Shown here: positions 1 to 64,000 of the stretch, one piece after another
How positions within the stretch are numbered: the first letter of the stretch is position 1
Layout: each line of letters opens with the position of its first letter
From: Parapedobacter defluvii
GTDB lineage: Bacteria; Bacteroidota; Bacteroidia; Sphingobacteriales; Sphingobacteriaceae
Reading direction: 5' to 3'
NCBI RefSeq assembly: GCF_014642075.1
Contig: NZ_BMIK01000005.1
Span: 62,001 to 126,000 of the forward strand
DNA: 64,000 nucleotides
Translations under genes and position numbers: made by a program
The notes under the pieces: generated by a model
Seen by the model: the letters and a program-made list of their open reading frames with translations, nothing else
Told to the model about the DNA's origin: nothing
Database searches by the model: none

Positions 1-2457
1 GGTGGGGCCGATTTTAACCCTAATGATGTAGAGTCCATCCAGATTCTGAAGGATGCCTCGGCGGCGGCGATCTACGGATCGCGGGCTGCGAACGGCGTGA
101 TTATCGTGACCACCAAAAAAGGAAAAGAAGGCCCAGCTATAGTTGATTTTTCGGTACGCGAATCGTTCGATTGGTCTCCCAAATATGACCTGATGAACGC
201 GGAGGAGTTCAAAAAGTATAATGACATGGCCTATCGCGAAGGAATAAAAGATGGAACCTGGAGCGGGACGCTGCAGGACCACCGGGATTTTGATACCGAT
301 TGGCAAAAGGAAACCATGAAAACGGCACTTGTTCAGGATTACAACGTTTCTTTGTCGGGCGGCGGACAAGCCGGAAATTACTTTGTCTCCGGTGGATATT
401 ATAACAACGAGGGGATGATGTACGGCAATTCGTTTGACCGTTACACGTTCCGTGTAAATACCGCAGGTACAAAAGGAAGATTCTCATTTGGCCAGACGTT
501 CAATTTTGCCCAGACCGACCGGGATCCGCTGCAGACCAGTTCTTACATAGACATTGTCCGGATGGTGCCGACGATTCCCGTCCGCGATCCCGACAACCTC
601 GGCGGGTTTGGCTATGGCAGCGAAGCCAATGCGCGCACCTTCGGTACCAACCCGATCGCTCGGGAAGAACTGGAAGATACCAATACCCAGATTTACCGGT
701 TACGGGGTACGTTTTGGGGTGAGGCGCGGATCACCGACTACCTCAGGTACAAACTTAACGCAGGTATAGACTATACGTTTGATGAATACCGGTATTTCCG
801 GAAGGAAGGTAACTGGACCATGAACCAGGAGTACCGCGATCCGACCGGACAGAAAAACCGGATAAAACGAACCACCGAGCTCATCGAGCACACGCTGGAT
901 TTCGGCCAGGATTTCGGCCGGCATCGCGTCGATGCCGTGGCGGGACTTACCTATCAGCACTATTACTTTGAAGATGTCGGCGCGCAGCGGCTGAAGTTTC
1001 CATTTCTGGGTGGCGATTATATCACCGTGCTCAATGCCGGCCAAACCAACCAGACCAACTGGAACAGCATTGGAGAGTCTGTCTTACTTTCTTATCTGGG
1101 ACGGGCAAACTACAATTTCGATGATCGGTACTATGCAACATTTACGTTCAGAAGGGACGGCTCTTCGAAGCTAAGCCCGGCAAACCGGTGGGATAATTTC
1201 TATTCGGTGTCCGGCGCCTGGCGGATCAGCGGCGAACAATTTTTCAATGTCCCCTGGATCAACGACCTGAAGCTGCGCGCCAACTATGGCCAGCTGGGCA
1301 ACGCAGCCATCAACGATTGGGATTACCTCGGAACCATTAATCCCAACATCATCACCATATTCGGTGATAACCAGCAAATCGTAAACGGCGCTACCCAGGT
1401 AAAGATTGTCAACGAGAACCTCCGGTGGGAAAAGACCGAGCAGATCAATGCCGGTATCGATGCCACTGTGTTATCGAATCGCTTGACACTGGTGGCTGAA
1501 TACTACAATTCGAAGACCAGCGATATCCTGACGGGTATGCAGATTTCGATGACCACCGGAAATCAGGGAGGTGCACCACTGGCCAATGCGGCAAGTCTCC
1601 GGAATACAGGTGTGGAACTCGCTGCAACGTGGCGGGATAAAGTCGGTAACGTCGGGTATACTGTAGGGGCCAATTTTACTACACAGAAGAATACTATCCT
1701 CGAATTGGGTTATGGCAACGAAGTGTTTTACACCGGCCAAACACGCAGTGAAATCGGCCGTTCCCTTGGCGAATACTATTTGCTTAAAACCGATGGACTT
1801 TTCCGTTCACAGGCGGAAATCGATGCCTATGTAAATTCGCAGGGAGTCCCGATTACCATTGAAGGCAAGAGACCTCAATTGGGTGACCTGCGGTATATCG
1901 ATACCGACGACAACGGACAGATTACCACCAACGACAGGCAGATCGTGGGTGATCCGTGGGCGGATGCATTGGTGTCTGTAAATGCAGGTGTGACCTGGAA
2001 AAACATCGACTTTTCCATGTTCTGGAATGGCCAGTTCGGTAACGATGTGCTCAACGGCGGTATGCGCCAAGGCCGCCTTTTTTCTGACAATTCTAACTAT
2101 ATCCGCTTTGAAAAGGGCCACGAACCCTATCAGGAAAATCCGGACAGCGATTTTCCGCGGATTATCTATGGCGACACCCGTAATACCCGGGGCGACAGCG
2201 ATATCTGGTTGGAAAGCGGCTCTTACCTGCGTCTTCGTAACGTCCAATTAGGTTACACGTTTGATAAAGCGGCATTGGCTCGCCTTCACCTGAGCGGTTT
2301 ACGGGTATTCGTAAGCGGAAATAACTTGGTTACACTGACTAAGTACAAAGGGCTCGATCCGGATTTCATCAATACCAGTGTGTGGGATCGGGGTACCGAC
2401 AACATGGCGTTCCCCAACCCGAGGACCGTGATGATGGGCCTTCAGCTGAGTTTTTAG
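1..2457 (+). CDS. SusC/RagA-type TonB-dependent transporter, 5' end missing
   Basis: Outer-membrane glycan transporter. The frame is open from the first base, so the gene begins outside the window; 818 residues are visible. The visible part starts in the plug domain, whose SusC signature is clear ([17 protein letters not shown] followed by VTTKKGK), and continues through the 22-strand barrel to a C-terminal aromatic end (LQLSF) typical of outer-membrane barrels. The signal peptide, the carboxypeptidase-D-like N-terminal domain and most of the plug are missing. SusD follows after 28 nt, so the two form the usual pedal-bin import complex. The GH43 genes downstream suggest an arabinose- or xylose-containing oligosaccharide as substrate. 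The family is certain, the substrate inferred. Confidence 0.95.
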
Positions 2458-2485
2458 TGATAAACCTTTTTTCAAATTGAAGACA

Positions 2486-4045
2486 ATGAAAAGAATTAAC
2501 ATCGTAATATGTGGGCTGCTTGCCACCTTGGTTTATACAAGTTGCAGCCACGATCTGTTAGATATTGAAAATCCCAATGAGCCGACCACCGGTACGTTTT
2601 GGAAAACGGAAGACGATGCTCAGAAAGGATTGGATGCTGTTTACAGTCGCTTTTATAAAGAGGGAACATGGATGCGTTGGCTGTCATTCAGGTATGATTT
2701 GGGATCTGACGAAGGCTGGAGTACCAGTCCGTGGAATGAGCTTGCCGATTGGACACGGTTCAACTACGTGAATTATAACTTTTGGGAAGGAAATAATCAG
2801 CATTGGGAAGATTTTTACGTAAGCATTTTCAGAGCTAACCAAGTACTGCATTACGTCCCCGAAATATCGTTTACGGATGATACGAAGAAGAACCGGATTA
2901 TTGGCCAGGCGGAGTTTCTCAGGGCATTGTGGTATTTCCAGGTGGCAACGCTTTGGGAAAAAGGTGCCCTGGTACTGGAACCCAAAGACGGAAGTTACAA
3001 ACCGGAAGAAGTGCCCGAAGCACGACTGTGGGCACAGGTAGAAGCGGATCTGCAAAGTGCAGCAGCGAAGTTGCCTGAATCGTGGGATGCCGACAATCGG
3101 GGAAGAGCCACCATCGGCGCAGCCAAAGCCCTGTTGGCCAAAGCCTATATGCAGCAGCATAAATTTGCGGAAGCAAAAGCCGAACTGCAGTGGTTGATCG
3201 ATAAAGAAAACTCATTGTATGGGTTGATGGATGATTATATGGATAATTTCACCCACTACAACGAGAACAATAAAGAGAGTATTTTTGAGATCCAGTTTGA
3301 TGATAAGAATAAAGGCGGAACGGGCAACGATGCATCAATGGCTACGGGTTTCCAACGGACACAGTTCTATGCACCGGGAGGAATCGGTTGGCAAGACGGC
3401 AAAGCACGTGCTTGGTTGGTCGGTGAGTATAAACGGGAAAAGAACCTCAGCGGTGAGAATGATATCCGCTTGTACCACAATTTGTATTACAAAACCAGCC
3501 CCCAGGATTTTCCGGATGAAAATCCTCTGATTTATGGTAGGAAATGGGATGATGGCGCTTGGGGCGATCACATGTTTATCCGGAAATATTCCACGGGATA
3601 TTACCGCGACCGCGAGGATTATTTTGCACCCAACAACTACCGGTTGATCCGCTATGCAGATATACTCCTGATGTATGCGGAGTGTATCGTGGAGACGGGG
3701 GGCACACCCACAGAGGCGGCCGTATACGTCAACAAAGTCCGCACCCGACTTTCGACCAACTTGCCAACGCTGCAAAACAGTATCTTTGCGAATGCCCTGA
3801 GTTCGAAGGATGCGTTTTTGAAGCGGCTGCAGATGGAACGTGCCCTTGAGCTTTGCTTCGAGGGGTGGCGTTGGGCGGATCTGAAGCGGTGGGGCTTGCT
3901 CGATACTCAGGAGGGAATTGACGAGTTGAAGTCAAGAGATGGTGATTTCAATAATTTTATTCTCGGTAAGCACAAGCGGCTGCCCATTCCACAGATTGAA
4001 GTGGATAACAGCGACGGCAAGCTAACCCAAAATCCAGGTTATTAA
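2486..4045 (+). CDS. SusD/RagB-type surface glycan-binding lipoprotein
   Basis: Surface lipoprotein that caps the SusC barrel and captures oligosaccharide. The 519-residue protein starts at ATG 2486; a TTG nine bases upstream is in frame but less likely. The signal peptide ends in a lipobox with Cys20 (LVYTSC). The sequence has the SusD TPR-like helices, a RYADILLMYAE motif, a C-terminal ELCFEGWRWADLKRW segment and the family's usual ending LTQNPGY. It lies between SusC and the first GH43 gene, with only 3 nt to the latter, so it is in the same operon. The assignment is firm; ligand specificity cannot be read. Confidence 0.95.
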   Translation: MKRINIVICGLLATLVYTSCSHDLLDIENPNEPTTGTFWKTEDDAQKGLDAVYSRFYKEGTWMRWLSFRYDLGSDEGWSTSPWNELADWTRFNYVNYNFWEGNNQHWEDFYVSIFRANQVLHYVPEISFTDDTKKNRIIGQAEFLRALWYFQVATLWEKGALVLEPKDGSYKPEEVPEARLWAQVEADLQSAAAKLPESWDADNRGRATIGAAKALLAKAYMQQHKFAEAKAELQWLIDKENSLYGLMDDYMDNFTHYNENNKESIFEIQFDDKNKGGTGNDASMATGFQRTQFYAPGGIGWQDGKARAWLVGEYKREKNLSGENDIRLYHNLYYKTSPQDFPDENPLIYGRKWDDGAWGDHMFIRKYSTGYYRDREDYFAPNNYRLIRYADILLMYAECIVETGGTPTEAAVYVNKVRTRLSTNLPTLQNSIFANALSSKDAFLKRLQMERALELCFEGWRWADLKRWGLLDTQEGIDELKSRDGDFNNFILGKHKRLPIPQIEVDNSDGKLTQNPGY

Positions 4046-4048
4046 GCG

Positions 4049-5098
4049 ATGCACAACGTTCATAGAATTAACACGCGGATAGTCGCTATCTGCTTATTGG
4101 TTGTAACTACTCTTGTTGAGGGGAGGAGCCAGCAGCCAGACCCTCCAGGTCAGGTTCACCGCGCTGCAGAGGCGGTGAACCAGGCTTACCTGTTTGCACA
4201 CATGACCCATCAGGATTATGGCCGGTTATACTATTCGGTTAGCACCGATGGCCTGCATTGGCAGGCACTGAACGGAAAGAAGCGGATATTCGATGCGTAC
4301 CGCGGTCATCCTGACATCTGTAAGGGGCACGATGGCAGGTATTACTTGGCGGGAAATACCAATGATGCTTCCCCCGATATTGACATTTGGGTTTCTGCAG
4401 ACCTGATTACCTGGGAGAAATACCATACCTACACGCCTGATCTGCGGAGTACACCGGATTATGCACATGCCCTGCAACGGATCGGAGCACCCAAGCTGTA
4501 TTTTGATGAGCCGTCCAGGGAGTATATCCTGACGTGGCATACCCCGCACAAGGAGGGGACCAAGGAAGATCCTGAGCGGTATTGGGCAAGTCAGCGGACT
4601 CTTTATGTATTGTCAAAAGACCTCAAATCCTTTTCCGATCACCCGGTCAAATTATTTGACTGGGATATGGGTACCATTGATGTATTCATCCGGAAAGTAG
4701 GCGAACATTATTATGCCATCATCAAGGATGAGACCTATCCGACTTTGTATTGGCCAACCGGAAAGACCATCCGCATCTCACGTGCGCCGTCACTCACCGG
4801 TCCGTATTCGGAGCCATCGGCTCCGATCAGCCCCAACTTCCGGGAAGCGCCGATGCTGATCCCGTCGCCCGATAACCAGATTTGGTATCTATATTATGAG
4901 CAATATCCGGGTGTTTCGTATGGATTGTCCATAGCCGACAACCTGAATGGCCCTTGGTACCAAGCATCGGGATATACGTTTCATGCCGATTGGGATAAGT
5001 ACAGTTTGCCGGCATCTGTACGCCATGGTTGTATGATTACGATTTCGAGGGGAGAATACGATGCATTGGTGAAGCGTTTTGGAATGGTCAACGAATAA
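4049..5098 (+). CDS. GH43-like exported glycosidase
   Basis: Predicted five-bladed propeller glycosidase of 349 residues with an N-terminal export signal; no clear lipobox, so probably periplasmic. Three acidic residues sit where GH43-type enzymes need them: Asp89 (GHPDICKG), Asp211 (GTIDVFI) and Glu266 (FREAPML). Blade motifs such as DGRYYLAGN, ADLITWEKY and IWYLYYEQ support the fold. It is the most divergent of the four tandem GH43-type genes and could belong to a neighbouring clan GH-F-like family. The likely reaction is removal of arabinofuranosyl or xylosyl units from oligosaccharides imported by the adjacent SusCD, which is an inference from context. Confidence 0.8.
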   Translation: MHNVHRINTRIVAICLLVVTTLVEGRSQQPDPPGQVHRAAEAVNQAYLFAHMTHQDYGRLYYSVSTDGLHWQALNGKKRIFDAYRGHPDICKGHDGRYYLAGNTNDASPDIDIWVSADLITWEKYHTYTPDLRSTPDYAHALQRIGAPKLYFDEPSREYILTWHTPHKEGTKEDPERYWASQRTLYVLSKDLKSFSDHPVKLFDWDMGTIDVFIRKVGEHYYAIIKDETYPTLYWPTGKTIRISRAPSLTGPYSEPSAPISPNFREAPMLIPSPDNQIWYLYYEQYPGVSYGLSIADNLNGPWYQASGYTFHADWDKYSLPASVRHGCMITISRGEYDALVKRFGMVNE

Positions 5099-5107
5099 AT
5101 AAACAAT

Positions 5108-6088
5108 ATGATTACTCAGATAAGGAATTCGGTTATAGGAATCCTCAGCATTGGTGTTTGTGTATTAGCCTGTTCGTCCGGCCATTCGGACGCCAAACCC
5201 GAAATACCTATTGAGCGGGTAGCAACCCATGTATTTTTCGGAGATCCTTTCATCCTTTTACATGAGGGTACCTACTATGCGTATGGAACTGCTGAAGAGG
5301 ATGGCATTGCCGTGCTTGTGTCGCAGGACCTGCTTACGTGGGAGGCAGTTCCAGGTAACCGGCTCGCGCTAAATAAGCAGGATTCCTGGGGCGATAGGTG
5401 GTTTTGGGCACCCGAAGTGTACGCAATAGATGGAAAGTTCTATATGTACTATACAGCCGATGAACATATCTGTGTAGCCACCAGTGATAGCCCATTGGGG
5501 CCGTTTAAACAAGCGGAAAAGAAACCCATGATTGCCGAGGAGAAGTGTATCGACAACTCGCTGTTTATCGATGACGACGACAAGGCCTATCTTTTTTTCG
5601 ATCGTTTCAACGATGGACTTAACATTTGGGTGGCCGAGTTGGAAGCTGACCTGATGACCATTGATAAAGAAACCATGCGCCCGTGTATCCATGTGTCCCA
5701 GGAATGGGAAACTGTTTGGCCGCGGGTCAACGAGGGACCTTTTGTCATAAAACATGAAGGTACCTATTACCTGACTTATTCCGCCAATAGCTACGAAAGC
5801 CCGTTTTATGGAATCGGCTTTGCCACAGCCGATCACCCAACAGGCCCCTGGAAGAAGTACGAAGGTAATCCGGTTTTGCAGAAACCCGGAGATTTGGTAG
5901 GTGTGGGGCATAGTGCGATGTTTAGCGACAAGGAGGGTAATCTTTGCATGGTATTCCATTCGCATTACAGTGACACGCAGATACATCCCCGGATGATGCA
6001 TATCAGCAAGGTTACATTTGAAAAGAAAAACGGGAAAACCACGCTGAAAGTTGATGAAAATTATCTTACACCTCAACGGCTCGAATAA
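5108..6088 (+). CDS. GH43 family glycosidase, lipoprotein
   Basis: Glycoside hydrolase family 43 enzyme (beta-xylosidase or alpha-L-arabinofuranosidase type), 326 residues. The signal peptide ends near Cys22 (VCVLAC), so it is probably membrane-anchored. The catalytic set is complete: Asp46 as general base (FGDPF), Asp149 as pKa modulator (CIDNSLF) and Glu209 as general acid (VNEGPF). Typical blade motifs are WAPEVYAIDGKFYMYYTA and GTYYLTYSANSY. It starts 9 nt after the preceding GH43-like gene and ends 9 nt before the next, as expected for one operon. Exact linkage specificity cannot be decided from the sequence. Confidence 0.92.
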   Translation: MITQIRNSVIGILSIGVCVLACSSGHSDAKPEIPIERVATHVFFGDPFILLHEGTYYAYGTAEEDGIAVLVSQDLLTWEAVPGNRLALNKQDSWGDRWFWAPEVYAIDGKFYMYYTADEHICVATSDSPLGPFKQAEKKPMIAEEKCIDNSLFIDDDDKAYLFFDRFNDGLNIWVAELEADLMTIDKETMRPCIHVSQEWETVWPRVNEGPFVIKHEGTYYLTYSANSYESPFYGIGFATADHPTGPWKKYEGNPVLQKPGDLVGVGHSAMFSDKEGNLCMVFHSHYSDTQIHPRMMHISKVTFEKKNGKTTLKVDENYLTPQRLE

Positions 6089-6097
6089 AATCAGATC

Positions 6098-7096
6098 ATG
6101 TCTATGAAAAGCTATTACCTATTAATCACTGTAGTTTTCGTCACGGTGATGCACTTGACAGCGCAGGAAAAGCGGGAGCTATTTTTTGCAGACCCGACCA
6201 TATACATTGAAAATGGTCATTATTACCTAACCGGAACGGGGGGAAGCGGAAAAGGCGCATCGGGATTTTCTATGCTGGAATCCAAAGACCTGAAAACGTG
6301 GACCCCGCCGGCAAGGACAAAAGACTCGGTGTATATGATCCTATCTAAGGGCGATCAGACCTTTGGTGCCGAGGGTTTTTGGGCACCACAATTATTCAAC
6401 GTCAATAACACGTATTATTTGACCTATACCGCCAACGAGCAAACGGTGCTGGCCCAGTCCGAGTCCTTGCTGGGACCCTATCGGCAAAAGGAAATTGCTC
6501 CCATTGACGGATCTGAAAAAAATATCGATTCGTATATTTTCAAAGACGACGACGGGAAGTACTACCTTTACCATGTCCGGTTTAAAAACGGTAATTACCT
6601 GTGGGTTGCTGAGTTTGACCTGGAAAAGGGAAAGATCAAACCGGAGACGCTACGGAAATGCTTTGGCCAAACAGAACCGTGGGAAGCCACTCCGGCTTAT
6701 GAGTCGGCACCCATTATGGAGGGTCCGACCGTAATCAAATTAAAAGATAAATACTACCTGTTTTATTCCGCCAATCATTTCCGGAATATCGATTATGCAG
6801 TTGGTTATGCGGTTTCGGATTCACCATACGGACCCTGGATCAAGCAAAAGGATAGCCCGATCATCCATCGTTCGATCGTTGGTGAAAACGGAGCCGGACA
6901 TGGAGATTTATTTGAAGGATTAGACGGTCAATTGTATTATGTTTACCACGTTCACTTCGATCAACAACAAGTTGGCCCACGGCGGACACGGATCGTACCC
7001 GTAACCAAGCACTGGGATGCTGAGAAAGGCCACTATACGTTTAGTGTAAAACGAGACGAAGTCATTAAGCCTGTACGTCAAACACTTGCAGATTAA
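6098..7096 (+). CDS. GH43 family glycosidase, exported
   Basis: Third consecutive GH43-type enzyme, 332 residues, with a Sec-type signal peptide (about residues 1-22, ending MHLTAQ) and no lipobox, suggesting a soluble periplasmic enzyme. The catalytic residues are present: Asp32 (FADPTIY), Asp144 (NIDSYIF) and Glu208 (MEGPTVI). It is closer in layout to the preceding gene than to the first of the series and may have arisen from it by duplication. A second in-frame ATG at 6104 would shorten it by two residues. Expected to act on arabino- or xylo-oligosaccharides; specificity unknown. Confidence 0.92.
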   Translation: MSMKSYYLLITVVFVTVMHLTAQEKRELFFADPTIYIENGHYYLTGTGGSGKGASGFSMLESKDLKTWTPPARTKDSVYMILSKGDQTFGAEGFWAPQLFNVNNTYYLTYTANEQTVLAQSESLLGPYRQKEIAPIDGSEKNIDSYIFKDDDGKYYLYHVRFKNGNYLWVAEFDLEKGKIKPETLRKCFGQTEPWEATPAYESAPIMEGPTVIKLKDKYYLFYSANHFRNIDYAVGYAVSDSPYGPWIKQKDSPIIHRSIVGENGAGHGDLFEGLDGQLYYVYHVHFDQQQVGPRRTRIVPVTKHWDAEKGHYTFSVKRDEVIKPVRQTLAD

Positions 7097-7119
7097 TAAT
7101 AAAATGTAAATCTTTGAAG

Positions 7120-8202
7120 ATGCTACTGAATATATTTGCTTATCCATTTTTTGCGCTTTTGCTGGCCGCTGCGGGGTGTGGGAAATCGACGGAGAGTCAA
7201 AATCCGGATGAAAAGAAGCCACCCGTCAAGGAGGAAGGCACTTACGTTAACCCTGTTTTTGAACCGGTCCTCGCGGATCCGACGGTTATCCGTGACCCCG
7301 AATCTGGACTGTTCTACGCGTATGGTACACAGGATGACTGGGGTGATGGGCAAGGCAGCCGACTGATGCCGATTCTGCAATCGACCAATCTAGTGGATTG
7401 GAAGGCGGTGGGCCAGGCGTTTTCCAATAAGCCCACGTGGAAGGACAACGGCGGGCTTTGGGCGCCTGATGTCAACGTTGTAGATGGAACCTATTACCTC
7501 TACTATGCTTACTCTACATGGGGCGACCCGAATCCGGGCATTGGGGTAGCGGTGGCAGAGAAACCGGCCGGACCTTTCATCGATCACGGTAAGCTGTTTA
7601 CGAGTGAAGAAGTAGACGTGCCGAACTCGATTGATCCGTTTTATTTCGAAGAGGCAGGAAAGAAATACCTGTTCTGGGGTAGTTTCAGTAATGCCCCTAC
7701 CCAGGGCACCTATGGTGTGCAACTATCGGACGATGGTCTGTCGGTGCCGGATTTAAATCGTAAATTTAAAATTGCTGCGGGCGATTTCGAGGCGGTGATG
7801 ATCCACAAACGGGATGGATACTATTATTTCTTTGGCTCCAAGGGGAGCTGCTGTGAAGGCGCGAATAGTCAATACCATGTATTGGTGGCGCGAGCGACGG
7901 ATTTAATGGGGCCTTATTTGGATAAAAACGGCGACGATATCTCGGAACGGGGTAAAGGAACGCTGTTCCTCAAAGGTAACGAAAAGTTTGTGGGCCCTGG
8001 ACACAATGCACGGCTGATCCCGGATGACGAGGGAACAGACTGGTTTCTTTACCACGGCATCGACAAGGCGCGCGGTAAGGTTTCCAGCGGTGCCAGCCGA
8101 CGGATGCTGATGCTTGACAAAGTTGTTTGGCGTGATAGATGGCCGGAGATTTCGGGGGGTACGCCGAGTACAACGGTGCAGGATGCGCCGGTGTTTCAAT
8201 GA
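7120..8202 (+). CDS. GH43 endo-arabinanase-like lipoprotein
   Basis: GH43 enzyme resembling the arabinan endo-1,5-alpha-L-arabinosidase branch, 360 residues from ATG 7120 (a TTG at 7114 is also in frame). A lipobox with Cys20 (LAAAGC) predicts a lipoprotein. Catalytic residues are Asp53 (LADPTVI), Asp172 (SIDPFYF) and Glu224 (DFEAVMI). The segment GSKGSCCEGANSQYHV matches the GSCC motif typical of bacterial endo-arabinanases. An endo-acting surface enzyme beside exo-type GH43 genes fits stepwise breakdown of arabinan. Its stop overlaps the end of the convergent AraC gene by 7 bp, and there is no room for a terminator between them. Confidence 0.9.
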   Translation: MLLNIFAYPFFALLLAAAGCGKSTESQNPDEKKPPVKEEGTYVNPVFEPVLADPTVIRDPESGLFYAYGTQDDWGDGQGSRLMPILQSTNLVDWKAVGQAFSNKPTWKDNGGLWAPDVNVVDGTYYLYYAYSTWGDPNPGIGVAVAEKPAGPFIDHGKLFTSEEVDVPNSIDPFYFEEAGKKYLFWGSFSNAPTQGTYGVQLSDDGLSVPDLNRKFKIAAGDFEAVMIHKRDGYYYFFGSKGSCCEGANSQYHVLVARATDLMGPYLDKNGDDISERGKGTLFLKGNEKFVGPGHNARLIPDDEGTDWFLYHGIDKARGKVSSGASRRMLMLDKVVWRDRWPEISGGTPSTTVQDAPVFQ

Positions 8203-9098
8203 TAATGGTGGTAGGTTTCCAATGCTACTTTCAGGTATTCATTTCGGTATTGATGTGGTTGTTTTCCGGTGACCATTTTGAACTGTTTATTGAAATTGGT
8301 CAATGATTGGAAGCCGCACTCATAACCGATCCGGTCAATGCTCATCTTCCCTTCTTTCAGCAGCTTGCAGGCATATTCGATGCGTATTTCTTTGAGGAAA
8401 TCCGAAAAAGACTGATTGACACGCGATTTGAAATACCTGCTGAAGGATGTACACGTCATGCTGGCGATGGAGGCAACTTCTTCCAGGTGGATTTTCCGGT
8501 GAAAGTTTTTCATGATGAATTCATATACTTTGTTCATGCGGTCCGTCTCGGCTTCGGTATTGTAAGATTTGGAATGGGTATCGGTGATCAGGTGGCATTC
8601 ATTCGACATCGCAATGGTATTCAGTATCTTTAATAGGTGGATAATACTGTCGGCACCGCTCAGTTCCAGCAATTCCAACATCAGCCGGCTCACCTGCTTC
8701 TGTGTGTTGCCGGTAATCTCGATGCCGCACTGCGACCGTTGAAACAGGTGTTTGATGCTTTCAAATTCTTCTTTATCGTGAATGATTTCACCCAAAAAAT
8801 AATCATGGAAATAAATGACCACAACCGTTGTGCTTAATTGGCTGTCTTTTTCAAAATAGGCGTTGTGGCTGCGCCATACATGGGGTAAATTCGGACCAAT
8901 CAATACGAGGTCATTTGCCTTGAAAGGCTTAATGCTATCGCCAACAAATCGGTTTCCTTCGCCCTCCATGACATAGGAAATCTGGAATTCGGGGTGCAGG
9001 TGAAAAGTGGGATCAAAATAAGGTTCGATTTGTTTCCGTATGACAAAAGAACGGTTTTCCGGGATGAGCGCTTTCGGTATTACATGGCTTTTTTTCAT
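8196..9098 (-). CDS. AraC-family transcriptional regulator
   Basis: Regulator of 300 residues with an N-terminal cupin-like sensing domain (HLHPEFQISYVMEGEG, then LIGPNLPHVW) and a C-terminal AraC double helix-turn-helix from about residue 190 (HLEEVASIASMTCTSFSRYF, then IDRIGYECGFQSLTNFNKQF). This class responds to sugars and usually activates nearby uptake and catabolic genes. It lies convergent to the GH43 cluster and divergent from the gene at 9419, so it could control either or both. The family call is firm; target and effector are inferred from position only. Confidence 0.93.
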   Translation of the reverse strand: MKKSHVIPKALIPENRSFVIRKQIEPYFDPTFHLHPEFQISYVMEGEGNRFVGDSIKPFKANDLVLIGPNLPHVWRSHNAYFEKDSQLSTTVVVIYFHDYFLGEIIHDKEEFESIKHLFQRSQCGIEITGNTQKQVSRLMLELLELSGADSIIHLLKILNTIAMSNECHLITDTHSKSYNTEAETDRMNKVYEFIMKNFHRKIHLEEVASIASMTCTSFSRYFKSRVNQSFSDFLKEIRIEYACKLLKEGKMSIDRIGYECGFQSLTNFNKQFKMVTGKQPHQYRNEYLKVALETYHHYH

Positions 9099-9418
9099 CT
9101 ATATATAATTGATCTTTTTTTATGGTGATGAAGCTATCAGATTTTTCACTTGAATAAGTTTGGCTTTTGTGTTCAAGAACTCGCGAGCTCGGTTTATTCA
9201 TTCCATCGGTCAGATGGAGCTTATCCTGTTTAAAATTTATATTTCCTTGTGTGATAAAAATGAAATTTTAGACATGGACGATTCATAATTTATCATTACT
9301 TGATTGCAAATATAATATATCATGATATAATTTGACTATAAAGAGATAATATAACGCGGTTTTTCTAAAGCTTTCCGACCTAATTTTGTTTTTGTAAACA
9401 ATTGTAAAACTATATTTT
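9099..9418. other. AT-rich divergent intergenic region
   Basis: This 320-bp gap separates the AraC gene from the large lipoprotein gene on the other strand. It is strongly AT-rich toward 9230-9418. It holds a perfect 14-bp palindrome, TATATCATGATATA, at 9316-9329 and a Bacteroidota-type -7 element at 9381-9388. A reverse-strand TATATTTG lies at 9307-9314 but has no convincing -33 partner. The short open frame across 9013-9201 is not supported as a gene. No RNA gene or repeat array was seen. Confidence 0.6.
9381..9388 (+). promoter_or_regulatory. Putative -7 promoter element upstream of 9419
   Basis: TAATTTTG matches the Bacteroidota primary-sigma -7 consensus TAnnTTTG exactly and would give a leader of about 25 nt before the ATG at 9419. 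The expected -33 TTTG is only weakly represented by a run of T near 9360, so the call rests mainly on the -7 element and its position. Confidence 0.4.
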
Positions 9419-12400
9419 ATGAGCCGAATATTATCCTGCTTCTTTATTAGTATTGCCTGCATCCTGCTTGTCCGCTGTACCAGCGATTCGAATCCCCGAA
9501 GAGCTGAGGTATTGTTTTTGGCAGGTAACGATGCATCGATCGAGTCCGGGAAGTATGCCTCGTGGCTGGCTATTGAACTTTTTAAAAGCGGGATTAATCT
9601 CACATATACGGCTGATTGGAACGATCTGAATGAAGCTAATATAGACCGATATGATGGGATTGTGCTGTTTTCCCGTGTGGATTCGATTTCTTCCGATCAG
9701 GAAAACACGTTGGATGACTTCGTAAAAGGCGGGAAAGGACTGATCGCTATCGGTGTGAAACCACCTATAAGTGGAGACGCGATTGAGGGAGACGCAGGTA
9801 ATGCGGCTGCGGATTCGGCAGATCGGATGACCAAGGGCAGGGGGCGCATCTTTCATACGCCTCATGGTAACGATGCAGCCACTTGGAAGCGGCTTGATTT
9901 TCTGCGGTTGGTCAGCAACGGTACCCAATGGGCTATCGGAGACAGGGTGATGGGGTTGGTTGCGCAACTGAAGATTCCCCAAGTAAGCATCTATGAAGAT
10001 ACCATTGCTGATTTTACCGCACGGCATTTTGTTCCGAAGATGCAGGACCCGTTGTCGCCTGAGGAGTCACAGAAATTGATGCAGATTCCGATAGGTTTCG
10101 AATTGCAATTGTTTGCTTCTGAACCCGATATCGTTAACCCGATGGCGATGAGTTGGGATGAAAAGGGTCGGTTGTGGATCATTGAAGCCATGGATTATCC
10201 CAACAATTTTGTGGAGTTGAAGGGAGAGGCCAACGACCGGGTTAAGATCTGTGAAGATACAGATGGCGACGGTGTGGCCGATAAGTTTACGGTATTTGCC
10301 GACGGTCTGAATATCGCGACAAGCCTGACATTTGCCAATGACGGTGTTATTGTTTCCATGGCACCGCACTTCATTTTCTTGAAGGATACGGATGGCGATG
10401 ACGTTGCCGACCAGCGGGACACGCTGATGACCGGATGGAATAAGAATGACACGCACGCGGGGCCTTCCAATCTGCAATATGGTTTTGACAACAAGATTTG
10501 GGGAGTTACCGGGTACGCCGGTTTCAATGGCCTTATCAATGGGCAGCGGCTTGCCTTTGGTCAGGGTGTTTATCGTTTTAAGCCGGATGGGTCAGATTTT
10601 GAATACTTAGCAACGACCAGTAACAACACGTGGGGACTGGGGATGACCGAAGATAACAACGTGTTTATTTCTACTGCTAACAATACGCACAGTGCATTTT
10701 ATTCGATGCCCGAGCAGTTGATGCTGCGTAGGCTGAAGGAAGATGACCGAAAGCTCAACGTCAGTGCCGTCCAGAAAATCGATGGGCATTATGAAGTACA
10801 TGCGATGACACCCAACCTGCGTCAGGTAGACGTTGTGGGCGGCTTCACTTCTGCAGCGGGACACCAGCTATATACCGCGAGGGATTATCCGCAGCACTAT
10901 TGGAATAAGGTCGCTTTTGTGACCGAACCGACGGTACGCTTAATCCACAACGCGGTCATCGAACCGGATGGTGCCGGTTTCAAAGAACATGACGGGTGGA
11001 ACCTTGTCGCCAGTTCAGATGAATGGTACGGACCTGTTCACGCAGAAGTTGGCCCGGATGGCGCCGTCTGGATACTCGACTGGTATAATTTTATCATCCA
11101 GCACAACGTATTCGTCCCCGCCCAGGCTCCTTCTGACAAAGTATTGCCGTTTGTTGACCAACCGCATGGCCCAGGCAACGCGTTCGAGAGCGACTTGAGG
11201 GACAAAAAATATGGCCGCGTTTACCGGCTCGTATATAAAGATGCCAAACATAAAGCTGGCCATAAGCTTTCAAAAGACGATTCAAAAGGATTACTGAATG
11301 CACTGAAAAGCGACAACAAATTCTGGCGGATGCACGCCCAGCGGTTATTGGTCGAGCGGAAGCAAGATGACGTTGCAGGCGACCTGATCCGGATTGCATC
11401 CGACCAAAAGGTCGACGAGATCGGATTAAACAGCCCGGCTGTCCATGCGTTGTGGACCTTGCGGGGGCTTAACCTGATCGAAAAGCGCCAAGATGTGTTT
11501 GATGCCGTTGTCAAGGCTTTCAACCACCCGGCTGCCGGTGTGCGGAAGGCTGCCGTGCAAGTGCTGCCTTTAGACAGCCGATCTCTCGATGCCCTGTTAC
11601 AGAGCGGGCTTCTGAAAGATAGCAATCTCAATACGCGCTTGGCGGTATTCGTGAAGCTTGCGGAATATCCTGCGTCGGATGCAGTTGCCAGTGCACTGGT
11701 TGAAGCTACCAACGACTCGGTCAATGAGAACGACCGGTGGTTGTCACAGGCTCTGTTCAGCGCGATCGCACGCCACGAAGATGCATTCTTCAAAGCAGCG
11801 GCTACCGCTTCGGCAAGCAACTTTACCAAGCGTATCCTCGAATCGCTGGTTAATGAACAATATGTATTGGGACGCCGTACCCGCTTTCCGTTTTCGCCAG
11901 ACGTTTCCAATAAAGAGATTTATATCCAAACGGAAGTAAGCCGCCGCGATAATCAGCCCTACCGTGGCCTGATCGTCGGGCAGGGCGACAAGACTGCAGG
12001 ATATGCACTCTTCGTGAAGAACAACAAGCTCTTTTTTGAAATTTACCAGCATGGCCAGACTGCTTCGGTATCTTCCCGTGGCAGCGTGCCGAACAATTTC
12101 TTGGCCGAAGCACACCTAAAAGCAGACGCAACGATCGAGTTGTCTGTGAACGGCGTTAGCCAGGGTACTGCGAAAGCCATGCACCTCTTCGCCGAGCCGT
12201 TGAAACTCAACCTGCGCTCGGGCGAGGATTTTGATGAAGCTTATGCCTTCACCGATTATGGTGGATCTTCTGAGTTCACGGGCAATGTCAACAACATCAC
12301 CGTAAGACTGGCCAAGACAAACCTGCCCGCGGTTGGTACCCAGGAAAATGCCAGCTTGGATGATCCTGCCAATGCTACGCCATCAACGCGTATCGAACTG

Positions 12401-12760
12401 AAAGCAGTGAAAGACATCATGCAATACGACAAGAAAACGTTTACGGTCCAGGCAGGCAAACGCATCACATTGGTGTTCGAAAACCCGGATGGTATGCAGC
12501 ACAATCTGTTGATTATCCAGCCCGGTACGCTGGATATCGTGGGCAAGGCGGCTGATGACATGTTGCGTTCGTCCGAAGCGTTTGACAAGCAGTATATCCC
12601 TTCGATTCCTGAAGTGCTGCACCATACGCCGCTGGTCAATCCCGGCGAAAGCTTTACGCTGGAATTTACCGCTCCGACGGAAGCCGGGGATTATCCTTAC
12701 GTATGTACTTTCCCCGGTCATTGGCGGGGGATGAATGGTATTATGCACGTTGTAAAATAG
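9419..12760 (+). CDS. Multidomain ThuA-like/propeller/HEAT/cupredoxin lipoprotein
   Basis: A 1113-residue exported protein, probably a lipoprotein (LLVRC, Cys20). Domains in order: a shortened ThuA-like domain at about 29-180; a sorbosone/glucose-dehydrogenase-like propeller of the membrane-bound dehydrogenase type (DUF7133-like) at about 220-590, with calcium-binding-like DTDGDGVADKF and DTDGDDVADQR; HEAT-like helices at about 610-800; a jelly-roll-like segment at about 815-965; and a C-terminal cupredoxin with a full type-1 copper set, His1028, Cys1096, His1101 and Met1105. Many relatives in this group carry a cytochrome c domain instead; no CxxCH motif is present here. It probably oxidises a sugar or related alcohol and passes electrons to copper, which is an inference. 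It heads a cluster of sugar-modifying enzymes. Confidence 0.75.
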   Translation: MSRILSCFFISIACILLVRCTSDSNPRRAEVLFLAGNDASIESGKYASWLAIELFKSGINLTYTADWNDLNEANIDRYDGIVLFSRVDSISSDQENTLDDFVKGGKGLIAIGVKPPISGDAIEGDAGNAAADSADRMTKGRGRIFHTPHGNDAATWKRLDFLRLVSNGTQWAIGDRVMGLVAQLKIPQVSIYEDTIADFTARHFVPKMQDPLSPEESQKLMQIPIGFELQLFASEPDIVNPMAMSWDEKGRLWIIEAMDYPNNFVELKGEANDRVKICEDTDGDGVADKFTVFADGLNIATSLTFANDGVIVSMAPHFIFLKDTDGDDVADQRDTLMTGWNKNDTHAGPSNLQYGFDNKIWGVTGYAGFNGLINGQRLAFGQGVYRFKPDGSDFEYLATTSNNTWGLGMTEDNNVFISTANNTHSAFYSMPEQLMLRRLKEDDRKLNVSAVQKIDGHYEVHAMTPNLRQVDVVGGFTSAAGHQLYTARDYPQHYWNKVAFVTEPTVRLIHNAVIEPDGAGFKEHDGWNLVASSDEWYGPVHAEVGPDGAVWILDWYNFIIQHNVFVPAQAPSDKVLPFVDQPHGPGNAFESDLRDKKYGRVYRLVYKDAKHKAGHKLSKDDSKGLLNALKSDNKFWRMHAQRLLVERKQDDVAGDLIRIASDQKVDEIGLNSPAVHALWTLRGLNLIEKRQDVFDAVVKAFNHPAAGVRKAAVQVLPLDSRSLDALLQSGLLKDSNLNTRLAVFVKLAEYPASDAVASALVEATNDSVNENDRWLSQALFSAIARHEDAFFKAAATASASNFTKRILESLVNEQYVLGRRTRFPFSPDVSNKEIYIQTEVSRRDNQPYRGLIVGQGDKTAGYALFVKNNKLFFEIYQHGQTASVSSRGSVPNNFLAEAHLKADATIELSVNGVSQGTAKAMHLFAEPLKLNLRSGEDFDEAYAFTDYGGSSEFTGNVNNITVRLAKTNLPAVGTQENASLDDPANATPSTRIELKAVKDIMQYDKKTFTVQAGKRITLVFENPDGMQHNLLIIQPGTLDIVGKAADDMLRSSEAFDKQYIPSIPEVLHHTPLVNPGESFTLEFTAPTEAGDYPYVCTFPGHWRGMNGIMHVVK

Positions 12761-12783
12761 AGCACTCACTAATTATATTGAAG

Positions 12784-13491
12784 ATGAACAAGACGATGAA
12801 ACTATTGGCAGGGTTTGCCCTGGTATTGATGAGCACGGGTGTGGTATTGGCCCAAAAGCCGCTCCGGATTTTGATGGTAGGCGGCGGGGGATCCCATGAT
12901 TTCGGTCGGTGGTACGGCCAGGAAGACAAAAAGACCATCGAGTCGACCGGTAAATATAGCGTGACATATACCGAACAGACGGATTCCATACCAGCCTATC
13001 TGAAACAAGCTGACCTGCTGATTTTGACAAACAATCAACCGATCAGTGCAGCAGGGCAGGCAGCTATCACCAAGTTCGTCGAGAAAGGACATGGGCTGTT
13101 GCTCCTCCATGCCGCGGTATGGTATAACTGGGAAGACTGGCCCGCTTATAACCTAAACTATGTGGGGGGAGGCAGTAAAAGCCACGAAAAGCTTCAGGAA
13201 ATAAAAAGCTTTGTCGTTAATTCCGGGCATCCGATTACACAAGGCGTTCCGGCTAAGTTTGAATTTGTGGATGAGTTGTACCGTCACGTACCCGATCCCG
13301 CTGCGAAAGGAATCGAGGTATTGGTCATTGGTCAATCCAAGGAAACCGACGCAGTTTATCCAGGCGTATTTACGGTGAAGCACCGGAAAGCAAAAATAGC
13401 CGGAATTACAACAGGCCACGATGAGCGCAGCCATCAACATGAAGCATATAAGACCTTGTTAATTAACGCGGTCAATTGGATTGCGGACTAA
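12784..13491 (+). CDS. Exported ThuA-domain protein
   Basis: A 235-residue protein made of a Sec-type signal peptide (about 1-24, ending VVLAQ) and one complete ThuA (trehalose-utilisation) domain. The domain has the expected start (RILMVGGGGSHDFGRWY), a central GHGLLLLHAAVW, HPITQGVP and a final GITTGHDERSHQHEAYKTLLINAVNWIAD. ATG 12784 is preferred because the signal peptide begins there; the frame is open further upstream inside the previous gene. ThuA proteins are linked with conversion of 3-keto sugars together with a Gfo/Idh partner (ThuB in rhizobia), and such a partner follows directly. Confidence 0.85.
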   Translation: MNKTMKLLAGFALVLMSTGVVLAQKPLRILMVGGGGSHDFGRWYGQEDKKTIESTGKYSVTYTEQTDSIPAYLKQADLLILTNNQPISAAGQAAITKFVEKGHGLLLLHAAVWYNWEDWPAYNLNYVGGGSKSHEKLQEIKSFVVNSGHPITQGVPAKFEFVDELYRHVPDPAAKGIEVLVIGQSKETDAVYPGVFTVKHRKAKIAGITTGHDERSHQHEAYKTLLINAVNWIAD

Positions 13492-13527
13492 ATAGAAAAA
13501 ATATAATTAGCTAATAAGAATCAGAAT

Positions 13528-14637
13528 ATGTCAAAAATCACTGTCGTTATCGTAGGTATGGGTTTTGGGAAGGAATTCATTCCCATTTATCAGAAGCACC
13601 CGAATATTAAAGCCGTAGGAATCTGTACCCGGAATGAGGACACACTTAATGAATTAAAGGACAAGTTTAATTTGGATGATAACCTGATTTTCACTGATTT
13701 CGAAGAGGTAGTGAAGCGGGAAGACGTCGATGCCATTCACATTGTGACGCCCGTGCCGGAACACGCACGCATGACGCTGGCATCGCTGAATGCGAACAAG
13801 CATACCGCCTGTACCATTCCGATGGCGATGACGGTGGAAGATTGCAAAGCGATTGTAGCGGCCAAACGCAAGTCGGGCAAGGTATACATGATGATGGAGA
13901 CCGCGCTGTACACCCGCGAGTTCCTCTATGGGTTAAAGCTGGCCGAAACAGGGCAATTGGGAAAAATCCAGTTTGTGCGCGGGTCGCACATCCAGGATAT
14001 GAGTATGGAAGGTTGGGCGGACTACTGGAAAGGATACCCGCCAATGCTGAACGGTACACACGCCATATCTCCGTTGCTGCGTATCAATAACACGATTGCG
14101 GAATCGGTGGTTTGTCATGGCTCGGGCAGATTATCTGATGATCTGGCAAGCCGTTACAATGCCCCCTATGCGGTTGAGACCGCGACCTTCAAATTGAAAA
14201 ATTCGGACGTGGTTGCTGAGGCAACGCGGTCGTTGTTTGACGTCGTCCGCCAGTATCGCGAGAGCTATGACGTATATGGCACGAAGATGTCGTTCGAGTG
14301 GGAACAGCTACAGGATGAAGAACACGTCATCTTCGACGGTGGGGAAAATGCGCGGCGGATTGATGTGCCGGATACCGATGAATTGTTGATTCCGGAGATC
14401 GCCGACTTTACCAAACGGGAAAAGATTGACGATCCCAACCACGTCTCCTTTCTTCAAGGGGCGGGACACGGTGGTTCACATCCCCACTTGGTACAGGAAT
14501 TTGTTGCGGCCATTGTAGAAGGCAGGGATTCAGCCGTGGATGCTGCCCTTGCCGCAAACTATACCTGTGCAGGTATTTGTGCGCATGAGTCGGCCATGAA
14601 AGGTGGCGTGCGGGTAGAAATACCAAGTTTTGAATAG
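13528..14637 (+). CDS. Gfo/Idh/MocA-family oxidoreductase, atypical EKP motif
   Basis: A 369-residue cytoplasmic NAD(P)-dependent oxidoreductase of the glucose-fructose oxidoreductase family, with no signal peptide. The Rossmann nucleotide-binding loop is VIVGMGFGKEF near the N-terminus, followed by ICTRNED and an AIHIVTPVPEHARM strand. At the site where the family normally has EKP, the sequence reads CTIPMAM, so the Lys thought to assist catalysis is replaced by Ile. The rest of the domain pattern, including SHIQDMSMEGWADYW and a late HGGSHPHLVQEF segment, is intact. It sits between ThuA and an epimerase-like gene. Likely substrate is a sugar or sugar acid; the exact reaction is unknown. Confidence 0.88.
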   Translation: MSKITVVIVGMGFGKEFIPIYQKHPNIKAVGICTRNEDTLNELKDKFNLDDNLIFTDFEEVVKREDVDAIHIVTPVPEHARMTLASLNANKHTACTIPMAMTVEDCKAIVAAKRKSGKVYMMMETALYTREFLYGLKLAETGQLGKIQFVRGSHIQDMSMEGWADYWKGYPPMLNGTHAISPLLRINNTIAESVVCHGSGRLSDDLASRYNAPYAVETATFKLKNSDVVAEATRSLFDVVRQYRESYDVYGTKMSFEWEQLQDEEHVIFDGGENARRIDVPDTDELLIPEIADFTKREKIDDPNHVSFLQGAGHGGSHPHLVQEFVAAIVEGRDSAVDAALAANYTCAGICAHESAMKGGVRVEIPSFE

Positions 14638-14655
14638 TGAACTGAGCTTGTAAAG

Positions 14656-15534
14656 ATGGATATAGGAATAAGCACGTTTGTTTGGGTCTCACCGTTTTCT
14701 ACGGCATCTTTTGATGTGCTGCGGAAAGCTAAGGACATCGGCTACGACGTCATTGAAATTGCCGTGGAAGACCGGGAATTGATCGATTGGGTGGCCTTGA
14801 AAAAGGCATGTCACAGTTTGGGTCTGAAAGTGACCGTAAGCGGTGCGTTCGGGATGGACCGCGATATTTCCAGTGATCAAGCCAGAGTCCGGGCGAACGG
14901 GCTTTCCTATATCATCGATTGCCTCGAAATAGCCAATGAACTGGAAAGCCCCATCTTCGGGGGGCCATTGTATTCCGCGGTAGGAAAGACCCGGCTGGTT
15001 CCCGAAGCGCAGAAACAGCAGGAGCGCCAATGGTGTCTGGAAAACCTTCACTTGGCGGCACGCCGGGCAGAAGCACTGGGGGTAACTTTAGCATTGGAGC
15101 CGCTAAATCGTTTTGAGACCGATATGATCAATACGGTCGACCAAGCGATTGCATTAGTAGACGAGGTTGCAAGTGATCGGTTGAAAATTCTGTTGGATAC
15201 GTTCCATAACAATATTGAAGAAAAAAATATCCCAGCCAGTATACTCAAGTTGGGTGATCGGCTGGTCCACGTACAGGCCAATGAAAATGATCGCGGAACA
15301 CCGGGGACAGGCCACCTCGATTGGCTGGGAATACGCGATGCCTTACAGACGATCGGCTACGGGGGAAGTCTGGTCATAGAAACATTCGGTGCGCCCTCCA
15401 AAGAACTGGCGAGGGCAGCTAGTATCTGGCGGCCATTGGCGGCCAGTGCAGATGAGCTGGCGGCAGAGGGCTTTGGATTTCTAAAAAAGACATTTTGCGG
15501 TGGGGAGGGCCGCTATTCAAATCAGATAGATTGA
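14656..15534 (+). CDS. Tagatose/psicose-3-epimerase-like TIM-barrel protein
   Basis: A 292-residue sugar isomerase/epimerase of the AP-endonuclease-2 TIM-barrel fold. It resembles D-tagatose 3-epimerase in several blocks: Glu148 (LALEPLNRFETD), Asp181 (LLDTFHNNIEE), the NENDRGTPGTGHLDW loop and Glu242 (VIETFG) followed by ARAASIWRPL. By eye, the metal-binding His of the epimerases (His-x-His before the loop) is His205-Val-Gln207 here, so the second His is Gln. The gene follows the Gfo/Idh gene by 18 nt and is probably co-transcribed. Related TIM barrels in keto-glycoside pathways act as lyases, so that role is also possible. Confidence 0.83.
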   Translation: MDIGISTFVWVSPFSTASFDVLRKAKDIGYDVIEIAVEDRELIDWVALKKACHSLGLKVTVSGAFGMDRDISSDQARVRANGLSYIIDCLEIANELESPIFGGPLYSAVGKTRLVPEAQKQQERQWCLENLHLAARRAEALGVTLALEPLNRFETDMINTVDQAIALVDEVASDRLKILLDTFHNNIEEKNIPASILKLGDRLVHVQANENDRGTPGTGHLDWLGIRDALQTIGYGGSLVIETFGAPSKELARAASIWRPLAASADELAAEGFGFLKKTFCGGEGRYSNQID

Positions 15535-15568
15535 TCCAATGGTAATACCTAATTAAAACAAACCAAAA

Positions 15569-16777
15569 ATGATTAAAAGAAGAGAATTTATCCGTGCATT
15601 GAATGCGGGTATGGCCCTCGGGCTGGTGTCTAAATCGGCCGTTGCAGGATGGTTCCTGCCTCCTGCGGAGACCGCTTTGCAGGATGAGCTGGCCTACCAT
15701 ACCATCCGGTCTGTCGACTTCCGAGACATACGGATGCAGTATCCACGTTTTGTGGGGAAGAATGCGAGATTGGATGTACACGGGTTCGGACCGCGCATCG
15801 AAGTATGCACCCTCACCACTGATAAAGGCGCAACGGGATGGGCTTCCCTGCTGGGTGGTCGGGGCGCTGCGCAACGGCTTGTACCGGAGTTGGTGGGCAA
15901 AAAACTGTCAGAAGTATTTCAGGTCACAGCAGGTCTTACCGATGATCGGTTCCTTCCATTCGATATTGCACTGCACGATTTGGCAGGCATCGTTTTGAAT
16001 AAGCCGGTATACGCGTTGCTGGGCCGTGATAAACCGTTTACCACGAAGTACTACACGGGTATGATTTATTTCGATGATCTCGAACCAGCTCATGCACCCG
16101 GTGGGATAGACAAGGTATTGAGGGAATGCCGCCAAGATTATGAATTCGGATATCGGCAGTTCAAGCTGAAGATTGGGCGTGGCCACCGCTGGATGTCACT
16201 GAAAGATGGGCTTGCCCGCGATATTGAAGTGACGAAGGCCGTAGCGCAAGCCTTTCCGGATTGCGATATCCTAGTGGATGGTAACAACGGATTCACGTTC
16301 CACGAGTTTACTCAGTACCTTACCGGGATAGGGGATACCCCACTGTTCTGGATCGAAGAACCTTTCCACGAAACGGTGGAAGATTACCGCAAACTCAGGA
16401 ACTGGATGAAAGATGCCAACGTCAAGAGCCTACTTGCAGATGGGGAAGCGGATCCGGATCCGGTGTTGCTGGATGAGCTGATGCGTCAGCAACTGATGGA
16501 TGTACATATTTCGGATATCGAGGGATTAGGCTTTACCAATTGGCGGAAACTCATGCCCGGTCTCATCCGATACAACGTGCAGGCATCGCCCCACGCCTGG
16601 GGCTCGTTGCTTAAATCTTATTATACCGCCCACTTGGCGGGAGGCCTTGGAAATACCGTAACAATCGAGGGTGTTACCAGTACCTCTGATGACGTGGATC
16701 TCAGCGGATATACGATCAAAGATGGAAACCTAATTCCCTCCGACGCACCAGGGTTTGGAATGAAATTATTGAGATAG
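15569..16777 (+). CDS. Exported enolase-superfamily (mandelate racemase-like) protein
   Basis: A 402-residue protein with a twin-arginine-like signal (KRREFIR near the start, cleavage probably near residue 27) and an enolase-superfamily body. The three carboxylate metal ligands are visible: Asp237 (LVDGNNG), Glu263 (WIEEPF) and Glu293 (ADGEADP). A Lys pair in FKLKIGRG is the usual base-bearing KxK motif of the mandelate racemase subgroup, and HAWGSLLK marks the last barrel strands. These enzymes abstract a proton alpha to a carboxylate, typically dehydrating or epimerising acid sugars. Export of such an enzyme is unusual. It closes the region B cluster; no clear terminator follows. Confidence 0.85.
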   Translation: MIKRREFIRALNAGMALGLVSKSAVAGWFLPPAETALQDELAYHTIRSVDFRDIRMQYPRFVGKNARLDVHGFGPRIEVCTLTTDKGATGWASLLGGRGAAQRLVPELVGKKLSEVFQVTAGLTDDRFLPFDIALHDLAGIVLNKPVYALLGRDKPFTTKYYTGMIYFDDLEPAHAPGGIDKVLRECRQDYEFGYRQFKLKIGRGHRWMSLKDGLARDIEVTKAVAQAFPDCDILVDGNNGFTFHEFTQYLTGIGDTPLFWIEEPFHETVEDYRKLRNWMKDANVKSLLADGEADPDPVLLDELMRQQLMDVHISDIEGLGFTNWRKLMPGLIRYNVQASPHAWGSLLKSYYTAHLAGGLGNTVTIEGVTSTSDDVDLSGYTIKDGNLIPSDAPGFGMKLLR

Positions 16778-16913
16778 TCAGACGCGAGCCTTCCATAGGT
16801 CCGCCGCCTATAATTGAGTGTCAATAAATCAATTTAGCAGATATTCGAATTTAGTCAATTGAATGAGGATTAGTTAATACAGTTATCAACAATTAAAACA
16901 AAACAACAGAATT

Positions 16914-19900
16914 ATGAGTAAATCTTTACTTGTAACATTGCTATGGTGCGTGGGACTATCCATGGCAATGGCCCAGACCCGTTCTATCACCGGGACGGTA
17001 AGGGATGCGGAGGGCAAGACTCCGATCGGCAGCGCCACTGTCAAAGCGTTGGTCAGCCAGCGAACCACTTCCAGCTCGGTGGATGGCACGTTCTCCATAG
17101 AGGTGGCGGCTGGGGGCGACTCTCTGCTGGTTTCCTACCTCGGTTATAATCAAGCCGTGATCCGGGTAGGTAATGCCAGTACGGTGTCTGTGGACCTGAC
17201 GACTTCTTCTGAATCGTTGCAAGAAGTCATCGTAACAGGATTCGGTATGGCGCAGAAGAAGGAAACGTTGACCGGTGCCATTGCTTCTATTGGAGCGGAG
17301 GATATCAGTCGGTCGCTGTCGTCTACAACTTCCGGTGCTTTAGTGGGAAAATTGGCAGGTGTAAACTTCCGGCAGACAGATGGCCGACCAGGGGCGTCAA
17401 CCCAGCTGCGTATCCGGAACATGGGCGATCCCTTGTACGTCATCGATGGGGTACAAAAGGATGCTGGTCAGTTTAATAACTTGGATTTCAACGATATCGA
17501 ATCGATTTCCGTACTAAAAGATGCTTCGGCAGCCATCTACGGTGTACGGGCGGCAAATGGTGTTGTGGTGGTTACGACCAAAAAGGGAAAGCGTAATACC
17601 AAAAATACGATTAGCCTGACATCCAACTACGGTTTCCAAAACTTGTCTACATTTCCGCAGCCAGCGGATGCGGTGACCTTTGTAAAGAGTTACATTCAGT
17701 CTGAAACCGTACAAGGAGTGGGCGACTATCGATATTCGCCTGAAGATCTTGCCAAATGGCAGCAGGGGACGGAGAAGGGCTATGTACCGTTTGATTGGTA
17801 CGACTACATTTGGGAAACCTCGCCCCAGGTTTACTTGAATGCCAACGTATCGGGTGGTTCAGAGAAAATCAACTATTATTTCAGCGTAGGGCATCTCAAT
17901 CAGCAGGATGTGATTGTAAACTACGGTGGTTTCAAGCGCACGAACGTGCAAATGAATATCAATGCTCAGATCTCTGAACGGTTTAAAGTAGGCGCCAGCT
18001 ACAATGCCCGGTTAGAGGCGCGACGGAATCCGGGTGTACCGGGAGGCGACGACTTGTGGCTGCCACGTTTCGCAACATTCCGCAACTTGCCGACAGTGCG
18101 TCCATTTGCAAACGATAATCCGTTGTATCCCCAGTTGACTTCCACCGACCCGGGTACGAACTTCGCATGGTTGAATTACGATTTGGCCGGTGAACGGACG
18201 GAGGCTTGGCGGGTCAGCCAACTCAACTTTGATGCAGAATACGATATCATCGATGGACTGAAGGCTAAAGCATTGGTAGGTTACTATTTTGCCAACCAAC
18301 GTATGGACAATCAAGAGTACACCTACAAATTGTACAAGTATAATGAAGCCGAGGATACCTATGAAGTGGATTTTGAAAACACCAATCCTTGGCGAGAGCG
18401 CACCATGGGTCACGTCGAAGAAATGACATCCAATATACAGTTGAATTACAATAAGGCATTTGGGGCACATAACCTCTCAGTAATCGGTGGTGTGGAGACC
18501 ATCTTGAGGAAAGATCCATCTACATGGGTACACTCCATTCCTACGGCCAACGCATTACACCTGATTGACTATGAAACGATGGATACCTATGACGATCGGG
18601 GTGATAATCCACAAGCCCGGATCGGTTATATCGGGAAGATCAATTACGATTACAACGGCAAATACCTGTTGGAATTACTAGGTCGCTACGATGGGTCTTG
18701 GAAGTTCCCGCCGAATGACCGTTGGGGATTCTTCCCTGCGGCGTCTGCAGGTTGGCGCATTTCCCAAGAGTCGTTTTGGCAAGACAGCAAAATCGGAAAT
18801 GTTGTCAACGATCTCAAAATTAGAGGATCATATGGTCTTGTTGGGGATGACAATACCGCCGGATATAACCCGTTCGACTATATGGCCGGCTATAACTACA
18901 AAAGATATAGAAATGCCAATGGCGATTGGGTGAACGTAGCTTCTTCAGTAATCGACGGAACCTATATCATCGGAACCCAACCCCGGGGACTTCCGGTGAC
19001 GACACTGTCTTGGTTACGTGCTGAGATGGCTAATGTTGGTTTTGACGCTGCATTTCTTCGTAACCGATTGACTACTACGGTTGAATTCTTCCAGCGGAAA
19101 CGTACGGGACTTCCAGCAGCACGGTATGATGTGTTGGTGCCTACGGAGGCTGGTTTTGCTTTGCCTAATGAAAACTTGAACTCCGACATGATTCGTGGTT
19201 ACGAGGCTATGGTGCGTTGGAGCGATCAAACCAACGATTTTTCCTATTCCTTGGGTGGTAATGTCACATTCGCTCGTTTCTTCGATTGGGATCGCTACAA
19301 ACCCCGTTTCAGCAACTCCTGGGACGAGTACCGGAACTCGCTTGTGCAACGTTATGGTTATTTGAACTGGGGCTTGCAGGCTGACGGGCAATTCCAAAGT
19401 TGGGAGGAAATTACCAATTGGCCAATCGATAATGACCGTCAGGGCAACCGTACCTTGCGTCCGGGCGACGTGAAATATAAAGATCTCAACGGCGATCGCG
19501 TAATCAATGATTTGGATCTTCGGCCGATTGGTTATCGCCAAGATGCTACACCTGCACTGAACTTTGGGCTGAATTTTGCCTTTGCTTACAAAGGATTTGA
19601 TTTGGCGTTGGATTTTTCCGGTGGCGGTATGTATACCTTCTACAAGGAGTGGGAAATGCGTACCCCCTTTCAAAACGGCGGGAATATTCCGCAGTACTAT
19701 GCGGATGACGCGTGGAAGCTTTCCGATATTTGGGATGCCAACAGTGACTTGATTCCGGGTAAATACCCCATGCTGTTGATTGGTAATGGTGACCACAGTA
19801 ACTACTGGAATAGCGATTTTTGGAAGCAAAAAATCCGGTATATTAAACTGCGTAACCTGGACTTTGGTTATTCATTGCCTAAACGTATTCTGGAACCACT

Positions 19901-20051
19901 TTCCATTACAGGTGTCCGGGTGTATTTTTCGGGACAAAACCTCTTTACACTTACGAACCTGATTGGTATTGACCCCGAAATGCAGGATACAAACGGATTG
20001 GGTTATCCGACGATGCGGATCATGAATTTCGGTATAAACGTGAGATTTTAG
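16914..20051 (+). CDS. SusC/RagA-type TonB-dependent transporter
   Basis: Complete 1045-residue outer-membrane importer. It has a signal peptide (about 1-20, ending AMAQ), a carboxypeptidase-D-like beta-sandwich at about 23-105 (SITGTVRDAEGKTPIG), then the plug with EVIVTGFGMAQKKETLTGAI and the SusC signature LKDASAAIYGVRAANG, then the barrel ending in GINVRF. It has no N-terminal STN domain, so it should not signal directly through FecR. SusD, a DUF3823 lipoprotein and two sulfatases follow, pointing to a sulfated glycan as substrate. The 136 bp upstream contain no promoter match good enough to call. Confidence 0.96.
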   Translation: MSKSLLVTLLWCVGLSMAMAQTRSITGTVRDAEGKTPIGSATVKALVSQRTTSSSVDGTFSIEVAAGGDSLLVSYLGYNQAVIRVGNASTVSVDLTTSSESLQEVIVTGFGMAQKKETLTGAIASIGAEDISRSLSSTTSGALVGKLAGVNFRQTDGRPGASTQLRIRNMGDPLYVIDGVQKDAGQFNNLDFNDIESISVLKDASAAIYGVRAANGVVVVTTKKGKRNTKNTISLTSNYGFQNLSTFPQPADAVTFVKSYIQSETVQGVGDYRYSPEDLAKWQQGTEKGYVPFDWYDYIWETSPQVYLNANVSGGSEKINYYFSVGHLNQQDVIVNYGGFKRTNVQMNINAQISERFKVGASYNARLEARRNPGVPGGDDLWLPRFATFRNLPTVRPFANDNPLYPQLTSTDPGTNFAWLNYDLAGERTEAWRVSQLNFDAEYDIIDGLKAKALVGYYFANQRMDNQEYTYKLYKYNEAEDTYEVDFENTNPWRERTMGHVEEMTSNIQLNYNKAFGAHNLSVIGGVETILRKDPSTWVHSIPTANALHLIDYETMDTYDDRGDNPQARIGYIGKINYDYNGKYLLELLGRYDGSWKFPPNDRWGFFPAASAGWRISQESFWQDSKIGNVVNDLKIRGSYGLVGDDNTAGYNPFDYMAGYNYKRYRNANGDWVNVASSVIDGTYIIGTQPRGLPVTTLSWLRAEMANVGFDAAFLRNRLTTTVEFFQRKRTGLPAARYDVLVPTEAGFALPNENLNSDMIRGYEAMVRWSDQTNDFSYSLGGNVTFARFFDWDRYKPRFSNSWDEYRNSLVQRYGYLNWGLQADGQFQSWEEITNWPIDNDRQGNRTLRPGDVKYKDLNGDRVINDLDLRPIGYRQDATPALNFGLNFAFAYKGFDLALDFSGGGMYTFYKEWEMRTPFQNGGNIPQYYADDAWKLSDIWDANSDLIPGKYPMLLIGNGDHSNYWNSDFWKQKIRYIKLRNLDFGYSLPKRILEPLSITGVRVYFSGQNLFTLTNLIGIDPEMQDTNGLGYPTMRIMNFGINVRF

Positions 20052-20084
20052 TAGGTTGGATATCATTAAAAGAAAGAAAGTATT

Positions 20085-21929
20085 ATGAAAAAGTCAAGCA
20101 TATCAATATTCAAGGTGCTGATGCTGGCGGGCGGGATTACCTGCTTCAGCAGTTGTTCGGATTTCCTTGAGCGTCAGCCCGACACCATCATGACCGATGA
20201 TCAAATTTTCGGTGACGAGGTAATGGTCCGCTCAGTATTGGCCAATTATTACGGCCGCGTGAGTTGGGGTCAACACATCAGCGACGACTATACATATACC
20301 ATATTGGATGAGGCTGGAAAGTCCGACGGCGGTCCAGACAATATTCAAGGCTACTCAAATGAACTTTGGCGAGTCTACGATTATACGTTGATTCGTAACA
20401 TTAATCAGTTCTTAAAAGGCCTGCGTGAGACTACGGCAATTGCGGAGGATGAAAAGCAGACATACGAAGGCGAAGCCAGATTTCTGCGTGCATGGACATA
20501 TTTCAATATGGCGCGTGGAATGGGTGGTATGCCTATTGTTGGCGACGAAGTGTTTGAGTACGAAAGCGGTATGGATATAACAGTATTGCAATATCCACGT
20601 TCAACCGAGGCAGGAATATATGATTATATCATTGGCGAATGCGATGCCATTTCTACACTGTTATCTGACAAGAAGAATACGCATTCCGCTCGGGCTAATA
20701 AATGGGTAGCTTTAATGCTGAAAGCCCGTGCGGCAATTTATGCTGGTTCGTTGGCGAATTATAACAATAAGATGCCGAGCCCAATCAAAACTCCGGGTGG
20801 TGAAGTTGGTATTCCGGCTGATCGTGCACAAGGCTACTACGAACAAGCCTTAGCTGCAGCACAGGACGTCATCAACAATAGTCCGTACCAGCTGCAGTTG
20901 AATAAACCAGACGATCTGCAACGCAATTTCTACGAGGCTTTAAGTATTAAAGACAACAATACTGAGGTTATCTGGGCTCATGACCGTATTTATCCGGGTA
21001 CAGGCCAACAGACGAGTTTTACTACGCGAAATATACCTGGCTCACATGCGGAGGATATCGACCGTGCCTACGCCGGCCCGATCTTGAATTTAGTGGAAGA
21101 TTTTGAATACACCGACAATCGGAATGGCGCTATACATATCCGCGATAACCAAGGGAACTACATCTTCTACGATGACCCATTGGATGCTTTCGCGAATAAG
21201 GACGCGCGGTTAGGTGGTACAGTTATTCTACCGAATGCCCTGTTTAAGGGTACACCGGTGCCTTTGCAAGCGGGGCAGAAAATATGGAATAATGGTTCGT
21301 GGCAGACGGTAGTCGGCCAGTCGGACGAGCGGGATGCTGCCGGGCGGCTCATTACCTCGGCAAATGGACCGGTTCGTAACAACGACCCCTATGTCAATAA
21401 AACCGGATTCTTCTTCCGTAAGTTTCTGGATGAAGCCTCAGGGGCCTCGACCCGTGGACGTAACAGCGAGATGTGGTTTCCACGCTTCCGATTTGCCGAA
21501 GCGGTGTTGATTGCTGCCGAAGCAGCCATGGAACTGGGGCAGCAGCCGGTTGCGGTTGGTTATATCAACCAAATTCGTGAACGCGCGGGTATCCAACCGT
21601 TGACAAGCGTAACCTTGGATGATATTATCCAGGAACGTCGGGTAGAGTTTGCTTTTGAAAACCACCGGTATTGGGACTTGAAGCGTTTCCGTAGGGCACA
21701 TATTGTATGGAATGGTGTGGTCAATAGCCCGACTGCCCAACAATATGCGTTGTTCCCTTATTTGGTGGTAGCACCCGGCACGGCGAATGATGGTAAGTAT
21801 GTGTTCGATCGACAGGTATTTAGTAACTCGTTGCATCCGCGGTTTTTCGAGTTGCGGAATTACTATAACTTCATCGATTTGGGTTGGCAGAATGCGAATC
21901 CTAAGATTGTATTGAATCCGTTTCAATAA
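20085..21929 (+). CDS. SusD/RagB-type lipoprotein
   Basis: A 614-residue SusD-like surface lipoprotein, partner of the SusC gene 33 nt upstream. The signal peptide ends in a lipobox with Cys24 (CFSSC). Family features include the early FLERQPDTIMTDDQIF segment, GEARFLRAWTYFNMARG, AVLIAAEAAMELG, and the late RRVEFAFENHRYWDLKRFRR motif. It is longer than average (most are 480-600 residues) because of extra loops in the middle. It is followed closely by a DUF3823 lipoprotein gene. Ligand is unknown; the downstream sulfatases suggest a sulfated or sulfate-bearing glycan. Confidence 0.95.
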   Translation: MKKSSISIFKVLMLAGGITCFSSCSDFLERQPDTIMTDDQIFGDEVMVRSVLANYYGRVSWGQHISDDYTYTILDEAGKSDGGPDNIQGYSNELWRVYDYTLIRNINQFLKGLRETTAIAEDEKQTYEGEARFLRAWTYFNMARGMGGMPIVGDEVFEYESGMDITVLQYPRSTEAGIYDYIIGECDAISTLLSDKKNTHSARANKWVALMLKARAAIYAGSLANYNNKMPSPIKTPGGEVGIPADRAQGYYEQALAAAQDVINNSPYQLQLNKPDDLQRNFYEALSIKDNNTEVIWAHDRIYPGTGQQTSFTTRNIPGSHAEDIDRAYAGPILNLVEDFEYTDNRNGAIHIRDNQGNYIFYDDPLDAFANKDARLGGTVILPNALFKGTPVPLQAGQKIWNNGSWQTVVGQSDERDAAGRLITSANGPVRNNDPYVNKTGFFFRKFLDEASGASTRGRNSEMWFPRFRFAEAVLIAAEAAMELGQQPVAVGYINQIRERAGIQPLTSVTLDDIIQERRVEFAFENHRYWDLKRFRRAHIVWNGVVNSPTAQQYALFPYLVVAPGTANDGKYVFDRQVFSNSLHPRFFELRNYYNFIDLGWQNANPKIVLNPFQ

Positions 21930-21946
21930 CCTTTATGATTATAACA

Positions 21947-22621
21947 ATGAGAAAATATGTGAATATGTTGTTGCTTCCCGCTATAGTGGCGGTAAGCAGC
22001 TGCGGACTGGATAACTATGATGAGCCGGAATCCAAATTGCTTGGACGGGTCGTCTATAACGGCGAACCGGTTGGTGTACGCGGTACGGGTGAGGCGGTAC
22101 AGCTTCAGCTGTACCAAGATGGCTATGAATTGCACAGTCCCATTCCAGTGTATGTGGGGCAGGATGGCACTTTCGAGGCCAAATTATTCGACGGAGAATA
22201 TAAGTTGGTAACCCGGGATAACAATGGTCCATGGGTAAATGATCGGGATACGACGGTTATTAACGTGAAAGGTACAGCTAATGTGGATATCGAGGTCACG
22301 CCGTTCTATACCCTGTCAAACGTACAGCTTGCGTTGAATGGGAGCAGTGTCAACGCATCGTTCCAGATTAATGAAGTGGCCGGCGGTCGGGACATTGATT
22401 ATGTACTGATCTTGGCTGGAAAGACATCTTTCGTTGATGATGTGTCGTATACCGAACGGCTCGAAATCAAGGGTTTAACTCCTGGATCGACAATTACCGA
22501 AGTGTTGGATTTGGCTAATAATGCCGATTTCAAAGCAGGAAAACCGGTATTTGCCCGCATTGCATTGCGTTCTGTGGGCAAGGACCAGGCAATCTATTCG
22601 CAGGTCGTAAGATTGCGATAG
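21947..22621 (+). CDS. DUF3823-type surface lipoprotein
   Basis: A lipoprotein of 224 residues from ATG 21947; an upstream in-frame ATG at 21935 would add four residues without helping the signal peptide. The lipobox is AVSSC with Cys19. The body looks like two beta-sandwich domains: a first with LLGRVVYNGEPVGVRG and GQDGTFEAKLFDGEYKL (carboxypeptidase-regulatory-like, as in DUF3823), and a second fibronectin-like one ending SQVVRLR. Such proteins are encoded right after SusCD pairs and are thought to help glycan capture at the surface, in the position SusE holds in other loci. Assignment to DUF3823 is from memory of the family pattern and context. Confidence 0.75.
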   Translation: MRKYVNMLLLPAIVAVSSCGLDNYDEPESKLLGRVVYNGEPVGVRGTGEAVQLQLYQDGYELHSPIPVYVGQDGTFEAKLFDGEYKLVTRDNNGPWVNDRDTTVINVKGTANVDIEVTPFYTLSNVQLALNGSSVNASFQINEVAGGRDIDYVLILAGKTSFVDDVSYTERLEIKGLTPGSTITEVLDLANNADFKAGKPVFARIALRSVGKDQAIYSQVVRLR

Positions 22622-22644
22622 GCTTATTCATTTTTTGATTTTTT

Positions 22645-22677
22645 AACCGCTATTATCCGAGAAGGGTAGTAGCGGTT
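22645..22677 (+). terminator. Hairpin between DUF3823 and sulfatase genes
   Basis: A 14-bp stem with two G-U wobbles (left arm 22645-22658, right arm 22664-22677) and a 5-nt GAGAA loop lies 24 nt after the DUF3823 stop. It is preceded by runs of T and followed by ATTTGACT, so the U-tract is poor. It may be an imperfect terminator or an mRNA-stabilising hairpin that lowers sulfatase expression relative to SusCD. Confidence 0.5.
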
Positions 22678-22741
22678 ATTTGACTATAATGAGATGAATA
22701 AATCTGATAATTTCATCGCTGTTGAAAAACAATTTATAAAG

Positions 22742-24127
22742 ATGAAAACTATTGGCAAAAGTATACTTTTAGTTGGGTTGCTGCTTGGGAGTTCCGCTTC
22801 CTGGGGTCAGGAACAACCCAACATCCTGGTGATTCTGACCGATGACATGGGGTTCAGCGATATCGGTGCATTTGGCGGTGATTTTGTGCCGACTCCGCAG
22901 TTGGACAGCTTTGCCGCGGAAGGTACCCGGTTTACCCAGTACTACAGCGCCGCCCCGATTTGCAGTCCCTCACGGGCAAGTATCTTGACCGGTATGTTTC
23001 CGGCGGAGTGGAATTTTACCACCTTCCTCAACAACAGGCGGAGCAATGAGTTGGCCGAACAGGCCAACTACCTCAACGTACATGCGCCGTCCATCGCCAA
23101 GGTGCTGAAAAGTGCCGGCTATGCGACAGCACATTTTGGGAAATGGCATATGGGGGGTGGAAGGGATATCAAAAATGCACCGACGTTTGAAAAATATGGA
23201 TTTGATGAACATGCCAGCACATACGAGAGTCCTGAGCCAGACCCGGTGCTGACCGCTACCGATTGGATATGGTCGGATGAAGATTCTATAAAGCGTTGGG
23301 ACAGAACGGCATATTTCGTGGATAAGACGCTCGATTTCCTACGGAGGCATCGCGATAAACCCTGTTTCGTAAACCTTTGGCCGGATGATATGCATACGCC
23401 ATGGGTTCCTGAGGAAAACCAACGGCAGCAGGGAAAGTTTCCGATGAATCCGGAAGAAGAGGAAGCTTTCAAACTCGTCCTCGCTGAATTTGACAGGCAA
23501 TTGGGACGCTTGTTTGATGGATTGGAGGAGTTAGGTATCGCTGAAAACACCTTAGTGATTTTTACCAGCGATAACGGTCCATTACCCAGCTTCCGGGGCA
23601 GCCGGGCAGGAGGATTGCGGGGTAGCAAATTTTCTCTTTATGAAGGAGGAATACGCATGCCGTTTATCGTCCGCTGGCCCGGTCAGGTGCAGGCGGGTGC
23701 CATAGATAGCGTTTCGGTACTCAATTCGACCGATCTCTTTCCTACCTTGTCAAATATTGCAGCAGCGACGCTCCCCGCCAATTACCAGGGGGATGGGGAA
23801 GACCGTACGTCTGTATGGCTGGGCACTGCTGCGTCCCGGACTAAGGATATGTATTGGGAGTACGGTCGCAATGATTACGCTTTTAACTACCCGAAAGGAA
23901 ATGATCGCAGTCCCAATCTGGCCATTCGGTCAGGGAAATGGAAATTATTGATCGATTACCGCAGGGACAATCCCGAGTTGTATGACCTGGAACAGGATCG
24001 GTACGAGACGACGAATCTTGCCGGTACACATCCGGATACGGTTAAGTTGCTGCAGAATAAATTGATTACTTGGCGGACTTACCTGCCTGAGTTGACTACT
24101 GGAAGGGCAAATCCGCCCATAAACTGA
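22742..24127 (+). CDS. S1-family sulfatase, exported (CSPSR)
   Basis: Arylsulfatase-type enzyme of 461 residues from ATG 22742, where a standard signal peptide begins (ending ASWGQ); earlier in-frame starts add 16 polar residues. The formylglycine motif is CSPSRASILTG with Cys74, which must be oxidised by a maturation enzyme not encoded here. Metal-binding and catalytic motifs follow the S1 pattern: ILTDDMG near the N-terminus, GKWHMGGG, DDMHTPW and FTSDNGP. It removes sulfate esters, probably from the glycan taken up by the adjacent SusCD. The arylsulfatase subfamily and the sugar position attacked cannot be assigned by eye. Confidence 0.93.
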   Translation: MKTIGKSILLVGLLLGSSASWGQEQPNILVILTDDMGFSDIGAFGGDFVPTPQLDSFAAEGTRFTQYYSAAPICSPSRASILTGMFPAEWNFTTFLNNRRSNELAEQANYLNVHAPSIAKVLKSAGYATAHFGKWHMGGGRDIKNAPTFEKYGFDEHASTYESPEPDPVLTATDWIWSDEDSIKRWDRTAYFVDKTLDFLRRHRDKPCFVNLWPDDMHTPWVPEENQRQQGKFPMNPEEEEAFKLVLAEFDRQLGRLFDGLEELGIAENTLVIFTSDNGPLPSFRGSRAGGLRGSKFSLYEGGIRMPFIVRWPGQVQAGAIDSVSVLNSTDLFPTLSNIAAATLPANYQGDGEDRTSVWLGTAASRTKDMYWEYGRNDYAFNYPKGNDRSPNLAIRSGKWKLLIDYRRDNPELYDLEQDRYETTNLAGTHPDTVKLLQNKLITWRTYLPELTTGRANPPIN

Positions 24128-24201
24128 GCCGTTGACGGGGTAGCAGGTATAACACTTTTGTATCTGTGACAGAAAGCATAACTTTGATTAAAAGGACAAT
24201 T

Positions 24202-25581
24202 ATGGAAAAGTACGTTTACCGGGCATTGACGGCGTCTTTAATCGCGGTGTTTTTCAGTGGCACTGCGGCTTTGGCCCGATTGCACGAAAAACCGAACATC
24301 GTTATCATCATGGCAGACGACTTGGATTCGCATCAGTTGAGCTGCTATGGCGGGGAGAACCTCCGGACGACGCACATCGACCAACTGGCTTCCGAAGGAA
24401 TGAAGTTCAATGCGATGATCGCTTCCGAAGCGATGTGCATACCCACCCGGGCCTCGCTGTTCACCGGATTGTATCCGGTGAAGCATGGTGCATACCAGAA
24501 CCATAAGCCGGTGTACGATGATTTAAAAAGCATTGTACACTACCTCAATGATCTCGGATACCGCGTTGGGCTGACCGGGAAGGACCACATGACGAAACCG
24601 CGGACGGTTTTCCCCTTTGATTTGGTCGACGGATTCGAACCGAATTGCGTGGCATCAACGGATGCATGTTTCCTGGATAGTGTAAGGAGCTATATCCAAC
24701 AGGACGAGCCTTACTGCCTCTTTGTGATGAGCATCAACCCGCACACGCCGTGGACGGTAGGTAATCCGGACGAGTTTGATCCGGCACGGCTCAAATTGCC
24801 GGCCCACTGGGTGGATACCGAACGGACGAGAAGCGAATTTCGAAATTACTTGGCAGAGGTACGCCGACTGGACAATCAGGTAGGCGATGTGATGAACCTG
24901 CTGGAAGAAACTGGAGCTGTCGAGAACACGATTGTCATTTTCCTGGGCGAACAGGGACCGCAGTTTCCCGGTGGCAAATGGACCCTGTATGACAACGGGC
25001 AGAAGAGCTCGATGATTGTCAAATGGCCGGGAAAGGTGAAGCCGGGCACGGAGACCGATGCCATTGTCCAATACGAAGATATCACCCCGACTTTAATTGA
25101 CATCCTAGGCGGAAATCCCATTGAGGGGTTGGATGGGCGGAGCTTTAAACCGGTATTGGAAGGGGAAAGCGCGGTACACCGTGACGTAGCCTACGGAATT
25201 CATAACAATATTCCCGAAGGACCGCCGTATCCGATCCGGAGTGTGCGGGACCGCCAATATAAACTGATCTGGAATCTTACTCCCGATTCGGCTTACTACA
25301 TTAAGTATATGCTGAATACCGAAAACGAAAAGCTGGCTTGGACGAGTTGGGTAGATCGCGCGGCGTATGACGATCACGCAAAAGCATTGACGGAGCGGAT
25401 CGTACACAAACCGGCAATTGAGTTTTATGATATCCGCAATGACCCGGATGAATTAAATAACCTTGCAGAAAAGCCGGAATACCAAACGTTGGTTCAAAAT
25501 TACCTGGGGCAGCTGCAACAATGGATGGAAACACAGGGAGATCGCGGAGCCGCATTGGATGTCCCGATTAAACATAAGTAA
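24202..25581 (+). CDS. S1-family sulfatase, exported (CIPTR, EQG variant)
   Basis: Sulfatase of 459 residues with a signal peptide of about 28 residues from ATG 24202; a GTG at 24166 is in frame but unlikely. The formylglycine motif is CIPTRASLFTG with Cys79, with Thr where Ser is more common. Other S1 motifs are IIMADDLD, GKDHM and INPHTPW. Where most S1 enzymes have a metal-binding DNG or DHG, this one has FLGEQGPQFPGGKW, an arrangement I associate with a sulfamidase-like branch. It is 74 nt downstream of the first sulfatase. It may act on N-sulfate or a different O-sulfate position, which is an inference. Confidence 0.9.
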   Translation: MEKYVYRALTASLIAVFFSGTAALARLHEKPNIVIIMADDLDSHQLSCYGGENLRTTHIDQLASEGMKFNAMIASEAMCIPTRASLFTGLYPVKHGAYQNHKPVYDDLKSIVHYLNDLGYRVGLTGKDHMTKPRTVFPFDLVDGFEPNCVASTDACFLDSVRSYIQQDEPYCLFVMSINPHTPWTVGNPDEFDPARLKLPAHWVDTERTRSEFRNYLAEVRRLDNQVGDVMNLLEETGAVENTIVIFLGEQGPQFPGGKWTLYDNGQKSSMIVKWPGKVKPGTETDAIVQYEDITPTLIDILGGNPIEGLDGRSFKPVLEGESAVHRDVAYGIHNNIPEGPPYPIRSVRDRQYKLIWNLTPDSAYYIKYMLNTENEKLAWTSWVDRAAYDDHAKALTERIVHKPAIEFYDIRNDPDELNNLAEKPEYQTLVQNYLGQLQQWMETQGDRGAALDVPIKHK

Positions 25582-25701
25582 GGTGCAACTAGCCGGTGAC
25601 AGACGATAGGCATAAAATGTACATAATTGCGCATGATTTATGCATGTTGTTTTGAAATTCCATGGAAGAGTAGAAATTTGGCTTGGTAATATTCGTTGAT
25701 C

Positions 25702-26286
25702 ATGAACGATTTCAGCAAGCGTACGGATGATGTGCTTTTGGCGTTGATTCGAGATGACGACCAACAGGCGTTCAGGGCCTTGTATGATCGGTATTGGACA
25801 ACGCTGTGGAGTTATGCCCGCAATGCCATGGCTGATCCGGACGATGCGGAAGACGTTGTGCAGGAATTGTTCATGACGCTTTGGGAGAAGCGGGATTCCC
25901 TGCAAATTAATAGCTCTCTGAAAGCGTACTTGTTTAGGGCTACGCTAAATAAAGTGATTGATCGCATCGATCGTTCGAAATACCGACTGTCCTACCTTCA
26001 AGACTTGAAACAAACCTATAGCGAGGGCAACTATACGACCGATGGTAAACTTTTTGAAAAAGAGCTGGAGCAACGGTTTGAAGCTTGCGTTGATAAAATG
26101 CCACCGAAAATGCGTACAATCTTTACGCTCAGCCGGCTCCAAATGATGACCCACCAACAAATCAGTGATTCCCTGAAAATCTCCCGGGATAACGTAAACC
26201 GGCAAATAAAAAATGCATTGATTCTCCTGAAAAAGAGTTTGTTGGCCGTTCCCTTGGTCTTAATTTTAAAATATTTTTTACCCTGA
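25702..26286 (+). CDS. ECF-type RNA polymerase sigma factor
   Basis: A 194-residue sigma-70 factor of the extracytoplasmic-function class, starting at ATG 25702. Region 2 is seen at about 22-90 (FRALYDRYWTTLWSYARN, then DAEDVVQELFMTLWEKR), and region 4 at about 125-180 (FTLSRLQMMTHQQISDSLKISRDNVNRQIKNAL). The C-terminal hydrophobic tail (LLAVPLVLILKYFLP) is common in Bacteroidota homologues. An anti-sigma FecR gene and an STN-containing SusC gene follow, the standard arrangement for glycan-induced transcription of a SusCD locus. No promoter was identified in the 120 bp upstream. Confidence 0.95.
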   Translation: MNDFSKRTDDVLLALIRDDDQQAFRALYDRYWTTLWSYARNAMADPDDAEDVVQELFMTLWEKRDSLQINSSLKAYLFRATLNKVIDRIDRSKYRLSYLQDLKQTYSEGNYTTDGKLFEKELEQRFEACVDKMPPKMRTIFTLSRLQMMTHQQISDSLKISRDNVNRQIKNALILLKKSLLAVPLVLILKYFLP

Positions 26287-26328
26287 TGGCAGTTTTGTCC
26301 GTCATCACTCTATAAACCGAGCGTATTG

Positions 26329-27429
26329 ATGGACGAAAAAGACTTGATCAAGCTTTTGGATCGCTACCGGCGGGGCCAATGTACAGAAGCTGAACGCCTA
26401 TTGATCGAAAGCCTGTATTTGCGTGCATACCCCAGCGAGTCCGCGACCGAGGATGCAGTTGAAGATTCAATCACTAAAAAGCGCGTTTGGAAGCATTTGC
26501 AGGGAAGGTTATCACCAAAGGTTACCAAAACTGTTATTCCATGGCTCGCTGCTGCTGCGTCTATCGTGCTGATTACCACGATTACGTTGCTGTACCGTTC
26601 AGAAACTAACAGTGCGGATGTCCGTCCATTGACAGACATACCGGCAGGGGGCAATAAAGCGATACTGAAGCTTGCAGGTGGACAGACTATTCATCTGGAT
26701 AGCAGCCAACACGGAGTGATGATCTTGTCCGATCAACTGCTCTACACGGATAGCACGGTTGTGGGGAGCTTTCACGGAAACGCTGAGACAAGTGAAAGTA
26801 CATACAACGAAATCATTACGCCAAAGGGAGGTACTTATCAGGTGGTACTTAGTGACGGTACGAAAGTCTGGCTCAATGCCGATTCCAGGTTGGCATTTCC
26901 ACAACGGTTTGCTAGCACAGACCGTAACGTGGTGTTGGTTGGCGAGGCCTATTTTGAGGTAGCTAATAACTCCAACCGTCCGTTTATAGTCAAAACCGCA
27001 GAGCAGGAGATTGCCGTGCTCGGCACGTCATTCAATGTTACGGCCTATGCGGATGAAGCATCCGAACAAACAACACTGGTCGAAGGCAAAATCAGGATTG
27101 CGACTACACAGCGCACCCACCAATTGGCACCGGGTGACCAGGCCATCGTAAATGCGGGGGCAATATCGGTCGGACCAGTGGATACATCCCCGTTTATCGC
27201 CTGGAAATCGGGCTTTATAGCCTTCAATGAGGAAACGCTGGAAGATATCATGCGTGATATCAGCCGTTGGTATGACGTTGATGTTCATTTTGAGGGTGCA
27301 GATAAGCAGCTTCGATTCGGGGGAACAGTCTCCCGGTACGCGAACGTATCGGAAGTATTGCGCCGGTTGGAGCTGACGGGTCAAGTTCATTTTAAAATTG
27401 AAGAAAGGGGGATTGTGATTAAGCCGTAA
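26329..27429 (+). CDS. FecR-family anti-sigma factor
   Basis: Inner-membrane anti-sigma factor of 366 residues. A cytoplasmic N-terminal region of about 65 residues that should bind the upstream sigma factor is followed by one membrane helix at about 69-90 (VIPWLAAAASIVLITTITLL). The periplasmic part holds a FecR domain (TPKGGTYQVVLSDGTKVWLN, then VVLVGEAYFEVANNSNRPFIV) and a C-terminal DUF4974-like secretin-type module (FIAFNEETLEDIMRDISRWYDVDV). It should receive a signal from the STN domain of the transporter encoded next and release the sigma factor. The order sigma, FecR, SusC, SusD supports this. Start chosen at ATG 26329. Confidence 0.95.
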   Translation: MDEKDLIKLLDRYRRGQCTEAERLLIESLYLRAYPSESATEDAVEDSITKKRVWKHLQGRLSPKVTKTVIPWLAAAASIVLITTITLLYRSETNSADVRPLTDIPAGGNKAILKLAGGQTIHLDSSQHGVMILSDQLLYTDSTVVGSFHGNAETSESTYNEIITPKGGTYQVVLSDGTKVWLNADSRLAFPQRFASTDRNVVLVGEAYFEVANNSNRPFIVKTAEQEIAVLGTSFNVTAYADEASEQTTLVEGKIRIATTQRTHQLAPGDQAIVNAGAISVGPVDTSPFIAWKSGFIAFNEETLEDIMRDISRWYDVDVHFEGADKQLRFGGTVSRYANVSEVLRRLELTGQVHFKIEERGIVIKP

Positions 27430-27453
27430 CACCGACTCATAAACGTAAAAGGA

Positions 27454-27477
27454 CCGGAGATGCTTCACCACCTCCGG
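27454..27477 (+). terminator. Weak hairpin after fecR-like gene
   Basis: Nine-bp arms with one mismatch (27454-27462 and 27469-27477) enclose a 6-nt loop, starting 25 nt after the FecR stop; CTTATTG follows, a weak U-tract. It could separate the regulatory pair from the SusC operon, which has 194 nt of upstream sequence for its own sigma-dependent promoter. Confidence 0.4.
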
Positions 27478-27623
27478 CTTATTGTGATGATAAATTAACT
27501 TTCGGACAGCCCGCCGTTTCGCGACTGACAGTCTGTTCGATTATCAAAACACAGACAAACATAATCAACACAAAGCAGCTTTCAAAGCTGGACGATCGTG
27601 TTTGTCAAAGCGTTAACTATTTT

Positions 27624-30600
27624 ATGGACAATTATTCGTTAACAGGCAATCGTGATACGGTTGCTACCCCTGCAAAGCTAATATTGAGGGTTATGAAAAT
27701 TACGTATTTTCTACTGACGGTATGCTTGGTTCAGGTGTTTGCCGAAACCTCGGCGCAGAAGCTGACTATCCAGCGGGAACAGGTAGGGCTTCGCAATATC
27801 TTTTCCGAAATCCGCAACCAAACCGGATACTCCGTCGTGTATAGTGTGAAACATATCGAGCGAATGCCTACGATAACGGTTTCCTTTACCGATATGGATA
27901 TCAATGAGGCGATGACCCGTATCCTGGAGGGTCTGCCGTTGGATTTCGTAATTACCGGCAAAGAAATCGTAATCAAAGAGAAGCCCGGTGTGCGGAGAGC
28001 TTCCGATACACGGCGAGACATGGAGTTGCAACAGCAAACCATCTCCGGCCGTGTGCTCGATGAACATGGCAATCCGCTGCAAGGCGCTGCGGTGCGGATC
28101 AAAGGGTCGCAACAGGAAGTCAGCACAGGCAGTGACGGGCGTTTTACATTCAATGATTTGGAGCGGAATGCCGTCATCGTCATTTCTTTTGTGGGCTATG
28201 AAACCCGGGAACTTGCTGCTTCGGCAGATTTGACTTCCCTGACGATGAAGCCGATCGTTGCCGATTTGAGTGAAGTGGTGGTGGTGGGATATGGTACCCA
28301 GCGCAAAAGCGACATCACCGGGGCGGTGAGCTCCATCCGCGCGGAAGACTTCAATAAAGGAGCCAACGCAACATTTGATCAGCTCATAGCCGGTAAGGCG
28401 GCAGGCGTACAGTTCATTCAAAGCAGCGGTGAACCGGGCGGCGGCGTCGCGGTACGTATCCGCGGTGCGAGTTCGGTCAACGCCGGGACGAGCCCGCTAT
28501 ATGTGATCGATGGTTTGCCGATCGATAATTCTTCGGTGGCGGGTGGTGGCGGCGCTAATTTCGATGCCCCTCCATCTCCAAGGAATCCGTTGGCAGGTAT
28601 TAATCCGGAGGATATCGAGTCAATAGAAATCCTTAAAGATGCATCGGCAACGGCAATCTACGGTTCCCGGGGTGCTAATGGCGTGATCATGGTTACTACC
28701 AAAAAAGGAAAGGCTGGCCGGAATACAGTGTCATATAGTGGATCGTACGGACAACAGCAGGTTGCCAATACGATCGATTTGCTGTCCACCGCGGAATATA
28801 TCCAGGTCATCAACGCATTGATCGATGCTGGCGGTGGTCCCGAGACCAACCGTATCACCGACGCCAATGTCGTGGGAACGGATTGGCAGGCACAGGTTTT
28901 CGATAACAACGCGCCCATCCAGAACCACAGTTTGGCATTCAGTGGAGGAAGTGAACAAACCCGGTATTACTTTGCACTCAACGCATTTGACCAGGGGGGG
29001 ATTCTGAAGAATACGGCATTTAGCCGATATGCCGCAAAACTTAATATCAGTTCTCGTATTACGGATCGGTTGGAAGTGGGCACGGCCCTGAATGTGAGTT
29101 ATTCCCATGATGAGCAGGTGCCGTCCGGCTTTGGAATCAATGCCCAATCGGGTGCCATGTATACGGCACTCAATTTCGACCCGACGCTACCGATCTATGA
29201 CAATGATGGCAACTATCAGTTGTCATCGTTTCTGGACATGGATAACCCGATGTCATTGGTAAACGAGGCGCTGGCCACCTCCAATGCCTATCGGACGTTC
29301 GGTACTGCATATGCACAATATAAAATCACCCCCTACCTAACCGCAAAGGTCAATGCCGGTGGAGACATTAATAACCGGCGGAGGGATGTCTATGTGGGGC
29401 AGAAGACCCGGCGTGCGATGGCCGCGGGCGGTAGCGGATCGGTACTTAACGGCATGCTGGGCAACTACCTGCTCGAAGGGACGATCACGTATGACCGCCG
29501 GTGGGAACACCATTACCTCAATGTTATGGGCGGGGCCACCACGCAACGGTTCGTGTATACCTCTTCCTCTCAAAATGCCGACGGCTTCCCATCGGACGTC
29601 ACCGGCTCCGACAATTTGGGCCTTGGCGATCAGGAAACCTTTCGGATGGGAACCAACCGGGCGGCCAATCGCCTGCTTTCTTATTTGGGGCGGGTGAACT
29701 ACGAGTTGAATAACAAATACCTGTTTACGGCTTCGCTACGGGCCGATGGATCCTCGCGCTTCGGGATTAACAACCGGTTTGGTTTTTTCCCTTCCTTTGC
29801 CTTAGGCTGGAAACTGACGGAAGAGGATTTTATGCAGGATGTATCGGTGTTTTCCGAACTCAAGCCCCGGCTTAGCTGGGGGCAGACCGGCAATCAGGAA
29901 ATCGGTAACTACAGTGCGCTTACCACCTTCGGCGGTGGTCCATCGGCGATTTTGGACGACCGGCTCAGTGTGGGTACGCAGCCGGCGCGTTATCCCAATC
30001 CGGACTTAAAATGGGAGACCACCGAACAACTGAATGCCGGAATTGATTTTGGCCTGTTCAACGGGCGAATTTCAGGCAGCGTGGATTACTTTACGAAAAC
30101 TACATTCGATATGCTGTTTGAATTGCCCATACCGTCGTCCACCGGGTACCCTACCCGGCTTTCCAATGTGGGGAGTATACGCAACCGCGGCTGGGAGTTC
30201 GGCGTAAATAGCAACAACCTGACAGGCAATCTGAAATGGAATACACAATTGAACCTGGCTGTACTGGCCAATGAGGTGCTGAATATCGGTCAGGATAATC
30301 CGATTATCTCTGGAGGTGCCGGACAGACCACAGGCGTGTTCATCCTTCAACCGGGTAGTCCGTTGTTTTCTTTTTATGGGTGGGAAATCGACGGTATCTG
30401 GCAAACGGATGATGACTTTTCCGTAACGCGCGATGCAGTGGCGCCGGGTGATATTAAATACCGCGACGTCAACAACGATGGAACCGTGAACGGCGAAGAC
30501 CGGGTCTTGTTGGGTAATGCATTCCCGAAGCTAACCTGGTCCGTAGGAAACCAATTTTCCTATCGAGGATTCAACTTATCGATCTTTCTGGATGGTGTCT

Positions 30601-31016
30601 CAGGTGTGAAAATGCTGAACAACAACTTGGTGGAGTCGTATTTTCCGGTCAGCTTCAGGCGAAATCGGTATGCCGAGCTTTACCTGAACCGGTGGACGCC
30701 GGAAAATCCGTCAAACCGCTATCCTTCGTTCGTCAATCCCGGCGGCCAGGGTGATAAGCGGGTAAACAGTTATACGGTGGAAGATGCCTCCTATACACGC
30801 ATCCGTAACATGTCGTTATCCTACCGGTTTTCACCGGGGTTGACTTACCTGAAGAATGTGGCTGTAAGTTTTTCGGTCGAAAACCTCGCAACATTCACCA
30901 ACTACTCGGGATTTGATCCTTCAATTAATCCAAACGGTGGTGCTTTCAATCGGATTGATTACAATGCTTACCCGCTTGCCCGGACGTGGATGATCGGACT
31001 GACGGCTGATTTTTAA
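27624..31016 (+). CDS. SusC-type transporter with N-terminal STN signalling domain
   Basis: A 1130-residue outer-membrane importer. After a signal region (hydrophobic stretch ITYFLLTVCLVQVFAETSAQ at about 27-45) comes an STN domain at about 48-115 (NIFSEIRNQTGYSVVY, MDINEAMTRILEG), the module that contacts FecR in the periplasm. A carboxypeptidase-D-like domain (ISGRVLDEHGNPLQGA), the plug (EVVVVGYGTQRKSDITGAVS; LKDASATAIYGSRGANG) and the barrel follow. The STN domain and the preceding sigma/FecR pair make this a trans-envelope signalling transporter. The first ATG gives 23 extra residues before the core signal peptide, which is common in this class. A sulfated glycan is the probable inducer, given the downstream sulfatase. 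Confidence 0.96.
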   Translation: MDNYSLTGNRDTVATPAKLILRVMKITYFLLTVCLVQVFAETSAQKLTIQREQVGLRNIFSEIRNQTGYSVVYSVKHIERMPTITVSFTDMDINEAMTRILEGLPLDFVITGKEIVIKEKPGVRRASDTRRDMELQQQTISGRVLDEHGNPLQGAAVRIKGSQQEVSTGSDGRFTFNDLERNAVIVISFVGYETRELAASADLTSLTMKPIVADLSEVVVVGYGTQRKSDITGAVSSIRAEDFNKGANATFDQLIAGKAAGVQFIQSSGEPGGGVAVRIRGASSVNAGTSPLYVIDGLPIDNSSVAGGGGANFDAPPSPRNPLAGINPEDIESIEILKDASATAIYGSRGANGVIMVTTKKGKAGRNTVSYSGSYGQQQVANTIDLLSTAEYIQVINALIDAGGGPETNRITDANVVGTDWQAQVFDNNAPIQNHSLAFSGGSEQTRYYFALNAFDQGGILKNTAFSRYAAKLNISSRITDRLEVGTALNVSYSHDEQVPSGFGINAQSGAMYTALNFDPTLPIYDNDGNYQLSSFLDMDNPMSLVNEALATSNAYRTFGTAYAQYKITPYLTAKVNAGGDINNRRRDVYVGQKTRRAMAAGGSGSVLNGMLGNYLLEGTITYDRRWEHHYLNVMGGATTQRFVYTSSSQNADGFPSDVTGSDNLGLGDQETFRMGTNRAANRLLSYLGRVNYELNNKYLFTASLRADGSSRFGINNRFGFFPSFALGWKLTEEDFMQDVSVFSELKPRLSWGQTGNQEIGNYSALTTFGGGPSAILDDRLSVGTQPARYPNPDLKWETTEQLNAGIDFGLFNGRISGSVDYFTKTTFDMLFELPIPSSTGYPTRLSNVGSIRNRGWEFGVNSNNLTGNLKWNTQLNLAVLANEVLNIGQDNPIISGGAGQTTGVFILQPGSPLFSFYGWEIDGIWQTDDDFSVTRDAVAPGDIKYRDVNNDGTVNGEDRVLLGNAFPKLTWSVGNQFSYRGFNLSIFLDGVSGVKMLNNNLVESYFPVSFRRNRYAELYLNRWTPENPSNRYPSFVNPGGQGDKRVNSYTVEDASYTRIRNMSLSYRFSPGLTYLKNVAVSFSVENLATFTNYSGFDPSINPNGGAFNRIDYNAYPLARTWMIGLTADF

Positions 31017-31034
31017 TCTTTTATCTGAAAAGTC

Positions 31035-32534
31035 ATGAACACAAATCATATCTTAATAATACGACGGTTGCGGCACCTGATAGGCATGTCGGTTTTGGTG
31101 TTTAGCACGGCGGGCTGCGAGAAGTACCTCGAAGAACCGGTCTATTCCGAAATGGATCCGGAATCGCTGTTGGCTACCGAAGCTGGTGTAAATTCGTTGC
31201 TGAATTCGACATTTGGCGAACTCTTCCTGAGTGGCTGGGACGGGAAGTCCCGGATTAACCTGGAAAACTGGTGTACGGATATCGAGTGGGAGACGGACGG
31301 GGGCGAAAACCTGATTGCCACTCAGATGATCAACTTTACATGGGATGCGTCATTGGCTAGCAACTGGTTAAATAACATTCTTTGGCTACGGCCCTATCGT
31401 GCGATACGGAATGCCAACCTGTTATTGGAGAATATCGATCGGGGAACCTACGATGCTGCTCGAAAAGCGACCTATCTGGCGGAAGCACGCTTTATGCGGG
31501 CGTTGGCGTATGCGAAGATGTATAGTTGGTTCGGCCCGGTACCGCTCCGGACGTCGAGCGACGATCCGCTGGAGTTGGGACGGGCTACGGATGATGCCAT
31601 GAAAGCGTTTATCGAAAGCGAACTGCAATCGGTGGTTGCCGAACTACCGTTACCGGGTGATGAAGCAAATTATGGGCGACCGAACAGAGGGGCGGCGTTG
31701 GCCACCTTGTGCAAGTTTTACCTAAATACCAAGCAGTGGGAGAAGGTAGTTGATGCAGCCAACAGCATCATTGCACTCGATACGTACCGGCTATATCCAG
31801 AATATGGACAATTGTTCAGGGTAGAGAATGAACGCAATAACGAGTTCATTTTGGTATTTCCCCAATCACCGCAGGGTGGAGGTAACAATTACGTCAATGG
31901 TGCGCTTCCGCCGGGTTTCCAGCGAAGTCCGGAAATGGGACTGGAATTTCGGAGTGGTTGGCAGAATTGGGCGGCACAATATCGTCTGTATGATCGCTTT
32001 TACAATTCGTTTACGAGTGCGGATAAGCGTAAAAATTTGATTATGACAAGTTATATCAACGGAGCGGGACAAACGGTATCGTTGCTGAATGATAACAATA
32101 CGCGTGCCATCAAGTTTTGGCCCGACCCGAATGCGATCGTGAATGAACATGGCAATGACCTGCCGGAAATCCGGTATGCAGATATCCTGTTGGCCAAAGC
32201 GGAAGCACTTGCCGAGCTGAATTGGCCAAATCAGGAGGCTGTCGATCTGGTAAACCAAATACGGGAACGCGCCGGTCTTGTTGGTGACGATGCAGTTTTA
32301 TTGACCGATTTTCCCGGCCTACAAGCGTTCCGCGATCACTTGCTCAACGAACGGGCATGGGAGTTTTACGGGGAAGCAGGTATACGCCGCGAAGATCTCA
32401 TCCGTTTCGGTAAGTTTGTATCCTCAGCTCATGAACGGGGAAAAACGAATGCCCGTGAAACCCATACACGATTCCCGATACCGCAGGATGCCATAGATGC
32501 GGATCCTTCATTGGAACAGAACGAGGGATATTGA
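31035..32534 (+). CDS. SusD/RagB-type lipoprotein
   Basis: A 499-residue SusD-like lipoprotein, partner of the STN-type SusC 18 nt upstream. The signal sequence is long and positively charged (RRLRHLIG) with a lipobox at Cys28 (STAGC). Family motifs include YLEEPVYSEMDPESLLATEAGV, AEARFMRALAYAKMYSWFG, EIRYADILLAKAEALAELN and a final sequence SLEQNEGY, which resembles the NPGY ending of most relatives. It is followed by a sulfatase gene. The protein binds glycan at the surface; the precise ligand cannot be read from sequence. Confidence 0.95.
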   Translation: MNTNHILIIRRLRHLIGMSVLVFSTAGCEKYLEEPVYSEMDPESLLATEAGVNSLLNSTFGELFLSGWDGKSRINLENWCTDIEWETDGGENLIATQMINFTWDASLASNWLNNILWLRPYRAIRNANLLLENIDRGTYDAARKATYLAEARFMRALAYAKMYSWFGPVPLRTSSDDPLELGRATDDAMKAFIESELQSVVAELPLPGDEANYGRPNRGAALATLCKFYLNTKQWEKVVDAANSIIALDTYRLYPEYGQLFRVENERNNEFILVFPQSPQGGGNNYVNGALPPGFQRSPEMGLEFRSGWQNWAAQYRLYDRFYNSFTSADKRKNLIMTSYINGAGQTVSLLNDNNTRAIKFWPDPNAIVNEHGNDLPEIRYADILLAKAEALAELNWPNQEAVDLVNQIRERAGLVGDDAVLLTDFPGLQAFRDHLLNERAWEFYGEAGIRREDLIRFGKFVSSAHERGKTNARETHTRFPIPQDAIDADPSLEQNEGY

Positions 32535-32595
32535 ATCTTGAAGGTATTGGAAAATTAATGTATTGTATAGCAACATGGTAACGGATAACACGACT

Positions 32596-34140
32596 ATGAA
32601 GATGAATGATAAACAGCGTAACGTAATGAAGAAGCTGGCGGTGTTATGCACCGCTGGTCTTGCTTTTCTGGCGGGTACTTCGTGTACCTTCGTGCACAAA
32701 CCGGAGCAGCCAAATGTGCTGTTGATACTGATCGACGATCTCCGCCCCGCCATCGGCGCATACGGAGATACACTGGCCATTACGCCCAATATAGATAAAC
32801 TGGCTGCAAACGGTCTGTTGTTTGAGCGGGCATATGCCAACCAAGCCGTATGTGGGCCTTCCCGGTACAACCTCCTGCTGGGCAGCCGCTCCACCTCATC
32901 GGGAATCTATAATTTTGGTAGCGATTTCCGCGACCACTACCCCGACGCAGTGACGCTGCCCCAATATTTTAAACAGCATGGGTACCACGCCGAGTCGATG
33001 GGCAAGGTATTTCACATCGGACACAATACGTATAATGATACGGCGTCATGGAGCGTGCCACACCACAAAGACTTGTTGATTGAGTACGTCGATCCCGCTA
33101 GTAAAAAAGACGGATTTACACGTGAAGAGGCCTTATTTGCTAATAAAGACTGGGACTATGCACGTTCATTACCGAAAGGGATTGCCTGGGAGTCGCCCGA
33201 TGTAGCTGACGATGCCTACGCGGATGGCCGTATCGCAAATCGGGCCATCGAACGGCTTCGGGGTCTGAAATCGCAGCCTGACCAACCGTTTTTTTTGGCT
33301 GTGGGCTTTGCCCGGCCCCATCTCCCGTTTTCGGTGCCCCAAAAATATTGGGATATGTATGACGAAAGCTCACTTCCCTTGCCCCAGCGTACCACCCGGC
33401 CGGAAGGCGCTCCGCCCTATGCGGTAAAATACGGAGACGAAATTGACCAGTATGTTCCTGTTCCCACTCCGGTGACTGATGAGCCGTTTCCCGATAGCCT
33501 TACGCGCAAACTGATTCACGGCTATTATGCAGGGGTAAGTTATGTAGATGCCCAAATCGGTAAAGTATTGGACGAGTTGGCAGCACTCGGATTGGATGAA
33601 AACACCATCGTCGTGCTTTGGGGGGATCATGGCTATATGCTTGGTGAAATGGGCATGTGGACCAAACATGTAAATTACGAGTTAGCCAATCATATACCGT
33701 TGATTATCTCTGCTCCGGGTGTCAGTCGGGCGGGATCACGAACGGCACAGCTCACCGAAACGGTAGACATCTACCCGACGTTGGTAGAACTTGCCGGTTT
33801 GCCCGCGCCGCAAGTAGCGCAACCGCTTGACGGCCTGAGCATGGTACCGGTACTCAAAAATCCGGAAACCCGCATCCGTGATCATGCCTACCATGCCTTC
33901 CCCAGAGGTGGCCATCTGGGGAGAGCTATCCGCACCGACCGCTACCGGCTAGTGGAATGGAGGAAAATTAATGATCCGACCGCGGTCGCCGAATATGAGT
34001 TATACGATTACGAACAGGGACCAATGGAATGGAAGAATATTGCCGCTGAACAGCCGGATGTACGTGCGAAGCTTGAGGCAATGCTCAAGCGGCACCCGGC
34101 ACCGATGCCACCGCGCCCGCAGAGTCCGCGTAGGGAATGA
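32596..34140 (+). CDS. S1-family sulfatase, iduronate-2-sulfatase-like lipoprotein (CGPSR)
   Basis: Sulfatase of 514 residues from ATG 32596; several in-frame ATGs (32575, 32602, 32626) are possible, and the lipoprotein signal (LAGTSC) is kept by all. The formylglycine motif is AVCGPSRYNLLLGSR with Cys86. Further motifs ILIDDLRPAIGAYGD, GKVFHIGH, GFARPHLPFSVP and VLWGDHGYMLGEMGMWTKH match the iduronate-2-sulfatase-like branch (S1_7 type). It probably cleaves 2-O-sulfate from uronic acid or a similar sugar, but bacterial members of this branch vary. The gene is the only enzyme directly behind the sigma-controlled SusCD pair. Confidence 0.93.
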   Translation: MKMNDKQRNVMKKLAVLCTAGLAFLAGTSCTFVHKPEQPNVLLILIDDLRPAIGAYGDTLAITPNIDKLAANGLLFERAYANQAVCGPSRYNLLLGSRSTSSGIYNFGSDFRDHYPDAVTLPQYFKQHGYHAESMGKVFHIGHNTYNDTASWSVPHHKDLLIEYVDPASKKDGFTREEALFANKDWDYARSLPKGIAWESPDVADDAYADGRIANRAIERLRGLKSQPDQPFFLAVGFARPHLPFSVPQKYWDMYDESSLPLPQRTTRPEGAPPYAVKYGDEIDQYVPVPTPVTDEPFPDSLTRKLIHGYYAGVSYVDAQIGKVLDELAALGLDENTIVVLWGDHGYMLGEMGMWTKHVNYELANHIPLIISAPGVSRAGSRTAQLTETVDIYPTLVELAGLPAPQVAQPLDGLSMVPVLKNPETRIRDHAYHAFPRGGHLGRAIRTDRYRLVEWRKINDPTAVAEYELYDYEQGPMEWKNIAAEQPDVRAKLEAMLKRHPAPMPPRPQSPRRE

Positions 34141-34204
34141 ATTTTATCTTTTCGACAGCATTGTGTACTTTAGCGGTTTCCACACAGAAAAGTCGTGTAT
34201 TCAA

Positions 34205-36127
34205 ATGATGAATCCCTCCATACATACAAAGCGGTGTTTACCGCTACTGATAAGCGGATACCTGATCGCCTTTGTGCTTACCGCACATGCACAACAGGCA
34301 GTGAAGTCGGATACTTATCAATTGGCAGAAAATATTCGTTATAGACCCGACACGGTGCAGGATACCTATAGCAAGGAGCGTTGTGTGCTGGACGTCTATT
34401 ACCCGGAAAATGGAAACGACTTCCCGACGGTGGTTTGGTTTCACGGCGGTGGAATCACTGGCGGAGAAAAATTCATTCCAAACGAGCTGAAAGAAAAGGG
34501 GCTTGCAGTGGTGGCGGTTAACTATCGGCTGAGCCCGAAAGTGAAGGCACCTACTTATATTGACGACGCTGCGGCGGCAATCGCATGGGTTTTCAAGCAC
34601 ATTGAAGAATATGGGGGTAATCGGGGAAAGATCTTCATTTCCGGCCACTCAGCGGGGGGATATCTGGTTGCGATGGTGGGGCTTGACAAATCCTGGCTGC
34701 AGAAGTATGGCGAAGACGCAGACAAGCTTGCCGGAATTATCGACTTCAGTGGCCATGCGATTACGCACATGACCATCCGGGCGGAGCGGGGAATAAAAGA
34801 TACACAACCGATTGTAGATGAATATGCACCGTTGTACCATGTGCGCCGGGACGCCCCACCGTTTGTATTGGTATCGGGAGATCGGGAGCAAGAGATGCTG
34901 GGTAGATACGAAGAAACTGCCTACTTTTACCGCATGATGAAGGTGGTTGGACATCCGCAGGTATACCTTTATGAGCTGGATGGTTTTGATCACGGTGCCA
35001 TGGCTTCTCCCGGGTTCCATATCTTGCTTCATCATGTAAACGAATTGACAAAGGTTGCGCCGGAGGTTGCCGATGCGCAGGAAATAGCCACTTCATTCAA
35101 CAACCCTCTGGATGTCGCCTTCGGTGATCCGTATGTCATCTATGACGATGCGATTGGGCGCTATTTTATGTATGGCACCGGTGGCGGTGCCAAGAACGGT
35201 TTTTCGGTTTATTCCTCTGCCGATCTGGCGAACTGGAAGAACGAAGGCCAGGTTTATCATGCCAGCAACAAAAATGGGTGGAGCGATTCCACTGCTGCAT
35301 GGGGCGGCGCATACTGGGCACCTGAAGTATATGCGCATAAGGGTAAATTTTATCTATTCTACAGCGCACAATGGAAAGACAATCCCGGCAAGGAATTGGA
35401 AAACTTTCGCATTGGTGTTGCGGTGGCCGATAAGCCTACAGGGCCTTTTATCGACCTGCAAAGCCGTCCTGTCTTCGATCCCGGATATCCGATCATCGAT
35501 GCGAACGTCTATTTCGCAGAAGATGGCCGTGTATACCTCTATTATTCGCGTTGTTGCTATAAGCATGCGGTAAAGAGCGAAGTGGCTGATTGGGCAAAGC
35601 AAAAGGGATGGTTTGATGAAATCGAAGAAAGTTGGGTGTATGGTGTCGAGCTCAAGCCGGATTTTTCAGGTATCATCGGCGAGCCCGTGCTGCTGCTGCG
35701 GCCTCCGGAAAAAATGGACGATGCGCAAGCCGAATGGGAGAGCCGCTCCGTGACCAGCCGTGAAGTAAACAGACGTTGGACAGAGGGCTCCTTTACATTC
35801 AAACATGGCGACACATACTATATGATGTATTCAGCCAACCATTTTGCAGGCGAAAACTATGCGGTCGGTTACGCCACGGCAAAAAGTCCCCTGGGGCCGT
35901 TTACCAAAGCGGCAAACAACCCAGTGCTGGAGAAAAATACGGCAAAGGGGGGTGAGGTGACCGGTACGGGGCATAACAGTGTCGTATTTCTGCCGGACGG
36001 CAGGATGCTGTGCGTATACCACGGACGGACAAAAAAGACGGGAGATGAACGCGTCGTGTTTATCGACGAAATGGGAATCAATGAACATGGGGTGCTGACT
36101 GTGTTAGGTCCGACAACCGCACGCTGA
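34205..36127 (+). CDS. Serine esterase fused to a GH43 glycosidase
   Basis: A bifunctional exported enzyme of 640 residues with a signal peptide ending TAHAQ. The N-terminal half is an alpha/beta-hydrolase of the BD-FAE/hormone-sensitive-lipase kind with oxyanion motif HGGG (from His80) and a full triad Ser149 (GHSAGG), Asp226 (VSGDREQ) and His263 (GFDHGAM). The C-terminal half, from about residue 300, is a GH43 domain with Asp308 (FGDPYV), Asp432 (IIDANVY) and Glu527 (WTEGSF). The combination suggests removal of acetyl or feruloyl esters and then of arabinose or xylose from decorated xylan. ATG 34205 or 34208 starts the signal peptide; the frame is open further upstream within the sulfatase gene. 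Confidence 0.9.
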   Translation: MMNPSIHTKRCLPLLISGYLIAFVLTAHAQQAVKSDTYQLAENIRYRPDTVQDTYSKERCVLDVYYPENGNDFPTVVWFHGGGITGGEKFIPNELKEKGLAVVAVNYRLSPKVKAPTYIDDAAAAIAWVFKHIEEYGGNRGKIFISGHSAGGYLVAMVGLDKSWLQKYGEDADKLAGIIDFSGHAITHMTIRAERGIKDTQPIVDEYAPLYHVRRDAPPFVLVSGDREQEMLGRYEETAYFYRMMKVVGHPQVYLYELDGFDHGAMASPGFHILLHHVNELTKVAPEVADAQEIATSFNNPLDVAFGDPYVIYDDAIGRYFMYGTGGGAKNGFSVYSSADLANWKNEGQVYHASNKNGWSDSTAAWGGAYWAPEVYAHKGKFYLFYSAQWKDNPGKELENFRIGVAVADKPTGPFIDLQSRPVFDPGYPIIDANVYFAEDGRVYLYYSRCCYKHAVKSEVADWAKQKGWFDEIEESWVYGVELKPDFSGIIGEPVLLLRPPEKMDDAQAEWESRSVTSREVNRRWTEGSFTFKHGDTYYMMYSANHFAGENYAVGYATAKSPLGPFTKAANNPVLEKNTAKGGEVTGTGHNSVVFLPDGRMLCVYHGRTKKTGDERVVFIDEMGINEHGVLTVLGPTTAR

Positions 36128-36135
36128 CCGCAGTG

Positions 36136-36885
36136 TTAGAGGACCTTGATACTTTTCTGCGTGAAGGAACTTAACAGTTGATCCGTCGGATCCAGCTCAG
36201 TAATCAAGTAATCCACCTGATTAGCGGAGCAGATATTCAGCCATTTAACTGTATTCAGCTTTTCGGAAATGCTGATGACCGCTACTTTCTTAGCCGATCG
36301 GATGAGCGCTTTCTTTACCTGTACCACTTCCCAGTCCAGGTCTGTCAATCCTTCTTCAGATGAAAACGCGTTGGCTCCCAAGATGCACAGATCCGCTTTT
36401 AAACCCGCCAGTTGATTGACAACGCTCGCACCAATGTGGAGATTCGCGTTTTTTGTCAATTTTCCCCCGATGCTGATAACGTCAAGGCTTTCGTGCTGGG
36501 CGAGCGTGATCGCGACCTGTGGACTGATGGTGATGAAAGTTGCTTTCAGCGCAGTGGGAATGGCCTTTGCGAGTTCAAGCATGGTAGTGCCCCCTTCTGT
36601 AAGGATGACCATGCTGTTTTTAATCAACGATAAGGCTTTTCGCGCAATATGTGCCTTGGCATTGGCTGCATATACAATGTTATCCGCATTGAAAGGCGTG
36701 ACGAAGGACTTACTGACAGCGCCCCCGTGTACGCGTATGATCTTGCCCTCTGCAGCCAATTCTTTAATATCGCGGCGGATGGTGTCGTCAGAAACATTGA
36801 GCTGCTCGCTTAAGTCCACAGAAAGAACTTTATTGTGCAAATCTACTTCCCGTAAAATAAGGGCTTGTCGTTTATCTTTTCTCAT
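36136..36885 (-). CDS. DeoR-family transcriptional regulator
   Basis: A 249-residue repressor-type regulator. The N-terminal winged helix-turn-helix is typical (VLSVDLSEQLNVSDDTIRRDIKEL, then GKIIRVHGGAV), and the C-terminal domain has the DeoR sugar-phosphate-binding pattern (ILTEGGTTMLELAKAIP, then DLCILGANAFSSEEGLTDLDWEVVQVKKALI). Effectors in this family are phosphorylated sugars, including amino-sugar phosphates. It is divergent from the SusC operon at 37175, which encodes a sugar kinase and a MurQ-like enzyme, so a sugar phosphate from that pathway is a likely inducer. It is convergent with the esterase-GH43 gene, only 8 nt away. Confidence 0.93.
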   Translation of the reverse strand: MRKDKRQALILREVDLHNKVLSVDLSEQLNVSDDTIRRDIKELAAEGKIIRVHGGAVSKSFVTPFNADNIVYAANAKAHIARKALSLIKNSMVILTEGGTTMLELAKAIPTALKATFITISPQVAITLAQHESLDVISIGGKLTKNANLHIGASVVNQLAGLKADLCILGANAFSSEEGLTDLDWEVVQVKKALIRSAKKVAVISISEKLNTVKWLNICSANQVDYLITELDPTDQLLSSFTQKSIKVL

Positions 36886-36935
36886 AGTTGGTTGTGTTAA
36901 CGTGTTTGCGGTTTTACTGCATATAATGGTGTATT

Positions 36936-36951
36936 AAATACTGCAAATATA
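36936..36951 (-). promoter_or_regulatory. Putative deoR promoter -7 with shared 15-bp element
   Basis: On the reverse strand TATATTTG (complement of 36944-36951) matches TAnnTTTG and would give a leader of about 60 nt for the DeoR gene. It overlaps the 15-bp sequence AAATACTGCAAATAT (36936-36950), which recurs with one change at 37077-37091 next to the SusC promoter. The repeat is a candidate DeoR operator, but part of it may simply be the -7 element. Confidence 0.4.
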
Positions 36952-37076
36952 GCATGGTTTAATCGGAAAATCTACCTGATTCTGATCAGTAAGTGTAGTT
37001 TTTGAGGGCTTTATGTAAATTATTGCTGTGAATTACTTTCTGTTATTTTGCGGTTTTATATATTTTAAATCAAAAT

Positions 37077-37093
37077 AAATATTGCAAATATTT
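37077..37093. promoter_or_regulatory. Candidate operator overlapping the SusC promoter
   Basis: A perfect inverted repeat, AAATATT-GCA-AATATTT, covers the -33 TTG of the promoter for the SusC gene at 37175. Its first 15 bases match the element at 36936-36950 at 14 positions. Binding by the divergently encoded DeoR protein here would block transcription. No experimental motif for this regulator is known to me. Confidence 0.45.
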
Positions 37094-37112
37094 GAAATGT
37101 AAGTTATATTTG
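37082..37112 (+). promoter_or_regulatory. Bacteroidota-type promoter for the region E operon
   Basis: TTG at 37082-37084, a 20-nt spacer and TATATTTG at 37105-37112 match the Bacteroidota TTTG/TAnnTTTG promoter pattern. The start of transcription would be near 37119, about 55 nt ahead of the SusC ATG. The rest of the 289-bp gap between the divergent genes is AT-rich and holds nothing else I can name. Confidence 0.55.
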
Positions 37113-37174
37113 TCGAGATAATGCCGATTTTGACTTAAGGCGGCAGAAAATAAGCATTAACCAAATTATATTTT

Positions 37175-40100
37175 ATGAAGAGAGTTTACGTGGTAGTTTT
37201 TATCAGGCTAAGCATGATCAGATCGGCACTTTTACGTTTCGGGGGGATAATGGTGTTGCTGATGATTGCCCTGTTGTCTTCGGCCCAAGAAGGGAATCAG
37301 GCCCAAGTCTCCGGTCGGGTAACCGACGATAGCGGGCAGCCTGTTTCGGGCGTATCGGTGACGGTTAAATATCGCTCGGAGATTGACGTTGCAACCGACG
37401 ACAAAGGACAATTTTCAATCGTTGTTTCACCAAATGACACATTGCTTTTTACACATGTTGGCTATGCATCACAGGAAATTCCTGTAGAAAATCGCATTGT
37501 TTTTAATGTGATCATGGTGACTTCGGAAAGCATGATGGAGGAGATTACTGTCGTGGGTTATGGAACACAGCGGAAAATAACGTTCACCGGTGCACAATCA
37601 ACCATTTCGATCCGCGAGATGGAAAAGACTTCCACGCCGTCTTTATCAAACGCGATCGCGGGTAAACTACCAGGCATCATTACACGGCAATCCAGCGGTG
37701 AACCGGGTGCTGACGCTGCGCAGGTTTTCATCAGGGGATTGTCGACATTTGGAAACAATGCACCACTGATCCTGATAGATGGGGTAGAACGAAACATGAA
37801 CCAGATAAATGCACAGGAAATCGAAAGTTTCACGATCCTGAAAGACGCATCTGCCACGGCCGTCTACGGCGTCCGGGGGGCCAATGGCGTCATCATTATC
37901 AACACAAAACGGGGCACGGTCGGAAAGCCAACCGTTATGTTCAGAAGCGAGGCGGCATCATTGACTGCGTTGCGACTGCCGAATTACATCAATGGTGGTG
38001 AATATGCATTGCTCATGAATGAAGCGAGAAGTTACCAAGGTTTGGCACCCCGTTGGTCGGATGAAGAAGTCAATAAGTTTTTTGAACAAACGGATCCTTA
38101 TTTATATCCCAATTCGGATTGGACCGCAACTGTGCTGAACCAAAAAACGTGGCAGACAATCAGCAACCTAAGTGTTACCGGAGGGTCCGAAATAATCAAG
38201 TATTATACGAACGTAGGATATACGTTGCAAAACGGAATCTATAAACAGGATCCTGCGAATAAATACAATACCAATGCGAATATTAAGCGGTATAATTTCA
38301 GGAGTAACGTCGATGTTAACTTGTCGAAAGACCTAACCATGCAGCTTGGGATAGGCGGCATTATTCAGAATGGCAATTACCCCGGCGCATCGGCTGATCA
38401 GATATTCAACATGTTGCGTGTGATCTCTCCAATTGCCTACCCAGTGCTGAATCCAGACGGCACACCGGGCGGTGCCTCCACGTACGTAGGGGGGAACCCT
38501 TGGGGATTAGCTACACAATCGGGCTATTCCACGCAAGACCATACAACCCTGCAAGCAACATTCGGCGGTCGGTGGGATCTCTCTTCGCTCCTCACCGAAG
38601 GATTGTCGGTGCGCGGGCTTTTTTCCTATGACCGTTATGCACTCACGAGTAATGTGCGGGCGAAAGAATTTGAAGTGAAACGTTATTTGGGTAAAGATCC
38701 CGATACCGGCGAGGATCTCTATAGTGCGCCTTATCGGGAAGAAAAGCCATTGGGCTATGGAATAAGCAATGCGGGAAACCGGGCGATTTACATGGAAGGC
38801 CAGGTTAATTTCGAGCGTCAAATTGATGCCCATTACGTGACGGCCATGTTACTATACAATCAACGGGACTATGTGGATCTTACTGCGGGTAGTTCGATAT
38901 TGAATCTGCCGTTTCGAAAGCAGGGTGTCTCTGGCAGGGCTACTTATTCGTTTGATGACCGTTACTTGGCCGAGGTAAACTTTGGATACAATGGGTCAGA
39001 AAATTTTCCAAAGGGCAAACGTTTCGGGTTGTTTCCTGCTTTTTCAGCCGGTTGGGTGGTTTCAAACGAGAACTTTTGGAATATATCAGTGATCAACCAC
39101 TTTAAAATCAGAGGATCCCATGGGAAAGTCGGTAACGACCAAATCGGCCAGCGGTTCTTGTTCCTCAATACCATTAATACCGCGGGACAATCCTATCTGT
39201 TCGGCCCGGATCAGCAGTTGTATTATGGGATGGAGGAAAACCAGATCGGGAATGATCGCATCACATGGGAACGTGCCACGAAAAATAACGTGGGTATTGA
39301 CCTAGGGTTGTGGAATGACCGGATTACGCTGCAAGTCGATGCCTTCAATGAGCACCGGTCGGGAATATTGATGCGCCGATCAACGGTTCCAGACGTTGCA
39401 GGCTTTTTCCCGTGGTCTATTCCCTATGCCAACATCGGCGTGATGAAAAATAAGGGGTTGGATGCCTTGTTGGAGATGCGTAATTCAACTACCTCGGGTT
39501 GGATGTATACATTCCGCGGGAATTTTACTTTTGCCAAAAACACGATCGTTGAAAATGATGAACCTCAACGTCGATATCCGTACCTTTCGTCGAGGGGATT
39601 GGCACTGAATACGCATCATGTTTATATCGCAGAGGGCTTATTTGCGAGCGAAGAAGAGATTAAAGCATGGCCTCGTCAGACATTTTCGGTAACCCGGCCG
39701 GGGGACGTCAAGTACCGTGATATAAACGGAGACGGAGTTATTGACTCGTACGACCAGGTGCCAGTAGGTTATCCCAGGCTGCCGCAAATGTCTTTCGGTT
39801 TCGGTGGTACGATTGCATATAAATGGTTTGATGTAAGCCTGTACTTTACCGGAGCGGCGCAGTCGAGCATTTTTCTAAATGGCTACTCCATTTGGCCATT
39901 CTATGATGGGGAAGGCGTTAATAATGTCCTGCGTGAATATTATGACAATCGCTGGACGCCCGATCAGCCGGACGCACATTATCCGGCGATCGATAGGGGC
40001 AATAATCCGAATAACTTTCTGAATTCGACGATTTGGCTTCGTAATGGCAATTACTTGAGGCTTCGTAATGCGGAAATCGGTTTCAATGTGCCGGAGCATT

Positions 40101-40264
40101 TGACCCACCGATTGCACCTGAAAGAACTACGATTGTTTGTCAACGGCATGAACTTATACACCTGGGATCACGTGAAGATCATCGATCCTGAATCAAATGA
40201 CGGCACGGGTGGCTATCCGCTGCAACGCTCGGTCAATTTTGGACTGCAAATTAAATTCAATTGA
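37175..40264 (+). CDS. SusC/RagA-type TonB-dependent transporter
   Basis: A complete 1029-residue importer that opens the long region E operon. It has an N-terminal signal (hydrophobic GIMVLLMIALLSSAQ), a carboxypeptidase-D-like domain at about 43-120 (VSGRVTDDSGQPVSGVSVTV), the plug with EITVVGYGTQRKITFTGAQS and LKDASATAVYGVRGANG, and the barrel ending GLQIKFN. There is no STN domain, so regulation is probably through the divergent DeoR gene rather than by sigma signalling. The stop codon overlaps an in-frame TTG of the SusD gene, and the ATG of SusD is 20 nt on. Substrate is discussed under the operon; no glycosidase accompanies it. Confidence 0.96.
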   Translation: MKRVYVVVFIRLSMIRSALLRFGGIMVLLMIALLSSAQEGNQAQVSGRVTDDSGQPVSGVSVTVKYRSEIDVATDDKGQFSIVVSPNDTLLFTHVGYASQEIPVENRIVFNVIMVTSESMMEEITVVGYGTQRKITFTGAQSTISIREMEKTSTPSLSNAIAGKLPGIITRQSSGEPGADAAQVFIRGLSTFGNNAPLILIDGVERNMNQINAQEIESFTILKDASATAVYGVRGANGVIIINTKRGTVGKPTVMFRSEAASLTALRLPNYINGGEYALLMNEARSYQGLAPRWSDEEVNKFFEQTDPYLYPNSDWTATVLNQKTWQTISNLSVTGGSEIIKYYTNVGYTLQNGIYKQDPANKYNTNANIKRYNFRSNVDVNLSKDLTMQLGIGGIIQNGNYPGASADQIFNMLRVISPIAYPVLNPDGTPGGASTYVGGNPWGLATQSGYSTQDHTTLQATFGGRWDLSSLLTEGLSVRGLFSYDRYALTSNVRAKEFEVKRYLGKDPDTGEDLYSAPYREEKPLGYGISNAGNRAIYMEGQVNFERQIDAHYVTAMLLYNQRDYVDLTAGSSILNLPFRKQGVSGRATYSFDDRYLAEVNFGYNGSENFPKGKRFGLFPAFSAGWVVSNENFWNISVINHFKIRGSHGKVGNDQIGQRFLFLNTINTAGQSYLFGPDQQLYYGMEENQIGNDRITWERATKNNVGIDLGLWNDRITLQVDAFNEHRSGILMRRSTVPDVAGFFPWSIPYANIGVMKNKGLDALLEMRNSTTSGWMYTFRGNFTFAKNTIVENDEPQRRYPYLSSRGLALNTHHVYIAEGLFASEEEIKAWPRQTFSVTRPGDVKYRDINGDGVIDSYDQVPVGYPRLPQMSFGFGGTIAYKWFDVSLYFTGAAQSSIFLNGYSIWPFYDGEGVNNVLREYYDNRWTPDQPDAHYPAIDRGNNPNNFLNSTIWLRNGNYLRLRNAEIGFNVPEHLTHRLHLKELRLFVNGMNLYTWDHVKIIDPESNDGTGGYPLQRSVNFGLQIKFN

Positions 40265-40284
40265 AAATATTAATCATTATACAG

Positions 40285-42087
40285 ATGAAGAAGTTCGTTG
40301 CATTTGGGCTGATTGCTGTTGTCCAGCTCATTGTCAGTTCATGCCAAAAAGGTTTTTTGGATAAGGCGCCTGAAGAGGATATTGTTATTGAGGAGGCGTT
40401 TCTACAGCGGCGTTACGCAGAGGCGTTCCTAACCGACATCTACGCAGGGATTCCGAATGAAATTTATTTTACAGATATGGCTGAAATTCAGCCGTTTGTT
40501 ATCGCGTCTGATGAATTAAATGTACCTTGGCCTGAAAAATTCGCCAAGTTGATCAACCGGGGGTCATGGAATGCGTTCAATGTGGCGGGCCAGATTTGGA
40601 AGAATATGTACGAGGGGATCCGGAAGGCAAATATTTTCCTCAAGTATATCGAATTGACGCCATTGGATGGTTCATTTACCCAAGTGGATAAGGACAGATG
40701 GATCGGTGAAGCGGTATTTCTGCGTGCTTTTTACCATTTTATACTCATGCGGATATACGGGCCGGTGCCGATTATGGATTATGCAGCCAATTTGGATGAC
40801 GATTTTCTGCAGATCAAGCGCCGGCCGTTGGATGAGTGTGTATCCTTTGTCGTTAGCCAGTGCGACGAGGCGATCCGGCTCCTGCCCATGCAGGTGGTTG
40901 ACAGTCGCCATTTGGGGCGGCCCACTGCAGCGGCTGCACTGGCTCTTAAAGCGCGGGTGTTGCTTTACCATGCAAGCCCACTTTGGAATGGGAATCCGGA
41001 TTATGCTGGATTTGTCGACAATGAGGGTACGCCCTTGTTTTCGGCGGCGCAGTCTCCGGATCGCTGGAAGATTGCTGCCGAAGCAAACAAACAATGCATC
41101 GATCGCTGCGAAGAAGCGGGGTATCGATTATTTCGGGTTGCCGGCAACAATCCCGTGGCCAATTATCAACAATTGTTCATCACCAATCACAATGAAGAGG
41201 TGCTTTTTGCGCGGAACAGCGGTCGTGATGGCTGGATGGAACGATGTGCATTTCCCGCGAGTTTGGGAGGGTGGAACGGATGGAATCCGACCCAGCGTAT
41301 CATTGATGCATATGAAATGGCCAATGGCATGGCCCCGATAACGGGTTATTCAGGTAATGGTAATCCAATCATCAATGAAGCTTCGGGATACCAGGAGTCG
41401 GGTTATGCGGCATCGGATGATCCATCGGGCAGGTGGCTTGCGGGAGTTCGTAATATGTACGTTGGCCGTGATCCGCGGTTCTATGCGACAATTAATTTCA
41501 ACGGTGCCGGTTTTGGGGGCAGGCGACTGGAATTTTGGCAAACAGGTGCCGATGGCAGAGGGAACGCGGGCAGGGACTACAACACAACGGGCTATTTGCT
41601 GAAGAAATTTCTAGAGCCTTCTGTGAATATTTCAAGAGGGGAGTACTCGTTAAAGACCTGGATTTTCTTTCGATTAGGCGAGTTTTATCTCAATTATGCA
41701 GAGGCGTTGAATGAGTCCGACGGTCCCGTTCCCGACGTGTATTATTATGTGAATGCTATCCGGGAGCGGGCAGGAATGCCTCCGCTCCCAACGGGACTTT
41801 CGCAAGCCCAGATGCGTGAACGTATCCGGCACGAAAGGCGGATTGAGCTAGCTTTTGAAACACATCGATATTTCGATTGTCACCGATGGAAGGTGGCTCA
41901 GCAAACGGAAAGTGGTGCCTTCCAGGGGATGAATGTTGCCGCAGGCACACATCTACAAGATGATGCATTTTATGAGCGGACTGTGTTTGAAACGCGCGTG
42001 TTCCAGGCACCCACACATTACCTGTTTCCCATACCCCAATCTGAAATTGACAAAAGCCCCGGTATCGTTCAAAACCCAGGTTGGTAA
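40285..42087 (+). CDS. SusD/RagB-type lipoprotein
   Basis: A 600-residue SusD-like lipoprotein from ATG 40285; an in-frame TTG at 40261 overlapping the SusC stop is less likely. The lipobox is IVSSC with Cys20. Family segments are FLDKAPEEDIVIEEAF, GEAVFLRAFYHFILMRIYGPVP, RLGEFYLNYAEALNES, RRIELAFETHRYFDCHRWK and the terminal PGIVQNPGW. It pairs with the SusC above. It is larger than average, with a long middle region rich in Gly and aromatic residues (SLGGWNGWNPTQRIIDAYEM). Ligand unknown. Confidence 0.95.
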   Translation: MKKFVAFGLIAVVQLIVSSCQKGFLDKAPEEDIVIEEAFLQRRYAEAFLTDIYAGIPNEIYFTDMAEIQPFVIASDELNVPWPEKFAKLINRGSWNAFNVAGQIWKNMYEGIRKANIFLKYIELTPLDGSFTQVDKDRWIGEAVFLRAFYHFILMRIYGPVPIMDYAANLDDDFLQIKRRPLDECVSFVVSQCDEAIRLLPMQVVDSRHLGRPTAAAALALKARVLLYHASPLWNGNPDYAGFVDNEGTPLFSAAQSPDRWKIAAEANKQCIDRCEEAGYRLFRVAGNNPVANYQQLFITNHNEEVLFARNSGRDGWMERCAFPASLGGWNGWNPTQRIIDAYEMANGMAPITGYSGNGNPIINEASGYQESGYAASDDPSGRWLAGVRNMYVGRDPRFYATINFNGAGFGGRRLEFWQTGADGRGNAGRDYNTTGYLLKKFLEPSVNISRGEYSLKTWIFFRLGEFYLNYAEALNESDGPVPDVYYYVNAIRERAGMPPLPTGLSQAQMRERIRHERRIELAFETHRYFDCHRWKVAQQTESGAFQGMNVAAGTHLQDDAFYERTVFETRVFQAPTHYLFPIPQSEIDKSPGIVQNPGW

Positions 42088-42220
42088 TGTGCTATAAAAA
42101 CCAATAAATATCATTGAAAATGAAATCTGCATAAATTGTCATAAACATAAAACATGAATTTAGCGAAGCGATCTCTTGAACGCCGCTGAGAACAAACAGC
42201 ATGTAAAAAAAATGATCTTA

Positions 42221-43417
42221 ATGAAAAAGAGTACAAATCTTGGTATTGCAATCACATCGATGCTGCTCCTGGCGGGCTGCAGTGCAGAGGTGCAGATCGA
42301 CGAAGATACGGCTACCGTACAAGGGTTCGGTAAAGTATATATCCCGCAGGCAAACTATCGTCCACTTTCGGCAACTGTTACCTTGACAGCGGACGAATTT
42401 CTGCTGAAATACAACGCTTTTTACGGTGGAATGAAAAAGGCAGGGCATCGAATTTCGCTGTCGTTCGTTACGGACGAAACGCTGGTAGACGAATACAATG
42501 AGAAATACGGAACAGACTACCTGAGCTTGCCGGTAGGGAGCTATGAGATGCCCAACTTGACAGGCGCTATTGAATCCGGTCAAAACTCAACGCCGATTTT
42601 CAATGTTATATTAAAGCCAAAAGGATATCTGGAGCCATTTAAACCTTACCTGCTGCCGATTACCGTCGAGGCCGAGGGTGCACCCGTCAATGAGGCGCTC
42701 CAAACGGTATATTTTGAAGTCATTGCGTCTTTTGGGCCGGGGGAAGTGCCACGGGAAAAGATATTATCGTTAGGTGCAGATCAACGTAACCTGCTGATTC
42801 CATTCGTCGATGGTAAACTGATTGTACGGGATGGGGACGGCGCACTGCAACTGTATGCCACTGATGATGCAGGAGCGTTTGGCAACCCGGTGCAGATCGG
42901 TGCAGGGTGGCAGATTTTTAACCAGATTTTTTATTTTGAACCGGACCGGGTTGTGGGGATCGCTACAGACGTGATTCAATATCAAGTAGACGGTAACGGC
43001 GGGTTTGGAAGCAGTCGTACCATTGGATGGGGCTGGAATATATTCGAAAAGATTTTTCCATACAAGCATTTTTTGATCGGTGTGCGGCCCGATGGTTTAA
43101 CGACAGCTTATCCGTATAATGAACAGGGTGATCTGGATGGGGCGAATATCCGCGATATTGCCTCAGATTGGAACCGGTATGAACAGCTGTTTGCTTACGG
43201 TTCTTCACTTTTGGGGATTGAGGCAGATGGTACGCTATGGCAAATTCCCATGTCTGAGACGAATATGCCGCAGCAACGGGTTCAATTGGGAAGCGGTTGG
43301 GATATGTATCAATCCGTGGTTGCGTCGGGAAATGACCTATTAGCGATCGACGAATCAGGGGATTTGTGGCGGTATAAATTTGATGTCAAAGGTTTTTGGC
43401 CCTTGAAAGCGGAATAA
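42221..43417 (+). CDS. DUF1735/tachylectin-like propeller lipoprotein
   Basis: Surface lipoprotein of 398 residues from ATG 42221 (lipobox LLLAGC, Cys20); ATG 42212 is also possible. The N-terminal part (about 30-170) has the beta-sandwich pattern of DUF1735-like proteins of SusCD loci (LVDEYNEKYGTDYLSLPVGSY). From about residue 180 at least four repeats of about 45 residues follow a pattern of GW-x-hF-x-x-hF then L-x-G-h-x-x-D-G, for example GAGWQIFNQIFYF, GWGWNIFEKIFPY, ASDWNRYEQLFAY and GSGWDMYQSVVAS. These match tachylectin-2-type lectin propellers, which bind N-acetyl amino sugars such as GlcNAc. This makes it a surface sugar-binding protein, with specificity inferred. The 133 bp before it contain no other gene. 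Confidence 0.75.
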   Translation: MKKSTNLGIAITSMLLLAGCSAEVQIDEDTATVQGFGKVYIPQANYRPLSATVTLTADEFLLKYNAFYGGMKKAGHRISLSFVTDETLVDEYNEKYGTDYLSLPVGSYEMPNLTGAIESGQNSTPIFNVILKPKGYLEPFKPYLLPITVEAEGAPVNEALQTVYFEVIASFGPGEVPREKILSLGADQRNLLIPFVDGKLIVRDGDGALQLYATDDAGAFGNPVQIGAGWQIFNQIFYFEPDRVVGIATDVIQYQVDGNGGFGSSRTIGWGWNIFEKIFPYKHFLIGVRPDGLTTAYPYNEQGDLDGANIRDIASDWNRYEQLFAYGSSLLGIEADGTLWQIPMSETNMPQQRVQLGSGWDMYQSVVASGNDLLAIDESGDLWRYKFDVKGFWPLKAE

Positions 43418-43468
43418 TAACGGATGAAAGGTAATATTAGTTTTTCACTAAGCTTTAATTTTAATTGC

Positions 43469-44815
43469 ATGAAACAAAAATTCAACAGAAGGGAATTTAT
43501 TAGTATGGCTGCTGCTGCGGGAACCGGGTTAGCGGTTGCCGGTCCGAATTTTGCGCTCGGACAGGAATCAAAAAAACCAGCAATTCTCGGCGGCAGCAAA
43601 GCCTATACGAGTGGCTTTAGCGCATGGCCATTGTTCGATGACCGTGAGGAAAAAGCACTCGTTTCGGTGCTAAAAAGTGGGAATTGGGGACGCCTGAACG
43701 GCCCCGTAGTGGCGGAGTTTGAAAAGGCATATGCTGGCCTCAATGGAGCCGGTCATTGCCTGGGAGTATCCAGCGGTACGGCAGCGTTAACCACGATTTT
43801 GGGCGCATTGGGTATTGGGCCGGGGGATGAAGTAGTAATTCCGGTATATACCTTCATTGCTACTTACAATGTGGTGGTGCTCAACTATGCATTGCCAATC
43901 CTGGTGGATACGGATATCGAAACATTCCAGATTGATGTTAAAAAGGCGGAAGCTGCGGTAACCGCGCAGACAAAAGCTATCATGCCGGTGCATATCGGCG
44001 GTACGCCAGCAGATATCGATGCACTCATACGGCTGGGCGAAAAGGCTGGTATTCCAATCATCGAGGATGCTTGCCAGGCTCACCTTGCAGAGTGGAAAGG
44101 TAAAAAGGTGGGCAACTTCGGGCTGGCTGGCGCTTTCAGCTTCCAGTCATCCAAAAACCTGAACTGCGCGGAAGGCGGAGCGATCCTGACCAACGATGCA
44201 GATTTCGCGCGTGCTTGTTATACGTTCCATAATCAAGGGCAGGGTGGAACCGGTACGTCTTATGGTACCGGATCGGGAACGAGGGCCACAAACTTAAGGC
44301 TTACTGAGTTCCAGGGGAACCTGTTGTTGGCACAGATGACGCGCCTGCAGCAACAGGTGGAAACGAGAACGGAAAACGCCAAATACCTGACCGAACTATT
44401 GGCTGATATCCCTGGTATCGAACCGGCAAAATGGTATCCGGGTACTACGCGGAGTGCCTATCACTTATATATGTTCCGCTACCTGAAAGAACATTTTCAC
44501 GGCCTGAGCCGCGGTAAATTTGTAGAAGCCCTGAATGCAGAGGGAATTCCGTGTGACCCCGGATATGGGCAGATGAACCGCGATGCATATGTGACCGGGC
44601 TGGCCTCAAATCCGCACTATCTGCGTATTTATGGAGAGAAAACCATGAAAGAGTGGCTGGACCGTAATCAATGTCCGCAGAACGATACGTTAACAAGAGA
44701 ACAGTCGCTGTGGTTTTTTCAGACTATGTTACTTGGAACGCGGGAAAACATGGAACAGATCGCTGAAGCGATACGGAAAATCCAAAAGTACGCGAAGCAA
44801 ATTGCGAAGGCTTAA
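43469..44815 (+). CDS. Tat-exported DegT/DnrJ/EryC1-type aminotransferase
   Basis: PLP-dependent aminotransferase-fold protein of 448 residues. ATG 43469 is preferred because a twin-arginine signal begins there (FNRREFISMAAAAG, cleavage after about ALGQ); the earlier ATG at 43424 adds 15 residues. The PLP-anchoring Lys is Lys229 in SFQSSKNLNCAEGG, and the cofactor-binding IEDACQAHLAEW and GVSSGTAALTTILGALGIG segments are intact. Family members transaminate 3- or 4-keto sugars, usually as nucleotide sugars in the cytoplasm. Export of a folded, cofactor-loaded enzyme by Tat suggests action on a free keto sugar in the periplasm. It lies between the lectin lipoprotein and the MurQ-like gene. Confidence 0.85.
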   Translation: MKQKFNRREFISMAAAAGTGLAVAGPNFALGQESKKPAILGGSKAYTSGFSAWPLFDDREEKALVSVLKSGNWGRLNGPVVAEFEKAYAGLNGAGHCLGVSSGTAALTTILGALGIGPGDEVVIPVYTFIATYNVVVLNYALPILVDTDIETFQIDVKKAEAAVTAQTKAIMPVHIGGTPADIDALIRLGEKAGIPIIEDACQAHLAEWKGKKVGNFGLAGAFSFQSSKNLNCAEGGAILTNDADFARACYTFHNQGQGGTGTSYGTGSGTRATNLRLTEFQGNLLLAQMTRLQQQVETRTENAKYLTELLADIPGIEPAKWYPGTTRSAYHLYMFRYLKEHFHGLSRGKFVEALNAEGIPCDPGYGQMNRDAYVTGLASNPHYLRIYGEKTMKEWLDRNQCPQNDTLTREQSLWFFQTMLLGTRENMEQIAEAIRKIQKYAKQIAKA

Positions 44816-44829
44816 AAAAAGGAGAATAC

Positions 44830-45648
44830 ATGGATTTGAGAGTTACGGAAAGCCCGTCTGTGTACAGGCATCTGGAAAAGAAATCAGTTGACGAGCTTGT
44901 CGAGTTGATCAATCAAGAAGATCAGTCGGTTGCCGTTCAGATAAAGCAGGTCTTGCCGCAGCTTAGCCGGCTGATCAAGGCGATTGTGGAAAAAATTAGC
45001 GGCGGCGGCCGGTTATTCTACGTAGGTGCTGGTAGTGGCGGCCGGCTTTCCGTGCTGGATGTCATTGAGCTTCCAACCACCTATGGGCTGCCCAAGGGGA
45101 TATTCAACGTGATTTTAGCGGGAGGGATCGATCGGCTGGCAGATGCGTTGGAAGAAAAGGAAGACGACACCAGAGAGGCATGGGAAAAATTGCAAGCGGC
45201 GAACGTAACTACGCAGGACATCGTAATCGGCATTTCGGCAAGTGGTACTACTCCATTTGTATTGGCCGCCCTGTATCAATGCAGGCAACGCAGTATTCCC
45301 ACAGGCTGCATTGTCAGCAATCCCGATTCTCCTATCGCGGCCGCTTCAGATTTTCCCGTAGAAGTCATTACCGGGCCGGAATTTGTCACCGGTAGCACAC
45401 GCATGAAATGCGGTACGGCACAGAAGATGATTTTTGATATGATCAGCACCACCACGATGATCCAATTGGGGAGGGTCGAGGACAACAGCATGGTCAACGT
45501 TGCATTGATTAATGATAAAATCACCGACCGGGCTGTACGGATGCTGATGGAAAAAGCCGGTATTTCCGACTATGAGGAGGCAAAAATGGTGCTGTTGAAA
45601 TATGGCAGCGTAAAACAAGCAATGGAACATGTGTCGAGAAATGTATAG
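44830..45648 (+). CDS. MurQ-like N-acetylmuramate-6-phosphate etherase, divergent
   Basis: SIS-fold protein of 272 residues, a little shorter than typical MurQ (about 300). MurQ cleaves the D-lactyl ether of MurNAc-6-phosphate to give GlcNAc-6-phosphate and lactate. The two catalytic Glu residues appear conserved: Glu80 (LDVIELPTTYG) and Glu111 (KEDDTREAW), as are GISASGTTPFV and GSTRMKCGTAQKM. The signature GAGTSGRLGVLD is changed to GAGSGGRLSVLD, so a different phosphosugar is possible. A strong Shine-Dalgarno-like AGGAG lies 6 nt before ATG, uncommon in Bacteroidota. The next gene overlaps its end by 8 bp. Confidence 0.82.
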   Translation: MDLRVTESPSVYRHLEKKSVDELVELINQEDQSVAVQIKQVLPQLSRLIKAIVEKISGGGRLFYVGAGSGGRLSVLDVIELPTTYGLPKGIFNVILAGGIDRLADALEEKEDDTREAWEKLQAANVTTQDIVIGISASGTTPFVLAALYQCRQRSIPTGCIVSNPDSPIAAASDFPVEVITGPEFVTGSTRMKCGTAQKMIFDMISTTTMIQLGRVEDNSMVNVALINDKITDRAVRMLMEKAGISDYEEAKMVLLKYGSVKQAMEHVSRNV

Positions 45649-47569
45649 GCGTATCATTTTGCTTGCCGGTTTATTTGCGATGCCTTGGCTGGCATTTACG
45701 CAGTATGAATATCGGGTTGGTAAGGGCCAGGCATCGATCGAACCCAATCGACCTATTCTTTCCGTTGCACTTGCCGGCTACGGTGCACCCCGCGAAGGAC
45801 GTTTTTCCCTCGAATGGAAAACGTGCGCAAACCTGGGTAAGGCAGACGATGCCGCAATTGTGGCAGACAGGCTATACCTACTGCGCGAAGGTACGATTTG
45901 GCAGGTCGATTTGAATGAATTGGAAGGTGGGCCAAAGGCCTTGAAGCAAGCCGAATGCATCAGCCAGATTACGGGAAGTAACAACAGTTTGTTGGCATTG
46001 ACAGCCGATAATGAATTGCTGGAAGCTACACGATCCCGTCAGGACGAGTTGCATTGGAGACGCAGGGGTATGCTGGAACAAACTCCGAAGGCCTTATCCC
46101 ATTGGAAGGACCACTGGGTCTTATTGGATGCTACGGGAATGCTTTGGACGGCAAAGGAGGGCGGTGGTCGGCTAATGTGGGATACCCTGGTGAAATGCGA
46201 TGATGTGATCGATGTCATGGCGGATCGGGAAAACCTTTACGTACTCACCGCCAAGCAGGAAATCCTGCGGTATGATGGACCGGACGGCTGGCTGCGGGTA
46301 GCAATCCGCAACGGGATCACCTATGATCAGGACATGCAGTTGGTGATGGCGTCCGGCGAAGGTTTCTGGGCAATGGATCGTGCAGGTGTGCTATACAAAG
46401 GACAGCACAACAGCACGCGCCAGCTTGCGGTGAATGCGCTGTTGATCAAAAAGGGAAAAGATCGGGTTGCTATTCTGGGGGCGGACGTCTGCGGGTTTGA
46501 TGCTAGCTTTGTGGATGCCCTGAAGCAGGATATCCAGCGAATATTCGGGATAGCGCCTAATGCGGTGATGGTGAATGCATCGCATACGCATTATGCTCCC
46601 GTTACGCAATACTGGCATACCTGGGGGCCACATTGCCAAAAGCCCGACAGTACCTATCTTTATACGGTAGTGAAATCCGGTATCCTGGATGCTATGCGCC
46701 AGGCGACCGAAACCCTGCAACCTGCAAACCTGTATGTCGGAAAATCTGAGGTTGATATCGGGCATAATCGGAACCTACCCGGGACGGACTTGCCCTACGA
46801 CAAAGCGCTTGATGTGATCCGCGTAGATTACGAAAACCTGGATAAAGACGATATTATATTTTTGGCGGGGTGCCACCCGGTATTTCAAAATGCGGGGCGG
46901 GAAGGTGTAACCATCAGTCCGAATTACCCCGGTGTTGCCCGGGAAATGCTGCTACACCATTCGAAAGTGCGGTCTGCCATGTTTCTGCAAGGCTGTGGTG
47001 GTGATATTAACCCTGTCGATGCCGATCATCGGGTGACGGCTAAAAAAGTGGTTTCCGCTGTGACCGATGTGCTTGATCGGAGCCAAATGCAGCCGATCCA
47101 AGGGGGTATTACTTTTTATTTGGATACCGTAAAGTTTGACAGCCGCCCATGGCCGGAAGATAAAATCAGGGAGTTCCGGACGGCCAATGAAGGGAAAGAA
47201 GGGGACGTCGGGGCGGAAAAGAATGTCCGGTGGGCCGATCTGATGCTGCAATATATCGAAAACGACGAAATGCCTGCAACCATGCCTGTATTTGTCCAAA
47301 CCCTTAATATCGGCAATTGGAAACTGGTGGGGATTTCCCGGGAAACGACCACTGAATATGGCTTGGGTGTAAAGGCGCTCTGGCCGGACAAATTGGTCAC
47401 TGTGGCCGGTTATTGCAACGACGTGTCCAGCTATCTGCCAACCAGCAGGCACATCAAGGCTGGAGTTTATGAAGGATATGATTCATTTTTTTGGTATGGA
47501 CAGCCGAATATATTTCCCGAAAATGTCTATGAAACGATCATCGAGTCAATTAAATTAAAAAATCGGTAA
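45641..47569 (+). CDS. Neutral/alkaline ceramidase-like amidohydrolase with inserted propeller
   Basis: Exported protein of 642 residues from ATG 45641 (signal ending WLAFTQ); ATG 45629 would add four residues. The outer parts match the neutral ceramidase family, a zinc amidase fold: GKGQASIEPNRPILSVALAGYGA near the start, His315 and His317 in NASHTHYAP, GCHPVFQN, Ser426 in TISPNYPGVAREM, and LQGCGGDINPVD. Between about residues 56 and 261 an extra region with five repeats resembling lectin propeller blades is inserted (LYLLREGTIWQV, LLALTADNELLE, WVLLDATGMLWT, LYVLTAKQEILR, FWAMDRAGVLYK). The likely activity is cleavage of an N-acyl bond; the substrate is unknown and need not be ceramide. 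Confidence 0.8.
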   Translation: MYRRIILLAGLFAMPWLAFTQYEYRVGKGQASIEPNRPILSVALAGYGAPREGRFSLEWKTCANLGKADDAAIVADRLYLLREGTIWQVDLNELEGGPKALKQAECISQITGSNNSLLALTADNELLEATRSRQDELHWRRRGMLEQTPKALSHWKDHWVLLDATGMLWTAKEGGGRLMWDTLVKCDDVIDVMADRENLYVLTAKQEILRYDGPDGWLRVAIRNGITYDQDMQLVMASGEGFWAMDRAGVLYKGQHNSTRQLAVNALLIKKGKDRVAILGADVCGFDASFVDALKQDIQRIFGIAPNAVMVNASHTHYAPVTQYWHTWGPHCQKPDSTYLYTVVKSGILDAMRQATETLQPANLYVGKSEVDIGHNRNLPGTDLPYDKALDVIRVDYENLDKDDIIFLAGCHPVFQNAGREGVTISPNYPGVAREMLLHHSKVRSAMFLQGCGGDINPVDADHRVTAKKVVSAVTDVLDRSQMQPIQGGITFYLDTVKFDSRPWPEDKIREFRTANEGKEGDVGAEKNVRWADLMLQYIENDEMPATMPVFVQTLNIGNWKLVGISRETTTEYGLGVKALWPDKLVTVAGYCNDVSSYLPTSRHIKAGVYEGYDSFFWYGQPNIFPENVYETIIESIKLKNR

Positions 47570-47586
47570 TACTAATCGGTAATACT
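47561..47586 (+). repeat. Tandem 13-bp duplication at a gene junction
   Basis: AATCGGTAATACT occurs twice in direct succession, at 47561-47573 and 47574-47586. The first copy holds the stop codon of the ceramidase-like gene; the second fills most of the gap before the MFS gene. With one copy the gap would be only 6 nt. Confidence 0.9.
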
Positions 47587-47588
47587 AA

Positions 47589-48857
47589 ATGAAGCGATTT
47601 ATCCAGCCGTTGATTATTATCGGCGCCTTATTTTTTATCCTCGGATTTATCACCTGGTTAAGCTCGGTGCTGATCCCGTATCTTCAGATTGCTTGCGAAC
47701 TAAATAACTTTCAATCCTATTTGGTCGCTTTTGCATTTTATATTTCCTATTTCGTGATGGCGGTGCCATCCGGATGGTTGCTGAAGTTTACCGGATTCAA
47801 AAAAGGAATGTCCATAGGTCTGCTCGCCGTGGCGGCAGGTTCCCTTATTTTTGTGCCAGCGGCTATTTACCGGTCTTATCCGGTGTTCCTTTTTGGTTTG
47901 TTTATTCAGGGTGCTGGGCTGGCTATCTTGCAAACGGCATCCAACCCGTATGTCACGATTCTTGGGCCGATAGACAGCGCGGCCAGGCGAATCAGTATCA
48001 TGGGGATCTGCAATGGCATCGCAGGCATTCTCGCGCCAGCAATTCTGGGTGCCGTTGTATTGGATAATGCCGACAACATAAAAGACCAATTACTTTCCTT
48101 AACCGATTCTGAGAAGGCGGTGGTATTAAACGAACTGGCAGGAAAGGTCATTGTTCCTTACTTGGTTATCACCGGTATGTTGTTATTGCTTTCGTTATGG
48201 GTTTACCGTTCTGGTTTGCCGGAAATCGATGAATCGGCGTTAGAAACGGAGACGGATGGAACAGACATAGGAGAAAAAGCCAGTGTTTTTCAATTCCCTC
48301 AGTTGCTTTTCGGCGTGCTTACCCTTTTTGTATACACAGGTGTTGAGGTCATTGCGGGCAACACGATTATTAGTTACGGAGCTTTTCTGGGTATTCCATT
48401 GTCCACGGCAAAATTTTTCACCTCTTTTACGCTTGTCGGCATGTTGATAGGTTACCTGATTGGTATCGTCTGCATACCGAGATTCGTAAGCCAGCGTGAT
48501 GCGCTCAAATGTTCAGCCGGACTGGGGATCCTCTTCGGCCTGTCTGCTTTGTTTACCGAAGGTGTGACATCTGTGGTTTTCATTGCCTTACTGGGGTTGG
48601 CCAATTCGCTGATTTGGCCATCGGTGTGGCCGCTGGCTATTGATGGGCTGGGGAAATTCACCAAGATCGGATCTTCCTTGCTGGTGATGGCTATTTCCGG
48701 TGCCGCGGTTATTCCCCTATTTTATGGTTGGCTTGCCGATCGGTTGGATGCCCAACAAGCCTATTGGCTGGTCATTCCCTGTTACCTGATTGTCGGCTGG
48801 TATGCGGCATTCGGCTACCGGTTTGGTGCAAAAATGAAAGGAGTGCATCGATCGTGA
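47589..48857 (+). CDS. Sugar:H+ symporter of the MFS (FucP/NagP type)
   Basis: A 422-residue inner-membrane permease with about 12 hydrophobic helices. The start FFILGFITWLSSVLIPYLQIAC matches the FucP/GluP branch of sugar MFS carriers, as does GAGLAILQTASNPYVTILG. Relatives import fucose, glucose/galactose or GlcNAc (NagP). Adjacent kinase and MurQ-like genes suggest an amino sugar here. A charged cytoplasmic loop (ESALETETDGTDIGEK) separates the two six-helix halves. The stop overlaps the GTG start of the kinase gene (GTGA), which indicates translational coupling of uptake and phosphorylation. Confidence 0.93.
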   Translation: MKRFIQPLIIIGALFFILGFITWLSSVLIPYLQIACELNNFQSYLVAFAFYISYFVMAVPSGWLLKFTGFKKGMSIGLLAVAAGSLIFVPAAIYRSYPVFLFGLFIQGAGLAILQTASNPYVTILGPIDSAARRISIMGICNGIAGILAPAILGAVVLDNADNIKDQLLSLTDSEKAVVLNELAGKVIVPYLVITGMLLLLSLWVYRSGLPEIDESALETETDGTDIGEKASVFQFPQLLFGVLTLFVYTGVEVIAGNTIISYGAFLGIPLSTAKFFTSFTLVGMLIGYLIGIVCIPRFVSQRDALKCSAGLGILFGLSALFTEGVTSVVFIALLGLANSLIWPSVWPLAIDGLGKFTKIGSSLLVMAISGAAVIPLFYGWLADRLDAQQAYWLVIPCYLIVGWYAAFGYRFGAKMKGVHRS

Positions 48858-49699
48858 TTTTAGTTGCAGACAGCGGGTCGACCAAAACCGATTGGGGCAT
48901 AATTTCCGACGATGGTTCGACGAGGTATTTTTCTACATCCGGTTATAATCCCTTCTTTATGGGTGCCGATTCAATTGGAGAAGCCATGGCAGATGAAATT
49001 GGGGCTTACCTTGACCCAACGGCAGTCCGCCAAGTCTTTTTCTACGGTGCGGGATGCCAAGGAGCGCAAATTTCTAATATGGAACGGGCGTTGCGGCAGG
49101 TTTTTACGGAAGCTGCCGCAATACAGGTGTCCGTGGATTTGCTTGCTGCTGCAAAAGCATTGCTCGGCGATGGTCCGGGGTTCGCAGCTATTTTAGGCAC
49201 GGGTACCAATACGTGTTTATACGATGGTAGTGGGATCACATTCCATATCGATTCGTTGGGTTTTTTACTGGGCGATGAAGGCAGTGGGGCCGCTATCGGC
49301 AAACGTATATTGATGGATTTCTTGCGGAACCAAATGGACGGCGTAGTGCGCCGTGCGTTCGAACGTATGCATACACTGGATGAAGCAACCCTCTTGGAGC
49401 GGGTGTATGCCTCAACGCATCCGAATCGCTATTGCGCTTCATTTACACGTTTTTTGGATGAACCCGAAGCGGCGGGAGACTACCGCAAACGTATCGTGGG
49501 AGAAGCTTTTCAGGATTTCTTCGGAAAATTGGTTTGCTTATATCCGGGGTATCGATCGCTGACATTTAATTGTGTGGGATCGATCGGATATCATTTCAGC
49601 GACCTGTTAAAAATAGCCGCGGAAAACCGTGGAATGAAAGTGGGGTTGATTCTGCCCAAGGTAATTGAGAAACTTACTTTTTATCATCATTTACATTAA
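48854..49699 (+). CDS. BadF/BadG-type amino-sugar kinase (N-acetylglucosamine kinase-like)
   Basis: A 281-residue ASKHA-fold kinase starting at GTG 48854, chosen because the ATP-phosphate loop DSGSTKTDWG begins at residue 5 and the start overlaps the permease stop. Other motifs are AAILGTGTNTCLYDG (phosphate 2) and FLLGDEGSGAAIGKRIL (substrate loop of the GlcNAc kinase type). Related proteins phosphorylate GlcNAc, and MurK of clostridia phosphorylates both MurNAc and GlcNAc. In this operon it would make the 6-phosphate on which the MurQ-like enzyme acts, which is an inference. It is followed after 11 nt by a DUF1080 gene. Confidence 0.88.
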   Translation: MILVADSGSTKTDWGIISDDGSTRYFSTSGYNPFFMGADSIGEAMADEIGAYLDPTAVRQVFFYGAGCQGAQISNMERALRQVFTEAAAIQVSVDLLAAAKALLGDGPGFAAILGTGTNTCLYDGSGITFHIDSLGFLLGDEGSGAAIGKRILMDFLRNQMDGVVRRAFERMHTLDEATLLERVYASTHPNRYCASFTRFLDEPEAAGDYRKRIVGEAFQDFFGKLVCLYPGYRSLTFNCVGSIGYHFSDLLKIAAENRGMKVGLILPKVIEKLTFYHHLH

Positions 49700-49710
49700 T
49701 TTTTCTTTTT

Positions 49711-50418
49711 ATGAATCGGTTTTTTACATTTATTTTATTCGGTATACTATCTTACTTGCTGGCGTCATGCGCATCCAGTGGCGGGAAAAATGACACTTGG
49801 ATACCCTTGTTTGACGGCAAGTCGCTGGCGGGTTGGCATGGGTTCAATAAGGCAGGACCTGTAGACAATTGGGTTGTGGAGGATGGCGTATTGACCTGTC
49901 TCGGAAAGACAGGTGGCAGCGATGTCGGTGGTGACATCGTCACGGAAAGGGAATTCGGAAATTTTGAACTTGAATGGGAATGGAAAATAGCACCCGGAGG
50001 AAACGGAGGATTGATGTATCATGTTGTTGAATCGCCCAAATACAAGGCACCTTACGAAACCGGGCCGGAGTACCAGCTGATTGACGATATCGGTTTTCCA
50101 GGTAAATTGGAAGATTGGCAGAAAGCCGGTGCAAACTACGCCATGAACCCGGCTGACACCGCAAAGAAGCAGCTGAATCCGGTCGGGGAGTGGAATTCAA
50201 GTAAAATTGTCTATCACAACGGGCATGTCGAACATTGGCTTAATGGACAGAAGATCGTTGAGTTTGAAGAGGGGACTGAAGCGTGGAGCAACGAAAAGAA
50301 AGCTGGGAAATGGAAGGATTACCCCGATTATAAGCTCGTAGACAAAGGGAAAATTGCCTTACAAGACCACGGTGACCGGGCATGGTTCCGTAATATGCGC
50401 ATCCGGGAATTGAAATAA
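49711..50418 (+). CDS. DUF1080 (3-keto-glycoside hydrolase-like) lipoprotein
   Basis: A 235-residue lipoprotein (lipobox LLASC, Cys20) with one DUF1080 jelly-roll domain: WIPLFDGKSLAGWHG at the start, NFELEWEWKIAPGGNGGLMYHV in the middle and GKIALQDHGDRAWFRNMRIREL at the end, all standard for the family. DUF1080 proteins have been linked to hydration or hydrolysis of 3-keto-glycosides. It closes the region E operon and is placed in the periplasm or at the surface, like the Tat-exported aminotransferase. A keto-sugar intermediate outside the cytoplasm would explain both, but this is inference. Confidence 0.9.
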   Translation: MNRFFTFILFGILSYLLASCASSGGKNDTWIPLFDGKSLAGWHGFNKAGPVDNWVVEDGVLTCLGKTGGSDVGGDIVTEREFGNFELEWEWKIAPGGNGGLMYHVVESPKYKAPYETGPEYQLIDDIGFPGKLEDWQKAGANYAMNPADTAKKQLNPVGEWNSSKIVYHNGHVEHWLNGQKIVEFEEGTEAWSNEKKAGKWKDYPDYKLVDKGKIALQDHGDRAWFRNMRIRELK

Positions 50419-50513
50419 AGGTATTGCTGTGGCCCTTATGTGAAATTGCAAACGTTTGGTTTGGAATTATATTCCGAAGTGCGTAGCTTCACCCCTGATT
50501 TGTTAAATATATC

Positions 50514-52061
50514 ATGGGAAATCAATCCAAGTTTGCAGAAAAAGTAGTAGCCTCCTATAATCCCAAGGGGGCTTTTATTTTTTTGGGCGCCGGCCTGCTG
50601 GATGGCGAAGTTATCGCTGCCGCAAAGGTAAATCTTGCGCTGAAGATGATGAACCGGCACGGCCTGATTGCCGGCGCCACAGGTACTGGTAAAACACGTA
50701 CATTGCAGCTGATCGCTGAGCAGCTTTCTGATGCGGGTGTACCGGTTTTCCTGCTCGACGTCAAAGGCGATCTCTCGGGTCTGCATCAGCCGGGCGAATC
50801 CAATCCAGCGCTGGTGGAGCGAGGAGAAGCCCTGGAGTGGCCTTTTGTTCCCTCGGGATTTCCTGTTGAGTTGTTTTCGCTAAGTGGCAAAGTGGGAAAT
50901 CCTATGCGGCTCACGGTGGAGGATTTCGGTCCCGTTATGCTGGGGCGTATCCTGGAATTGAACGATACACAAACGGGCGTACTGGCCGCTGTATTCAAAT
51001 ATGCCGACGATACTAAATTGCCATTGGTTGATTTTGCCGACCTGAAAAAGCTGATCTCATACCTCACAGATGGACCGGGAGCGGCAGAAATCAAGGATAG
51101 CTATGGGCGTATCAGTAGCAGCACCGCCGGTACCATATTGCGTAAACTGGTCGCTTTGGAACAGCAAGGAGTGTCCGATATCTTCGGGGAAAAAGAGTTT
51201 GACATAAATGACTTGTTTGGAAGGGTGGATGGCAGGGGTGTCATCAGCCTGCTGAATATTTCGGATATTCAGGATCAACCGATCCTGTTTTCCACGTTTC
51301 TGTTGAGTCTGTTGGCGCAGTTGTTCAAAAGCTTACCCGAGGTGGGCGATCTGGATAAGCCCAAACTGGTGTTCTTTTTTGAGGAAGCCCACCTGTTGTT
51401 TAAGGATGCGCCCAAGGCATTTCTCACACAGGTTGAACAGATTGTCAGGTTAATCCGCTCCAAAGGGGTCGGTGTGTTTTTCTGTACCCAGGCACCCACC
51501 GATATTCCGGAGAGTGTATTGGGGCAATTGGGCAACCGTGTGCAGCATGCATTGCGTGCCTTTACGCCCAACGATGCGGAAGCGTTGCGGAAGACCGTTA
51601 AAACGTATCCGCATTCTGAATTTTACGAGATAGACCGGGTACTTACCTCACTCGGTACGGGACAAGCGCTTATCACGGTGCTTAATGACAAAGGGATACC
51701 TACTGAAGTGGTTGCGACCCATCTCATACCGCCACGTGCAGTAATGGGCCCCGTCGATGATCCAACCTATCAGCAATTGGTGAAGGCCTCGTCCATGTAT
51801 ACCAAGTACCATGAATCCGTGGACAGGAGAAGTGCAGCCGAGATTTTAGCGGAAAAAATACAAATCCAAACCGAGCGGGTTGAAAAAGAGGAATCCGAAC
51901 AGCAGCATTCCAAAAGTAGGGGAGGCCGGAAAAGTACGCGTCAAACACCCTTGGAGGCTGCACAGAAAGCTGCAACCACTACCCTGGCAAGAGAGGGTAC
52001 TAAATTGCTTGCAAGACTTGCCAATGGACTCCTGGCGGCGATGTTCAGAAAAAGGAGGTAG
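50514..52061 (+). CDS. HerA-like P-loop ATPase (DUF853)
   Basis: A 515-residue cytoplasmic AAA-like ATPase of the HerA/FtsK superfamily, DUF853 type. Walker A is GATGTGKT at residues 54-61, followed by VFLLDVKGDLSGL; Walker B is LVFFFEEAHLLF, and an arginine-containing segment VGVFFCTQAPTDIPESVLGQLGNR follows. The C-terminal 70 residues are charged and rich in Lys/Arg with a helix at the very end (LARLANGLLAAMFRKRR). Members are widespread in bacteria, but their cellular role is not settled; DNA handling is assumed from the superfamily. The 95-bp upstream gap has a palindrome CAAACGTTTG at 50449-50458. Confidence 0.9.
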   Translation: MGNQSKFAEKVVASYNPKGAFIFLGAGLLDGEVIAAAKVNLALKMMNRHGLIAGATGTGKTRTLQLIAEQLSDAGVPVFLLDVKGDLSGLHQPGESNPALVERGEALEWPFVPSGFPVELFSLSGKVGNPMRLTVEDFGPVMLGRILELNDTQTGVLAAVFKYADDTKLPLVDFADLKKLISYLTDGPGAAEIKDSYGRISSSTAGTILRKLVALEQQGVSDIFGEKEFDINDLFGRVDGRGVISLLNISDIQDQPILFSTFLLSLLAQLFKSLPEVGDLDKPKLVFFFEEAHLLFKDAPKAFLTQVEQIVRLIRSKGVGVFFCTQAPTDIPESVLGQLGNRVQHALRAFTPNDAEALRKTVKTYPHSEFYEIDRVLTSLGTGQALITVLNDKGIPTEVVATHLIPPRAVMGPVDDPTYQQLVKASSMYTKYHESVDRRSAAEILAEKIQIQTERVEKEESEQQHSKSRGGRKSTRQTPLEAAQKAATTTLAREGTKLLARLANGLLAAMFRKRR

Positions 52062-52078
52062 AGGCGCTGTTAAAATGG

Positions 52079-52086
52079 TATATTTG
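52079..52086 (+). promoter_or_regulatory. Putative -7 element for the nucleotidyltransferase gene
   Basis: TATATTTG matches TAnnTTTG and lies 43 nt before the ATG at 52130. No clear -33 TTG is found about 20 nt upstream, so this is a partial promoter match within a 68-bp intergenic gap. Confidence 0.35.
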
Positions 52087-52129
52087 GCACAAACTGATTA
52101 TTCTTACACATAAAAAGCGATAAATTAAA

Positions 52130-53041
52130 ATGAGTAAACCCACGTTGTTAATCCTTGCGGCCGGAATGGCAAGCCGCTACGGAAGCATGAAGCAGATAGA
52201 TCCTTTCGGGCCAAATGGCGAAACCATCATTGATTATTCAATTTATGATGCCATAAGGGCCGGATTTGGAAAAGTAAGTTTCATTATCCGGGAAGAATTT
52301 GCCGAAAAATTTAAAGAGATCTTTGAACCGAAGTTGGCCGGTAAAATCGAGACAGATTATGTGTATCAAAGCTATGATCTGACACCTTTCGGTATTGATC
52401 GGCAAATTGAACGCTCGAAACCCTGGGGTACGGCGCATGCCGTACTTTCTGCACGCAACCAGATACATGAGCCGTTTTGCGTGATCAATGCAGATGATTT
52501 CTATGGATATGAAGCGTTTGAAAAGATGGCAAAATTCCTAACCGACGAGGTTGCTGATGACAAGTTTTCTTTGATGGGATACCAAATAGATAAAACTTTA
52601 TCTGATTATGGGTCGGTATCGAGGGGAGTGTGTAAAGTGGATGACCAGGGTAACATGACGGAAATCAATGAGCGTTTGAAAGTCTACTTTAAAGAGGTAG
52701 ACGGAGAAAAGCGTATTTTCTTTGAGGAGGATGGCGTGGAGACGGAACTACCCAGAAGCAGCCGGGTATCTATGAATTTCTGGGGTTTTACACCTGCTAT
52801 TTTTGGCGTGAGTGAGGAACTTTTCAAAGCGTTTGTGCCTGCCAATGAAGATAATCCAAAATCAGAATTTTTAATTCCCAAAGTGGCCGATGAACTCATC
52901 CAGCAGGGGAAAGCTACATTTAAAGTACTGCCTACGTCGCAGAAGTGGTTTGGTGTGACGTACCCAGAAGATAAGCCCATTGTGCAGGAAAACATTGCCC
53001 GTTTAGTGAAAGACGGGATATATCCGGAGAAATTGTTTTAA
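52130..53041 (+). CDS. Sugar-1-phosphate nucleotidyltransferase-like protein
   Basis: A 303-residue cytoplasmic enzyme of the NDP-sugar pyrophosphorylase fold. The nucleotide-binding N-terminus is LLILAAGMASRYGSMKQIDPFG, matching the LAAGxGxRxxxxxK signature, and FCVINADDFYG holds the metal-binding Asp. The middle part GVCKVDDQGNMTEINERLKVYF is typical of a Bacteroidota subgroup annotated only as nucleotidyltransferase. It should transfer a nucleotide to a sugar or polyol phosphate; which one cannot be told. It is convergent with dnaK and separated from it by a bidirectional terminator, and it is not obviously linked to the neighbouring HerA-like gene. Confidence 0.88.
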   Translation: MSKPTLLILAAGMASRYGSMKQIDPFGPNGETIIDYSIYDAIRAGFGKVSFIIREEFAEKFKEIFEPKLAGKIETDYVYQSYDLTPFGIDRQIERSKPWGTAHAVLSARNQIHEPFCVINADDFYGYEAFEKMAKFLTDEVADDKFSLMGYQIDKTLSDYGSVSRGVCKVDDQGNMTEINERLKVYFKEVDGEKRIFFEEDGVETELPRSSRVSMNFWGFTPAIFGVSEELFKAFVPANEDNPKSEFLIPKVADELIQQGKATFKVLPTSQKWFGVTYPEDKPIVQENIARLVKDGIYPEKLF

Positions 53042-53058
53042 AAGAACAATCAAGTAAA

Positions 53059-53089
53059 AAACCCTCGTGGAATCGCTCCGCGAGGGTTT
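53059..53089. terminator. Bidirectional intrinsic terminator
   Basis: An 11-bp stem with one G-U pair (arms 53059-53069 and 53079-53089) and a 9-nt loop lies between the convergent nucleotidyltransferase and dnaK genes. T-rich sequence follows on both strands: TTTCTTTG on plus, and a run of six T on minus. It should end both transcripts. Confidence 0.82.
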
Positions 53090-53101
53090 CTTTGTAACGC
53101 G

Positions 53102-53136
53102 TACCTCGTACTTCTTACCTCGTACCTCGTACTTAA
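53102..53136. repeat. Heptamer tandem repeat downstream of dnaK
   Basis: Five 7-bp units in succession, TACCTCG, TACTTCT, TACCTCG, TACCTCG and TACTTAA, fill the space between the terminator and the dnaK stop codon. Three copies are identical. It lies inside the dnaK transcript's 3' end. Confidence 0.85.
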
Positions 53137-53139
53137 AAC

Positions 53140-55059
53140 CTACTTCTTATCGTTGTCCTTCACTTCTTCGTATTCCACGTCGGTCACATCTTCTCCGGCA
53201 TTGGCAGTCGATTGACCTGCATCCTCTCCGGCTTGTCCATTGGCCGATGCTTCCTGGGAAGCTTTGTACATATCTTCAGAAGCTGCATTCCAAGCTGTCT
53301 GTAATTCGGCTTGAGCGGCGTCGATAGCGGTGAAATCTTTTGCTGCATACGCATCTTTCAGTTTCTTCAAGCCATCTTCGATAGGAGCCTTTTTGTCAGC
53401 ACCGATCTTATCGCCGTATTCTTTCAGCTGCTTCTCGGTAGAGAAGATCAACGCGTCGGCTGCATTCAGCTTGTCGATTTCTTCTTTTGCTTTCTTGTCA
53501 GCTTCTGCATTGGCTTCTGCTTCCTGCTTCATTTTCTTGATTTCATCGTCGGTCAGCCCAGAAGATGCTTCAATACGGATTTTTTGTTCCTTGCCGGTTG
53601 CTTTGTCCTTCGCGGAAACATGCAGGATACCGTTTGCGTCGATGTCGAACGTGACCTCGATTTGCGGTACGCCGCGCGGAGCAGGCGGAATGCCGTCCAG
53701 GTGGAATCGTCCAATGGTACGGTTCTGGGAAGCCATAGGCCGTTCACCCTGCAGGATGTGTATTTCCACAGAAGGCTGGTTGTCCGATGCCGTGGAGAAC
53801 ACTTCCGATTTCTTGGTCGGAATGGTCGTATTTGCTTCGATCAGTTTGGTCATTACGCCCCCCATCGTTTCGATACCCAATGAAAGCGGGGTTACGTCAA
53901 GCAGCAGTACGTCTTTCACTTCGCCCGTGAGAACGCCGCCTTGGATAGCAGCACCCAAAGCAACCACTTCGTCCGGATTCACACCTTTAGAAGGCTCTTT
54001 TCCGAAGAATTTCTTCACGGCTTCCTGAATGGCCGGGATACGCGTAGAACCACCCACCAGGATGATTTCATCGATGTCGGAAGGTGAATAACCCGCATTT
54101 TTCAACGCTGATCTACAGGGGTCGATTGTCCGCTTGATCAGGTTGTCTGCCAGTTGTTCAAACTTCGCACGGCTCAACGTACGGACCAAGTGCTTGGGGC
54201 CGGTCTGATCTGCTGTAATGTACGGCAGGTTAATTTCAGTGGATGACGAACTGGAAAGTTCTATTTTGGCTTTCTCTGCCGCTTCTTTCAACCGTTGCAA
54301 CGCCATCGGATCCTTACTCAGGTCAAAACCGTTGTTATCGTTCTTGAACTCGTTGTTTAACCAATCGATGATAACTTGGTCGAAGTCGTCACCACCCAGG
54401 TGAGTGTCGCCATCGGTTGATTTTACTTCAAATACTCCGTCACCCAATTCCAATATGGAGACGTCGTGCGTACCACCACCGCAGTCAAATACCGCGATTT
54501 TCATGTCCTTATTGGATTTATCCAATCCATAGGCCAAGGCAGCCGCAGTAGGTTCGTTGATGATCCGTTTTACATTCAGCCCTGCAATCTCGCCAGCCTC
54601 TTTGGTGGCCTGACGTTGGGCATCGTTAAAGTAAGCGGGTACGGTAATAACCGCTTCGGTTACTTCATGGCCAAGGAAATCTTCTGCAGTTTTTTTCATT
54701 TTCTGTAAAATCATTGCGGAAATTTCCTGAGGGGTGTATTTACGGTCGTCGATCTCCACGCGCGGCGTGTTGTTATCGCCTTTCACGATCGCATAAGGTA
54801 CCCGTTTTGCCTCTTTGAGTGCTTCGTCATAGTTGGTACCCATAAACCGCTTGATCGAGTAAACAGTTTTTTTCGGATTGGTAATGGCTTGGCGCTTCGC
54901 TGGGTCCCCCACTTTGCGCTCGCCATTCTCTACGAATGCCACAATCGAAGGTGTCGTGCGTTTTCCTTCGTTGTTGGTGATGACTACCGGCTCATTCCCC
55001 TCCATCACAGCTACGCAAGAGTTGGTAGTTCCTAAGTCAATTCCAATAATTTTTGCCAT
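53140..55059 (-). CDS. dnaK: Molecular chaperone DnaK (Hsp70)
   Basis: Complete 639-residue Hsp70 chaperone that refolds proteins with DnaJ and GrpE. The start at 55059 gives the universal [18 protein letters not shown]; upstream in-frame codons up to 55134 add 25 unrelated residues. Signatures seen are the phosphate-binding [37 protein letters not shown] and [18 protein letters not shown], then the substrate-binding beta domain and helical lid ending in [12 protein letters not shown]. Cys in FDCGGGTHD replaces the more common Leu, as in many Bacteroidota. It is monocistronic here; dnaJ and grpE are not in the window, and no CIRCE element was seen upstream. A palindrome ATGACA-ATG-TGTCAT lies at 55194-55208. 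Confidence 0.98.
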
Positions 55060-55213
55060 ATCTATATTTCCTTTTCTACGTTGATGATTAAAATCAATTG
55101 CTTTAATCCATGTAACAAGCCTTGTGCCAATCACTTCTTCGGTGCCAATTATCGCCTGAGGGCTAAAAAAACGTCATTACCGGTGACCTGATCATGACAA
55201 TGTGTCATTTGGT

Positions 55214-55248
55214 GAGACATCAGATATGAGACGTGAGATATGAGACAT
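55214..55248. repeat. Heptamer tandem repeat upstream of dnaK and yjbR-like gene
   Basis: Five 7-bp units in succession, GAGACAT, CAGATAT, GAGACGT, GAGATAT and GAGACAT, in the gap between the divergent dnaK and YjbR-like genes. The first and last units are identical, and the array reads GA-GACAT/GATAT alternately. It is different in sequence from the heptamer array on the other side of dnaK. Confidence 0.85.
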
Positions 55249-55298
55249 TCCGTTTTCATTTTTTTATTTTTGACTTTTCAATTTTTTACTTTTACACC

Positions 55299-55664
55299 AT
55301 GCATATTGAACAATTGCGCGATTACTGCCTTAGCAAACGCGGTGTAACCGAGAGTTGCCCTTTCGGGCCGGATACGCTGGTATTTAAGGTCGCGGATAAA
55401 ATGTTTCTCTTAACCGGTTTAGATGGACAACCGCTGGTGTTTAGCGCAAAATGCGACCCGGAGTATGCCATCGAATTGCGTGAGCGTTATCCACATGCGG
55501 TGCGGGGAGCTTATCACATGAATAAACGGCATTGGAATGAGGTGGTTTGCAATGGGGAACTGGATGATCAGCTGTTAATCAGGCTGATTGACCATAGCTA
55601 CGAATTAGTCGTGATGGGCCTGCCAAAATTGTTGCGTGAGCGCCTCTTAAACAACCTTATTTGA
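55299..55664 (+). CDS. MmcQ/YjbR-family protein
   Basis: A 121-residue protein of the MmcQ/YjbR family (CyaY-like fold, thought to bind DNA). Family motifs are LRDYCLSKRGVTESCPFGPDTLVFKVADKMFLL, then SAKCDPEYAIELRERYP and GAYHMNKRHWNEV. ATG 55299 gives the normal family start MHIEQLRDYC; the frame runs upstream into a Phe-rich, low-complexity stretch that is not likely coding. Its exact role is unsettled. The thioredoxin-like gene follows after 53 nt, with its own promoter-like element. Confidence 0.9.
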   Translation: MHIEQLRDYCLSKRGVTESCPFGPDTLVFKVADKMFLLTGLDGQPLVFSAKCDPEYAIELRERYPHAVRGAYHMNKRHWNEVVCNGELDDQLLIRLIDHSYELVVMGLPKLLRERLLNNLI

Positions 55665-55696
55665 CACTCAGCCGACTGTTATGTGGGCGGGGACAC

Positions 55697-55704
55697 TATC
55701 TTTG
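55697..55704 (+). promoter_or_regulatory. Putative -7 element for the thioredoxin-like gene
   Basis: TATCTTTG is an exact TAnnTTTG match in the 53-bp gap after the YjbR-like gene, placing the transcript start about 7-15 nt before the ATG codons at 55718 and 55727. The -33 element is not convincing. Confidence 0.4.
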
Positions 55705-55717
55705 CATCCGACTAAAA

Positions 55718-56293
55718 ATGCATCATATGGATTTTCATCGGTATTTACTGGTATTTGAAGATATATTACACGCTTCGCCTCCTTCTGCTCCCTACGACAA
55801 CGCTGCGTATCTTGACTATGCTAAACTTAATTGGTCGAGGATGAGCCGATGGTTGAAAAAAGGGGTGTTGAGCGAAGTGGTGGTGGAAACGGTTCGTCGT
55901 ATCAACGCACCTCAACACTGGCTGGTGATCACCGAGCCGTGGTGTGGTGACGCTGCACATACCTTGCCGTTTATTCAATTGATCGCCCAGCAAAACACGC
56001 ATATTTCAGTGGAATACGAGTTGCGCGATTCTCCACCTTTCCGCATCGAGAAGTACCTGACCAATGGCAGCAAGTCGATCCCCAAATTGATCATACGTGA
56101 TGGAAAGGGGAATGATCTGGCAACTTGGGGACCACGGCCCGCAGCTTGCCAGCAACTCTATGATCAGCTGAAGGTAGAAGGTGCAGATTTTGAAACGCAA
56201 AAAGTGGCGCTACAAAATTGGTATAACGCAGATAAAGGTCAGTCGCTGCAACAGGAACTTTGCGAGCTGATTGCTGAGGTCGTCTCCCATTGA
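55718..56293 (+). CDS. Single-cysteine thioredoxin-fold protein
   Basis: A 191-residue cytoplasmic thioredoxin-like protein, starting at ATG 55718 or, three codons later, 55727. The active-site region is VITEPWCGDAAHTLPF, which has Trp-Cys-Gly-Asp instead of Cys-x-x-Cys, so it cannot form the usual internal disulfide. The later cis-Pro loop is present in SKSIPKLIIRDGKG. The pattern is that of the Thioredoxin_9 group, of unknown substrate. It may work by a monothiol mechanism. It lies upstream of the DNA-linked radical SAM operon but has a separate promoter-like element. Confidence 0.85.
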   Translation: MHHMDFHRYLLVFEDILHASPPSAPYDNAAYLDYAKLNWSRMSRWLKKGVLSEVVVETVRRINAPQHWLVITEPWCGDAAHTLPFIQLIAQQNTHISVEYELRDSPPFRIEKYLTNGSKSIPKLIIRDGKGNDLATWGPRPAACQQLYDQLKVEGADFETQKVALQNWYNADKGQSLQQELCELIAEVVSH

Positions 56294-56322
56294 TTTTTAT
56301 CCATGGGATTTTATTCTTTTTA

Positions 56323-56354
56323 TTTGTCGTAGTGAAGCTATTTTACTAATTTTG
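56323..56354 (+). promoter_or_regulatory. Promoter of the radical SAM/DUF4130 operon
   Basis: TTTG at 56323-56326, a 20-nt spacer and TAATTTTG at 56347-56354 give a near-ideal Bacteroidota promoter, with a predicted start near 56361, 13 nt before the ATG at 56374. The -7 element lies inside an inverted repeat. Confidence 0.7.
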
Positions 56355-56366
56355 TTAGTAAAATAG
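56338..56366. promoter_or_regulatory. 12-bp perfect inverted repeat, likely operator
   Basis: Arms CTATTTTACTAA (56338-56349) and TTAGTAAAATAG (56355-56366) are exact reverse complements around a 5-bp centre. The element covers the -7 box and the transcription start, so a bound repressor would block initiation. Since the left arm lies upstream of the start, it is unlikely to act as an RNA hairpin. Confidence 0.75.
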
Positions 56367-56373
56367 TAAATAA

Positions 56374-57615
56374 ATGCAAATAGAAGAAAAGCTGAATATA
56401 CTGGCCGATGCGGCCAAATACGACGTTTCATGTGCGTCTAGTGGGGGAACCCGCAAAAATAGCGGAAAAGGATTGGGCAATAGCCATCAATCCGGGATTT
56501 GCCACAGCTACACGGAAGACGGCCGCTGTGTGTCGTTGTTGAAGATTTTACTGACCAATCACTGCATTTACGACTGTGCATTCTGTGTGTCACGCCGCAG
56601 TAACGACATCCGCCGGGCGGCCTTCAAGGTACAGGAGGTAGTCGATCTAACCATTAATTTTTACCGGCGGAATTACATTGAAGGGCTTTTCCTGAGTTCG
56701 GGCATTTTCAAGAATGCCGATTACACCATGGAGCGCCTCTTGCAGATCGTCAAGAAACTCCGCACGGAAGAACGGTTTCACGGTTACATTCATTTAAAGA
56801 CCATTCCCGGTGCGAGCGAGCAATTGGTCAGGGAAGCTGGCCTGTATGCCGACCGGATGAGCATCAACCTGGAGCTGCCCACGGAAGCGGGGCTGAAACA
56901 GCTGGCGCCGGAAAAGTCGCACGAGGAGGTGAAAAAGCCGCTCGACTGGGTGAATAAATCGATGATCCAGCTGAATGAGGAACGCCAACTGATGCGGCGC
57001 GTGCCGACATTCGTGCCCGCCGGGCAGAGCACGCAACTGGTGGTGGGAGCCACGGCAGAAAGTGATAAAGACATTCTGTACACTGCCGATCGTTTTTACC
57101 GGGACTATGGGTTAAAGCGTGTGTACTATTCCGGCTATATTCCGGTCAGTGAAGACCACCGGTTGCCAACGATCGGTAGCCATCCGCCGTTGCTGCGGGA
57201 AAATCGCTTATACCAAACGGACTGGCTGATGCGGTTTTATGGTTTCGAGGTGTCGGAACTGCTCAATGACGACCATCCCTTTCTGGATACGGCCATCGAT
57301 CCCAAACTGAGCTGGGCGCTCCGTCATCCGCAGGTGTTTCCCATAGACGTCAATACCGCGGAATACCGGATGATTTTGAGGGTTCCCGGAATCGGTGTCG
57401 GATCCGCGCAGAAAATCGTACAGGCACGGAAATTCGGTAAACTGCGTTTCGATCAGTTGCGGAAAATCGGGGTGGCGCTCAACCGGGCCCGCCATTTTAT
57501 CTGGTGTGCCGACAGCGTTCTGTCCTTACGTGAACCCTCACCGATGGAGATCAGGCAACGTATCCTCGCCTCGCAGGCGTACCGGTTTTCCCCCACGCAA
57601 CTGAGCTTGTTTTAG
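56374..57615 (+). CDS. Radical SAM protein linked to DNA modification or repair
   Basis: A 413-residue radical SAM enzyme with the cluster motif CIYDCAFC (Cys64, Cys68, Cys71). The N-terminus has an SSGGTRKNSGKGLGNSHQSGICHSY segment, and the C-terminus a helix-hairpin-helix-like region (ILRVPGIGVGSAQKIVQ, then LRKIGVALNRARHFIW) suited to non-specific DNA binding. It matches the family annotated as putative DNA modification/repair radical SAM protein, whose partner gene encodes a DUF4130 protein and is in some genomes fused to uracil-DNA glycosylase. The partner begins 3 nt downstream here. The biochemical reaction is not known to me. The promoter overlaps a perfect inverted repeat. Confidence 0.9.
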   Translation: MQIEEKLNILADAAKYDVSCASSGGTRKNSGKGLGNSHQSGICHSYTEDGRCVSLLKILLTNHCIYDCAFCVSRRSNDIRRAAFKVQEVVDLTINFYRRNYIEGLFLSSGIFKNADYTMERLLQIVKKLRTEERFHGYIHLKTIPGASEQLVREAGLYADRMSINLELPTEAGLKQLAPEKSHEEVKKPLDWVNKSMIQLNEERQLMRRVPTFVPAGQSTQLVVGATAESDKDILYTADRFYRDYGLKRVYYSGYIPVSEDHRLPTIGSHPPLLRENRLYQTDWLMRFYGFEVSELLNDDHPFLDTAIDPKLSWALRHPQVFPIDVNTAEYRMILRVPGIGVGSAQKIVQARKFGKLRFDQLRKIGVALNRARHFIWCADSVLSLREPSPMEIRQRILASQAYRFSPTQLSLF

Positions 57616-57618
57616 CAT

Positions 57619-58401
57619 ATGGAAACGTATGTATTTGATGGTTCGTTAACCGGGTTACTTTCGGCGGTCTTCATCGCCTACGAGCGGAGATCGGATGCCG
57701 TGAAGGTGGTGAGTCAAGATCGGTACCAGCCGGATCTGCTTGGGGGTGGGATAAAGATAGATGCAGATTCCCGGCAGGCTGACCGGGTCTGGAAGGGATT
57801 GGCCAAACGTGTGGGGGCGGCGGGGTTGAACACGTTCTACGCTGCTTTCCTTGGTGAGGATGCGCAGGGCTACCAATCCCTGTTTGACTTATCAAGGGCT
57901 GTTTTTGACCGTGGCGGTGACATCATGGAAGACTTTGGCAATGTGCAGTTGCTCTTCGTTTCGCAATTGGCCCGCAAGGTACACCGCGAAAAACACCGGA
58001 TGGAAGCGTTTGTTCGTTTCCAGAAGACAGCGGACGGCCTGTTTACGTCATTCGTAGCCCCCGATTACAACGTATTGCCACTGATCCGGAGGCATTTTAC
58101 CGACCGGTATGCCGACCAGCGCTGGCTCATTTACGACAGCAAGCGTAAATACGGACTTTATTACGACGGAGACAGCACCGCCGAAGTGGAGATCGAGTTT
58201 TCCGGGCCGACAGGTAAGATGCGCACCTCCTCATTGCCGGAAAATGTGTTGGCAGAAGATGAGGGATTGTATCAGCGCCTTTGGAAGGGATATTTTAACC
58301 ATACCAACATTGCCGCTCGCAAGAATACCAAGCTCCATATCCGCCACATTCCCAAACGGTATTGGCGCTACCTGACGGAGAAATCCGATCTACATCTTTA
58401 A
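57619..58401 (+). CDS. DUF4130 (TIGR03915-type) partner of the radical SAM protein
   Basis: A 260-residue protein starting 3 nt after the radical SAM gene. Features of the family are an N-terminal YVFDGSLTGLLSAVFIAYERR, a middle KVHREKHRMEAFVRFQKTADGLFTSFVAPDYNVLPLIRRHFTDRY, and a C-terminal YQRLWKGYFNHTNIAARKNTKLHIRHIPKRYWRYLTE. The many Lys/Arg/His near the end suggest nucleic acid contact. In other bacteria the same domain is fused to a uracil-DNA glycosylase; no glycosylase is present in this gene or window. Its last 12 bp overlap the end of the convergent oxygenase gene. Function unknown. Confidence 0.88.
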   Translation: METYVFDGSLTGLLSAVFIAYERRSDAVKVVSQDRYQPDLLGGGIKIDADSRQADRVWKGLAKRVGAAGLNTFYAAFLGEDAQGYQSLFDLSRAVFDRGGDIMEDFGNVQLLFVSQLARKVHREKHRMEAFVRFQKTADGLFTSFVAPDYNVLPLIRRHFTDRYADQRWLIYDSKRKYGLYYDGDSTAEVEIEFSGPTGKMRTSSLPENVLAEDEGLYQRLWKGYFNHTNIAARKNTKLHIRHIPKRYWRYLTEKSDLHL

Positions 58402-59316
58402 ACCGATCTCGCGCAGTCGCTCGTCGAGGTATTCGCCGGCGGTGACGTCCGCATACGCTTTTGGATGTCCGGCATCGATGCAGAAATCCAACGCCGCCAG
58501 GCTCATGTCGGCTTTGGGATGCAGGAAAAAGGGTACGGAAAAACGCGAGATTTTCATCATCTCCCTTGGCGGATTGACCACCCGGTGGGTGGTGGATTTC
58601 AGCTTGTTGTTGGTAAGGCGTTGCAGCATATCCCCCACATTGACCACGATGTCTTCGCCGTGGGCCTTCACCGGGTACCAGGTGCCGTCGCGGGTGAGGA
58701 CTTCCAACCCATCCGCACTGGCGCCGATGAGCAACGTGATGAGGTTGATGTCTTCATGCGCCCCTGCACGAACGGCGTCTTCGGGCAGGCTGTCGGGATC
58801 ATCAATCGGAAAGTAGTGGATGGCCCGCAGAATGGAATTGCCCTGTATGACTTTTTCTTCGAAATACGTTTCCTCCAAGCAGAGGTACGCCGCAATGGCT
58901 TTGAGTAATTCGCGCCCCGCTGTTTCCAGTCGTCGGTATACTTCACCCGTCACCTCATCGAAGCTTGGTAATTCGTCTACCACCGGATTTTCGTCCTGTC
59001 CACGCTGCCAAAATTCCTTCAGGTCAGGCACCTTGGCATCCTTCGCCTTTTCCTTGCCTTTTGAGGTGTATCCGCGCTGGCCGGCGAGGCCTGGGATTTC
59101 GTATTTCAGCTTGGTCGACTCCGGCAATGCAAAAAAGGCTTTTACCGTTTCGTATAGCAAATCAATCAACGTTTTGTCCATACCGTGATTGGCAATGATG
59201 ACGAAGCCGGTCTCATTGAACGCCTTGCCGATGGCCTGCGAAAATTGATGGCGCTGCTGGGCGGTACCTTGGGTGTAATCGTTTAGGTCGAGCCTGGGAA
59301 TATTTATGATGGACAT
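58390..59316 (-). CDS. Isopenicillin N synthase-like Fe(II)/2-oxoglutarate dioxygenase
   Basis: A 308-residue oxygenase of the isopenicillin N synthase/2-oxoglutarate family. The conserved DIOX_N part opens with IPRLDLNDYT and GKAFNETGFVIIANHGM. The iron-binding facial triad is HxD in GAHEDINLITLL and the distal His in KSTTHRVVNPP, and the 2-oxoglutarate-binding RFS is in KISRFSVPFFLHP. Plant gibberellin-type and bacterial flavonol-like oxygenases share this layout; the substrate here is unknown. It is transcribed toward the radical SAM operon, with which it overlaps by 12 bp, and it shows no operon partner of its own besides possibly cobA upstream on the same strand, 42 nt away. Confidence 0.92.
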   Translation of the reverse strand: MSIINIPRLDLNDYTQGTAQQRHQFSQAIGKAFNETGFVIIANHGMDKTLIDLLYETVKAFFALPESTKLKYEIPGLAGQRGYTSKGKEKAKDAKVPDLKEFWQRGQDENPVVDELPSFDEVTGEVYRRLETAGRELLKAIAAYLCLEETYFEEKVIQGNSILRAIHYFPIDDPDSLPEDAVRAGAHEDINLITLLIGASADGLEVLTRDGTWYPVKAHGEDIVVNVGDMLQRLTNNKLKSTTHRVVNPPREMMKISRFSVPFFLHPKADMSLAALDFCIDAGHPKAYADVTAGEYLDERLREIGLKM

Positions 59317-59358
59317 ACTATGGTTTTTTTAGGTAAAGATAAGGGTTTTTGACGATTT

Positions 59359-60072
59359 TCAAGACACATGCGGGTGAAGACTCACTACATCGCCGATAAC
59401 AATAATAGCTGGATGCGACAGGTTTTGACTGCTCGCTATTGCCGGCAAATCCGACACCTGACATCGCACTTGTTTCTGATGGGGTAGTGTGGCATGTTGG
59501 ATGATGGCTGCGGGTGTCTGTCCTTTCCCGCCCCTGAGGTAAATGCGGGCTATTTCAGTAAGCTTGTTCATTCCCATGTAAATGACCACGGTTGCCCGGC
59601 TTTGTATGGCCAATTGCAGATCGGAAGAAAAACTGCCATTTTCTTTCGTACCGGTAAGCACCCAAATGCCCTCACTGGTCCCGCGATGCGTCAGTGGAAT
59701 ATGATGGTACCCGCAACCCTGCATGCTGCTGATGCCCGGGATATACTCTGCTATTATACCGTGCTCTTCGGCATAACACAATTCCTCAAACCCCCTTCCG
59801 AAAATATAGGGATCGCCACCCTTCAACCGCACAACCCGGGAAAATCGGTGGCAATACCAACTAATAAGCGCATGTATCTCTTCCTGCTGAATGTGGTTTT
59901 GGTAAGGTTTTTTGCCGACATATACCTTGATGCAACGTTTGGGGGTTAAATTCAATAGATTTTCGTTGGTTAAGTGGTCGTAAAGCACGACATCTGCTGA
60001 TTTTAGCGTTTTATGTGCTTTTATTGTTAACAATTCTGGGTCTCCAGGTCCTGATCCGACAATATATAGCAT
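59359..60072 (-). CDS. cobA: Uroporphyrinogen-III C-methyltransferase (SumT)
   Basis: A 237-residue SAM-dependent methyltransferase that makes precorrin-2 for sirohaem. Motifs are YIVGSGPGDPELLTIKA at the start, the VVLYDHLTN stretch, VVRLKGGDPYIFGRGFEE and YIPGISSM, with TTP-like PLTHRGTSEG and a C-terminal HPAIIVIGDVV. The full set fits CobA. It is divergent from nirB, whose product needs sirohaem, and 264 bp separate them, so they are probably controlled together. The later sirohaem steps (dehydrogenation and iron insertion) are not encoded in the window. Confidence 0.96.
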   Translation of the reverse strand: MLYIVGSGPGDPELLTIKAHKTLKSADVVLYDHLTNENLLNLTPKRCIKVYVGKKPYQNHIQQEEIHALISWYCHRFSRVVRLKGGDPYIFGRGFEELCYAEEHGIIAEYIPGISSMQGCGYHHIPLTHRGTSEGIWVLTGTKENGSFSSDLQLAIQSRATVVIYMGMNKLTEIARIYLRGGKGQTPAAIIQHATLPHQKQVRCQVSDLPAIASSQNLSHPAIIVIGDVVSLHPHVS

Positions 60073-60235
60073 ATTTTTTTTTTTGTGTTAGTGTTATTTT
60101 TTAAAAAAATTCAAAAAAATAATTCATTATATATTTATATTTCAATTGATTTTAAAATTTCATTTATTATTTTATTAAAATTTCATGTTTTTACATATAA
60201 ATACAATTAAAATATATCAAAAATATTGAAAATAT

Positions 60236-60249
60236 ATGATATAAATCAT
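60236..60249. promoter_or_regulatory. Candidate FNR/CRP-family binding site between cobA and nirB
   Basis: ATGAT-ATAA-ATCAT is a perfect inverted repeat with the TGAT-N4-ATCA core of FNR-like sites, in the middle of the 264-bp divergent region. A second, weaker repeat, AATCA-N8-TGATT, is at 60297-60314. The whole region is very AT-rich, so chance palindromes are more likely here than elsewhere. The start of nirB is uncertain in promoter terms: TATTTTAG at 60281-60288 is a near -7 match. Confidence 0.4.
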
Positions 60250-60336
60250 GTATTATTTGAAATTTACAAAATTTATAATGTATTTTAGCGGGAATAAATC
60301 ATGTTTTTGTGATTCGCATATAAAATATTTGATATT

Positions 60337-62850
60337 ATGGATAAAAAGACAATTGTAGTTATAGGAAATGGGATGGTCGGTCATCGGTTTTGTGAAAAAA
60401 TAGTGGGAAAAACTGATAAATTTAATATAATGGTATTTGGGGATGAGCCTAGACGGGCATATGATCGGGTTCATTTGAGTGATTACGTCAAAAAAAAGGA
60501 TGTAGATGATCTTTATTTGTGTAAAAGCGATTGGTACGTCCGGCAAAACATAAAATTATACCTAAATGACCCGGTTAAAAGTATCAACAGAACGACTAAA
60601 ACTATTCAATCGTCAAATGGGGTAGTAATTGAATATGACTTTTTGGTGTTGGCCACAGGTTCTAAAGCATTTGTGCCAAATATCCCGGGCGTAGAAAAAG
60701 AAGGCGTTTTTGTATATCGGACCATCGAGGATCTGGATCTGATCAAATCGTATTCGGTATCGGTGCATCAGGGAGTGGTACTCGGTGGTGGATTACTGGG
60801 TTTGGAGGCTGCAAAAGCAATGATGGATCTCGGGATACCTTCGGTAGCGGTTATTGAGGCAGCGCCACGGTTAATGCCCCGGCAGATCGACCGGGGAGGA
60901 AGTGAAATATTGCGTCGTCGCCTTGAGCAATTTGGGTTGTCGGTATATGCGGATAGGCGGGCTTATCGTATCGAAGGGGACGGAAGTATCCGGGAATTGC
61001 GTTTTGACGATGGCTCCGTGATAAAGGCTGATATGCTGATCATCTCTGCGGGTATCTGCCCGCGGGATGAACTGGCGCGGGAATGTGGTATTGACGTGGG
61101 GGAACGCGGTGGGATTGTTGTGGATGAATACATGCAAACGAGTGACCCATCGGTATTTGCTATCGGTGAATGCGCCTTGTTTGAGGATACGATCTACGGT
61201 TTGGTGGCTCCGGGATACGAGATGGCGGATGTTGCAGCCGCGCGGATCTGTGAAGAAGGCAAAATATTCCGACGCTTTGATATGAGTACCCGGTTGAAGC
61301 TGGTTGGTGTTGAGGTGGCTAGTTTCGGCGATCCCTTTATGGAAGCACCTTATGCACGTACCATTGTCTTTGAAGACAAAAACGATGGGATTTATAAGCG
61401 GTTGAACGTCAGTAACGACGGCAAATACCTGTTGGGAGGTATCCTCGTAGGCGATGCCCGGGATTACAACCTGCTGTTGCAAACGGTCAACAACCGGCTT
61501 GAACTTCCTGATTCACCCGGCGATCTGATTATGCATACCAAGGAACCGATCGGCACTGCTGACGGTGCGGGCCTGTCAGCCCTACCAGACAATGCATTGA
61601 TATGCAGTTGTGAAGGGGTGACGAAAGGGGAGATTTGCCGGGCGGTGATGGAAGCGGGATGCGAAAACGCAGATTCGGTGAGGCAATGCACCAAAGCCGG
61701 TTCGGGCTGTGGCGGTTGTATACCTATGGTGAAGGATCTGGTGGTCGCTGCCATGAAGCAGCAGGGTAAATACATCCGCAATGTGGTTTGCGAGCACTTT
61801 TCGCTCAGCCGCCAGGAGCTCTACGACCTGATTAAAATACATCGCCTGGAGAGTTACAATGAGGTGCTGGATGCGCTTGGTCAGGGCGATGGGTGCGAGG
61901 TCTGTAAGCCGTTGATATCATCATTGCTGGCCAGTATATGGAATGATATGATCCTTCGTAAGGGTAATGATACCGCGCAGGACAGCAACGACCGATTTCT
62001 GGCCAATATCCAAAAAGGAGGGACTTATTCCGTTGTGCCGCGTATTCCGGGCGGTGAAATCACACCGGACAGATTGGTTGTCATCGGCGAGGTGGCGAAA
62101 AAATATGGGTTGTATACGAAAATAACGGGTGCGCAGCGCATCGATATGTTTGGGGCTTACTTGGATGACCTGCCCCTGATCTGGGAAGAATTGATTGCCG
62201 CCGGATTTGAGAGCGGGCATGCGTATGGGAAGGCCTTGCGTACAGTGAAGAGCTGTGTAGGAAGTACGTGGTGCCGCTTTGGGTTGCATGATAGCGTATC
62301 ATTCGCCATCCAGATCGAAGAACGGTACCGCGGGCTACGGGCGCCACATAAGATTAAATCAGCCGTGAGCGGTTGCATCCGGGAATGTGCAGAGGCCCAA
62401 AGCAAGGATTTTGGAATCATTGCCACGGAAAAAGGATGGAATCTCTATGTCTGTGGCAACGGCGGCAGCAAACCCCAGCACGCGCTGCTTCTCGCGGCTG
62501 ATGTGGATAGCGAAACCTGTATCCGTTACATCGACCGTTTCCTGATGTTTTATATCCGGACCGCCGATCCACTGACACGGACCGCTACGTGGCTCAATAA
62601 GATGGAGGGCGGTATCGAATACCTGCGTAATGTGGTGGTAAACGACAGTTTGGGGATGGCTGCTCAATGGGAAGCCGAAATGGAGGACAGAGCCCGTGAC
62701 TATCGATGCGAATGGAAGGCGGCCGTAGAAGATCCGGAGATCAGGAAGCGGTTCAGTCATTTTGTCAACGCCCCCGGAGAAAAAGATCCGACGGTAAAGT
62801 TTGAAGAAATGCGCGGGCAGAAACGAGCTGCAGACTGGACACTGATATAG
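60337..62850 (+). CDS. nirB: Nitrite reductase (NADH) large subunit
   Basis: An 837-residue cytoplasmic flavo-sirohaem enzyme that reduces nitrite to ammonia with NADH. The N-terminal FAD domain has VVIGNGMVG and a second dinucleotide motif at GVVLGGGLLGLEAAKAM. The middle has a BFD-like iron-sulfur region (ALICSCEGVTKGEIC, then CTKAGSGCGGC). The C-terminal sirohaem/[4Fe-4S] ligands are Cys640 and Cys646 (SCVGSTWCRFG) and Cys680 and Cys684 (GCIRECAEA). Length is near that of E. coli NirB (847). The first 120 codons are more AT-rich than the rest. nirD and a nirC-like gene follow. In this setting it probably serves nitrogen assimilation. Confidence 0.98.
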   Translation: MDKKTIVVIGNGMVGHRFCEKIVGKTDKFNIMVFGDEPRRAYDRVHLSDYVKKKDVDDLYLCKSDWYVRQNIKLYLNDPVKSINRTTKTIQSSNGVVIEYDFLVLATGSKAFVPNIPGVEKEGVFVYRTIEDLDLIKSYSVSVHQGVVLGGGLLGLEAAKAMMDLGIPSVAVIEAAPRLMPRQIDRGGSEILRRRLEQFGLSVYADRRAYRIEGDGSIRELRFDDGSVIKADMLIISAGICPRDELARECGIDVGERGGIVVDEYMQTSDPSVFAIGECALFEDTIYGLVAPGYEMADVAAARICEEGKIFRRFDMSTRLKLVGVEVASFGDPFMEAPYARTIVFEDKNDGIYKRLNVSNDGKYLLGGILVGDARDYNLLLQTVNNRLELPDSPGDLIMHTKEPIGTADGAGLSALPDNALICSCEGVTKGEICRAVMEAGCENADSVRQCTKAGSGCGGCIPMVKDLVVAAMKQQGKYIRNVVCEHFSLSRQELYDLIKIHRLESYNEVLDALGQGDGCEVCKPLISSLLASIWNDMILRKGNDTAQDSNDRFLANIQKGGTYSVVPRIPGGEITPDRLVVIGEVAKKYGLYTKITGAQRIDMFGAYLDDLPLIWEELIAAGFESGHAYGKALRTVKSCVGSTWCRFGLHDSVSFAIQIEERYRGLRAPHKIKSAVSGCIRECAEAQSKDFGIIATEKGWNLYVCGNGGSKPQHALLLAADVDSETCIRYIDRFLMFYIRTADPLTRTATWLNKMEGGIEYLRNVVVNDSLGMAAQWEAEMEDRARDYRCEWKAAVEDPEIRKRFSHFVNAPGEKDPTVKFEEMRGQKRAADWTLI

Positions 62851-62883
62851 ATGCATCAACGACACTTACAATAATTAAAACAT

Positions 62884-63231
62884 ATGGAAACAATAGCAAC
62901 AACAGAATGGTTGGCAGCATGCCGCGTGGAAGATGCGGTGAAAAACGGTGGGGTTTGTGTAAGACACGGGAACGAGCAGATCGCCTTATTCTATTTCACC
63001 CGGCGCAACGAATGGTATGCTACCCAAAACGAATGCCCGCACCGGCGACAAATGGCGTTGAGCCGGGGTATGCTCGGTTCGGTCGGTGAAGAGCCTAAAA
63101 TCGCTTGTCCATTTCACAAGAAGACCTTTTCCTTGTCTTCCGGTGAATGTCTTTCGGGCGGTGAATGCGCGATTAAGACCTATCCCGTAAAAGTCGAAAA
63201 TGGATTGGTGTATATCGGGTTGGATGACTGA
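62884..63231 (+). CDS. nirD: Nitrite reductase small subunit (Rieske-like)
   Basis: A 115-residue protein carrying one Rieske-type fold with all four cluster ligands: Cys51 and His53 (ECPHRRQ) and Cys75 and His78 (ACPFHKK). NirD proteins from enteric bacteria lack these ligands, while other bacterial small subunits keep them, so this protein probably binds a [2Fe-2S] cluster. The domain ends with SGECLSGGECAIKTYPVKVENGLVYIGL. It begins 33 nt after nirB and is followed 38 nt later by the nitrite channel gene, consistent with one operon. Confidence 0.95.
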   Translation: METIATTEWLAACRVEDAVKNGGVCVRHGNEQIALFYFTRRNEWYATQNECPHRRQMALSRGMLGSVGEEPKIACPFHKKTFSLSSGECLSGGECAIKTYPVKVENGLVYIGLDD

Positions 63232-63269
63232 GTTGAATACTTTCTTTTGCATAATTTAAATAAAACTGT

Positions 63270-64000
63270 ATGGACTACATCAATCCCAAAGAAGTGGCAG
63301 GAGCCATGATGACTGCTGCCGTTAACAAATCCATGCTATCCGTCAAGGATTTATTGATCCGCGGAGCATTATCGGGCGCATTGCTGGCCATTTCGGTCAC
63401 CCTCGCAAACCTGGCCACCTCGCAGACCTCCTTGAGCCTGATCGGTGCGTTCGTTTTTCCGGTGGGTTTCGTCATTATTGTCATCCTTGGCCTTGAACTT
63501 GTGACGGGCAGCTTTGCACTTGTACCGCTTGCGTGGTTTGAAAAGAAAATTACCGGCCTCGCGATGTTGAAAAACCTGTTTTGGGTTTTTGCGGGTAACT
63601 TGATTGGCAGCGTATTGTTCGCGGTCATGTTTTGGGCAGCATCCAGTGATACCGGGCAGTCGGCCCAGTTGGGTGCAATCGAACAATTGTTGGTCAGCGC
63701 AAGCGAGAAAAAAACCATCGGTTATGTACAGCACGGGAGTGCAGGACTCTTTTCGGCTTTTATAAAGGCTATTTTGTGTAACTGGATGGTTTGTATGGGG
63801 GTAGTGATGTCGATGACTTCCAAATCGACGTTGGGGAAAATATTAGCAGCAGGCATTCCCATTTTTATCTTTTTTGCACTGGGGTATGAGCATGCCGTTG
63901 TCAATATGTTTGTGATTCCAGCGGGGATGATGTTCGGTGCGCAGGTGTCGTTTGCCGATTGGTGGCTGTACAATCAGTTGATTGTGACGGCGGGCAATAT
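63270..64000 (+). CDS. Formate/nitrite transporter (NirC-type), 3' end missing
   Basis: Inner-membrane channel of the FNT family; 243 residues are visible from ATG 63270 and the frame is open to the window end. Family motifs are the N-terminal NPKEVAGAMMTAAVNKS, LGLELVTGSFALVPL, KAILCNWMVCMGVVMS and ALGYEHAVVNMFVIPAGMM, matching those of FocA/NirC. Six membrane helices are expected; roughly five are seen before the cut. Next to nirB and nirD it most likely brings nitrite into the cytoplasm, though some FNT proteins prefer formate or hydrosulfide. Confidence 0.93.
   Translation, partial: MDYINPKEVAGAMMTAAVNKSMLSVKDLLIRGALSGALLAISVTLANLATSQTSLSLIGAFVFPVGFVIIVILGLELVTGSFALVPLAWFEKKITGLAMLKNLFWVFAGNLIGSVLFAVMFWAASSDTGQSAQLGAIEQLLVSASEKKTIGYVQHGSAGLFSAFIKAILCNWMVCMGVVMSMTSKSTLGKILAAGIPIFIFFALGYEHAVVNMFVIPAGMMFGAQVSFADWWLYNQLIVTAGN

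Follow-up and report, generated by a model that had tools for sequence, protein, structure and literature searches.

A predicted LexA operator over the -7 element of a radical SAM DNA-repair operon in Parapedobacter defluvii

The inverted repeat and its surroundings

The window, a 64,000-nucleotide stretch of the Parapedobacter defluvii genome (contig NZ_BMIK01000005.1), contains two consecutive genes that both match putative DNA-repair families, preceded by a gene running in the same direction (Table 1). The product of the first gene we take to be the COG4277-type repair protein of the operon of Sanchez-Osuna et al. Directly upstream of this gene sits a perfect inverted repeat of the form CTATTTTACTAA-TTTTG-TTAGTAAAATAG, the whole site being CTATTTTACTAATTTTGTTAGTAAAATAG. 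The arms (56338-56349 and 56355-56366) pair without mismatch around the TTTTG centre, and the -7 element TAATTTTG lies inside the repeat; on both points the initial annotation was correct. Its judgement that such a match is very unlikely to arise by chance is borne out as well. With spacers of 0-12 allowed, the site is the only perfect repeat with 12-bp arms in the whole window, and none appeared in 20 simulated first-order Markov windows. At the local composition (24% GC / 76% AT) the chance of such a repeat is about 8e-4 for the 80-bp intergenic stretch.

Table 1. Features in and around the inverted repeat (positions in the window)
Feature	Position	Strand	Basis
Upstream co-directional gene, Thioredoxin_9; possible source of read-through RNA	55721..56293	+	ORF and family scan
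Possible -33 element TTTG, 20 bp before the -7 element	56323..56326	+	sequence; weak motif in the phylum (PMC6847099)
Perfect inverted repeat, 12-bp arms, 5-bp centre	56338..56366	.	sequence and window scan
CTAA-N5-TTAG box (CTAATTTTGTTAG), predicted operator of the Bacteroidetes non-canonical LexA	56346..56358	.	motif match and conservation
-7 promoter element TAATTTTG (consensus TAnnTTTG), enclosed by the operator box	56347..56354	+	sequence; consensus from PMC6847099
Predicted 5' leader of about 15 nt, containing part of the right arm only	56359..56373	+	start site inferred from -7 numbering (PMC6847099)
Putative DNA repair radical SAM protein, TIGR03916 rSAM_link_UDG (COG4277 type), weak helix-hairpin-helix match	56374..57615	+	family scans
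Partner gene, TIGR03915 SAM_7_link_chp / DUF4130 putative DNA repair protein	57619..58401	+	family scans

An origin of the repeat in a mobile element or repeat family was rejected because the genome has a single copy of the exact site. An invertible promoter was rejected by reasoning alone: the arms almost touch, and there is thus no segment to invert.

The LexA box, its repressor and its regulon

What is conserved and functional is the CTAA-N5-TTAG centre of 13 bp; the 12-bp arms vary in sequence among orthologues. With CTAA and TTAG exactly 5 bp apart, the box fits one of the two operators defined for Bacteroidetes SOS repressors (Sanchez-Osuna et al. 2021, PMC8565304). Even with one mismatch allowed, the window has a single occurrence of the extended pattern RCTAA-N5-TTAGY, against 4 expected by chance; the motif is therefore rarer than background. 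The other Bacteroidetes SOS motif, GGA-N5-TCC, is absent from this promoter and from all 80 orthologues listed. The -7 element agrees with the promoter consensus of the phylum, TAnnTTTG, for which the -33 motif is weak (PMC6847099). The G of the -7 element is placed at -5, which puts the expected transcription start near 56359, within the right arm, and gives the short leader of Table 1. The initial annotation had seen in the repeat a repressor operator positioned over the start site; a box that matches the published LexA motif and encloses the -7 element supports this prediction.

The genome encodes a single Peptidase_S24 protein (P0001, 258 aa), with an N-terminal HTH_3 domain (PF01381) and a C-terminal S24 domain. 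All the residues expected of a self-cleaving repressor are present: the Ala-Gly bond (SAGY, near residue 106), Ser143 and Lys182 are invariant across 30 orthologues. Its own gene, lexA, carries ACTAATTTATTTAGT 24 bp before the start codon, and the exact box is found upstream of lexA in 30/30 orthologues. Bearing its own box, the repressor gene is probably autoregulated. We note that a second box with one mismatch (CTAACTTTATTGG type) is conserved in most relatives, lying approximately 23 bp further upstream than the exact lexA box (for example at -61 in L053).

It appears, with a probability of roughly 0.94, that the repeat marks a LexA operator on the -7 element of a two-gene DNA-repair operon that is opened after DNA damage. 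A dimer of the CI-like S24-peptidase repressor, the non-canonical Bacteroidetes LexA, would bind CTAA-N5-TTAG over the -7 element. The bound repressor would cover both this element and the start site and so bar RNA polymerase from the promoter of the operon. After DNA damage, RecA filaments would trigger self-cutting of the repressor at the Ala-Gly bond (A106-G107 region) by the Ser143/Lys182 dyad. The operon would then be switched on together with lexA, imuA-imuB, the SplB-like gene and an exonuclease gene. The binding, self-cleavage and induction in this scheme are inferred from published relatives (PMC8565304) and from LexA biology. The Pontibacter actiniarum repressor was shown by gel shift to require both half-sites and the 5-bp spacing, not the neighbouring bases, and mitomycin C induces the target genes (PMC8565304).

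The pattern of boxes across the genome is that of a regulon. RCTAA-N5-TTAGY occurs 13 times in 5.8 Mb, as against 66 times for the reversed control pattern, and five of the 13 boxes lie at genes of SOS type: the window operon, lexA, an ImuA-like gene followed by imuB, an SplB-like (PA0069-type) radical SAM gene and a DnaQ/GIY-YIG exonuclease gene. Several of the other sites are at genes without a clear repair role, so the box alone is not proof. The initial annotation had called for such a genome-wide search, with the SOS-like regulon put forward as speculation. The outcome, taken with the orthologues described below, supports the presence of an SOS-like regulon for lexA, imuA-imuB, the SplB-like gene and the exonuclease gene, but recA (L165, G000:C1:135873-136658) has only imperfect boxes, two of them, each with a single mismatch in the core and one lying over the start codon, and no box was found at the dinB-like gene on contig C2. 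In the sister species, boxes are found at two DinB genes, two DnaE2-type genes, an SplB-like gene, an exonuclease gene and lexA.

Three further loci came to light in the course of this survey. A protein of about 100 aa (MKRxRKRKTE...) without a Pfam match is a candidate new SOS gene product; its gene has a LexA box approximately 12 bp upstream in both Parapedobacter species (L033:1528-1818, + strand, and L052:1186-1488, - strand). At L032:1488-1528, a CTAA-N5-TTAG box located 50 bp ahead of a gene of the PDDEXK_2 family sits within a perfect inverted repeat whose arms are 14 bp long (ATGGTTTTAACTAA-TATTT-TTAGTTAAAACCAT). A SatD-family gene (L037:1500-2264) also has a LexA box upstream.

Conservation of the box at orthologous promoters is observed directly. 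In a first set of 19 orthologues the box is exact in 15 and has one mismatch in 3. In a widened set of distinct upstream regions of the radical SAM gene from Sphingobacteriaceae it is exact in 128/137, and the other 9 differ by one mismatch; shuffled upstream regions reach 0.4%. Absence of the repeat from orthologues in close relatives had been named as grounds for abandoning the operator, and for the core box the opposite is seen. In the set of named orthologues, the box is present in 42/46 Pedobacter, 1/21 Flavobacterium-type and 0/7 Dyadobacter orthologues. The Flavobacterium orthologues share no convincing palindrome, GGA-N5-TCC included. In two Flavobacterium species that lack a LexA box (L128 and L144), a stem of 15-16 bp surrounds a TAnnTTTG -7 element and adjoins the start codon. 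In Dyadobacter (L100, L122, L124, L125, L129, L130 and L134), TATCAA-N4-TTGATA is found in 6/7 upstream regions, possibly a diverged SOS box in a group that the 2021 paper was unable to assign.

The outer arms of the repeat

The published repressor needs the core only, so the outer 8 bp call for another account. Complementarity of the arms is the only part of the site that may be new. Pairing of the flanks was measured in radical SAM promoters whose box encloses the -7 element, with flanks swapped between species as the control. Flank positions 5-9 pair at 0.53, compared with 0.40 for swapped flanks (p<1/4000, n=62). Removal of near-duplicates by clustering leaves 0.44 versus 0.36 (p=0.004, n=40), with p=0.013 for n=16. 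Promoters whose upstream neighbour runs in the same direction show the excess (n=88, p<1/5000) and those with a divergent neighbour do not (n=27, p=0.28), co-direction and clade being confounded in these data and several of the strong cases belonging to one Pedobacter/Nubsella clade.

The likeliest account of the outer arms, at slightly less than even odds, is that they are a chance product of the AT-rich sequence in which a real LexA box lies. Just 8 pairs are added to the core, the local AT content is 76% and most orthologues of the radical SAM gene have no long arms. Taken as a family, however, the sites depart from pure chance in the permutation tests above, a result weakened by the clade structure.

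Alternatively the arms could act in RNA, as an addition to the LexA operator and not a replacement for it, although we consider this unlikely. Here the arms would form a hairpin only in transcripts reading through from upstream, hiding the start codon. The mRNA from the operon's own promoter would start inside the right arm and stay open, while the stem in read-through mRNA would block leaky translation when there is no damage. The + strand does fold at -13.5 kcal/mol (z -4.3), with the stem ending 7 nt before the ATG, and no fold in a control of 62 other co-directional genes stands out as strongly from its own shuffles. The excess of flank pairing over the swapped control and its restriction to co-directional neighbours are in keeping with this account. 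Between the arms of P. defluvii and those of P. pyrenivorans, two outer pairs (+6 and +7) have changed on both sides, A-T to T-A and T-A to C-G. Long arms (at least 7 of 9 pairs) are found in 0/34 lexA boxes, and the stems around the -7 element of the two Flavobacterium species occur without any box. Strong arms also accompany a short upstream distance, but this effect is not significant after clustering, and the confounding of clade with orientation weighs against the hairpin too. Nor are G-U mismatches favoured over A-C (7 vs 5), though as a probe for pairing in RNA this count is uninformative. Two more SOS genes whose close neighbours run in the same direction (L041 and L043) lack long arms, and identical GCTATTTT arms in distant species could indicate protein contact instead. 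Structure near the start codon is known to affect translation initiation in this phylum (PMC6847099). On this basis, together with the folding, the flank pairing, the effect of orientation and the Flavobacterium stems, we put forward, with low confidence, the silencing of read-through mRNA as the function of the arms. In its most specific form, which we regard as doubtful, the proposal is of an SOS promoter lying inside an RNA stem-loop: the -7 element would form the loop and the start site would lie in the right arm, such that only read-through mRNA folds and goes untranslated. If true, a single palindrome would serve both for LexA to repress transcription and for leakage to be silenced in translation.

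It is less probable again that the arms extend the operator itself, with the repressor or a second regulator making extra contacts outside CTAA-N5-TTAG and so creating a tighter site. The same GCTATTTT/AAAATAGC arms do recur in Parapedobacter and in distant Pedobacter/Nubsella. Against such contacts, binding of the P. actiniarum repressor was unaffected by changes beside the dyad (PMC8565304), the arm sequence varies while complementarity is kept, and the lexA boxes lack long arms. That the repeat is an intrinsic terminator of the upstream gene, or a known structured RNA belonging to it, and acts without any repressor, was rejected as almost certainly wrong: the repeat lies 44 bp past the upstream stop codon and folds well, yet it has neither a G+C stem nor a U-run, a terminator search of the site and comparison with Rfam returned no match, and unrelated genes carry the same centre as a conserved DNA motif. 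The long arms, with their complementarity, present a possible further level of regulation that can be put to the test.

Relation to known systems

Hairpins that protect against read-through transcripts are familiar from the transposase genes of IS10 and IS50. The logic may be common to both, a stem that forms in outside transcripts only and hides the start region. The predicted Parapedobacter stem differs in being composed of AT pairs only and in belonging to a chromosomal repair operon. A literature search on read-through hairpins returned nothing relevant.

For the LexA operator the comparison is closer. The core, the spacer, the content of the regulon, the auto-regulated S24 repressor and its CI-like HTH are all shared with the non-canonical LexA of Bacteroidetes, for which the motif has been reported upstream of umuDC, recA, recN, dinB, ruvB and splB and, in several species, of imuA-imuB-dnaE2 and COG1573-COG4277; Sphingobacteriaceae are among the families with large regulons (PMC8565304). 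The SOS reading is in all likelihood right, but already known, both the motif and this operon family as its target having been published in 2021. The box in Parapedobacter, a genus that the main text of that paper does not name, differs from the published operator in enclosing the -7 element and in sitting within a longer perfect inverted repeat. The classical LexA boxes cited there (CTGT-N8-ACAG and TTAC-N3-GTAA) are likewise palindromic operators cleared through self-cleavage of the repressor, whereas their sequence and the DNA-binding domain that reads them differ from those of the non-canonical protein.

The COG1573-COG4277 pair was predicted to be an SOS target in several species and to constitute a base excision repair operon (PMC8565304). 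The Parapedobacter operon resembles it in having an rSAM_link_UDG-type gene under the same motif and may differ in its second gene, which matches TIGR03915/DUF4130. Sequence analysis confirms the SOS membership of a poorly understood radical SAM repair operon in a genus beyond those named in the text of the 2021 paper. Conservation of the operator is near-universal across the operon family, and SOS membership strongly suggests that DNA damage is what the enzyme acts on.
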